In this document: positions 1-37,483 of the stretch, piece after piece | Position numbering within the stretch: position 1 is the stretch's first letter | Layout of the letters: every line of letters starts with the position of its first letter | Assembly: GCA_902826065.1 (NCBI GenBank) | Contig: CADEDM010000011.1 | Coordinates: forward strand, 13,149-50,631 | Direction of reading: 5' to 3' | Source of the DNA: an uncultured Acidobacteriota bacterium | GTDB taxonomy: Bacteria; Acidobacteriota; Vicinamibacteria; Vicinamibacterales; UBA2999 | DNA: 37,483 nucleotides | Position numbers and translations under genes: made by a program | The notes under the pieces: model-generated | Seen by the model: only the letters and a program-made list of their open reading frames with translations | What the model was told of the DNA's origin: nothing | Databases searched by the model: none

Positions 1-443
1 GGCTTTGCTGGGAGGGTTGCAGAGACGAAGGTAAACTGGTCGTTGCGGCGTCTGTGGCCGGTACGGCGGCTCATCTCGTTGGCGACTTCGCGCTCGGGTT
101 CGTTGGCCCAGTTGCGGGCGCAGATATAGAGGTTCCGGTCGTCGAAGAGGATCCAGGCCTCGGTCTTCTCGGTCGCCGGCTGGCCCTGCCGCGGCTCCTG
201 CTGGATGAAGTCGGTCAGCGGCGCGACGCGGGAGTACACGGCCTCGTCGAGGCGGCCATCGAGGGTCAGCGGCGTGTCGACGCGCACGGCTCTCGCCGTC
301 ACGTCGTCGGGCGCATCGCGCCGCACCAGCGATGAGACGAGGGGTTCGGACGGCCCGGGCGCCTGCGCCGTCACCGGGTGCGGCACGACTCCGAAGGCGA
401 GGCAGACGAGCAGGTGGCGGACGTGGGACGAGCGCGACGGCAT
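1..443 (-). CDS. DUF5916/CBM9-like secreted protein, N-terminal part only
   Basis: The frame starts at an ATG at 443 and runs off the left edge of the window, so only about 147 residues are visible. It begins with a signal-peptide-like stretch ending near VTAQAPG (residues 1-27). It then shows the start of a CBM9-type domain: VDTPLTLDGRLDEAVYSRV, followed by DFIQQEPRQGQPATEKTEAW and LFDDRNLYICARN. This order of motifs (DGxLDEAVW, QxEPxxGxPATExTE, YDxxxLY) is typical of the DUF5916 family of large outer-membrane-associated proteins, where a sugar-binding-like domain precedes a predicted beta-barrel. Function of the family is unknown. The last dozen visible residues fit the family less well, so the window edge may be a poor-quality contig end. 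Confidence 0.75.
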   Translation of the reverse strand, partial: MPSRSSHVRHLLVCLAFGVVPHPVTAQAPGPSEPLVSSLVRRDAPDDVTARAVRVDTPLTLDGRLDEAVYSRVAPLTDFIQQEPRQGQPATEKTEAWILFDDRNLYICARNWANEPEREVANEMSRRTGHRRRNDQFTFVSATLPAK

Positions 444-466
444 GACGATACGAGCCCGGGGCCGGG

Positions 467-889
467 TCAGGCCTCGCGTTCCAGCCGCACCCGCAGCCAG
501 GTGGAGTGCAGCAGCACGAACATGATCCAGCCACCGGTCGGCATGCCGTTCGTGCACCGCACGCGGACGTGCTCGCCGGGCGCCGCGGTGAAGGTCAGCC
601 GGTCGCTGAAGAGCGTGTTGTTGACGCGAATGGTGTGCGGCCCCGACGGGATCTCCACCGACACCGGCACGCCGTAGCGCAGCTTGCCCAGCGCCGCGTC
701 ATCGACCCACAGGTAGACCTGGCGGTCGCGGAAATCGGTGGCGGCGTTGCGCACGACGGTGAGTTGCGCACTGGTGGCGTCTCGCCCGTCCGAGGGCCGC
801 TCGGCGAGGACGTCGCGCCGGGGGCGCGAGGCCGCGTCGCGATCGGGCAGCCGGTCGAGCACGGTGCGCTCGAGCGCCAGCACTGACAT
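467..889 (-). CDS. Hypothetical protein, PEGA-like beta domain
   Basis: This is an unrecognised protein of about 140 residues. The C-terminal half (VYLWVDD, GVPVSVEIPSGPHTIRVNN, AAPGEHVRVRCTNG) has the alternating pattern of a small beta-sandwich like PEGA or other surface domains, in which a short 'G-xH-xIRV' strand recurs. It ends in a hydrophobic stretch, GGWIMFVLLHSTWLRV, which may be a membrane or packing segment. The start is uncertain. An ATG at 889 has a TATCCT hexamer nine bases upstream, while a GTG at 964 or an ATG at 958 would add up to 25 residues without a visible ribosome binding site. It lies 23 bases upstream of the DUF5916-like gene on the same strand and may be cotranscribed with it. 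Confidence 0.6.
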   Translation of the reverse strand: MSVLALERTVLDRLPDRDAASRPRRDVLAERPSDGRDATSAQLTVVRNAATDFRDRQVYLWVDDAALGKLRYGVPVSVEIPSGPHTIRVNNTLFSDRLTFTAAPGEHVRVRCTNGMPTGGWIMFVLLHSTWLRVRLEREA

Positions 890-1010
890 CGTCAGGCGAG
901 GATACCCGAACCCGGGCGCCCACGGCCCAGGTTCGACCAGCGCCTCCACACCGTGCATGGACACGGCGGCGGCAAGGTGCGATGCTCAGCGGGCCACGGA
1001 GGGAGGCCCC

Positions 1011-1376
1011 ATGCGTTCGTCGATGGCTCGCGCAAGCGTCTCGCTGGCCTGTCTGGCCGCCGTTCTCGCCGGAGCCGGCTGCATGCCGGGGGCCGGCAGT
1101 TCCGAGAGTCCGCACGTCGATCACATCAACCTGCCGACGCACCGGGTCTGGAAGGTCGTCTCCGTGACGCCTTACAGCGGGTTGGAAGAAGTGGAGCTGG
1201 TCAAGGTCGACTGGCCCACGGCCGTCGATCCGCGCACGGCCTTCGCGCTGACGCGTGAGGGCCTGAAGACCGGCGACCCGATCTGTCTCGACCACGTCGT
1301 CGAGATCGACGCGCTCTGGGCGCATCCGGTGCCGGAGGGCGGCTGCGCCGCGTTGCCCAGGGTGCCGCCGCGCTGA
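1011..1376 (+). CDS. Small lipoprotein, function unknown
   Basis: The start at 1011 is supported by a GGAGG motif just upstream (gggaggcccc then ATG). The 121-residue product has an N-terminal signal with a lipobox-like end (VLAGAGC, Cys near residue 24), so it is probably an outer- or inner-membrane lipoprotein. The Gly at position -3 of the lipobox is unusual. The mature part contains THRVWKVVSVTPYSGLEEVELVKVDW and two further cysteines (in PICLDH and GGCAAL) that could form a disulfide. I do not recognise a family. It is followed 77 bases later by the M14 peptidase on the same strand, but that gene seems to have its own promoter. Confidence 0.65.
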   Translation: MRSSMARASVSLACLAAVLAGAGCMPGAGSSESPHVDHINLPTHRVWKVVSVTPYSGLEEVELVKVDWPTAVDPRTAFALTREGLKTGDPICLDHVVEIDALWAHPVPEGGCAALPRVPPR

Positions 1377-1441
1377 GCGGGCCCGACATCGACGGTCACG
1401 GCACCGGCGTCGCGGCCGGTGGGAACGCCACATTCCGCCGG

Positions 1442-1447
1442 TAAGAT
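1442..1447 (+). promoter_or_regulatory. Putative -10 element of a leaderless transcript (M14 gene)
   Basis: TAAGAT lies exactly six bases before the ATG at 1454. A transcript starting seven bases after a -10 hexamer would begin at the A of the start codon. There is no Shine-Dalgarno motif upstream of this gene, which fits leaderless initiation. No clear -35 element is visible. The same spacing is seen at 8271-8276 and 32548-32553. Confidence 0.4.
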
Positions 1448-1453
1448 CACGGG

Positions 1454-3052
1454 ATGCTTCACGCCCGCGTTCTCCGCCGTTCGCCCCTGTTCGCCGGTTG
1501 TGCCCTGGTCGCACTGGCCGTCGCCGTTCCCATGGCCCAGCGCCGCGCCGCCGCCCCGCTCGACGGCCTGCAGACGCGGGCCGAACGCACGAACTTCGTC
1601 GAGACCAGCCGCTACGACGATGTCCAGACGTTCCTCGCCACCGTCGACGCGTCCTCGCCGCTGGTGCACCTGACGACGTCGGGTTACACGTTCGAAGGCC
1701 GGCCGTTGCAGCTCGCCGTCATCGGCAAGGTCGCCGATCCGCGACCGGCCACGATCAAAGCCTCCGGGCTGCTGCGCGTCTACGTCCAGGCCAACATCCA
1801 CGCCGGCGAGGTCGAGGGCAAGGAAGTGATGCTGGCGCTGGCGCGCGACATCGCCCGCGGCCAGCACGCCGACTGGCTGCAGTCGATGGTGCTCATCGTC
1901 TACCCGAACTTCAATGCCGATGGCACCGAGCGCGTCTCCCTGATCAACCGCGGCTTCCAGCACGGGCCGTTCGGCGGCCAGGGCACGCGGGCCAACGCCC
2001 AGGGGCTCAACATCAACCGTGACCAGATCAAGCTCGAGACCGCCGAGGCGCGCTCGATGGTGAGACTGCTGAACGACTACGACCCGCACGTGATGATCGA
2101 CCTGCACACGACCAACGGGTCGCGGCACGCGTATCACCTGACGTTCGAGACGGCGAACAACCCGGCGGTCGATCCGGCCATCGTGACGCAGTCGCGCGAC
2201 TGGATGGCGAAGATGTCGGCGGCGATCAAGGCCAGGGACGGCTGGGCCTTCCGCTCGTATGGCAACGTCTCGGGCCAGGCGCCGTCGCGGGTGTGGACCA
2301 CGGTGGAGGACCTGCCGCGCTACACCCACAACTACTGGGGCATGCGCAACCGCTTCGGCATCCTCAGCGAGACCTATTCGTACCTGCCGTTCGCGGAGCG
2401 CGTCACCGTGTGCCGGCGCTTCGTCGAGGAAGTGCTCGCCTACGCACACACGAACGCGGCGACGCTGAAGACGATCACGGCGGCCGCCGACGCCGCGCCG
2501 CTCGTGGGCACGCGCCAGTCGATTCGGTCGGAAGTGGCACGCACGGGCACGACCGAGATCCTGATGGGCGACGTCATCGAGGACGTCAACCCGTACTCGG
2601 GCCGGATCGTCCACCGCCGCGCCGATGTCGCGAAGCCCGAGGCCATGGCCGACGAGACGACCTTCAGGTCCACGGACCAGGAGCGGGTGCCGACGGCGTA
2701 CTACGTGCCGGCCGATCAGAAGGCCGCCGTGGAACGCCTGCGCGCCCACGGCATCGTGCTCGAGGCCGTGACCGCAGCGGTGACCTCAGGCCTCGAGGTC
2801 TTCACCGTCGCGACGGCAACGGCGATGGACAAGCCATTCGAGAACCACCAGGAGCGCACGGTCACCGGCACCTGGGCGGCCACCGACGTCACGGTGGCGG
2901 CGGGCGCCTGGCGCGTGTCGATGACGCAGCCGCTGGCGCGGCTGGCGGTCTACCTGCTCGAGCCGCGGTCGAACGACGGCCTCGCCACGTGGAACGTGCT
3001 CGACGAGGCGCTCAAGACCGGACGCTCGCCGATCCTGCGCACGCGCAACTAG
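1454..3052 (+). CDS. Secreted M14-family zinc carboxypeptidase
   Basis: This is a 532-residue peptidase with an N-terminal signal peptide (hydrophobic residues 11-26, cleavage probably after PMAQ). The M14 zinc site is visible: HxxE at H116/E119 in NIHAGEVEGKE, the third ligand H218 in MIDLHTTNG, and the catalytic Glu E306 in GILSETYSYLPF. The substrate-carboxylate motif N-R is present as NINRD at 188-190. The catalytic domain covers about residues 50-335. The C-terminal 190 residues hold a beta-rich region ending in YLLEPRSNDGLATWNV, a pattern seen in related secreted M14 proteins. It should cleave C-terminal residues or amides of peptides outside the cytoplasm; the substrate cannot be told. 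The gene lies alone, ending at a perfect palindrome shared with the convergent carbonic anhydrase gene. Confidence 0.9.
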   Translation: MLHARVLRRSPLFAGCALVALAVAVPMAQRRAAAPLDGLQTRAERTNFVETSRYDDVQTFLATVDASSPLVHLTTSGYTFEGRPLQLAVIGKVADPRPATIKASGLLRVYVQANIHAGEVEGKEVMLALARDIARGQHADWLQSMVLIVYPNFNADGTERVSLINRGFQHGPFGGQGTRANAQGLNINRDQIKLETAEARSMVRLLNDYDPHVMIDLHTTNGSRHAYHLTFETANNPAVDPAIVTQSRDWMAKMSAAIKARDGWAFRSYGNVSGQAPSRVWTTVEDLPRYTHNYWGMRNRFGILSETYSYLPFAERVTVCRRFVEEVLAYAHTNAATLKTITAAADAAPLVGTRQSIRSEVARTGTTEILMGDVIEDVNPYSGRIVHRRADVAKPEAMADETTFRSTDQERVPTAYYVPADQKAAVERLRAHGIVLEAVTAAVTSGLEVFTVATATAMDKPFENHQERTVTGTWAATDVTVAAGAWRVSMTQPLARLAVYLLEPRSNDGLATWNVLDEALKTGRSPILRTRN

Positions 3053-3060
3053 GGAACGGA

Positions 3061-3084
3061 GGACGAGGCCCCGGGGCCTCGTCC
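3061..3084. terminator. Bidirectional hairpin between convergent genes
   Basis: A perfect 24-base palindrome (GGACGAGGCCCC joined to its reverse complement) sits between the stop of the M14 peptidase gene (3052) and the stop of the carbonic anhydrase gene (3096). It has no run of T on either side, so it is not a textbook intrinsic terminator, but its place between convergent stops fits a shared transcript end. Confidence 0.6.
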
Positions 3085-3095
3085 GTGATGGCCGT

Positions 3096-3809
3096 TTACT
3101 TGGATGTCGATGTCTTCGCGCCGTTGACGGCCGCGCGACCGGTGATGAGCCGCATCGAGGCCTCGTCGTGTACCCAGGTGTCGTCGAAGAACGTGACGGC
3201 GCCCGACGGCAGGTCGTGCTTGGCGCCGATGATCGCGGCCCGTCCCGAGTCGATCAGGTGCTCGAGGATGTAGCTGCGGCTGACGATGGTCCGCACCGAT
3301 CGCCGCACGTTCAGGTCGGCGACGTTCTCGACGAAGTCGTGGTTCTTGGAGTTGCGCGCACCGGGGTCGGTGGTCTGGCTTTCCTCGTAGACGGCCGGCT
3401 GGATCTTCGACAGCAGCTCGGTGAGGTTGCCGATCTCCACGTGATCGCAGGCGCCCTTGATGGCGCCGCACGACGTGTGTCCGAGCACGACGATCAGCCG
3501 CGAGCCGGCCACGTGGCAGGCGAACTCGAGGCTGCCGACGATGTCGGTGTTGATGACGTTCCCGGCGATGCGCACCGAGAAGATGTCGCCGAGCCCCTGG
3601 TCGAAGATGAGCTCGGCCGAGGTGCGGCTGTCGATGCAGCTGACCACGGTGGCGAAGGGCCACTGGCCGTCACGCGTCTCGTTGGCCTGCTGCAGCAGGT
3701 TGCGGTTGACGCGCAGGTTGTTGACGAAGCGGGTGTTGCCTTCCTTGAGGATGTCGAGCGCGCGGGCCGGGGTGATGCTGGCCTGCGTTTCCAGCGTATG
3801 AGCCTTCAT
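3096..3809 (-). CDS. Beta-class carbonic anhydrase
   Basis: The enzyme interconverts CO2 and bicarbonate with a zinc ion. From the chosen start (ATG 3809) the product is 237 residues. The zinc ligands C58, H111 and C114 are seen in SCIDSR and GHTSCGA, and the Asp-Arg dyad D60/R62 is intact. Length and the ending FFDDTWVHDEASMRLITG fit the beta class. I chose ATG 3809 over an upstream ATG at 3842 because AGGAAGG lies about ten bases before 3809 and nothing similar precedes 3842. No export signal is visible, so it is probably cytoplasmic. It is convergent with the M14 gene and has no operon partner, so its job (pH or bicarbonate supply) is inferred only from the family. Confidence 0.93.
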   Translation of the reverse strand: MKAHTLETQASITPARALDILKEGNTRFVNNLRVNRNLLQQANETRDGQWPFATVVSCIDSRTSAELIFDQGLGDIFSVRIAGNVINTDIVGSLEFACHVAGSRLIVVLGHTSCGAIKGACDHVEIGNLTELLSKIQPAVYEESQTTDPGARNSKNHDFVENVADLNVRRSVRTIVSRSYILEHLIDSGRAAIIGAKHDLPSGAVTFFDDTWVHDEASMRLITGRAAVNGAKTSTSK

Positions 3810-4444
3810 GACCGAACGAACCTTCCTGTTGACGGGAGTCATGACACACCCGCAGCCGCACGGCGCACCGGGACAGGGGCGTAGCGTGACGGCAGCCGAA
3901 AGACGGCCGCGCGGGGTACCAACGGGGTCGCGTCAGCAGGTCGGCGGAGCGCGTCCCGCACAGGCGCGTGCGCGCCAGCGAGTCGTGGCATGGCCCCCGT
4001 CCTTCCGGTCGATACGGTCCGTGGCCGCCGGGACTCCGGCGGCACGGACGTTCACGGGCCACGCCACGGGGGCGGGCGCTACTGACGTGCGGTCGTCGTC
4101 ACCCTGGCCGTCGCCGCCGGCGGCGTGCGTCTGCGCACCTCCGGCCGTGGGATCAGGGGCCACCCAGCCCTGGCGGTCGCTGGCGCGTGGCGAGCCCGAC
4201 CGCAGCACCGATGCCCGCCCGCCGCGCTCGCGACTGGCGGCGCGCAGGCGCGGCGTCGCCGCCGAGGTGGCGACGAGCAGCATGAGCGCCCAGGCGACGA
4301 GCGCCAGGGCACGTGGTGTGTGGCGGTGCGACAACGACATCCGGTAGAGGTGCAGCAGCCTTGCTAGGATACGCAATCGGCGGCGGTTCGTCATGCGCGG
4401 CGTCACGTCGTGCCGGCGAGGCCGGCCGCGCATCCATACGATTC
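3810..4444. other. Gene-poor stretch, one doubtful secreted ORF
   Basis: About 635 bases without a confidently recognised gene lie between carbonic anhydrase and the CBM9-like gene. The only frame with coding-like character is the minus-strand frame 4340-3933, listed separately. A TAGGAT (plus strand, 4365-4370) overlaps a TATCCT on the minus strand and could belong to a divergent promoter. I see no RNA gene, insertion sequence or long repeat here. Confidence 0.4.
3933..4340 (-). CDS. Possible small secreted or anchored protein
   Basis: This doubtful gene encodes 135 residues. In its favour: an ATG followed by a basic start (MSLSHRHTPR), a hydrophobic stretch LALVAWALMLLVATSAA (about residues 12-28) like a signal peptide or anchor, and frequent G or C in third codon positions. 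Against it: the rest is low-complexity, rich in Arg, Ala, Gly and Asp, with no recognisable domain, and no clear ribosome binding site precedes the ATG. A TATCCT that could be a -10 element lies about 30 bases upstream. It may equally be a chance open frame in G+C-rich DNA. Confidence 0.35.
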   Translation of the reverse strand: MSLSHRHTPRALALVAWALMLLVATSAATPRLRAASRERGGRASVLRSGSPRASDRQGWVAPDPTAGGAQTHAAGGDGQGDDDRTSVAPAPVAWPVNVRAAGVPAATDRIDRKDGGHATTRWRARACAGRAPPTC

Positions 4445-5083
4445 ATGACGCTCATGGTGGCGCGCTTCGATCGGCCGCCCGCCCTCACCGCCGATCTCGA
4501 CGGCGCGGGGTGGCGCGCGGCTTCCCCGGTCGCGATCGCGACCACGTGGCGGGGTGACCCGGCCCCGGCAGAGCTTGCGACCTCGGTACGCCTGGGCTGG
4601 TGCGCGACGTATCTCTGGCTGGCCTACGACTGCGCCTATCGCGAGCTCGACGCCGACGAGGGCCCCGCCATCGACGTCACGGCCGAGCGGGGCGCGCTCT
4701 GGGAACGCGACGTGTGCGAGGCGTTCGTCGCGTCCACAGCGGAGCCGCACGCCGACAGCTACAAGGAATTCGAAGTCGCACCGACGGGCCAGTGGTGCGA
4801 CCTGGCGATTCACCGCCCGCGGGTCGACGTCGACATGGGCTGGCACAGCGGCATGGAGACCGCCGCCGCCGTCGACGCCGCCGCGGGACGATGGCGCGCA
4901 GTGATGCGCGTGCCGTTCACCGCCTTCGGCGCCACGCCGCGGCGTGGCGACGCCTGGCGCGCGAACCTGTTCCGCATCAGCCGCGTCGACGGCGCACGGC
5001 AGTACCTGGCCTATGCGCCGACCGGCACATCAGAGCCCGACTTCCACGTGCCGCGCGCGTTCGTGCCGCTGATCTTCGGCTGA
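4445..5083 (+). CDS. CBM9-like carbohydrate-binding-fold protein
   Basis: The 212-residue product consists almost entirely of one CBM9-like domain. It shows an early strand RFDRPPALTADLDGAGWRAA, LGWCATYLWLAYDC, the central ERDVCEAFVAS followed by YKEFEVAPTGQWCDLAI, then MRVPFTAFGATPRRGDAWRANLFRI. These match the order of motifs in bacterial stand-alone CBM9-type proteins ('WExDVFEVFLxP...YYEFExSPxGxxWD'). No signal peptide is visible, so it appears cytoplasmic, which is common for this stand-alone group; the ligand is unknown. Start choice: ATG 4445 or ATG 4454; an open frame extends to 4313 but the extra residues are low-complexity. It ends 13 bases before the stop of the convergent gene at 5097. 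Confidence 0.75.
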   Translation: MTLMVARFDRPPALTADLDGAGWRAASPVAIATTWRGDPAPAELATSVRLGWCATYLWLAYDCAYRELDADEGPAIDVTAERGALWERDVCEAFVASTAEPHADSYKEFEVAPTGQWCDLAIHRPRVDVDMGWHSGMETAAAVDAAAGRWRAVMRVPFTAFGATPRRGDAWRANLFRISRVDGARQYLAYAPTGTSEPDFHVPRAFVPLIFG

Positions 5084-5096
5084 CGCGCCGACGCAC

Positions 5097-5597
5097 TCAG
5101 CGCGTCTCGAGGTCCGGCGCCGCCTTGCGGTAGATGTCCTTGGCGGCGCCGTAGTTCTGCGCGCCGCGGAAGCTGTAGCCGTGCTGCACGACGATCAGCG
5201 TCTCGACGGTCATCTCGCGGCCGGCGGCGTCGAGCGAGCGGCGTTCGCGCAGCGACACCGTCTGTCCCTGCACGAGCCGCGTGCCCTCGGTCACCAGCAC
5301 CGCGCCGTCCCAGTAGGCGCGGCCGGGCGTGGCCGGTCCGGGCTCGGGCGCCTTGGCCGTCGACATGGCGTAGCGCGCGGTCGAGGTGCCGCTCTTGCGC
5401 CGCGTCTCGATCGCGACGGTGCCCGGCGCCTGCGTGATGACGAGTGTGGGTGCCTCGAACGCATCGCCCTGCTGGGCGGACTCGCTGCGCTCGAGGTCCA
5501 TGGTCCAGGTGCCAGAGAAGTCGGGCGGCCCCTGAAGGTCACCGCCCGGCACGACGAGTGCCAGCGCGGTGGCGAAGGCGACGGACGCGGTGGTCAT
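5097..5597 (-). CDS. Secreted protein, unknown function (PDFSGTW type)
   Basis: This is a 166-residue protein with a signal peptide (MTTASVAFATALALVVPGG). The mature part begins PPDFSGTWTMDLERSES, a motif found at the start of many small secreted beta-structured proteins of Acidobacteriota. The rest alternates strands (PTLVITQAPGTVAIETRR, YWDGAVLVTEGTRL, MTVETLIVVQHGYSF) and ends in YRKAAP, suggesting one small beta-barrel or sandwich. A strong GAGGAGG motif lies just upstream of ATG 5597, so the start is secure. Its function is unknown. It could be expressed with the endonuclease/phosphatase gene upstream on the same strand, 61 bases away. Confidence 0.75.
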   Translation of the reverse strand: MTTASVAFATALALVVPGGDLQGPPDFSGTWTMDLERSESAQQGDAFEAPTLVITQAPGTVAIETRRKSGTSTARYAMSTAKAPEPGPATPGRAYWDGAVLVTEGTRLVQGQTVSLRERRSLDAAGREMTVETLIVVQHGYSFRGAQNYGAAKDIYRKAAPDLETR

Positions 5598-5658
5598 GGT
5601 GCCTCCTCGGGCGGAGGATAGCAGAACGGTCGGCGCGCGTTGTCGGCGCCGCGCGGCG

Positions 5659-6657
5659 TCAGTTCGAGGCTTGGTCGAGCGCCCTCTCCCAGACGAGCGG
5701 CGCGTGGTCGGATCCGAAGCGATCGTCGAGCGTCCGGCACGACCGAGAGCCGGTCACCGCGCCGTTCGTGAACAGGTAGTCGATGCGGCCGCGCCACCAG
5801 CCGAACGGCACGTCGAGGCGATGGGGCCACACGTTGGTCCAGCCGGACCCGCAGTCGTCTTCGTGAAGCACCGCCGCGATGGCCTCGTGCGCGCCGTCGC
5901 GGCGGCCGCGCAGTGAATTGAAGTCGCCGGCCGCGATGAGCGGTGTGCCCGCGGCGGCGAGCGGCTCGAGGACTTTCGCCAGGTCCCTGGCCTGGCGCGC
6001 GCGGTCGCGGTTGGTGTCGAAGTGCAGCGAGACGAATCGGTACGGGCGGCCGGCGACGCGCACGGTGGCCATCACGGCGACGCGGCGCTGGCGGCCGAAC
6101 GGCAACTCGATCGCCGCCAGGTCCTCGAGCGGCTCGGTCGAGAGAATCGCGTTGCCGCGATCTTCGCGGCTCTCGTCGATGTCCGGACCGTTGCGCATCG
6201 ACGGCACGTAGAACGCCGCCATCGTTCCGGCGAGCGCGCTCACTTGCGTTCGCGTGCCCGTGGGCTCAATGCGCGTCGGCACCTTCAGACCGGGAGGAAT
6301 CGTCTCCGGTACGTCGGCGCCACGGCGGAACGTCTCCTGCAGCAGATAGACGACGGCCGTGCGGCCGTCGATGACGTGCGTGGCTTCGAGCCGCGCCGCG
6401 AGATCCTTCAGTTGACCGCCGCCGACATGGACGTTCCACGACACGACGACGAGTCGCGTCGGCGCCGCCCGTTCGGCGGTTCGCGGCTGCACCACCGGCG
6501 AGCCGACGCTCTTCCACCACAGGTCCAGCGTCGGCCGGTCGTCAGTGCTCGTGCACGTCCACGTGACCTCCGGATGCTCGCGGCATGTCGCGGCCGGCGT
6601 CATCTGCGTGGCGCGGACGCCGTGCGCCGGGTCGGCGAGGGCCGACACGCACAGCAC
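5659..6657 (-). CDS. Endonuclease/exonuclease/phosphatase-fold protein
   Basis: About 332 residues of the metal-dependent EEP fold (DNase I/sphingomyelinase/AP endonuclease superfamily). The motifs are complete: SWNVH (N75), LLQETF (metal ligand E108), EDRGNAILS, SLHFDT (H212), AAGDFNS (D245, N247), GRIDYLFT (D293) and FGSDHAP (D317, H318). It should hydrolyse a phosphodiester or phosphomonoester; the substrate cannot be read from motifs. An unusual feature is the start. The first GTG in frame (6657) leaves only part of a signal sequence (MLCVSALADPAHG), while translating upstream to 6690 gives a full one (IARHSAFLSLVLCVSALA) that has no ATG, GTG or TTG. The true start is therefore unclear. 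Extracellular location is likely from the hydrophobic run. Confidence 0.85.
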   Translation of the reverse strand: MLCVSALADPAHGVRATQMTPAATCREHPEVTWTCTSTDDRPTLDLWWKSVGSPVVQPRTAERAAPTRLVVVSWNVHVGGGQLKDLAARLEATHVIDGRTAVVYLLQETFRRGADVPETIPPGLKVPTRIEPTGTRTQVSALAGTMAAFYVPSMRNGPDIDESREDRGNAILSTEPLEDLAAIELPFGRQRRVAVMATVRVAGRPYRFVSLHFDTNRDRARQARDLAKVLEPLAAAGTPLIAAGDFNSLRGRRDGAHEAIAAVLHEDDCGSGWTNVWPHRLDVPFGWWRGRIDYLFTNGAVTGSRSCRTLDDRFGSDHAPLVWERALDQASN

Positions 6658-6739
6658 CAGCGAGAGGAAGGCGGAGTGGCGGGCGATGATTGCGCTCGCA
6701 GACTCGCTCAGTCTGCCCTGTCGGCACCGCGCGCGACAA

Positions 6740-6768
6740 GCGCGGGCGCGCAGCGTCAGCGCCCGCGC
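6740..6768 (-). terminator. GC-rich hairpin after the 6778-7311 gene
   Basis: A ten-base-pair perfect stem (GCGCGGGCGC / GCGCCCGCGC) with a nine-base loop begins 9 bases past the stop of the minus-strand gene at 6778. A second perfect seven-base stem with a five-base loop follows at 6698-6716, just before the next gene. Neither has a T-rich tail, so termination is inferred from position and stability only. Confidence 0.5.
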
Positions 6769-6777
6769 CGGCGAGCG

Positions 6778-7311
6778 CTAACGGCAGGTCGCCGCGACGG
6801 CCGTCAACGCGCCCACCTCGATCGACGGCAGGTTGGCGCGATCGAACGGGGTGCCGGTGGGGCTGGACGCCGTGCTGCCGGTGGCCACCGGCGCCGGATA
6901 CGGCGTGGCCTCTGGTGAGCGGCCGGCCAGCGGCGCCGATGTCGCCGCGGCGGTGGTCGTGCCCTCGACCTTCACGCGCTGGTTGACGAAGGTCGCGAAC
7001 GCGATCGGCGACTTGCCGGCCGAGCGCAGCGCGTACATCTTCGGCAGCGTCGGCGTGGTGGCGCTCGCGCCAGTCCCGGGCGCGCCGGTCGTGCGATCGG
7101 TCGTGGGCAGCACCAGCACGAATTGCTCCGCCGCCGACGACGTCCCGGCCGGGCCTTCCTTGGTCAGGCAGCCTTCGACCGTGATCGGACTCTTCCCGGC
7201 GTCGGGCTTCGCGGGCTGCGCACTGGCGCTCGGTGGCGCGGCGAGTGCACTCGCGATCGTCGCCGCGATCGCGACGCGCCTCAGGGGCGCCGTGAGCTGG
7301 GTGATCGACAT
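6778..7311 (-). CDS. Secreted protein, probable OB-like domain
   Basis: This 177-residue secreted protein is of unknown function. The start at ATG 7311 is set by GGAGGA seven bases upstream; a longer open frame to 7398 lacks such a site. The signal peptide covers MSITQLTAPLRRVAIAATIASALAAPPSASAQ. The mature part starts ITVEGCLTKEG and continues FVLVLPTTD, MYALRS, FVNQRVKVEGTTT. The pattern 'V-G-C-(L)-x20-40-Y-x-L-x20-VxVxG' is seen in small periplasmic OB-like proteins of Acidobacteriota. Two cysteines remain in the mature protein, one in GCL and one in the last residues (AATCR), and could pair. The C-terminal third is rich in Pro, Ser, Thr and Ala and is probably a flexible tail. Confidence 0.7.
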   Translation of the reverse strand: MSITQLTAPLRRVAIAATIASALAAPPSASAQPAKPDAGKSPITVEGCLTKEGPAGTSSAAEQFVLVLPTTDRTTGAPGTGASATTPTLPKMYALRSAGKSPIAFATFVNQRVKVEGTTTAAATSAPLAGRSPEATPYPAPVATGSTASSPTGTPFDRANLPSIEVGALTAVAATCR

Positions 7312-7515
7312 GGCGTTCCTCCAACGCGAGGCACGCACCACGCGGCATCGCTGCCGCACGACAGAGCAAGCCGCGTGCCCTGCCGCCGTCGCCGGCATGG
7401 GTCGGCCGCGACCCTGTCAGCGCAGCGCCGTGCCCAGAAAGGGCGGCGCGCTGCTCACGGCGCCGGCATCCGGCCAGGCCAGACGACGATCGGTTTCCCG
7501 ACGCGGGGGCAGGTC

Positions 7516-7956
7516 TTACGCCCTGGACTCGACGATCCCCTTGATGGTCGAGAGCACGCCTGACCAGAACTCATCGGAACGGGCTCGTTGGCCTTCATCC
7601 GGGATGTTGTCTTCGGTCACCGACAGGACGACGCCAGGGTTCCCCGGTTCGATGCGGAAGGTCCAGTGCCGATAGTTCTCCGGGAGATCCGGCAACGGCT
7701 CCAGATCGCTCCAGTGGCTGTACTGCAGGAGCCGCTCAGGCCGGCATTGCAGGATGGTGCCCTTCTCGAGGTAGGAGTTGCCCTTGAACTGTCCCGTGAA
7801 CGTGATGGGACTTCCCTCCTGCCAATCCGAGTTCACCTCGGCCCCGAAGAAATACGCCTTGGCGGTAGCCGGATTCACCAGGGCATCCCAGACATCCGCA
7901 CTCGATGCGTCGATCGCGATGGATGCCGTCGAGACATGTCTTCGTTCCATGTGCAC
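7516..7956 (-). CDS. SRPBCC/AHSA1-like protein
   Basis: This 146-residue protein has the layout of the SRPBCC (START/Bet v1) fold: an early strand STASIAIDASSADVWDALVNPATAKAYFFG, then the grip strands ITFTGQFKG, EKGTILQCRPERLLQYSHWSD, WTFRIEPGNPGVVLSVTEDN, and a C-terminal helix SDEFWSGVLSTIKGIVES. AHSA1-like members bind hydrophobic ligands; the substrate and role are unknown. The start is either GTG 7956 (GGGAG six bases upstream) or ATG 7950 in the same frame, adding two residues. It lies between the 6778-7311 gene and the tRNA on the same strand and has no partner that hints at function. Confidence 0.8.
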   Translation of the reverse strand: MHMERRHVSTASIAIDASSADVWDALVNPATAKAYFFGAEVNSDWQEGSPITFTGQFKGNSYLEKGTILQCRPERLLQYSHWSDLEPLPDLPENYRHWTFRIEPGNPGVVLSVTEDNIPDEGQRARSDEFWSGVLSTIKGIVESRA

Positions 7957-8067
7957 TCAGTCTCCCTGCGTGACACCTCGATCCGAGGTGACGTCGTACG
8001 TCAAGGTGTTGCCGTGCGGACGTGCGAGAAGGCCGCTGACCGCTGGCAGGTGGAACAGAAGGAAGGA

Positions 8068-8142
8068 TGGTACCGGTACGGGGATTCGAACCCCGGTCCC
8101 GTGGCTGAGAACCACGTGTCCTGACCCCTAGACGATACCGGC
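8068..8142 (-). tRNA. tRNA-Glu (anticodon CUC)
   Basis: The minus strand folds as a complete tRNA of 75 bases including an encoded CCA end (8068-8070). The acceptor 5' strand is GCCGGTA, the anticodon stem is CGTGG/CCACG around the loop TTCTCAG (anticodon CTC), and the T-arm is CGGGG-TTCGAAT-CCCCG. It resembles other bacterial tRNA-Glu sequences in the start xxCGTCTAGGGG. The first acceptor pair is a G1-U72 wobble and the variable loop is four bases. No other tRNA is near. Confidence 0.93.
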
Positions 8143-8270
8143 ACACTCTGGCGGCCGGGTCGAGGCCGTCAGGAACGTTCAAAGGTACTAGGGCCGCGCG
8201 GCTCTGTCAACGGTGCGCACGGCCCGTGCCGCCGGCGCCGTGAAGACGTCCGCGCCCGGTCGCCGCGCAC

Positions 8271-8276
8271 TAAAAT
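8271..8276 (+). promoter_or_regulatory. Putative -10 element, leaderless M23 gene
   Basis: TAAAAT sits exactly six bases before ATG 8283, so a transcript would start at or next to the start codon. There is no room for a ribosome binding site. No confident -35 element is seen. Confidence 0.45.
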
Positions 8277-8282
8277 CGAGGG

Positions 8283-9680
8283 ATGCACCTCGTGCGCCGC
8301 CTGCTCCTCGTGCTCATCGTCCTGGCCCTCGGCAGCGCCGCCGCCGCGTGGGTGCTCGCTGGACGCGAAGCCGGTCCCGCCATCGAGATCAAGAGTCCGG
8401 CGACGACCATCGGCCAGAAGAGCTCGATGGAGCTGTTCGTCGATGCGCCGGGTGGCACGCTGACGCGGCTCACCGCGACGCTGACGCAGGGCGATCAGAC
8501 GATGCCCGTGTTCGCGCTCGACGACACGGCGGGCAGCGCCGGCGACGTGAAGCAGGCGTCGTCCGACCGGCTGTGGGTGATTCGGCCGATCGGCAAGGCG
8601 ACGCAGCCGGCGCTCACCGGCGGCAAGGCCACGCTCACGGTCACGGCGGCGCGGCCGGTGCTCTTCGGCTGGCGCGAGGCCGCCACCACGGTCACGAAGG
8701 AGTTCACCGTCCGGCTCGAGCCACCGCGCGTCGCCGTGGTCTCCACGCACCACTACGTGAACCTCGGCGGCGCCGAGTTCGTGGTGCTGCGGGCCACGCC
8801 GCCCGACGTCGCGGCGGGCGTGACGGTGGGCGCGGTGTCGTTCCCCGCCTATCCCGGCAGTGCCGTCGGTCTCACGGACCCGGCGCTGCGGGTCGCGTTC
8901 TTCGCGCTGCCGTTCGACGCCGACGCGTCGACGCCGATCACGGTGTTCGCGCGCGACGAGGGCGGCAACGAGGCCGTGGCCGCGCTGGAGCGCCAGGCGT
9001 TCACCAAGGTGTTCCAGCGCTCGCGCATCCCGATTGACGACGCGTTCCTGGGCAAGGTGGTGCCGGCGATCCTGGCCAACACGCCCGAGCTCTCCGTGTC
9101 GGCGGCGGCTCCGGTCGACGCGTTCCTCACCGTCAACCGCGACCTGCGCCAGAAGAACAACGCCGCCATCGCGGCGCTCGCCGCGAAGACCGCGCCCGAG
9201 ATGCGCTGGACCGAGTCGTTCGTGCAGCTCGGGAACACGCAGGTGGAATCGCGCTTCGCCGATCACCGCACCTATCTCTATCAGGGCAAGGAGATCGACC
9301 AGCAGACGCACCTCGGCTTCGACCTGGCGTCGACGGCGCAGGCGCCGGTGACGGCGTCGAACACCGGCGTCGTCGTGCACGCGGCGTATCTGGGGATCTA
9401 CGGCAACTGCGTCGTCATCGACCACGGGCTCGGGGTGCAGTCGCTCTACGCACACCTGTCGTCGATCGACGTGAAGGACGGCGACACGGTGCGACGCGGC
9501 CAGACCATCGGCCGCTCCGGCACGACCGGGCTGGCCGGCGGCGATCACCTGCACTTCACCATGCTGGTCGGCGGCGTGCAGGTGAACCCGGTCGAATGGT
9601 GGGACGGGCACTGGATGGAAGACCGCGTGTTCCGCAAGGTGCGTGAGGCCGGCGGCGCGGCGCCGACGGCCGCGAAGTAG
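8283..9680 (+). CDS. M23 (LytM-type) metallopeptidase, membrane-anchored
   Basis: This 465-residue protein has an N-terminal membrane segment (residues 5-26), then a beta-rich region (about 35-300), and a C-terminal M23 domain. The zinc site is complete: H343 and D347 in HLGFDLA, and H424 in DHLHF, with H391 in YAHLS as the catalytic His. M23 peptidases cut peptide cross-links in peptidoglycan or act as activators of amidases. The product is probably periplasmic and tethered to the inner membrane, remodelling the cell wall. It starts right after a leaderless-type -10 motif and is followed four bases later by the cupredoxin-like gene, so all three plus-strand genes up to 11396 are probably one transcript. 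Confidence 0.88.
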   Translation: MHLVRRLLLVLIVLALGSAAAAWVLAGREAGPAIEIKSPATTIGQKSSMELFVDAPGGTLTRLTATLTQGDQTMPVFALDDTAGSAGDVKQASSDRLWVIRPIGKATQPALTGGKATLTVTAARPVLFGWREAATTVTKEFTVRLEPPRVAVVSTHHYVNLGGAEFVVLRATPPDVAAGVTVGAVSFPAYPGSAVGLTDPALRVAFFALPFDADASTPITVFARDEGGNEAVAALERQAFTKVFQRSRIPIDDAFLGKVVPAILANTPELSVSAAAPVDAFLTVNRDLRQKNNAAIAALAAKTAPEMRWTESFVQLGNTQVESRFADHRTYLYQGKEIDQQTHLGFDLASTAQAPVTASNTGVVVHAAYLGIYGNCVVIDHGLGVQSLYAHLSSIDVKDGDTVRRGQTIGRSGTTGLAGGDHLHFTMLVGGVQVNPVEWWDGHWMEDRVFRKVREAGGAAPTAAK

Positions 9681-9684
9681 CGCG

Positions 9685-10470
9685 ATGTCCGGGTCCCCCT
9701 GGCGCGGCGGCCTGCGCCGCGTGACGATCGCGGCGCTCGCCGCGCTCTCGAGTGCGGCGTGCGGCGGCGGCGCGCAGCGGCCCGCCGATACGCGAGCCGG
9801 TACGACGCTCGATCCCGCGACGACGGGCCGGATCACCGGACGCGTGACGCTGGCGGGCACGGCGCCGGCCGATCAGGTCGTGCGTGTCGACGGCGACAAG
9901 ACCTGCGCGACGCTCGTGCCCGGCGCCCAACGTGCGATTCCCGCCTACGTCACCGGCGAGGGGGGCGGCCTGGGCAACGTGTTCGTCTACGTCAAGGCGG
10001 GGCTCGACGGCCGGCAGTTCCCGATGCCGTCGGAGCCCGTGGTCGTCGACCAGCAGCAGTGCTGGTACACCCCACGCGTCGTCGGTGTGCGCGTCGGGCA
10101 GGCCCTCGAAGTGCGGAACTCCGATCCGCTGCTGCACAACGTGCGGGCCGGCGCCGAGTTGAATCAGCCGTTCAACCAGGGGCAGCCGGTGAAGGGCGTG
10201 CGCTACGCCCACACCTTCTCGATCGAGGAGGTGATGGTGCCGCTCTCGTGCGACGTCCATGCCTGGATGCGCGCCTGGGTGGGGGTGGTGAGCCATCCGT
10301 ATTTCGCGGTCACCGACGCCTCGGGCGCGTTCGAGCTGCCGAACCTTCCGGCCGGCACCTACACCGTCGAGGCGTGGCACGAGGCCGCCGGCACCACGAC
10401 CGGCACGGCTACCGTGACCGCCCAGGGAGCGGCGACACTGGCGCTCACGCTCGCGGTCCCTGCGGCATGA
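9685..10470 (+). CDS. Cupredoxin-like lipoprotein with carboxypeptidase-regulatory-like part
   Basis: The 261-residue product has a lipoprotein signal (LAALSSAAC, Cys26). It combines a beta domain with a possible copper site, LLHNV (H151) and PLSCDVHAWM (C189, H192, M195), and a C-terminal segment FAVTDASGAFELPNLPAGTYTVEAWHE typical of carboxypeptidase-regulatory-like beta domains. The H...CxxHxxM pattern resembles cupredoxin ligands, with spacing like the last part of a CuA site. The gene overlaps heme O synthase by four bases (ATGA), so it may help copper delivery or electron transfer near cytochrome oxidase assembly. That role is inferred from context only. Start ATG 9685 is chosen because it follows the M23 stop by four bases and gives a clean signal sequence. 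Confidence 0.75.
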   Translation: MSGSPWRGGLRRVTIAALAALSSAACGGGAQRPADTRAGTTLDPATTGRITGRVTLAGTAPADQVVRVDGDKTCATLVPGAQRAIPAYVTGEGGGLGNVFVYVKAGLDGRQFPMPSEPVVVDQQQCWYTPRVVGVRVGQALEVRNSDPLLHNVRAGAELNQPFNQGQPVKGVRYAHTFSIEEVMVPLSCDVHAWMRAWVGVVSHPYFAVTDASGAFELPNLPAGTYTVEAWHEAAGTTTGTATVTAQGAATLALTLAVPAA

Positions 10471-11396
10471 TGGCTCACACCGCCCCCATGGCCGCGACGC
10501 CTGCGCCGGTTCCCGCCGCCCCGTCCCGTCCGCCCACGCCGTGGGCCGACTACGTCGCGCTCACCAAGCCGCGGCTCAACCTGCTGGTCGTGGTGACGAC
10601 GCTGGCCGGCTACTACCTGGGCATGGCCGACGACGCGCCGCTCCTCACGCTCGTGCACACGGTGCTCGGCACGACGCTGGTGGCCGGCGGGTCGTCGGTG
10701 CTGAACCAGGTGTGGGAGAAGGACACCGACAAGCTGATGCGCCGCACGCAGCGCCGGCCGCTGCCCGACGCGCGGCTGCAGGCGGGTCCCGCGCTGTGGT
10801 TCGGCCTCGCCCTCTCGGCGGCGGGTCTCGGCGAGCTGTGGTTGTTCGCGACGCCGCTGGCGTCGATCGTCGCCTTCCTCACGCTTCTGAGCTATGTCGT
10901 CGTCTACACGCCGATGAAGCTGAAGTCGTCGTTGTCGACGATCGTCGGCGCGGTGCCGGGCGCCCTGCCGCCGCTGATCGGCTGGGCCGCGGCGACCAAC
11001 TCGCTCTCGCTCGGGGGCTGGGCGCTGTTCGGCATCGTGTTCCTGTGGCAGATGCCGCACTTCCTCGCCATCGCGTGGATGTACCGCGACGACTACGCCA
11101 AGGCCGGCATGCCGCTGCTGCCCGTGGTCGAACCGAGTGGACACAGCACCGGCCGTCAGGCGCTGCTCTATGCGGCCGCCACGATTCCCGTGAGCCTGCT
11201 GCCGACGCTGCTCGGGCTGACCGGTCCGCGCTATCTCGTGGCGGCGATCGTGCTGGGCGTGATCGTGCTGTGGCTGTCGTTCGAGTTCGCCGCCACGCGC
11301 AGCCTGACCACGGCGCGGCGGCTGTTCTTCGCGACGATCATCTACCTGCCGCTGCTGCTGGTGGCGCTGGCCGCCGATCACGCGTGGCTGCGCTGA
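10467..11396 (+). CDS. ctaB: Protoheme IX farnesyltransferase (heme O synthase)
   Basis: This inner-membrane prenyltransferase attaches farnesyl to protoheme to make heme O for terminal oxidases. The 309-residue protein shows the first Asp-rich motif in NQVWEKDTDKLMRRTQRRP (residues 80-98, E84 where many members have Asp, D88 kept) and the second motif MYRDDYAKAGMPLLPV (205-220). Several hydrophobic helices follow the expected UbiA pattern. The start is ATG 10467, overlapping the upstream stop (ATGA), which indicates translational coupling with the cupredoxin-like lipoprotein. No oxidase subunit genes or ctaA are in the window. It converges with the hydrolase gene, leaving 19 bases between the stops. 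Confidence 0.95.
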   Translation: MMAHTAPMAATPAPVPAAPSRPPTPWADYVALTKPRLNLLVVVTTLAGYYLGMADDAPLLTLVHTVLGTTLVAGGSSVLNQVWEKDTDKLMRRTQRRPLPDARLQAGPALWFGLALSAAGLGELWLFATPLASIVAFLTLLSYVVVYTPMKLKSSLSTIVGAVPGALPPLIGWAAATNSLSLGGWALFGIVFLWQMPHFLAIAWMYRDDYAKAGMPLLPVVEPSGHSTGRQALLYAAATIPVSLLPTLLGLTGPRYLVAAIVLGVIVLWLSFEFAATRSLTTARRLFFATIIYLPLLLVALAADHAWLR

Positions 11397-11415
11397 CGCG
11401 CCCGGCGCGCCGCGC

Positions 11416-13848
11416 TCAGGGATACAGCAGGTACGGCGCGCGCAGCCGCCGCCACGCGGCCTCGGCGCCCGCCCACGACGCGACGATCGCCGCCGGGTCG
11501 TCGCCGGCCTTCGCCCGCGCCAGCGCCACCGGCGTGCCAACGAGACGCGCGCTCGTCTTCACGTCGAACTGATCGCCGTGCAGCCTGTAGAGGGCCGACG
11601 CGACTTCCATCCCGACGCGCGTCGGCGGCAGCTGCTCGCGGTTGGTCACCACCATGAACACGCCCTGGCAGGCGACGTTGGCGTGCACGCTCGACGACGG
11701 CGTGAAACGCACGGGATAGAAGCGGATACCGGGCAGGTTGCGCGCGTTCAACGCCGCCGCCAGCCGCGGGCCGTCGATCCACGGCGCGCCGACCTGCTCG
11801 AACGGCTGGTCGGTGCCGCGGCCCACGGAGATGTTGGCGTACTCGATGGCGCCGATGCCCGGATACAGCGTGGCCTGATTCAGGTTGCGCATGTTGGGTG
11901 ACGGGTTGATCCACGTCAGTCCGGTCTGGTCGAACCACTGATCGCGGCGCCAGCCGTCCATCTTCACCACGACGAGATCGGTGCCGATCTTCCGCTCGGC
12001 GTTGAAGAGCTGTGCCAGCTCACCGAGGGTCATGCCGTGCCGGATCGGCATCGGCATGTAGGCGATGAAGCTGAGGAGATCGTCCTGCGCGAGCGGGCCC
12101 TCCACCTGCCAGCCGCCGATCGGGTTGGGGCGGTCGAGCACCACGACGCGGATCTTCGCCTTCGCGGCTTCCTCCATCACGTAGCCGAGCGTCGCGAGAT
12201 AGGTGTAGAAGCGCACGCCGACGTCCTGCAGGTCCACGACCAGCGTGTCGATGCCCTCGAGCATCGCGGCCGTGGGCCGGCGCGTCTCGCCGTAGAGCGA
12301 GTGGATCGGCAACCCCGTCTTCTCGTCCTTCCCCGACGGCACGTTCTCGATGTCGAGTTGCCCGCGGATGCCGTGCTCGGGGCTGAAGAGCGCCACCAGC
12401 GTCACGCCGGGGGCGCCGTGCAGCACGTCGATCGTGGAGGCACCGTTGGCCGCCACGCCGGTGTGGTTCGTGACCAGGCCCACGCGGCGGCCCTTGAGGA
12501 CCGCGAAGCCGTCGCGCGCCAGCACGTCGATGCCGGTGAGCACGCGCGTCGTCGGCACGCCGGGCACGGCGCGGCCGGGCTCGGACACGGCGCCGAAGTC
12601 GGTGCCGGTCATCGCGGCGCCGGTCAGCGCTTCTGCCTCCGCGCCCGTGAACGCACTGGCCGCCAGCGTGGCCACTCGCGCCCGCACGGCGCCGACGTCG
12701 CCCACGCCGTCGGGATGCAGTCGGCTGGAGAGAAAGATCACCCACAGCTTCGTGCGCGGGTCGACCCAGAGCGACGTGCCGGTGAACCCGGTGTGGCCGA
12801 ACGATCCGACCGGCAGGAGCTCGCCGCGATTGGCCGAAAAGCTGGTGTCGAGATCCCAGCCCAGGCCGCGCACCGCCGGCATGGCCGCCGGCGTCGCCGG
12901 CGACGTCATCTTCGCCACGGTCAGCGGCGACAGCACGCGCCGCGGCCCCAGCGCGCCGCCGTTCACGAGCATGCGCGCGAAGCGCGTGAGGTCGCGGGCG
13001 GTGCTGAACAGCCCGGCGTGCCCGGCGACGCCACCCATGCGGCGCGCCGTCGGATCGTGCACGACGCCGCGCAGCGGCTCGACGTCGGGCGCCTTGCACG
13101 GCCAGGCGTCGAGGAAGCGGCAGCGTTCGGTGGGCGCGATGCGGCCGACGCGTTCGATCGGCGGCAGGAAGCCGGTGTCGGTCATGCCGAGCGGCGCGAA
13201 GACCCGTTCGGCGACATAGCGCTCGAGCGGCAGACCCGACGCCTGCTGCACGATGTGCCCGAGCAGGAAGAAGTTGATGTCGCTATAGACGAAGCGCTCG
13301 CCCGGCGCCGACTGCGGCACCTCGTCCTTCGCCAGATCGATCGCCGCGTCGTAGCCCTTCCACGGCTCGCCGAGGTCGACGTCGGGCCGCAACCCCGAGA
13401 CGTGCGTGAGCAGGTGGCGCACGGTGATGCCGCCCTTGCCGAACTTCTCGAAGCCGGGCACCCACGTGGCGACCGGATCGGTGAGCCGCACCACGCCGCG
13501 CTCGACCAGTTGCATGACGGCCGTCGTCGTCGCGATGACCTTGGTGAGCGACGCCATGTCGAACACGGTGTCGAGCGTCATCGGCTCGGCCAGCGGCACG
13601 ACCGCCCGCCGTCCGTACGTCTTCTCGAAGACCACCGTGTCGCCACGGCCGACGACCACCACCGCCCCGGGCATCCGGCCGTCGGCCATGCCCTTGGCGA
13701 TGACGCCGTCGATCTCCGACAGCCGAGCTTGGTCCCAGCCGGCAGGGGTCGCCGGAACGGCGGGTTTCCGGGCGGATTGGGCCGCGAGCGGCGCCGCCGT
13801 GCCAAGAGCGGCCACCAGGAGGAGGACGGCCGGCGTCTTACTGGACAT
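11416..13848 (-). CDS. Fused serine beta-lactamase-fold amidase and NamZ exo-muramidase
   Basis: This 810-residue secreted protein (signal peptide MSSKTPAVLLLVAALGTAAPLAAQ) has two enzyme domains. Residues about 40-400 are a class C beta-lactamase-like domain: SxxK at S100/K103 (MASLTKV), YSD at 188-190, and HTG at 351-353 in place of KTG. Residues about 435-810 are a DUF1343/NamZ domain (GIDVLARDGFAVLKGRRVGLVTNHTG, FSPEHGIRG, DLQDVGVRFYTY, MRNLNQATLYPG). In Bacillus subtilis the equivalent AmiE (YbbE) and NamZ (YbbC) are separate proteins of one peptidoglycan-recycling cluster: AmiE removes peptide from MurNAc and NamZ releases terminal MurNAc. The fusion suggests both steps in one periplasmic enzyme. 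The substrate order is inferred. No ribosome binding site is visible upstream. Confidence 0.85.
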   Translation of the reverse strand: MSSKTPAVLLLVAALGTAAPLAAQSARKPAVPATPAGWDQARLSEIDGVIAKGMADGRMPGAVVVVGRGDTVVFEKTYGRRAVVPLAEPMTLDTVFDMASLTKVIATTTAVMQLVERGVVRLTDPVATWVPGFEKFGKGGITVRHLLTHVSGLRPDVDLGEPWKGYDAAIDLAKDEVPQSAPGERFVYSDINFFLLGHIVQQASGLPLERYVAERVFAPLGMTDTGFLPPIERVGRIAPTERCRFLDAWPCKAPDVEPLRGVVHDPTARRMGGVAGHAGLFSTARDLTRFARMLVNGGALGPRRVLSPLTVAKMTSPATPAAMPAVRGLGWDLDTSFSANRGELLPVGSFGHTGFTGTSLWVDPRTKLWVIFLSSRLHPDGVGDVGAVRARVATLAASAFTGAEAEALTGAAMTGTDFGAVSEPGRAVPGVPTTRVLTGIDVLARDGFAVLKGRRVGLVTNHTGVAANGASTIDVLHGAPGVTLVALFSPEHGIRGQLDIENVPSGKDEKTGLPIHSLYGETRRPTAAMLEGIDTLVVDLQDVGVRFYTYLATLGYVMEEAAKAKIRVVVLDRPNPIGGWQVEGPLAQDDLLSFIAYMPMPIRHGMTLGELAQLFNAERKIGTDLVVVKMDGWRRDQWFDQTGLTWINPSPNMRNLNQATLYPGIGAIEYANISVGRGTDQPFEQVGAPWIDGPRLAAALNARNLPGIRFYPVRFTPSSSVHANVACQGVFMVVTNREQLPPTRVGMEVASALYRLHGDQFDVKTSARLVGTPVALARAKAGDDPAAIVASWAGAEAAWRRLRAPYLLYP

Positions 13849-13899
13849 AGGGGAAATCCGGGGTCCGACCGGGGGTTCCCGGTCGTTCGGCTGCTAGCA

Positions 13900-13905
13900 T
13901 ATACT
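13900..13905 (+). promoter_or_regulatory. Putative -10 element of the TPR-protein gene
   Basis: TATACT at 13900-13905 lies in the 94-base divergent gap, about 38 bases before ATG 13943, leaving room for a short leader that carries AGGAGAG ten bases before the start. No matching -35 hexamer is obvious. Confidence 0.4.
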
Positions 13906-13942
13906 TCGTGGGTTATCCGGTTTTCGCAGGAGAGACACAACG

Positions 13943-14887
13943 ATGCGTGAAAGTCTGAAGCTGTCGTTCGCGGCCCTGTTGGTGGTGCTGCTCGGCGCTC
14001 TTCCGGCGATGGCCCAGACCGGGCGCATCGGCGGCGTGGTGAAGGACGACAAGGGTCAGCCGCTGAAGGGCGCCACCGTCGTGGCGGAGAACCCCTCGGC
14101 CTCGCCGCCGTCGTTCACCGCGACCACTGACGACAAGGGCCGGTTCTCGATCATCGGCCTGCGCGCCGGCAACTGGAAGCTGACGGCGTCGGCGCCGAAC
14201 TTCCAGCCGTCGGTCGGCCAGGTGCCCATCCGCACGATCGGCCAGCCGAACCCGCCGGTGGAATTCGTGCTCGCTCCCGGTGCGGCCGGTGGCGGTGGCG
14301 GCCTGGCGGGCGTGAACACGAAGGAGCTGCAGGCCGAGCTGAAGGCGGCCGACGACAAGATGGTCGCCAGCGACTTCGACGGCGCCATCGCCGGCTACGA
14401 GGGCATGATCACGAAGGTGCCGCAGCTCACGGCGCTCTACCTGCAGATCGGCCGCGCGCAGCGCATGAAGAAGAGCTACGACGCCGCGCTGGCGGCCTAC
14501 GCCAAGATCCCGGCCGGCGACCCGAACCAGGAGAAGGCCAAGGTCGAGATCGGCATGACCAACCTGGAGAAGGGCGACCTGGCGGCCGCCGACAGCGCCC
14601 TGACCGAGGCGTCGCAGAACCTCAGCGCCAGCCGCGAGGTGTTCTACAACCTCGGCGAGGTGAAGTTCGCCAAGGGCGAGACCGACGCGGCGATGGCCGC
14701 CTACCAGCGCGCCGCCGACATCGACCCGAAGTGGGCCAAGCCGTACTTCAAGCTGGGCCTCGGCAAGCTGCAGAAGGCCGATTCACCCGGTGCCATCCAG
14801 ATGATGGAGAAGGTGATCGAGGTCGAGCCGACGTCGGCCGAGGCCGCGCAGGCCAAGGCGCTGATCGAGCAGCTCAAGAAGGGCTAA
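13943..14887 (+). CDS. Secreted carboxypeptidase-regulatory/TPR protein
   Basis: The 314-residue product has a signal peptide (MRESLKLSFAALLVVLLGALPAMAQ), then a carboxypeptidase-regulatory-like beta domain (about 26-112: IGGVVKDDKGQPLKGATVVAEN, DDKGRFSIIGLRAGNWKLTASAPNF), a Gly-rich linker (residues 112-122), and several TPR-like helical repeats (about 128-314: DGAIAGYEGMITKVPQ, AALAAYAKIPAGDP, DAAMAAYQRAADIDP). TPRs usually mediate protein contacts, so it is probably a periplasmic or surface scaffold; partner unknown. Start ATG 13943 has AGGAGAG ten bases upstream. It is followed by an intrinsic terminator, so it is probably a single-gene transcript. Confidence 0.85.
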   Translation: MRESLKLSFAALLVVLLGALPAMAQTGRIGGVVKDDKGQPLKGATVVAENPSASPPSFTATTDDKGRFSIIGLRAGNWKLTASAPNFQPSVGQVPIRTIGQPNPPVEFVLAPGAAGGGGGLAGVNTKELQAELKAADDKMVASDFDGAIAGYEGMITKVPQLTALYLQIGRAQRMKKSYDAALAAYAKIPAGDPNQEKAKVEIGMTNLEKGDLAAADSALTEASQNLSASREVFYNLGEVKFAKGETDAAMAAYQRAADIDPKWAKPYFKLGLGKLQKADSPGAIQMMEKVIEVEPTSAEAAQAKALIEQLKKG

Positions 14888-14897
14888 CGGGCACAGC

Positions 14898-14919
14898 GGC
14901 TAGGGACTAGCGACTAGCC
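14898..14919. repeat. CTAG-rich short inverted repeat
   Basis: GGCTAG at 14898-14903 and CTAGCC at 14914-14919 form an inverted repeat, with a third CTAG at 14907-14910. Inside, GACTAG occurs twice, separated by one base. It lies between the stop of the TPR gene and its terminator. It may be one copy of a dispersed intergenic repeat, but only one copy is in the window. Confidence 0.4.
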
Positions 14920-14936
14920 CTGCCAACGTCACACTG

Positions 14937-14971
14937 AACCGGCGGCTCCCCACGGGGCCGCCGGTTTTTTC
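14937..14971 (+). terminator. Intrinsic terminator of the TPR-protein gene
   Basis: AACCGGCGGC pairs perfectly with GCCGCCGGTT, and CCCC/GGGG continue the stem inside the loop region. The hairpin is directly followed by a run of T. The T run is only on the plus strand side, so it acts on the gene ending at 14887. Confidence 0.92.
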
Positions 14972-15008
14972 TTGTACGGCTGAGGGCACCTCGTGCGCCG
15001 CCAGGACT

Positions 15009-17306
15009 TCAGCGCGGAGGCGGTGCCAGGCGGCGCGTGGCCTCGTCGATCATCCGGTCGATGTTCGGCGTGGCCGGGTCGCGGTCGCGGGCCGTCTTCC
15101 AGGCGGCGAGCGCGTCGGCGAAGCGGCCGGCACGGGCGGCGACGACGCCGCGCACCACCCAGGGCCGGGCCAGCGAGGCGTCGATGGCGATGGCCGCCGC
15201 CGCGGCGCGTTCCGCTTCGACGTCGTTGCCGCGTTCGGCCAGCAGCCACGCCAGCTGCGACTGCTGGGGCGCCAGTTCGGGGAACGAGCGCAGGCTGGCG
15301 ATGAGGTCCTCCTGGGCGCGCGCCAGGGCCTCGCCGGCCCGCCCCGGCGCCGAGGGCACGTCGAGTGACAGCAGCGCCTGCGCGGCATAGGCCCGCACCA
15401 CCCGCGTGTCGTCGATCACGCGCGCCATCAGGACGGCGATCGCGCGATCGGTGCGGCGGCCCAGCAGCCCCAGCGTCCGAACGGCCTGGGCGCGGACCAT
15501 CGGCTCGGGATCCGACGCGGCGCCCAGGAGCGCGCCCTCGATGGCCGGGGTCACGACGGCGGCCGCGGGCGCGGCTGGCCGCTGCGCCGCCCGGCTGCGC
15601 GCCGTGGACGTCTGGCTCTCGACCGACGGGCTCTCCAGGGCCACGCCGCCAGCGCCGGCGAGGCGGCCGATGTACTCGGCGGCGCTGGCGCGCAGCATCG
15701 CGCCCTGCGCGCGGTCGACCGCCAGCGCGGCGAGCTGCGGGAGCACCGAGCCGTCGCCGGTGCCGGCGGCGTAGAGCGTCTTCGCGACGCCAGTGCTCCT
15801 GGTGCGCCGGGCGCCGTCGCCCCACCACGCGTCCATCTGTGTCGCTGCCCACTCGGGCGTCTTCTCGTCGTGGCAGGTCGTGCACGCGTTCGGCACGCCG
15901 AACGCCGCCGTGGTTTCCGGCACCGGTGACTGGAACGTGTGATCGCGGCGCCGCATCAGCAGCCGCCAGTTCACGTCGCTCATGTGGCAGTTGATGCAGC
16001 GGCTGCCGGCGGAATCGGGCTTGTGGAACGAGTGGCGCGTGAGTTCGTCGTCCGACCACGGCTGGCGGCTTTCGGCGGTGTCGGGCGCACGGCTGGTGAT
16101 GCGCGCCAGCGGCGACTGCGCGGCAGCGGGCGCCGCGGCGTCGGCCGGGCCCTGATGGCACTGGGTGCAGAGCTGATCGCCGGTGCGTCCGCTGCTGATG
16201 TCGACCTTCAACGAGGCGCCGTGGTTGGTCGGGCCGTGCGCCAGATGACAGCTCGTGCACGTCACCGCGCCGGCCCTAAAACAGCCCGAGAGCGTGAGCG
16301 CCTGCGTGCGATTGAAGCGATTCGGCCGGCCGTCGGGCCAGAACTCCCCCTGCGCGTCGAACTCGGGCAGCGGCTCGCTCACGAGGAACGGCAGCGCGTG
16401 GTCGGCATACCGCTCGCCGGCATCGAAGTCCGTGAAGACGTTGCGCTTGTTGCCGTGGCAGTAGCCACAGGTGTCGAAGGTACGGCGCTGATCGGCGGTG
16501 CGCGGCGAGAACGTGTGCAGCAACTCACCGAGCTGCCGGTTGTCGGCGCGCGAGCTGTAGGTCGGGATGCTCTTCGGGTCCTTCTCCCACGTCTCCATCA
16601 GCGCGACGTGAGACTTCCCCGGGCCGTGGCACGCCTCGCAACCGATGCCCAACTCGGTCCACGACGTCTTGTACGTGGCCGTCGCAGGCTGGTAGCCGCG
16701 ATCGAGATTCGTGGCGTGGCAGTTGAAGCAGTTGACGTTCCAGAGCTGGCGCAGGTCGTGCGCCTCGTCGGGAATCGGGGTGGTCTCTTTCCAGTCGAGC
16801 CATCGCCGGCCTTCGACGTGCCAGAAGATCGGCAGCACGTAGATGCGGCCGTCGGCCAGCGTCGAGAGGTACCCCTGGAACCGCTTCGAGCCCAGGGTGT
16901 AGTCGACGCTGAACGTCTCCGCGGCGCGGGTGCCGCTGCGCACGCTGACGAACGGCCGTCCGTTCTTCGTGCCGAACTCATAGCTGCGGCCGTGCGCCGA
17001 GAAGCGAGCGTCGCGGGTGAAGTTCCCGAGAATCGTCGCCTCGGCCACCGGCCGCGTCATCTGGATGTGCAGCGATGCCTTCCAGCGCGCGTACGTCTCC
17101 TGGTGGCAGCGTTCGCAGCTGGCGGAGCCCAGATAGTCGGCGGCGGATGACGTCGTGACTGGCGCCGCGGCCGGGGCGGCCACGGGCCGAGGCGGCTGCG
17201 ACGTTGCCAGCGCGCCGGCCGACTGCGTGCCCCCGCGCGCGGCGAGCCACGTCGACGCCGCGAGCACGGTGGCAGAAATCGCCAGCAGACGGGTGCCGAT
17301 GCCCAT
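15009..17306 (-). CDS. Octaheme c-type cytochrome with HEAT and TPR-like tail
   Basis: This secreted protein has eight CXXCH heme-binding motifs: CERCH, CFNCH, CEACH, CGYCH, CTSCH, CTQCH, CINCH and CTTCH. Counting from GTG 17324 they lie at about residues 70, 199, 229, 286, 356, 386, 443 and 481. They follow the layout of cytochrome c554-like multiheme proteins. After residue 500 come HEAT-like helices (DPEPMVRAQAVRTLGLLGRR, DDTRVVRAYAAQALLSLD) and a TPR-like end (AERAAAAAIAIDASLARPWVVRG). It probably moves electrons in the periplasm, with the tail for protein binding; redox partner and reaction are unknown. ATG 17306 is preferred over GTG 17324 because a TATCCT hexamer lies nine bases upstream; neither has a clear Shine-Dalgarno. 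Confidence 0.85.
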   Translation of the reverse strand: MGIGTRLLAISATVLAASTWLAARGGTQSAGALATSQPPRPVAAPAAAPVTTSSAADYLGSASCERCHQETYARWKASLHIQMTRPVAEATILGNFTRDARFSAHGRSYEFGTKNGRPFVSVRSGTRAAETFSVDYTLGSKRFQGYLSTLADGRIYVLPIFWHVEGRRWLDWKETTPIPDEAHDLRQLWNVNCFNCHATNLDRGYQPATATYKTSWTELGIGCEACHGPGKSHVALMETWEKDPKSIPTYSSRADNRQLGELLHTFSPRTADQRRTFDTCGYCHGNKRNVFTDFDAGERYADHALPFLVSEPLPEFDAQGEFWPDGRPNRFNRTQALTLSGCFRAGAVTCTSCHLAHGPTNHGASLKVDISSGRTGDQLCTQCHQGPADAAAPAAAQSPLARITSRAPDTAESRQPWSDDELTRHSFHKPDSAGSRCINCHMSDVNWRLLMRRRDHTFQSPVPETTAAFGVPNACTTCHDEKTPEWAATQMDAWWGDGARRTRSTGVAKTLYAAGTGDGSVLPQLAALAVDRAQGAMLRASAAEYIGRLAGAGGVALESPSVESQTSTARSRAAQRPAAPAAAVVTPAIEGALLGAASDPEPMVRAQAVRTLGLLGRRTDRAIAVLMARVIDDTRVVRAYAAQALLSLDVPSAPGRAGEALARAQEDLIASLRSFPELAPQQSQLAWLLAERGNDVEAERAAAAAIAIDASLARPWVVRGVVAARAGRFADALAAWKTARDRDPATPNIDRMIDEATRRLAPPPR

Positions 17307-17344
17307 CAGGCCGGAAGGATACACCGGCCCGTCGGGTCCAAGGG

Positions 17345-17370
17345 GACACGCACCTTACAAGGTGCGTGTC
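17345..17370 (-). terminator. Hairpin over the stop of the asnB-GT4 operon
   Basis: A perfect twelve-base inverted repeat (GACACGCACCTT / AAGGTGCGTGTC) with a two-base centre contains the stop codon of the GT4 gene (17355-17357). It is not followed by a T run. It probably ends the minus-strand operon before the cytochrome gene. Confidence 0.55.
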
Positions 17371-18542
17371 GCCGACCTGGCACGCAAGAGATCGCCGTAG
17401 AGCGTCTCGATGTCTCGCACCAGGCGACCCGCGTCGTAGGTCGCCGCCACGGCGGCGCGGCCACGCTGGCCCATCGCCCGCGCCGCCGCGCGGTCGCCGA
17501 GCACCGTCACGACGTGCGCGGCGATGGCCGCGTCGTCGTCCATGGGCGCCAGCCAGCCGGTGTCGCCGTGGCGCACGACGTCCGCCACGCCGCCGACGTC
17601 GGTCGACACCACCGGCACGCCGGCGGCCATCGCCTCGATCAGCGCCACCGGCGATCCTTCGTTGCGCGACGTCAGCACGACGACGTCGAGATCGGCATAG
17701 AGGCGGTCGAGGTCGGCGCGCCAGCCCAGGAAGCGGACGGCGTCGCCCAGGCCGAGCGTCGCCACGCGCTGCTCGAGCGCGCTGCGCAGCTCGCCATCGC
17801 CGACGATCAGGAAGCGGACGTCCGGGTGCGTCGCGCGCACGCGAACAGCCGCGGCCAGGAACACCTCGTGCGCCTTGATCGGCACGAGCCGCGCCACGAT
17901 GCCGACGAGCGGCGCCTCGCCCAGCCTCAGCTCCGCACGGAGCTCGCCGCGCTTTGCCTCCGCGCCCAGCAACGGCGCGAGATCGAAGCCGAGCGGCACG
18001 GGCGTGTACTGCGAGGGCTGGCCGACGCCCAGTGCCAGCAGCTCGTCGCGGACGCGCGGCGTCACCGTGAGCAGGCGGTCGGTGCGGCGCGCCAGCCCGC
18101 GTTCGATGGCGCGATACACGGCCGTCTTGGCCGGCGAGAAGTAACCGCGCAGCACGTGCCCGTGGAACGTGTGCACGATGACCGGCACCCCGGCCAGCAG
18201 CGCCGCCGCCCGCCCCACCGCGCCGGCCTTGGCCGTGTGCGTGTGGACGACGTGCGGCCGCAGCTCGCGCATCCGCGCCGCCAGCCGGCGCAAGGTCGCC
18301 ACGTCGCGCAGCGGCCGGATCTCGCGCCCGAGGTCGGGCATGACCTCGATGCGCGCCGACCGGCCGTGCAGGGCGAGGTAGTTGCCCTCGCCCGCCTCCT
18401 CGGTGCCGGTGATGAGCGTCGAGGCGAAGCGCGCGGGGTCGAGGCGCTCGTGCAGCAGGGTCGCGTGGATCGCCGGGCCGCCGATGTTGAGGCGGGCGAT
18501 GATGCGCAGCACGCGGATGCGGCCGTCGTCCGGCGTCACCAT
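17355..18542 (-). CDS. GT4-family glycosyltransferase
   Basis: This 395-residue GT-B glycosyltransferase shows the GT4 features. The N-terminal half has IIARLNIGGPAIHATLL and VVHTHTAKAGAVGR; the C-terminal half has GIVARLVPIKAHEVFL, FLIVGDGEL and the EX7E motif E295/E303 in NEGSPVALIEAMAAGVP. It should transfer a sugar from a nucleotide sugar to a lipid-linked acceptor at the cytoplasmic face. Start ATG 18542 overlaps the stop of the upstream asnB-type gene, so the two are translated together. An open frame continues upstream but that is inside the asnB coding region. The sugar cannot be told. It is the last gene of the minus-strand block of the glycan locus. Confidence 0.9.
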   Translation of the reverse strand: MVTPDDGRIRVLRIIARLNIGGPAIHATLLHERLDPARFASTLITGTEEAGEGNYLALHGRSARIEVMPDLGREIRPLRDVATLRRLAARMRELRPHVVHTHTAKAGAVGRAAALLAGVPVIVHTFHGHVLRGYFSPAKTAVYRAIERGLARRTDRLLTVTPRVRDELLALGVGQPSQYTPVPLGFDLAPLLGAEAKRGELRAELRLGEAPLVGIVARLVPIKAHEVFLAAAVRVRATHPDVRFLIVGDGELRSALEQRVATLGLGDAVRFLGWRADLDRLYADLDVVVLTSRNEGSPVALIEAMAAGVPVVSTDVGGVADVVRHGDTGWLAPMDDDAAIAAHVVTVLGDRAAARAMGQRGRAAVAATYDAGRLVRDIETLYGDLLRARSATRTL

Positions 18543-20470
18543 CGCTGGCGCCACGCCTGCCACATCAGCACCGTCCACACGGCCGGTTCCATGTTGGCGC
18601 GGCCCTCGACGTGGTGCGCCCACGCGCGCCGCACCGGCGCCGGGTCGAGGAGCCCATCGCGCAGCGCCGAGTCCGTCAGGAGCGCCTCGGCCCAGTCGCG
18701 CAGCGGTCCTCGCAACCACTCCCCCACCGGGATCGCGAACCCGGCTTTCGGCCGGTCGATGAGCGCATCGGGCACGTGCCGGCGCAGCACCTGCCGCAAC
18801 GCCCACTTGCCGCGGCCATCGCGGATGCGGCGGCTGCGCGGCTGCCGCCACGCCCACTCGACGACGCGATGGTCGAGCAGCGGCGCGCGCGCTTCGAGGC
18901 TCACCGCCATGCTGGCGCGATCGACCTTCACGAGGATGTCGTCGGGCAGGTAGCCGATGGTGTCGAGCAGCATCATCCGGTCGACGAACGACGGCACTGC
19001 CGCCGGCAGCGTCGGATCGTCGAGAGCCGTGACACATTCACCGCCGGCGCCGGCGACCGGAGGCGGCTGCCAGTGCGAGACCAGCGAGCGATAGACGCCA
19101 TCGTCGCCCGGCGCCTGCAGGGCGCGACCCAGCTTGTGCAGCTTGTCGCCGAGCGTGCGCTGCTTCAGCGCGCCGACGCCGAGGCGACCTCCGGCGCGTC
19201 CCACCGCATCCCACGCCGCCGGCGACAGCGTGCGCAACGCGCTACCAGCCGCCCGAGCCGCCACCGCGGGCATCCGTCGCCGCCGGCGCGCGACCTGCGG
19301 CGCCCACAGATAGCGGTTGTAGCCGCCGAACACCTCATCGCCGCCATCGCCCGACACGGCCACCGTCACCTGGGCGCGCGCCATCTCCGATACGAGGAAC
19401 GTCGGGATCTGCGACGAGTCGGCGAACGGCTCGTCGTACATCTCGGCCAGGCGCGGGATGACGGCCTGCGCACGCGCCGCCGACACGTACAGCTCGGTGT
19501 GGTCGGTGCCGAGGTGCGCGGCCACCGCCTTGGCGTCGCGAGCCTCGTCGTAGCCGGCCTCGTCGAAGCCGATGGTGAAGGTGCGCACGGCGCGCGTGCT
19601 CTCGGCCTGCATCAGCGCGACGACCGTGGACGAATCGACACCCCCCGAGAGGAACGCGCCCAGCGGCACGTCGGCCACCATGCGGCGGCGGGTGGCATCG
19701 CGCAGCAGCGCCTCGAGGGCGTCGATCGCCGCGTCGTCGCCGACGTGGTCGGGCGAGGGTCCGGCTTCGGCCAGGGCACGCGCGTCCCAGTAGCGGGTGG
19801 TCGTGACCTCGGCGCCTGGCCGCACGCGTGCGAACGTGCCGGGCTCGAGCTTGTGCAGCCCCTCGTAGATGCAGTGACGGCCGGGCACGCCGCCGAACCT
19901 GAGGTACGACGCCAGCGCCGCGGTCGACACCCGCGTGGGACAGGCCGGATGGGCCCGCAGCGCCTTCAGTTCCGATCCATAGAGGAAGACGCCGTCGTGC
20001 CAGCCGTAGTACAGCGGCTTCTTCCCCAGTCGATCGCGCGCCAGCCACAGCGTGCGCTCGTCGCGATCCCACAGCGCGATCGCGAACATGCCCCACAGTC
20101 GCGGGAACGTCGCCGCCGGTCCCCAGCGTTCGAAGCCGGCCAGCATCACCTCGGTATCGGAGGTGCCGCGGAAGCGCGCCCCCTGCGCGGCGAGCTCGTG
20201 GCGCAGGTCCTGGAAGTTGTAGATCTCGCCGTTGAACGTGACGACGAAGCGCCCGCCCGCGGAGTCCATCGGCTGATGGCCCGACGGCGTCAGGTCGATG
20301 ATCGCGAGCCGGCGGAAGCCCATCGCGATGCCGGCGGGTGCGTCCGCCCACACGCCGCGATCGTCAGGGCCACGGTGCGCGATGGCATCGGACATGCGGC
20401 CGGCCGTGTCGATGAGCTGGTCGACCGTCGAGGTGGCGGACGGAGACCAGAAGCCGGCGAGGCCGCACAT
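18536..20470 (-). CDS. asnB: Glutamine-dependent asparagine synthase-type amidotransferase
   Basis: The 644-residue product starts with the N-terminal nucleophile Cys2 (MCGLAGF), which hydrolyses glutamine after removal of the Met. The glutaminase part shows FRRLAIIDL (R52/R53), FNGEIYNF and SDTE. The synthase part has the ATP pyrophosphatase signature SGGVDSS at 275-281. The length and ending (about 640 residues) match the AsnB-like enzymes often found in exopolysaccharide loci. They may amidate a sugar acid or make asparagine; which one is unknown. Start ATG 20470 is fixed by the Cys2 rule; an open frame extends upstream but has no homology. It is divergent from the membrane-protein gene and has a GT4 gene downstream, overlapping it. 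Confidence 0.92.
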   Translation of the reverse strand: MCGLAGFWSPSATSTVDQLIDTAGRMSDAIAHRGPDDRGVWADAPAGIAMGFRRLAIIDLTPSGHQPMDSAGGRFVVTFNGEIYNFQDLRHELAAQGARFRGTSDTEVMLAGFERWGPAATFPRLWGMFAIALWDRDERTLWLARDRLGKKPLYYGWHDGVFLYGSELKALRAHPACPTRVSTAALASYLRFGGVPGRHCIYEGLHKLEPGTFARVRPGAEVTTTRYWDARALAEAGPSPDHVGDDAAIDALEALLRDATRRRMVADVPLGAFLSGGVDSSTVVALMQAESTRAVRTFTIGFDEAGYDEARDAKAVAAHLGTDHTELYVSAARAQAVIPRLAEMYDEPFADSSQIPTFLVSEMARAQVTVAVSGDGGDEVFGGYNRYLWAPQVARRRRRMPAVAARAAGSALRTLSPAAWDAVGRAGGRLGVGALKQRTLGDKLHKLGRALQAPGDDGVYRSLVSHWQPPPVAGAGGECVTALDDPTLPAAVPSFVDRMMLLDTIGYLPDDILVKVDRASMAVSLEARAPLLDHRVVEWAWRQPRSRRIRDGRGKWALRQVLRRHVPDALIDRPKAGFAIPVGEWLRGPLRDWAEALLTDSALRDGLLDPAPVRRAWAHHVEGRANMEPAVWTVLMWQAWRQRW

Positions 20471-20559
20471 TGACGTGTGAGGGCGTCTGGGAAAGGCCGA
20501 TCGACTGACGTGATCGGATAGGCCGCAGTCTATCCCAAGTGCTACGATCGCGGCCGACG

Positions 20560-21999
20560 ATGTGGGCGTTCGTCGCGCAGACGGCGCTGGCCTCACTGGC
20601 CTGTGTCGCGCTGCTGTTTGCATACCGGTGGATTCGGAGCCGTGCCCCCCTCGCGGCATTCCTGTTCGCGGCTGGCTTGCTCGCGCGTGTCGCGGCGGGC
20701 TTGGGCTTTGCCTTCTCGTGGCTCGGTGCGGCTGCGCCGGAGGTGCGCTTCGGGCCCGATACACGGTGGTTCCCCGATGCCACGATGTACTACGAGGACG
20801 CGATCGACGCCGCGGTGTTCGGGCTGGGCCGCGTCGGCGACGACATGGCGTCGCCGGTGTTCGTGCGCTCGCTCGCGTTGTGGATGCGGGCGACGGGCCA
20901 GAGCCACGCCTCCGCTCATCTGCTCAACGTGCTCGTGTTCGCGGCCCTGGCGGTGGGCATCTGCGCGGTGCTGACGCGGCGTGGCGACGTGCTGGGCCGG
21001 CGGGCCGCGGCGCTCGTGGTCGGCGTGTTCGCGTTGTCGCCGAATCTCATCATCCTCGCCTCGCAACCGCTGAAGGACACCCTCTTCTTCGGCGCACTGA
21101 CGGCGGTCGTGCTGGCACTCTGGTGGTTGTTGCCGGACGAGCCGGGGCGGCCAGTGCGCGTGCAACCCGTGCCGCTCGCGGTGGTGCTGCTGGGCATCTA
21201 CCTGATGTCGGGCATGCGCGCCTACTTCGGGCTGCTGATCCTGGGGCTGCTCGGCGCCGTCCTCGGCGTCCGCGGCCTGGCGCTGTGGCGCGGAGAACGT
21301 CGCCTCCCGCGGCGATTCATCGCCGCCGCCGCGATGCTGCTGGCCACCGTGTGGCTCGGATGCCGCATCGGGGGCGGGCCCTACTACCAGACGTTGGTCC
21401 AGCCGGTGGTGATGCCCATCACGGCCACCCTCGACGACGCCTTCTCGCGGGCGTTGTATGCGATGGGCGTGAGTCGTGAACCGCACCGCCGACCGCTGCC
21501 GGCGGAGACCGGGTTCCTGTCGGTGCTCGAGCGTTCGCGGCGCGGGTTCGAGGGCTCGGGCGGCGGCACCAACATGGCGCCGCCGGAGTTCGATCGCTCG
21601 CGACGCTCGGGTCTCGTCGCCCGCCTGTCGGGCGCACTCCTCGGTATCTCCGCGGTGTTCGTGCCGGTGACGCTGCTGCGCGCGGCGGGGCTGGTGAGCT
21701 TTCCTGGCGGCGGCACGATGCTGCTGCTCACCGACGTCGACACGCTCTTCATCGACGTCGCGATTCTGGCGTGCGCCATCCTGGTCTGGCGCTCCCGGCG
21801 TGATGTCGCCGGCCGGTGGGGCCTGACCCTCTTCCTGGTCGTGCTGGGATTCGTCTCTGCCGTGCTCGTCGGCTACGTCGTCACGAACTACGGCACGCTG
21901 TTCCGGCTGCGCCTGCTGGCGGTCGTGCCGTTCTGGCTCCTGCCGCTCGTGCTGTCGACACCGTCCGCGACCAGGCACGCCCCCGTGGCGCAGACTTAG
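20560..21999 (+). CDS. Polytopic membrane protein of a glycan locus
   Basis: About 479 residues with roughly ten hydrophobic segments, so an integral inner-membrane protein. No catalytic motif is certain. Recognisable parts are WFPDATMYYEDAIDA near residue 75 (an acidic first loop as in lipid-dependent membrane glycosyltransferases), SPNLIILASQPLKDTLFFG, and GMRAYFGLLILGL. A soluble loop (about residues 275-345) is rich in Arg and Gly (RRGFEGSGGGTNMAPP). Related proteins occur in surface-polysaccharide loci with unproven roles; transferase or polymerase activity is possible. Start ATG 20560 is used; a GTG at 20539 is in frame but adds only seven residues. The next gene starts three bases after its stop. 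Confidence 0.75.
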   Translation: MWAFVAQTALASLACVALLFAYRWIRSRAPLAAFLFAAGLLARVAAGLGFAFSWLGAAAPEVRFGPDTRWFPDATMYYEDAIDAAVFGLGRVGDDMASPVFVRSLALWMRATGQSHASAHLLNVLVFAALAVGICAVLTRRGDVLGRRAAALVVGVFALSPNLIILASQPLKDTLFFGALTAVVLALWWLLPDEPGRPVRVQPVPLAVVLLGIYLMSGMRAYFGLLILGLLGAVLGVRGLALWRGERRLPRRFIAAAAMLLATVWLGCRIGGGPYYQTLVQPVVMPITATLDDAFSRALYAMGVSREPHRRPLPAETGFLSVLERSRRGFEGSGGGTNMAPPEFDRSRRSGLVARLSGALLGISAVFVPVTLLRAAGLVSFPGGGTMLLLTDVDTLFIDVAILACAILVWRSRRDVAGRWGLTLFLVVLGFVSAVLVGYVVTNYGTLFRLRLLAVVPFWLLPLVLSTPSATRHAPVAQT

Positions 22000-22002
22000 G
22001 GT

Positions 22003-22869
22003 ATGGCCCTCGTCGGCTTCGACGCCCACCGCCTGCTCGATGCCCGCGCCCGCGGCGTGCGCTTCGACAACGTGCTCACCGTCGGCCGGCTCGATCTCTG
22101 TCTGCATCCCTCCGAGGTCGAGGCCCTCGATGGCCGCCTGACCGACAACGGCCGCCCACAGGTGTTCGAGGGCTACACCTTCGGCGCGCCAGCCGATCGG
22201 TTCCTGTTGCGCGGGCTCGGTGTCTCGACCCTCACCGTGCTGGACCACTCGGCCTACGAGGGGGCGACGCTGGTGCACGACCTCAACACGCCGCTGCCGG
22301 CGGCGTGCCACGCGCGCTACGACGCGGTCATCGAAGCCGGCACACTCGAGCACGTCTTCAACTTCCCGGTGGCCGTCGCCAGTCTCATGCAGGCCGTGAA
22401 GCCCGGCGGCACGCTGTTCCTGACCACGCCGGCCAACAACCTCTGCGGCCACGGCTTCTACCAGTTCAGTCCCGAGGTGATGTTCCGGATCTTCAGCGCC
22501 GAGAACGGCTACCGCGTGCAGCACGTGACGATGCTGCCGTGCATGTATCCGGCGGTGGAGCTGGCGCCGATCGGCACCACCTACGACGTCACCGATCCGG
22601 CCGTGGTGCACCGCCGCGTCGGCCTGCGATCGGCGCGGCCGGCGATGCTGGCCGTGCAGGCCACCCGCGTCGCCGACGTCGTCCCGTTCGCGACGCCGCC
22701 GCTGCAGAGCGACTACGTGGCGAAGTGGGAGGGCCAGGCGGCGACGCGCGGCGGGCTGCGCGGCCTCGCCGCTCGCCTGCCGCTGTGGCTGCGGGCGCGC
22801 GCCATCGGCCTCTACCATCGCTGGGAGTACTCGTACTGGAACCGGCGTGCCTACTCGCCGCGCCGCTGA
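22003..22869 (+). CDS. Class I methyltransferase-like protein, degenerate motif I
   Basis: This 288-residue protein has the later half of a class I SAM-dependent methyltransferase: DAVIEAGTLEHVFNFPVAVASLMQAVKPGGTLFLTTPANN at 108-147, with a post-motif (GHGFYQFSPEVMFRIFSAENGYR). The expected GxGxG of motif I is not visible; the region where it should be reads LTVLDHSAYEGATLVHDLN (77-95). It may bind SAM in another way or may have lost catalysis. It lies between two membrane proteins in a packed plus-strand block, so it probably acts on a glycan or its lipid carrier. Start ATG 22003 comes three bases after the previous stop; no clear ribosome binding site is visible. Confidence 0.75.
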   Translation: MALVGFDAHRLLDARARGVRFDNVLTVGRLDLCLHPSEVEALDGRLTDNGRPQVFEGYTFGAPADRFLLRGLGVSTLTVLDHSAYEGATLVHDLNTPLPAACHARYDAVIEAGTLEHVFNFPVAVASLMQAVKPGGTLFLTTPANNLCGHGFYQFSPEVMFRIFSAENGYRVQHVTMLPCMYPAVELAPIGTTYDVTDPAVVHRRVGLRSARPAMLAVQATRVADVVPFATPPLQSDYVAKWEGQAATRGGLRGLAARLPLWLRARAIGLYHRWEYSYWNRRAYSPRR

Positions 22870-24931
22870 CGTGCTCCGTTCGCCTGCCGCCGCCGTGCTC
22901 GCCGGGGTCGCCGCCCTGCTGACGCTGGTCGCCGTGCCCGGCGCCTGGCATGGCGCGTTCTCCGGCCTCACCTACTCGACCCCCGCGGCGGCCGTCGCCG
23001 CGACCGCGCTGCTGCTCGGGGCCACGCTGCTTTTCGCGACGCCGCAGCGTCCGCCGGCGTGGCGCCTCGTGGCAGTGATCGCCGCACTCATTCCGCTGAA
23101 ACTCGCGATGGCGGGCCTCGACACGCCGGAGGGCTGGCGCGCCACCTACACGATGGTCACACCGGCGCCACCGAAGACGGCTGGATTCGCCTGGCGCCTG
23201 GGCTACCACCCGTTCCGTCTCGATCCTGCCATCGCCTTCGATCAGGCCACGTTCGAGTGGCAGTTCCTCAACGACGTCCATCGCTACAACGGGCGCACGG
23301 ACACCCCCCCGCGACGCGTGACGAAGGGCCTGCACGCCGCCTGGAACGGCTGGCTGGACGTCGAGCGGGACGGCACCGTACGAGTGTCGGGCACGGTGGG
23401 CGGCGCGGCCCAGGTCTGGCTCGACGGCCGACCCCTGACGACGGCCCGAGATGACGGCACGATCGACGCGTCCGCCGGGCTGAGCGCCGGGACGCATCGC
23501 CTCGATGTCGCGTATGACAAGCCGGCCGGCGTCGAGCCCGCGGCCGTCGTGACGGTGACCGTCGATGGCCAGCCGGCCGTGGTGCGGCCGTGGCCGCGCA
23601 ACGCCGCGGCGTGGCCCCGGCTCGCCCGCGCGCTCTCGGACGGCGCGGTCGTGGTTGGCGTGCTGCTCCTCATCGCGCTGACGATCCGCATGGTGTGGGG
23701 TGCACGCCTACGCGCGAGCACGTCGGCGGCGGGCGCCCTCTTCACCTGGCTGGCGATGGCGTGGCTTGCCTGGCACGCCGTGCGGCTGGCCGGCGGGTTC
23801 GCCGGCGCCACCTACGAGTTCTTCCCCGGCGACGACCACCTCGCCTACGAGGGGCTGTCGCGGAACATCCTGGAGCAGGGGCTGCTGATGCCCGAGCATC
23901 GGCCGATCGGCGCCGGCAGGCCGTTCTTCTTCTACCCGCTCTACTCGTATCTCCTCGCGGGCGCGCATCTCGTCTTCACCACCAGCCATGCGGCCGTGGT
24001 GCTGGTGAATGCGCTGGCCGCGGCGTCACTGCCGGGCTTGCTGTGGCTGCTCGGCTGGCGGCGGTTGCCAGCCTGGGCACAGGCCGTCGGGCTCGTCGCG
24101 CTCGTCGCGGTCATCGAGCGCTACGTGGCCCGCTACTTCGAGAGTCCGGTCACCGACAACCTGTTCATCCCGCTGGCGTTCACGGCGCTGGTGCTGGCCA
24201 CCCGTGCGATGCGTACGTTGCGCGCCCCGGCCGCCTTCGCGACCGGCGCCGTGGTGGCGCTATGCGCGATTACCCGGCCATCGGCGTTCCTGTTCCTGGT
24301 GCCGATGGGCCTGGTGCTGGCGTGGGCCGCCGATCGGTGGCCCCGCCGCCTGGCGGTGGCCGGTGCCCTCGGTGCCGGCTACGCCACGGCCCTCGCGCCC
24401 GTGGTGCTGCGCAACTGGATCGTCGCTGGCCAGGCAGTGGCCATGGTGACGCTCTCGCACGCGATCCCGATCGCGCTGCTGCCGCCGGAGGTGCCGCGAC
24501 CCGACTGGGTGACGAGTCCGGCGCTGATGCAGTGGTCGAGCAGTCTCGGCATCGCGTGGTCGCTCGTCGTCGCCGATCCCGCCGGCGTCGCGTGGCTCGA
24601 GCTGCGCAAGCTGCTCTTCGCGGTCGGCTTCACCGAGTTCGGACCGCCGGGGTCGGTCGCGATTCGCGTGTTTCCAGCGCTCGTCGCGGCTGGCCTCGTC
24701 GCGGTGCTCTGTCGCCGGGTCCCGCGCGCCACCGTGGCCGTGCTCGGCACCTTCGTGGCCACCCACCTCGCCGCGGTCGTCATCGCCTACCCGTGGACCT
24801 ACGGCTACAAGACCATCCTGCCGGTGATCCTGATTGGACTGTTCGCCGGCCTGCACCTGCTGGCGCGGGCGGCCCCGCTCACGCCGGACGATGCCGGAGC
24901 GCCGCGTCAGGCGCCGGCGACCGCGTCGTAG
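22847..24931 (+). CDS. GT39-like membrane glycosyltransferase with PA14-like insert
   Basis: About 694 residues. After two or three N-terminal helices (about 10-90) there is a soluble region (about 110-250) with the PA14-like pattern LHAAWNGWLDVERDGTVRVSG, VWLDGRPL, AGTHRLDVAYDKPAG. Then come many membrane helices with the GT39 marks FFPGDDHLAYEGLSRNI (acidic pair D329/D330 in the first outer loop) and GRPFFFYPLYSYLLAGAHLVF. Such enzymes use a lipid-phosphate sugar and transfer it on the outer face; the PA14-like part may bind a glycan. Start is GTG 22847 or GTG 22871 (inside overlap with the methyltransferase or just past its stop). Its 3' end overlaps the convergent GT4 gene by 25 bases. 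Confidence 0.8.
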   Translation: MPTRRAADVLRSPAAAVLAGVAALLTLVAVPGAWHGAFSGLTYSTPAAAVAATALLLGATLLFATPQRPPAWRLVAVIAALIPLKLAMAGLDTPEGWRATYTMVTPAPPKTAGFAWRLGYHPFRLDPAIAFDQATFEWQFLNDVHRYNGRTDTPPRRVTKGLHAAWNGWLDVERDGTVRVSGTVGGAAQVWLDGRPLTTARDDGTIDASAGLSAGTHRLDVAYDKPAGVEPAAVVTVTVDGQPAVVRPWPRNAAAWPRLARALSDGAVVVGVLLLIALTIRMVWGARLRASTSAAGALFTWLAMAWLAWHAVRLAGGFAGATYEFFPGDDHLAYEGLSRNILEQGLLMPEHRPIGAGRPFFFYPLYSYLLAGAHLVFTTSHAAVVLVNALAAASLPGLLWLLGWRRLPAWAQAVGLVALVAVIERYVARYFESPVTDNLFIPLAFTALVLATRAMRTLRAPAAFATGAVVALCAITRPSAFLFLVPMGLVLAWAADRWPRRLAVAGALGAGYATALAPVVLRNWIVAGQAVAMVTLSHAIPIALLPPEVPRPDWVTSPALMQWSSSLGIAWSLVVADPAGVAWLELRKLLFAVGFTEFGPPGSVAIRVFPALVAAGLVAVLCRRVPRATVAVLGTFVATHLAAVVIAYPWTYGYKTILPVILIGLFAGLHLLARAAPLTPDDAGAPRQAPATAS

Positions 24932-26055
24932 ACGCGGTAGTACTCGGCCGCGGCGACCCGTACGTCGAAGTGGTCCTCGATGCGGCGCCGAGCCGCGAGA
25001 CCGGCGGCGCGCCGGCCCGGTGCCCCCAACCGGTAGAAGTGGCGAAGCGCGCCGGCGAAGCGGTCCGGGCTGCGCGGCGGCACGACCTCGCCCGTCTCGC
25101 CGACGACCCAGGCGCTGTCGCCGACGTCGGTCACGACACAGGGCACGGCGCACGACATCGCCTCGGCGACGACGTTCGGCAGGCCCTCACCGTAGGCCGA
25201 GCTCAGGCACGCGACGTCGCAGGCGGCGAAGAGTCGCGCCACGTCGCTGCGCGGACCCAGGAGGTGCACGCGACTGGCGCCCGCCGCCGTCATCCAGGCC
25301 TGCACCTGCGGATGTCCAGGCAGGAGATCCTTGCCGAACAACACCAGGTGCGCGTCGCGACCGGCCGTCGCCTCCACGCGCCCCCAGGCCTCGAACAGCG
25401 TCTGGTGGTCCTTCTGCGGATCGAGCCGCGCGCCCATGCCGACCAGGAAGGCGTCGGCCGGAAGGCGCAGCTCCTCGCGCACGCTCACGCGGGCAGCGTC
25501 GTCGGGGCGGAAGGCCGTGGTGTCGACGGCATTCGGGATCACGACGATGCGTCGCTCGTCGTAACCGAGCGCCACATGGGTGCGCGCCGTCGAGTGGCCG
25601 CAGGCGATGATGCGGGCCGGCACACGGCTGGAGAGCCGCGCACACCAGCCGGCGATGGCGCGCGTCAGCCGGCGCGTCGACCCGGGATCGAGGTTGCTGC
25701 CCTGGATGTCCCACACCACCGGCACACCGGCCGAGCGCGCCGCCAAACCGCCCAGCAGGTCGGCGTGGTACATCCACGTCTGCACGACGCCGGGGCGGCG
25801 CTGCCTGAACAGGCGCCGCAGCCGCATGACGGCGCCAGGCGTGCCGGCGGCGCCCGACAATCCGAGCATCGTGACGGTGACGCCGAGGGCTTCGATGCGC
25901 GGCCGCAGGTCCGCCGCGTCCGACAACGCGATGACCTCGGTGGTGTAGCGGGCGGGGTCGCGCTGCGCCAGCACCTTGTAGAGCATCATCTCGGCGCCGC
26001 CGAGGCCGAGGCCGGTGATGACGTGGACGACGTGCCGGGGCGGTGTCGGACTCAC
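24907..26055 (-). CDS. GT4-family glycosyltransferase
   Basis: This 382-residue GT-B enzyme shows HVITGLGLGGAEMMLYKVLAQRD at the N-terminus, QTWMYHADLLGGLAA, IPNAVDTTAFRPDD, GMGARLDPQKDHQTLFEAW and the EX7E motif E290/E298 in YGEGLPNVVAEAM. These match the GT4 family and its acceptor-binding N-terminal half. The start is GTG 26055, four bases overlapping the stop of the upstream methyltransferase (GTGA), so translation is probably coupled. It is the last gene of the minus-strand rml operon. The donor sugar is unknown; dTDP-rhamnose made by the operon is one candidate, but this is inference only. Confidence 0.9.
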   Translation of the reverse strand: MSPTPPRHVVHVITGLGLGGAEMMLYKVLAQRDPARYTTEVIALSDAADLRPRIEALGVTVTMLGLSGAAGTPGAVMRLRRLFRQRRPGVVQTWMYHADLLGGLAARSAGVPVVWDIQGSNLDPGSTRRLTRAIAGWCARLSSRVPARIIACGHSTARTHVALGYDERRIVVIPNAVDTTAFRPDDAARVSVREELRLPADAFLVGMGARLDPQKDHQTLFEAWGRVEATAGRDAHLVLFGKDLLPGHPQVQAWMTAAGASRVHLLGPRSDVARLFAACDVACLSSAYGEGLPNVVAEAMSCAVPCVVTDVGDSAWVVGETGEVVPPRSPDRFAGALRHFYRLGAPGRRAAGLAARRRIEDHFDVRVAAAEYYRVYDAVAGA

Positions 26056-26900
26056 GATCGCGGGGTCCGCCGCTCGGCGACGCACACGGCGTACGGCGAC
26101 AGGGCCCGTGAGGTGGGCCAGTCGCGTCCGAGCATCGCCTCGCCCAGCCAGACGCCGGCCGACGCCGCCACGAACCCCTGGCGGATGGCCGCGCGCACGC
26201 GGGCGGCCGTCGACCCGGTGGCGAACGTGGAGTGGTTCAGCACGCCGAAGTTGGTCGCCATGAAGTAGCGCGAGTCGAGCACCGCCAGGCCGGCCCGCTC
26301 GTGCGCGGCGCGCAGGGCCGGCTCGTCGAGTGGCACGTGCATGTCGAAGAAGGCGCGATCGAGACGCTTCTGCACCGCGCCCATGGCGCCGACCTGGTTC
26401 GGAATCAGGGTGTAGATGCGGCCGCCCGGCTTCACCATGCGCGCCATCGACACCAGGGCGCCCACGGTGTCCTCGAAGTGCTCGACGACGCCGAAGGACA
26501 GCAGGTAGTCGAACCGGTCGAGGCACTGCGCCGGCGGGGCGAACAGGTCGCCGTGAATCACCTCACCGGCGACGCCGTCGCGCGCGAACATCGCCCGCGA
26601 TTGCTCGCAGCCCACCGCCGAGTAGTCGAGGCCGGTCACGCGCATGCCGTAGGCCCACGCGAAATGCACCGGCCACACCGACCGCGCACACCCGACCTCG
26701 ATCAGTTCCGCCGAGGGTCCGCGGTGCGTGACCAGGTGCTCGTCGAAGTAGCGGACGAACGACCGGCGCAGGTGATTGCGCAGGCTGGTGTCGGCGGGGT
26801 CGACCGGCCGCGGCAGGTCGGATTCCGACCAGAGCTTCGACCAGTACTGCTCACCCGCGCGATCTCCGCTCACCGCGGTCTCCAGGTCACGCGCGGTCAC
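26052..26900 (-). CDS. Class I SAM-dependent methyltransferase
   Basis: This 282-residue methyltransferase has motif I LIEVGCARSVWPVHFAWAYG (about 66-85), the acidic residue of motif II in VTGLDYSAVGCEQS, then FDYLLSFGVVEHFEDTVGALVSMARMVKPGGRIYTLIPN. It probably methylates a sugar or other small molecule in the glycan pathway, but the target is unknown. Start is GTG 26900, overlapping the end of the previous gene by 14 bases. A tight chain of overlaps with both neighbours places it in one operon with the second methyltransferase and the GT4. Confidence 0.87.
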   Translation of the reverse strand: MTARDLETAVSGDRAGEQYWSKLWSESDLPRPVDPADTSLRNHLRRSFVRYFDEHLVTHRGPSAELIEVGCARSVWPVHFAWAYGMRVTGLDYSAVGCEQSRAMFARDGVAGEVIHGDLFAPPAQCLDRFDYLLSFGVVEHFEDTVGALVSMARMVKPGGRIYTLIPNQVGAMGAVQKRLDRAFFDMHVPLDEPALRAAHERAGLAVLDSRYFMATNFGVLNHSTFATGSTAARVRAAIRQGFVAASAGVWLGEAMLGRDWPTSRALSPYAVCVAERRTPRS

Positions 26901-27852
26901 GAGGCTTTCGCGCCACGAACGTGACGATGCCGTAGTTGCGGCGGGCCATCGACCAGCGTTCGTGCAGCGGCCGTGTCAGGGCGTCGACGACCGTGAACGG
27001 ATGGGTCAGCGCATAGCGCGCCCGCGACGTCAGCGACGGCGCGAGGCCTCGGCGGGCGAAGTAGCTCTCCGGGCTCTCCGGAAGGTCGGTGTAGCGCATC
27101 GGCGCGCCCCGCCAGCGGTACTGCAGGTAGTAGCGCAGCCAGTGGGTGGGCAGCATCTCGTAGACGTCGTTGCCGTGCACCGACGTCTCGTAGCGCAGGC
27201 CGGTGCGCTCCAGGTAGGCCGAGACCGTCGCCTCGGTGTAGTAGTAGAGGTGCCGTGGCGGATCCTCGCGGTAGAGCCGTCGCGACGCCAGGGACGCGAA
27301 GTTCGGCACCGTGAAGATGAACGCGCCGCCCGGGGCGAGCACCTCGTGCGCCCGCACGAAGTACGCCATCGGGTCGTGCACGTGCTCCAGCACCGCCCAT
27401 GCCGTGACCACGTCGAAGCTGTCGGGCTGCAGCCTCGCGTCAGGAAACTCGGCGCGGTGGATCGGAAAGTCGGTCACCGGCACGGTCGTGGCCGACACCT
27501 CCACGCCTTCCACCGCCCAGCCACGCGCCTTCATGAAGCGCGGAAAATCGCCGTTGGCGCAGCCGACGTCGAGCAGGCGGCGGTGGTGTCCCGGTGACGC
27601 GTAGCGCTCGATGTACTGCGCTTCGTTCGCGTATCGCTGCTGGTGGAGTTCCGGCGCGAGGTAGTCGTAGTAGTCGGCGGGATAGTGGCGCCCGATCTCG
27701 GCGCGTGACGGCCGTGGATTGACGAACCCGAGTCCGCATTTCACGCACTCGACGACCGTGAACCACTCGTCCGGGAAGAACTTGGTGTCCGGCATGTCGA
27801 AGACCGGACGGCTCTCGGACGAACCGCAGAGATTGCAGGTGACCGACTCCAT
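26887..27852 (-). CDS. Methyltransferase with N-terminal zinc-ribbon-like motif
   Basis: This 321-residue protein starts with CNLCGSSE (C6, C9) and later CVKCGLGFVNPRP (about residue 36), a Cys4 arrangement seen in a group of methyltransferases of sugar and lipid pathways. The SAM domain follows with RRLLDVGCANGDFPRFMKARGW (motif I), EGVEVSATTV, and DVVTAWAVLEHVHDPMAYFVRAHEVLAPGGAFIFTVPN. The final part, HPFTVVDALTRPLHERW, is like those of sugar-acting members. Start ATG 27852 lies two bases after the stop of the flippase gene. Substrate is unknown. Confidence 0.88.
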   Translation of the reverse strand: MESVTCNLCGSSESRPVFDMPDTKFFPDEWFTVVECVKCGLGFVNPRPSRAEIGRHYPADYYDYLAPELHQQRYANEAQYIERYASPGHHRRLLDVGCANGDFPRFMKARGWAVEGVEVSATTVPVTDFPIHRAEFPDARLQPDSFDVVTAWAVLEHVHDPMAYFVRAHEVLAPGGAFIFTVPNFASLASRRLYREDPPRHLYYYTEATVSAYLERTGLRYETSVHGNDVYEMLPTHWLRYYLQYRWRGAPMRYTDLPESPESYFARRGLAPSLTSRARYALTHPFTVVDALTRPLHERWSMARRNYGIVTFVARKPRDRA

Positions 27853-27854
27853 GA

Positions 27855-29192
27855 TCAGGCGCCCACCGCGGCCAGGCGGCGGCGTGCAGTCCACCAGCAT
27901 GTCACGAACGAAAGCGCGTAGACAATCGCCACGGTGGCGGCAATTCCCGCCAGTCCGAAAGGGCCGTGCAGCATGGCGTTCAACGTCGTCGTCGCCACGA
28001 GATTGAGGAACGCCACGACGAGAATCACGCGGTTGGCCTGCAGCGCCGAGAGCAGCCGCACGGCGACCACGTTGGCCAGGTACCACGGAATCTGCAGCGC
28101 CAGGATGCGCGCGACTCCGGACACGACGTCCGAGTCGGCGGCCGTGAACGCGCCGCGTTCGAACAGCACCGTGGTGAGGATGCGAGCGCCGGCCAGCAGC
28201 GCGATCGTGGCCGGCACGCTCGTCCACCAGACGAAAGTGACTGCGCGCTGCGCCTGACGCGCCAGGCCGGCCCAGTCGCCGGCCGCAGCCCTGGCCGAGA
28301 ACGACGGCAACACGAGCTGGCCGATCGTGCGCGCGCCCATGCCGACGACGAACAGCACGCCGACGTTAGCGAAGTTCAGATGCGCGGCGGCACCCGGCGA
28401 CACGCGGGTCGCGAAGCTCTGCGTCACGAGGGTGGTCGCCCCCATCAGCAGCGCCCCCGTGAACAGGGCGGCATAGTGCCGGCGGAACTCGTGGATCCGG
28501 GGCGACTGCCAGGGCGCCGAGAACCGCAGGCGCCAGCCGGCGCGGCGCACGGCCCAGCCCAGCAGCGCGACCTGCGCACAGGCACCCACCGTGAGGCCGA
28601 TCGTCATCGCGTCGAGGGCCTGGCTCGCCGGCGCGACGAGCAGGCCGATGAGCGCGCCGGCCGGCTGCAGCGTCGGCGCGAAGGCACCCACGGCGTACCG
28701 TTCATCCGCGTTGAGCAGGGCCGTCCACAGGTAGGCCAGCGAGCTGACGGCGACGGCCGGCGCCAGCAGCCACAGCACCCGCGCTGCCAGGGCCAGCCGG
28801 GTGGCATCGAAACCCGAGGCCAGCGCCGGCAGGCTCCAGCGGGCGGTGGCGAGCAGCAGCACCGCCATCAGCACGCCGGCGAGGAGCGCCGTCGTGGCCG
28901 CGGCGGCGAGAAAGTCCTCGGCACGCCCGCGTCCAGACTGGTGCCGTTCCTCGACCAGGAGCGGCATGAACGCGGGGGCGAGGATGCCGGAGACCGTGGT
29001 GATGAAGAAGGCCGGCAAGGCGTAGCCGACGACGAACGCATCGGCTGCGGGGCCGGTGCCGAACCAGGCGGCGGTGGCTTGTTCCCGGACCAGCGAGACG
29101 GCAGCGAAGAACAGCGTGAGGCCGGCGATCGTCGCCGAACTGCGCACGAGCGCCGGATTGATCGACGGCGGACGCAGCGCGGCCTCGGTCAC
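27855..29192 (-). CDS. MurJ/MviN-family lipid-linked glycan flippase
   Basis: The 445-residue polytopic protein belongs to the MVF/MATE-like MurJ group: VREQATAAWFGTGPAADAFVVGYALP near the start, then SGILAPAFMPLLVE, and in the C-terminal half RTIGQLVLPSFSARAAAGDW and FERGAFTAADS. MurJ flips lipid II across the inner membrane; within a glycan locus a paralogue may flip the glycan lipid instead. It is somewhat shorter than typical MurJ (about 500 residues). Its start is GTG 29192, one base after the stop of rmlC, and its stop lies two bases before the next gene. Both facts support one operon. Confidence 0.87.
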   Translation of the reverse strand: MTEAALRPPSINPALVRSSATIAGLTLFFAAVSLVREQATAAWFGTGPAADAFVVGYALPAFFITTVSGILAPAFMPLLVEERHQSGRGRAEDFLAAAATTALLAGVLMAVLLLATARWSLPALASGFDATRLALAARVLWLLAPAVAVSSLAYLWTALLNADERYAVGAFAPTLQPAGALIGLLVAPASQALDAMTIGLTVGACAQVALLGWAVRRAGWRLRFSAPWQSPRIHEFRRHYAALFTGALLMGATTLVTQSFATRVSPGAAAHLNFANVGVLFVVGMGARTIGQLVLPSFSARAAAGDWAGLARQAQRAVTFVWWTSVPATIALLAGARILTTVLFERGAFTAADSDVVSGVARILALQIPWYLANVVAVRLLSALQANRVILVVAFLNLVATTTLNAMLHGPFGLAGIAATVAIVYALSFVTCWWTARRRLAAVGA

Positions 29193-29193
29193 G

Positions 29194-29742
29194 TCAGAAG
29201 CGCGGCAGCCGGTCGTGCAGCGCCGCCAGCACCGGCGCCGCCGCGTCGCGGGCCGACAGCACGGGCGCCGCCACGGGCCACTGGATGCCGATCGCCGGGT
29301 CGTCGTAGCGAATCGCGATCTCGTCGGCCGGGTCGTAGAAGGCGCTGCACTTGTACTCGACTTCGGCCGTCTCGCTCACCACCGCGAAACCGTGGGCGAA
29401 CCCGGCCGGAATGTAGAGCTGCACGAAGTTGTCGCCCGAGAGCGTGATGCCGAACCACTCGCCGAAGGTCGGCGAGCCCTGGCGGACATCGACGGCGACG
29501 TCGAAGGCCTCGCCCGCCACCACACGCACCAGCTTCGCCTGCGGCCCGCGCACCTGCAGGTGCAGGCCGCGAATCGTGTCGCGGCCCGAGCGCGAGTAGT
29601 TGTCCTGGACGAACGGTGTGGCGATGCCGGCCTCGACGTAGCGGCGCTGGTGGTAGGTCTCGAGGAACGCCCCGCGCGGATCGCGGAACACGTCGGGCCG
29701 GATGATCTTCAGGCCGGCGAGCGGCGTGTCGGTGACCGTCAT
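29194..29742 (-). CDS. rmlC: dTDP-4-dehydrorhamnose 3,5-epimerase
   Basis: RmlC turns dTDP-4-keto-6-deoxyglucose into dTDP-4-keto-rhamnose. The 182-residue cupin shows GLKIIRPDVFRDPRGAFLETY, the catalytic base His in IRGLHLQ (H61), K70, IPAGFAHGF and the Tyr in KCSAFYDPADE (Y136), in the normal order. RGLHLQ replaces the more common RGLHYQ. The start is ATG 29742, four bases after the stop of rmlA. It is the third gene of the rmlBAC operon. Confidence 0.96.
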   Translation of the reverse strand: MTVTDTPLAGLKIIRPDVFRDPRGAFLETYHQRRYVEAGIATPFVQDNYSRSGRDTIRGLHLQVRGPQAKLVRVVAGEAFDVAVDVRQGSPTFGEWFGITLSGDNFVQLYIPAGFAHGFAVVSETAEVEYKCSAFYDPADEIAIRYDDPAIGIQWPVAAPVLSARDAAAPVLAALHDRLPRF

Positions 29743-29746
29743 GCGC

Positions 29747-30613
29747 CTACGACTCGAGCAGGCGCAGCAGGTACTGGCCGTAGTCGTTCTTGGCCATCAA
29801 CTCGCCGGCGCGCTGCACGGCCGCCGCATCGATGAAGCCCATGCGGAACGCGACTTCCTCTGGACACGCCACTTTGAGGCCTTGCCGCTCTTCGATCGCC
29901 TGGATGAACGTGGATGCCTGCAGCATGGCCTCGTGCGTGCCGGTGTCGAGCCACGCCATGCCACGGCCCAGGACCTCGACGTTGAGCGCGCCCCAGCCGA
30001 GGTACTGCCGATTGACGTCGGTGATCTCGAGCTCACCTCGCGGCGACGGACGCAGCGCAGCCGCGACATCGAGGACCCGGTTGTCGTAGAAGTAGAGGCC
30101 GGTCACCGCGAACTTCGACTGCGGCGCGGCCGGCTTCTCTTCCAGGCTGATCGCCTGTCCGGTGGCATCGAAGGCCACCACGCCATAACGCTCGGGGTCC
30201 TTGACCTGGTAAGCGAACACCGTGGCACCCGCCGCGCCGGTCGCCGCACGCTGCACCGTGGCCGGGAAACGGTCGCCGTAGAAGATGTTGTCGCCCAGCG
30301 CCAGCGCCACTGGCGCGTCGCCCACGAAGGCGCGGCCGATCACGAAGGCCTGTGCCAGCCCTTCGGGCCGCGGCTGCTCCGCGTAAGCAATGGCAATCCC
30401 CCACTGCGAGCCGTCGCCCAGCAGCCGACGGAAGGCCGGCTGATCCTCCGGCGTCGTGATCACGAGGATCTCGCGGATGCCCGCCCACATCAGCGTGGTG
30501 AGCGGGTGGTAGATCATCGGCTTGTCGTAGATCGGCACGAGCTGCTTCGACACGCCGAGCGTGACCGGGTAGAGCCGGGTACCGGATCCGCCGGCCAGGA
30601 TGATGCCCTTCAT
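29747..30613 (-). CDS. rmlA: Glucose-1-phosphate thymidylyltransferase
   Basis: RmlA joins glucose-1-phosphate and dTTP to give dTDP-glucose. The 288-residue protein starts [20 protein letters not shown], the nucleotide-binding signature, followed by [25 protein letters not shown] and EEKPAAPQS. The family length is about 290. Start ATG 30613 overlaps the stop of rmlB (ATGA), as in many rml operons. A longer open frame to 30676 lies in the rmlB coding region and is not used. Confidence 0.97.
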
Positions 30614-31704
30614 CGCGGGACGCCGTGCAGGCCCAACCGCTGCCGCTCGTAGGTGCCGCTCGTCACCGCCGCGCACCAGTCACGATTGGCGAGATACCAG
30701 GCGACGGTCTCGGCGATGCCCTGCTCGAAGGTGTGCGCCGGCGTGAACCCCAGCTCGCCCGCGATCTTCGACGGGTCGATGGCGTAGCGGCGATCGTGCC
30801 CCGGGCGGTCGGCCACGAACGTCCGCAAGTCGTGATAGCGACTCAGCCCCCGCGCCTGCAAAGCCGGGTTCGCAGCCGCCGGCAACGCCTGCTCCAGCGC
30901 GTCGCAGAGCGCGTCGACCATCTGCAGGTTGGTGCGCTCGGCACGGCCGCCGACGTTGTATTTCTCGCCGGGGACGCCGGCCTCCATCACCCGCAGGATG
31001 GCGTCGCAGTGGTCGACGACGTGCAGCCAGTCGCGGCGGTTGAGGCCGTCGCCGTAGATCGGCAGCGGCTTGCCGTCGAGCGCGTTCATCAGCATGAGCG
31101 GCACGAGCTTCTCGGGATACTGATAGGGCCCGTAGTTGTTCGAGCAGTTGGTCAGCAGCGTCGGCAGCCCGTAGGTCTCGTGGTAGGCGCGCACCAGATG
31201 GTCGGCCGCGGCCTTGCTGGCCGAGTAGGGCGAGTTCGGGGCGTACGGCGTCGTCTCGGTGAACGCGCCCTCGGGCCCGAGCGAGCCATACACCTCGTCG
31301 GTCGAGACGTGCAGGAAGCGGAAGCCGGCCCGCTCGTCGGCGGACACGGCCAGCAGGTGCGCCAGCGACGCTTCGAGCAGCTCGAACGTGCCGGTGATAT
31401 TCGTGCGCACGAACTCGCCGGGGCCGTCGATCGAACGGTCCACGTGGCTCTCGGCGGCGAAGTTCAACACGGCCGACGGCCGCGCCTCGGCGAACAGCGC
31501 CCGCACCTGGTCACGATCCGCGATGTCGCCATGGACGAACCGCACGCGGTCGCCGTCGAGGACGCCGTCGAGGCTCTCGATGTGGCCGGCGTAGGTCAGC
31601 TTGTCGAACACGACCAGCCGCGTGCCGGGCGCCGCGGCTGCGGCGCGGCGCACGAAGTTGCTGCCGATGAACCCGGCCCCGCCGGTGACGATCCAAGTAC
31701 CCAT
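30610..31704 (-). CDS. rmlB: dTDP-glucose 4,6-dehydratase
   Basis: RmlB makes dTDP-4-keto-6-deoxyglucose. The 364-residue short-chain dehydrogenase-type enzyme has the NAD motif TGGAGFIG at 7-14, the STDEVYG triad part (TDE 135-137), YSASK with Y160/K164, and [17 protein letters not shown]. The start is ATG 31704. It is the first gene of the operon, so it probably defines its promoter. The operon lacks rmlD, the last step to dTDP-rhamnose. Confidence 0.97.
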
Positions 31705-31711
31705 GCACGCA

Positions 31712-31740
31712 GGCCCGTGCGGGCCCGACCGTCGATTATG
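31712..31740 (-). promoter_or_regulatory. Putative rml operon promoter region with leader hairpin
   Basis: In the 48-base gap between the stop of the dioxygenase gene and rmlB, the minus strand carries CATAAT (31740-31735), a possible -10 hexamer. A perfect six-base inverted repeat (GGCCCG/CGGGCC, 31712-31725) follows between it and ATG 31704. The hairpin may act in the leader or as a weak terminator for the upstream gene. No good -35 is seen. Confidence 0.35.
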
Positions 31741-31752
31741 TCCCGGTTCGGC

Positions 31753-32541
31753 TCAGAGCTGGGCGCGGATCGCCCACAGGTCCGGGAACACTGGCGCGAT
31801 CGTCGTACGCAGGTAGCCGGCACCCGACGACCCGCCGGTGCCTGGCTTCACGCCGATCGTGCGCTCCACCATCTTCACGTGACGGTACCGCCATTCCTGC
31901 ACGCCCTCGTCGAGGTCGACGAGCCGCTCGCACAACTCGGAGTTCTTCGCGTCGGTCTTGTAGACGCGCACGAGGACGTCCTGCAGCGCCGGCGACGGCG
32001 TGATCGCTTCGGTGGGGTCGGCCGAGAGCGCCTCGTCGGGCACGGGATAGCCCTCGCGTTCGAGATAGCGGAGGAAGCTGTACCACAGCGACGGCTCGCG
32101 CAGCCGCACGACCAGGGCGGCGCGGGCGCGGCTGCCCGGCGGGAAGCGGTCGATCGCCTCGGCCGAGCGCCGGCCGAGGACGAACTCGAGCTGCCGGAAC
32201 TGATCCGACTGGAAGCCGCTGGCCTGTTCGAGACGGCTCCGGAACGACTGGAACTCGAGCGGTGTCATCGTCTCGAGGATGTCGAGCTGCGCCACCAGCA
32301 CCTTGAGGATCGTGAGTACGCGCTTGAGCGTGTGCTGCACGCGGTGCGACTCGTTGGCGTCGAGCAACGCGCGCACGTGATCGAGCTCGTGCAGGATCTC
32401 CTTGAACCACAGCTCGTAGACCTGGTGGATGACGATGAACAGCAGCTCGTCGTGCTCCGGACCGTCGGAGCGCGGCTGCTGCAACGCCAGCAGCTCGTCG
32501 ATTTTCAGGTACGAGTTGTAGGTGACCGCGCGGGCTTCCAT
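31753..32541 (-). CDS. kynA: Tryptophan 2,3-dioxygenase
   Basis: The enzyme opens the indole ring of tryptophan to N-formylkynurenine, using heme. The 262-residue product has the family start TYNSYLKIDELLALQ, LLFIVIHQVYELWFKEILHELD (H39), SFRSRLEQASGFQSDQFRQLE (R101), RYRHVKMVERTIG with the heme ligand H221, and KPGTGGSSGAGYL (T235). The 39-to-101 and 221-to-235 spacings equal those of the Xanthomonas enzyme (55-117, 240-254). Start ATG 32541 has TATGCT six bases upstream and a GTG immediately before it. No other kynurenine-pathway gene is in the window. Confidence 0.96.
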   Translation of the reverse strand: MEARAVTYNSYLKIDELLALQQPRSDGPEHDELLFIVIHQVYELWFKEILHELDHVRALLDANESHRVQHTLKRVLTILKVLVAQLDILETMTPLEFQSFRSRLEQASGFQSDQFRQLEFVLGRRSAEAIDRFPPGSRARAALVVRLREPSLWYSFLRYLEREGYPVPDEALSADPTEAITPSPALQDVLVRVYKTDAKNSELCERLVDLDEGVQEWRYRHVKMVERTIGVKPGTGGSSGAGYLRTTIAPVFPDLWAIRAQL

Positions 32542-32547
32542 CACACG

Positions 32548-32553
32548 AGCATA
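32548..32553 (-). promoter_or_regulatory. Putative -10 element, leaderless dioxygenase gene
   Basis: On the minus strand, TATGCT is followed by exactly six bases and then ATG 32541. This is the same spacing as at 1442-1447 and 8271-8276 and suggests transcription starting at the start codon. No Shine-Dalgarno motif is present. Confidence 0.4.
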
Positions 32554-32610
32554 GAACAGCGAGCCGCGCCGCCGCCGGCAGACGGGTCGCCGCGCTCCTA
32601 CGCCACCAAT

Positions 32611-32653
32611 GAAAAAGAGGCGACAGGCCCGCTAGCGCGGCGGGTCTGTCGCC
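32611..32653 (-). terminator. Intrinsic terminator of the TonB receptor gene
   Basis: On the minus strand, GGCGACAG pairs with CTGTCGCC and, after one mismatch, CCCGC with GCGGG, around a seven-base loop, followed by TCTTTTTC. This is a typical intrinsic terminator about 87 bases past the stop of the receptor gene (32740). Between them a further inverted repeat (CCCCCAC/GTGGGGG, 32664-32689) is present. The dioxygenase gene downstream therefore needs its own promoter. Confidence 0.88.
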
Positions 32654-32739
32654 TCAAGAGACTCCCCCACAGGAGTCCAACCGTGGGGGCACAGGCAGGG
32701 GAGGGGACGGAGGGTCTCCCCCCCGCCCCGTGCCCGGAT

Positions 32740-35631
32740 TTACCAGAGGAACCGGCCGCCCAGGCGCACCGTGAAGGGCGCGAGGATGGCCGCAGGCCGC
32801 AGGAACGACGCCCCGGTCGACCGTCCGATGGTCTCCGACGCGTGGCTGTTGGTGATGTTGAAGAAGTCGACGAACGCGCGCACGCGCATCCGGCCGGTGA
32901 TGTTGAAGGTGCGATCCAGGCGCGTGTCGAACACCCAGATGTTGTCCTCACGCCGTGAGTTCGCCGCTTCGGCGTAGATGGTCGAGGCCGGGAAGGTCAG
33001 CCCGAACGCGTTGCCGGCCGTGCCGGGCACGGCGATCGTGCGGGCGAAGTTGATGCCCGACTGGTGGCGGAGCAGCGGCGAGATCAGGATGCCCCACGGC
33101 GCCTGATACGAACCGGAGGCCTTGAGGCTCCAGTTGGTCCGATCCTCGAGGCCCGGCAGGTTGGCGTTGCGCGGGAAGCTGTTGAGCACCGTCTCCGGGA
33201 AGTCGCTCAGCCACGTGAAGCCGGCGCCGATGTTGGCCGACCAGCGGTTGCTGAAGCGCTTGCTGAGCGACGCTTCGGCGGTCTTGAAGCGCGACTCACG
33301 GCCATCGACATTGCTCACGACCTGGTTGACCGGGAACCGCGTGCCGATGTCGTTCGTGGTCGGAATGCCCATCAGCGTGAGGTTGTCGTCGTCGGCGTTG
33401 CCGAGGACGCCATCCGCGCCCGCGGCCCTGAAGGCGAACGGCACGCTGTAGGCGCTGAGAGGCCGACCGGGGAAGGTCGTGCCGGTCAGGTCGTCTTCGG
33501 TCTTGTAGACGAACCCGACGCGGGCGCCGATCTCGTTGGTGAGCTGCTGCTCGAAGAAGAGGTTGACCTCGTGCGTGTACGGCTGCTTGATGTCGCGGTT
33601 CAGGGCGATCGTCCCCGACACCTGGCGGGCCGTGAAGTCGCCAACCGTTTCGCCAGCGTCGTAGCGGCGGTTGCCGTTGGCGTCGTTCCAGTTGTAGGTC
33701 ACGAACTTCTCGGCGATGTTCGGGTTGGCGGTCTCTCCCAGCGTGACGCCGGGGTTGTGCCAGAACAGGCCGTAGTTGGCCTTGAGCACGCTGCGGCCCT
33801 GGCCCGTGAAGTCGTAGATGACACCAACGCGGGGGGCGAACGACTTCCAGGTGTAGAGGTCGTCCTCGGGGAAGCTCTGGGCCGCCAGCGTGAACGGGCC
33901 GTTCGTGCCGCCGAGCTGATTCTGCTCGGGCAGCCAGCCGTTGTAGCTGTCGAAGCGGGCGCCGATGTTCATCGTCACCTTGCCCCAGTTCCACGTGTCG
34001 TTGACGAACGCGCCAAGCACGTTCAGGGCCGAGATCGACTGCAGGTCGTCGTGGGAACTGAGCTTGCCCACTTCACCCGAGGCCGAGGGGAACCCGAACG
34101 ACACCGAGCTGGGCGCGCCGTTGGCGTAGATCGTCTCCACGTTGCCGCCCCACCGCTGCTCGAAGCCTTCCCAGCTCTTCTCGCGGAACAGCTCGACGCC
34201 GGCCTTGAAGGTGTGCGTGCCGGCGCTGGCGGTGTCGAGGAAGTAGGTGGCGGCCGAGGTCAACTGCTTGCGGTCGCGATCGAGCTGCCAGCGGCGCTCC
34301 GCGCCCTGCACGGTCAACAGGCCGGTGTCGCGGAACATGAAGCTCTCGTTGCCGTTGGTGAGCAGCGGGAAGTAGTAGCCGAACACGCCGTAGCGCGCTT
34401 CGATGTAGAGCTTGTCGCTGACGGTGCCGTTCCACTCGCCCTTGTAGACCCAGCTGCTCGAGCTCTGCAGGTTGGTCTGGCCGGGATCGGTGTAGGTGTA
34501 AGAGCCGCAGCCCGTGCAGCCCAGCAGGCGGTTGGGCTGCTTCTTGTTGCCCCACTGGTAGTAGCCGATCACCTTGTTGTTCTGGTTGATCTGGTAGGTG
34601 AGCTTGCCGACGGCGTTCCACAGCTGGGTGTCGAAGGTCTTGTCGAAGGCGAACGACGGCTGTGCGATGGCGTTCTTCTGCTTGCGGTAGGTGCCGAACC
34701 ACCACAGCTTGTCCTTCACCACGGGACCGCCGACGTTGAGCGCGTAGTCGTAGTACTTGTCGATCTCGTTGGCGCCTTCACGGAAGCCGAAGCCGCCGTT
34801 GGCGACCGAGGTCGTGTACTTGTCGGGAAGGTTCGAGCCCTGGATCGAGTTGTTGTACCAATCCAGATAGGCTTCGCCCGAGAACGTGTTGCCGCCCGAC
34901 TTGGTGATGAACTGGCTCTGCACGCCGGGGTTGGGCATCTCGGCGGTCTGGCCGGTGGTGCCGAGGAACGCTTCTTCCAGCGACGAGTAGTCGAAGTAGA
35001 AGCCGGCGCCGGTCGTGCCCTCGGTCGAGTTGATGCCCTCGATCAGCACGCGCACCTGGCCTTCGAGCCCGTAGGCGCGATAGCCGGTCTGGGTGCCGGC
35101 GCGGTTGCCGCCGACGTCGATGCGCGTCATCTGCACGGCGGGCGTGATCGCCAGCAGCGACCACATGTCACGCGCGTTCGGGATCGACATCAGCTGTTCG
35201 GTCTTGAAGTTCTGCTGCACGCGGGTGGCCGTGGTGTCGATGACCGGCGACTCGCCGGTGACGGTCACGGTTTCCTGCAGCGTGGCCAGCGCCAGCTCGA
35301 TGTTGATCGTGGCGGTGAAGCCCAGCGACAACTGGATGCCCTCACGCCGGACGGTGTTGAACCCGGCGAGCTCGTAGGTGACGGTGTAGACGCCAGGGGG
35401 CAGCGCCGGGAAACGATAGTTGCCGGTTTCGGAACTGACCGCCGTCTGCGCGCCGAGCGCCGACGGGCTGGTGGCAGTCACGGTCACGCCGGGCAGCACC
35501 GCGCCCTGCGCGTCGGAGACACGACCCTGAATCACACCTGTGCTGCTTGCGCCACCGCCCTGAGCGAACGCGCTCGGGGCAGTCGCCGCGGCAATCGCTA
35601 CGGCGAGCAGCGCGATGAACCATCGCTTCAT
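32740..35631 (-). CDS. TonB-dependent receptor with carboxypeptidase-regulatory domain (Oar-like)
   Basis: This 963-residue outer-membrane protein starts with a signal peptide (MKRWFIALLAVAIAAATAPSAFAQ), then a carboxypeptidase-regulatory-like domain (about 32-115, GVIQGRVSDAQGAVLPGVTVTATS), a plug (about 120-300, TVTVTGESPVID, LLAITPAVQM) and a beta-barrel ending in GGRFLW, with the final aromatic residue needed for barrel insertion. Members import large substrates with TonB energy; the substrate is unknown. Two details: a CxxC in a loop (C372/C375) and an EF-hand-like DANGNRRYDAGE at 650-661. Start ATG 35631 has GGAGGAT ahead; an open frame extending to 35712 is not needed. Confidence 0.92.
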   Translation of the reverse strand: MKRWFIALLAVAIAAATAPSAFAQGGGASSTGVIQGRVSDAQGAVLPGVTVTATSPSALGAQTAVSSETGNYRFPALPPGVYTVTYELAGFNTVRREGIQLSLGFTATINIELALATLQETVTVTGESPVIDTTATRVQQNFKTEQLMSIPNARDMWSLLAITPAVQMTRIDVGGNRAGTQTGYRAYGLEGQVRVLIEGINSTEGTTGAGFYFDYSSLEEAFLGTTGQTAEMPNPGVQSQFITKSGGNTFSGEAYLDWYNNSIQGSNLPDKYTTSVANGGFGFREGANEIDKYYDYALNVGGPVVKDKLWWFGTYRKQKNAIAQPSFAFDKTFDTQLWNAVGKLTYQINQNNKVIGYYQWGNKKQPNRLLGCTGCGSYTYTDPGQTNLQSSSSWVYKGEWNGTVSDKLYIEARYGVFGYYFPLLTNGNESFMFRDTGLLTVQGAERRWQLDRDRKQLTSAATYFLDTASAGTHTFKAGVELFREKSWEGFEQRWGGNVETIYANGAPSSVSFGFPSASGEVGKLSSHDDLQSISALNVLGAFVNDTWNWGKVTMNIGARFDSYNGWLPEQNQLGGTNGPFTLAAQSFPEDDLYTWKSFAPRVGVIYDFTGQGRSVLKANYGLFWHNPGVTLGETANPNIAEKFVTYNWNDANGNRRYDAGETVGDFTARQVSGTIALNRDIKQPYTHEVNLFFEQQLTNEIGARVGFVYKTEDDLTGTTFPGRPLSAYSVPFAFRAAGADGVLGNADDDNLTLMGIPTTNDIGTRFPVNQVVSNVDGRESRFKTAEASLSKRFSNRWSANIGAGFTWLSDFPETVLNSFPRNANLPGLEDRTNWSLKASGSYQAPWGILISPLLRHQSGINFARTIAVPGTAGNAFGLTFPASTIYAEAANSRREDNIWVFDTRLDRTFNITGRMRVRAFVDFFNITNSHASETIGRSTGASFLRPAAILAPFTVRLGGRFLW

Positions 35632-36127
35632 TCGTATCCTCCATGGCCTGTGGGGGCGGCCTGTGGGCAGGCCGGCCACGTGACCGATGTCCAACTGACA
35701 CGACAACGACAATCACCGCCGCGCAGTCACTGCGGCGGGCCGGTCAAGGGATGGAGTGAACGAGACGCCGGGCACGGCGCGAACGCGGTGCCCGGGTCTC
35801 TGGCGTGGCCATCGGGAGTCACCCCGCTGCCCAGTCGCTCTCCGATCCTCGAACGAATCCGCGGGCACTCTGGCGCGCGCCGCGGACCCGAAATCAAACG
35901 ACGTGCACGCCGTCAACGGCCGGCCAGCTGGGCCGAACCGCCCACGTAGCGTGGCAGATTACGCGAGGGTGAGACGGAACGCAACAACCGACATCGCGTG
36001 ACATCCAGCGATGCGCGGCATCTTTTGCACCCATCTCCCGCGGCCGGGCGGTGTCCAACCCCGGGACGCTTACGTAATACGTAAGGGGCCTGTCCCGGGA
36101 CAGGCCCCTGTCTCGGAACGAGACAGA
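35632..36127. other. 496-base non-coding stretch upstream of the receptor
   Basis: No reliable gene is seen. A plus-strand frame 35756-36001 lacks any sign of coding. The receptor-proximal part should hold its promoter, but I do not see a clear -10/-35 pair; a TTGACC on the minus strand (35747-35742) has no partner at the right spacing. The end near the EamA gene holds three adjacent hairpins (36069-36126), listed separately. Confidence 0.5.
36069..36126. repeat. Three adjacent perfect hairpins
   Basis: Three inverted repeats run end to end: CTTACGTA-A-TACGTAAG (36069-36085), a 24-base perfect palindrome of GGGGCCTGTCCC and its complement (36085-36108), and CTGTCTCG-GAA-CGAGACAG (36108-36126). 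They begin one base past the stop of the EamA gene (minus strand, stop 36130-36128), and so may end its transcript, though there is no T run. The composition hints at a mobile repeat of REP or MITE type; only one copy is in the window. Confidence 0.6.
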
Positions 36128-37087
36128 TCAGGCGGGTTCGATGGGGGTGAGCTGGACCTGGGACAGGCGGGTCAGGAAGACGCCGCCGAAGATCGCCGCC
36201 GCCCCCACCATCTGGGGCACCGTGACCATCTCGCCCAGCCACAGCCAGGCGACGACCATCGCGGCGATCGGCGTCAGGTTGCTATAGGCCGACGTCCGCG
36301 TTGCGCCCAGCTTCTGCACACCCGTGTACCAGATGACGTAGGCGAGCACCAGGCAGAACGTCGACGACCACAGCATCAGCAACCAGCCGCGCACGGACAC
36401 GCCCGCCCAGTTGGTGGCGGCCAACGAAGGCGCAGCCGTCAGCACGTACGGCGGCACGGCGATGACGGCGGCCCATGCGGTGAGCATCGTCGGCGAGTAG
36501 CGTCCCAGCAGCGGCCGCGACGCCACCGAGTAGATCGACCAGCAGATCATCGCCACGAACACCATCGCGTCGCCCACGAGCGTCTCTGCCGACACCGACG
36601 CGCCGCTGCCGACCACGAAGTAGAGCCCCACGACCGACAGCGCACCACCCGCCCACCGCGACCACGCCAGCCGCTCGTGGCCCACGAGCGACGAGAAGAT
36701 CGAGATGACGACCGGCGTCAGGCCGAAGATCAGCCCGGAGTTGGCGACGCTGGTGCGCGGCACACCCGAGACGAAGATGAACTGGTAGATGGCGCCGCCG
36801 ATGAAGCCCAGGAAGATGACGCGGCCGACGTCCGCGCGGTCGACGCGGCGCACCGCTGGCGGCATGCGCCACAGGACGATCGCAAACAGGACGCCCGCGA
36901 TCGCCATGCGCACGGCGTTGAAGCCGTGCACGGGAAACTCGGCCAGCGCCGCCTTGATCACCGAGAGATTCGCGCCCCACGAGCACACGACCAGCACGAG
37001 CAGCAGGTCGAGTGCACCGAAGCGGGTGGCGCTCACGGGATGGACCCCAGTGGCGGGCGATGCCGCCGTACAGAGAACGAGGGGCAC
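36128..37087 (-). CDS. EamA/DMT-family transporter
   Basis: This 319-residue protein has two EamA repeats with about ten hydrophobic segments: DLLLVLVVCSWGANLSVIKAAL and later GDAMVFVAMICWSIYSVASRPLL. Other marks are GFIGGAIYQFIFVSGVPRTSVANSGLIFGLTPVVISIFS and LGATRTSAYSNLTPIAAMVVAWLWLGE. Family members export amino acids or other small metabolites; the substrate cannot be told. The start is GTG 37087 or a GTG at 37036, which would give a start just before the first helix; no clear ribosome binding site decides. It follows atpE on the same strand 52 bases later, but is probably an independent gene. Confidence 0.85.
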   Translation of the reverse strand: MPLVLCTAASPATGVHPVSATRFGALDLLLVLVVCSWGANLSVIKAALAEFPVHGFNAVRMAIAGVLFAIVLWRMPPAVRRVDRADVGRVIFLGFIGGAIYQFIFVSGVPRTSVANSGLIFGLTPVVISIFSSLVGHERLAWSRWAGGALSVVGLYFVVGSGASVSAETLVGDAMVFVAMICWSIYSVASRPLLGRYSPTMLTAWAAVIAVPPYVLTAAPSLAATNWAGVSVRGWLLMLWSSTFCLVLAYVIWYTGVQKLGATRTSAYSNLTPIAAMVVAWLWLGEMVTVPQMVGAAAIFGGVFLTRLSQVQLTPIEPA

Positions 37088-37139
37088 ATCACGCGGTCGT
37101 GACCTGCCCCCCGGGACGTCGCGCCGCGAACGGCGCGTG

Positions 37140-37478
37140 CTATCCGCCGAACGGCTTCAGGAAGAAGAGAATCAGCGAGATCAGCAGCACGTAGATGACG
37201 AGCGACTCGATCAGCACGAGGCCGAGGATGAGGGCGCCACGAATCTCGCCCGCCGCGCCGGGATTGCGCGCAATCGCCTCGGTGGCCGAGCTCACCGCAC
37301 GACCCTGACCGAGAGCGCCGCCCGCGGCCGCGATGGCCAGGGCGAAGCCGGCCGTGATGATCGACCACTGCACGAGCGCCGAGTTCGCCGCGTCGGCCCC
37401 CTGGGCGTAAACCGGCGACAGCAGGCCTGCGACCAGCAGCATCACGAACGCAGACAGGATTGACCGAGTACTCAACAC
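37140..37478 (-). CDS. atpE: ATP synthase F0 subunit c
   Basis: The c-ring subunit has two helices joined by a polar loop: ALVQWSIITAGFALAIAAAGGALG, the loop QGRAVSSATEAIARNPGAAG, and ALILGLVLIESLVIYVLLISLILFFLKPF with ion-binding E91. The product is about 112 residues because of an N-terminal signal-like extension (MLSTRSILSAFVMLLVAGLLSPVYAQ), longer than typical c-subunits. Q58, E91, S92 and Y96 match the sodium-binding residues of Ilyobacter (Q32, E65, S66, Y70) with the same spacing. The start at GTG 37478 is close to the window edge and may lie further upstream. Other atp genes would be expected beyond the window. Confidence 0.92.
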   Translation of the reverse strand: MLSTRSILSAFVMLLVAGLLSPVYAQGADAANSALVQWSIITAGFALAIAAAGGALGQGRAVSSATEAIARNPGAAGEIRGALILGLVLIESLVIYVLLISLILFFLKPFGG

Positions 37479-37483
37479 ACGCC

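Follow-up and report, generated by a model that had tools for sequence, protein, structure and literature searches.

A fused AmiE-like and NamZ protein of an uncultured Acidobacteriota bacterium as a probable exported MurNAc-salvage enzyme, with three-domain relatives

The stretch of DNA analysed here, called the window throughout, is 37,483 nucleotides long and comes from an uncultured Acidobacteriota bacterium (assembly GCA_902826065.1, contig CADEDM010000011.1). On its minus strand, at 11416..13848, lies a gene with an ATG start that encodes an 810 amino acid protein in which an AmiE-like domain is fused to NamZ, as judged from the open reading frame, Pfam, the GC content by codon position and motif alignment. 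The GC content at the three codon positions (0.70/0.51/0.93) is consistent with a coding frame, and the open frame described in an earlier note on this DNA is real; the note gave no strand, and reading the plus strand would yield a different product. By eye, the N-terminus (residues 1 to about 23, 13780..13848, minus) is probably a Sec signal peptide, in keeping with the secretion that had been proposed. This is followed by a beta-lactamase-fold domain of family S12 (PF00144, residues 47-390, 12679..13710, minus; a complete match of 260 bits, far above the Pfam cut-off), which is of YfeW/AmiE-like lineage according to Pfam, NCBIfam, Foldseek and a tree of S12 domains. Motif reading and alignment place its SxxK motif at S100-K103 (13540..13551, minus), its YSD motif at 188-190 (13279..13287, minus) and its HTG motif, inside GHTGFTG, at 352-354 (12787..12795, minus); the first two had been located correctly, but HTG had been given as 351-353. 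Beyond a low-confidence linker in the AlphaFold2 model (residues 408-430, 12559..12627, minus) come NamZ_N (PF07075, residues 456-656, 11881..12483, minus; Pfam and Foldseek) and NamZ_C (PF20732, residues 661-809, 11422..11868, minus; Pfam). Both Pfam matches are complete and far over their cut-offs (283 bits against 26.9 and 146 bits against 25, respectively), and the two motifs by which a DUF1343/NamZ domain had first been recognised are present, with SPEHG aligned at residues 489-493 (12370..12384, minus) and QDVGVRFYTY at residues 541-550. By analogy with Bacillus subtilis NamZ, we propose E491 of SPEHG as the catalytic glutamate. Elsewhere in the window, 15009-17324 on the minus strand encodes a multihaem cytochrome-like protein with additional HEAT and TPR matches.

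An AlphaFold2 model built from 45 sequences has a mean pLDDT of 87.2 and a pTM of 0.55, with the linker below pLDDT 50, and thus the domains are confident singly while their mutual placement is not. A structure prediction had been proposed as a way of seeing whether the two active sites face each other, and with these values such an arrangement is unsupported. In Foldseek the NamZ domain matches the NamZ-family structures 4k05 (TM 0.90) and 4jja (TM 0.87, both over the target), which phmmer also recovers, and many S12 structures are matched too.

The motifs were followed through an alignment of 87 fused sequences including that of the window, 80 of which come from a search that used the fusion itself. 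S100 and K103 are intact in all but one sequence, which has a gap (86 of 87), Y188, S189, D190, H352 and G354 in every sequence, T353 in 84, and the PEHG glutamate E491 again in all 87. Such an alignment had been suggested earlier as a means of detecting a loss of key residues, and it finds the catalytic motifs of both domains intact. Among NCBIfam models, the S12 domain is best matched by PBP4B/YfeW (NF002968), at 157.1 bits and below the 385-bit cut-off, and it scores 51.9 bits with the class C beta-lactamase model (NF033085), below the 415-bit cut-off. In Escherichia coli, yfeW comes after murQ and murP.

A scan of named genomes with an alignment of the fusion confirmed at least 568 relatives, the best 80 of which were kept as named loci; as these were fetched with the fusion alignment, they are no measure of how frequent the fusion is. 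According to their records, the kept relatives are mostly Acidobacteriota, together with Verrucomicrobiota and Pseudomonadota, including Pseudomonas panipatensis. Burkholderia and Cupriavidus plasmids also encode the fusion, and the fused proteins there bear database names; on both plasmids (L036 and L191) it comes after genes for a polysaccharide deacetylase and a putative glycoside hydrolase. Within the window's phylum, NamZ_N is present in 232 of 297 sampled genomes and the fusion in at least 80, spread over 44 of the 166 genera and 21 of the 80 families. These 80 consist of 68 genomes with near-full-length single matches and 12 with split or cut matches, and all 12 of the latter, when fetched, had one frame with both domains; a further genome (G055), in which the fusion is cut by a contig end (L252), stands outside the 80. 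Whether such fusions are common in Acidobacteriota had been left open, and these counts answer that they are; likewise, the proposed search for PF00144 and DUF1343 in one protein finds the same fusion in independent assemblies. The architecture has been known in print since 2008, and among proteins of its phylum that of the window is nothing unusual. A survey of serine proteases of that year lists DDPept-DUF1343, with one example, under cell wall biosynthesis (PMC2605481). The domain order, in one chain, is that of the window protein, but in its accessible part the survey describes neither a mechanism nor a wide distribution and draws no connection with MurNAc genes (PMC2605481).

The ancestry of the two domains was followed in separate trees, those of NamZ being midpoint-rooted. 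In a FastTree tree of 148 NamZ rows, a branch with support of 100 unites 109 fused rows with 7 separate ones (six of family f35, plus L160), and the other separate NamZ proteins, from Acidobacteriota, Bacillota, Actinomycetota and haloarchaea, lie on the opposite side. A second NamZ tree, with rows added, is in agreement (68 rows, namely 54 two-domain, 6 three-domain and 8 separate). These trees fit one old fusion that would have been followed by later losses, and the NamZ of L160, which sits near the base without a clear placement, could have been separate from the start. In two loci (L230 and L231) a NamZ outside the fused clade has in its vicinity a separate S12 gene whose identity to that of the window is 52-53%, and thus the two domains do not always stay together.

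The S12 tree was built by a quick method, has long branches, that of YfeW included, and holds no row for B. subtilis AmiE. It contains a 37-row clade with an SH-aLRT of 98, made up of 24 fused domains, 2 fused to GH3, 8 encoded beside mur genes, 2 from haloarchaea and YfeW; outside it fall 17 rows from the remaining sampled S12 proteins of this genome, 4 further S12 rows and AmpH. Of the 27 PF00144 matches in the genome, 16 were fetched as loci for the tree, and the mur-cluster gene was included as well; the overlap of loci L203 and L214 means that two proteins of the genome appear in duplicate, and E. coli AmpC was omitted because its match was too short. The earlier reading of the domain as AmiE-like is supported by its place in the tree, with YfeW and the S12 proteins linked to mur genes and away from the genome's other sampled S12 proteins, and by the fact that the fusion tracks MurQ. 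On plasmids of Haladaptatus and Halorussus (L035 and L195), genes annotated as an AnmK-like kinase, a serine hydrolase, an uncharacterised protein, NamZ and NagZ are clustered, and the serine hydrolases are AmiE-like in the S12 tree.

MurQ was found over its cut-off in 76 of the 80 fusion genomes, four being without it, and in 31 of the 217 genomes that lack the fusion (Fisher p 6e-40 over the 297 genomes, with phylogeny ignored). The association is also seen at family level (counts of 16, 2, 9 and 53 families, p 9e-9) and when the largest fusion family is removed (49/53 against 28/214). Among the 217 non-fusion genomes, a link between NamZ and MurQ is not significant (25/152 with NamZ against 6/65 without, p 0.21). 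AnmK is not rarer where the fusion is present (35/80 against 66/217). Across the 297 genomes NamZ_N and AnmK are anticorrelated (both in 48, NamZ only in 184, AnmK only in 53 and neither in 12; by family 8, 59, 9 and 4, uncorrected for phylogeny), and we considered whether a replacement of AnmK by NamZ could be used in support of the fusion. This argument was dropped, since AnmK occurs in those 35 fusion genomes and the anticorrelation stems from the genomes without the fusion, where AnmK is found in 13 of 152 that have NamZ and 53 of 65 that do not.

Gene neighbourhoods were compared in loci 5 to 15.5 kb long, hand-picked from NamZ_N-positive genomes, with many of the fusion loci coming from family f29. 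In this sample 21 of the 36 fusion loci have murQ, murK or the symporter nearby, against 1 of the 20 loci with a stand-alone NamZ, and when murQ is counted by itself the figures are 16 and 0, respectively; four of the 40 loci fetched (L160, L168, L169 and L170) had no two-domain frame and were dropped. Among the 80 named loci, the best 80 of 568, tblastn at 1e-10 detects murQ in 16, murK in 9, a symporter in 24 and NagZ in 10, and in some of these relatives the NagZ appears, from its N-terminus by eye, to be exported. One locus (L066) holds a complete cluster of murK, murQ, symporter, a NagZ with a hydrophobic N-terminus and then the fusion. In the window itself, Pfam identifies an M23 peptidase gene 1.7 kb from the fusion (8283..9680, plus). 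As a member of the same system it was dropped, since M23 genes accompany the fusion in some relatives only (11/80 named loci and 5/40 genome loci) and the explanation works without it.

In the window's genome, the fusion and the mur genes are on different contigs. MurQ, cut by a contig edge, is encoded on contig C114 (325 bits, cut-off 168). After it come a nagB-like gene, whose scores fall short of the cut-offs of its families, and a gene for a kinase of the BadF family, for which the MurNAc/GlcNAc kinase 8zo3 is the top PDB match (E 5.7e-48); these are followed by the gene of a sodium:solute symporter and by a YfeW-like S12 gene. AmpG (358 bits, cut-off 350) is encoded elsewhere, as is NagZ (231 bits, cut-off 207), which shows no evident signal by eye and whose gene adjoins that of an S66 carboxypeptidase, away from the mur cluster; a second GH3 protein is a 766-aa frame on contig C256. 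AnmK and GH20 gave no match in this genome, the assembly of which is 97% complete. As both GH3 matches lie on other contigs, the window has no nagZ, and in this the earlier note was right; its statement needs the addition that NagZ is present elsewhere in the genome. No exported NagZ was identified among the two GH3 proteins, which, together with the lack of a GH20 match, leaves extracytoplasmic removal of GlcNAc unaccounted for in this genome.

We hypothesise that the fused protein is an exported, probably periplasmic, two-domain enzyme of MurNAc salvage, and consider this likely. The gene context gives good support to its probable place in this pathway. From the domains, motifs, lineage and context, we infer both activities, their order, their location and the substrate of the transporter, as follows. 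The N-terminal AmiE/YfeW-type domain would take the peptide off the lactyl group of MurNAc, and the C-terminal NamZ domain would next act on the non-reducing end of the glycan, cutting off MurNAc that no longer carries a peptide. The freed sugar would then be taken up, for which the sodium symporter adjoining the kinase gene is the candidate; the MurNAc transporter MurT of Tannerella forsythia is a sodium symporter. The sugar would be phosphorylated by the MurNAc/GlcNAc-type kinase, and MurQ would convert phosphorylated MurNAc to GlcNAc-6-P.

Parts of this route have known counterparts. The B. subtilis gene ybbC is presumably namZ, and YbbC was reportedly identified by Mueller et al. in 2021 as the exo-muramidase NamZ, which is said to need peptide-free ends and to use the PEHG glutamate for catalysis. 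B. subtilis AmiE (YbbE) and NamZ (YbbC) belong to the same two domain families as the window fusion, but they are two proteins whereas the window encodes one polypeptide, and in place of the B. subtilis PTS transporter the window's genome has a distinct kinase and, as the candidate for uptake, a symporter. In B. subtilis, amiE, nagZ and ybbC are described as lying downstream of murQ, murR and murP in one cluster (PMC5061867). For Tannerella forsythia, uptake of MurNAc by MurT, followed by MurK and MurQ, has been described, with periplasmic N-acetylmuramidases acting upstream (PMC10465942). That route shares with our proposal that MurNAc is freed outside the cytoplasm, imported, phosphorylated and then passed to MurQ; unlike the window, the accessible part of the account mentions no amidase-muramidase fusion (PMC10465942).

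It is quite possible, although we lean against it, that the enzyme mainly feeds on foreign peptidoglycan, such as that of soil necromass, rather than serving in the turnover of the wall of its own cell. A route by way of MurQ and a nagB-like product would be in keeping with feeding, as would the similar gene sets on haloarchaeal plasmids, the hosts of which are not known to have peptidoglycan; however, the AmpG of this genome and its NagZ without an evident signal suit own-wall recycling too. The two uses are compatible with each other, and both are compatible with MurNAc salvage. Another possibility concerns the S12 domain, which could be a different muropeptide acyl hydrolase, either a DD-carboxypeptidase or endopeptidase or an esterase that unmasks modified MurNAc, with NamZ releasing the sugar. 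S12 folds perform all these reactions, and esterases, such as EstG and 4ivi, stand high in the phmmer and Foldseek rankings, yet we regard this as unlikely, given that the lineage is found repeatedly near murQ, nagZ or NamZ, like amiE in B. subtilis, and that a carboxypeptidase would leave a MurNAc-bound peptide, which should block NamZ. That an error of assembly or sequencing merged two neighbouring genes into the fusion is hardly credible even for an assembly of 416 contigs, and is refuted by finding both domains in one frame in all 80 of the kept named loci (the best 80 of 568, several truncated at contig ends) and a near-full-length single match without inner stops in at least 68 of the 297 phylum genomes.

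The stand-alone NamZ proteins of the phylum often differ from the fused ones in the PEHG motif. Among 42 separate NamZ rows, 24 have PQHG (Gln) and 18 PEHG (Glu), and the fusions have PEHG. Those in which PQHG replaces PEHG (L007, L012, L030, L168, L169, L171-L177 and L179-L190) form a clade of stand-alone NamZ. A second NamZ fragment of the window's own genome (L126; genome G000, contig C287), which is outside the tree, is also PQHG.

The pathway appears in other joined forms. Two loci, from two genomes of the phylum, encode a NagZ-type GH3 domain fused to the same S12 lineage (PF00933 and PF00144 by Pfam; L144:6167-9106, plus, and L160:3791-6874, minus), and in L160 NamZ is a separate neighbour of the NagZ-S12 fusion. 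Such NagZ-AmiE-type proteins are, like that of the window, pairwise fusions of one pathway, but the partner of the S12 domain is a GlcNAc-removing enzyme rather than NamZ. The 2008 survey, in its accessible part, also lists GH3-DDPept (PMC2605481).

A further step is seen in the longest relatives. In all 17 of the fusion frames of at least 1300 residues among the matches listed (L215, L216, L218-L221 and L235-L245), a sodium:solute symporter is joined in a single frame to the AmiE-like S12 domain and to NamZ, and all belong to family f17; six of them were confirmed by Pfam. In one additional locus (L247) the three-domain frame is split, and another long frame that was fetched (L234, family f35, 1625 residues) has the S12 domain only. 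Read by eye, the junction of symporter and S12 domain resembles a signal peptide, with a basic segment, a hydrophobic one and often an ending similar to Ala-x-Ala. The six three-domain proteins in the NamZ tree nest inside the fused clade, beside L224, in which the symporter is the adjacent gene; it is also nearby in L223, of the same NamZ clade, and in L246, outside the tree. The symporter of the three-domain protein is apparently for MurNAc. We tentatively suggest, at rather less than an even chance, that the domains were joined stepwise, from separate AmiE and NamZ to AmiE-NamZ, of which the window protein would represent the middle stage, and then to a symporter-AmiE-NamZ protein that would strip, release and import MurNAc at one membrane site. 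The old signal peptide would survive inside this protein, either as an extra membrane helix that tethers the enzymes to the transporter or as a site at which cleavage would set them free.

The new point is this transporter-amidase-muramidase polypeptide in relatives of the window protein, which, like the clade of PQHG paralogues, would surprise a specialist; a literature search, with most subscription papers outside its reach, yielded no paper that we recognised as treating the three-domain architecture. It would be an unusual coupling of extracytoplasmic hydrolysis to uptake. Moreover, successive steps of one pathway appear to have been joined in different pairs, as NagZ-AmiE and as AmiE-NamZ. 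Together these proteins suggest a testable route of MurNAc salvage for a large and little-cultured soil phylum.
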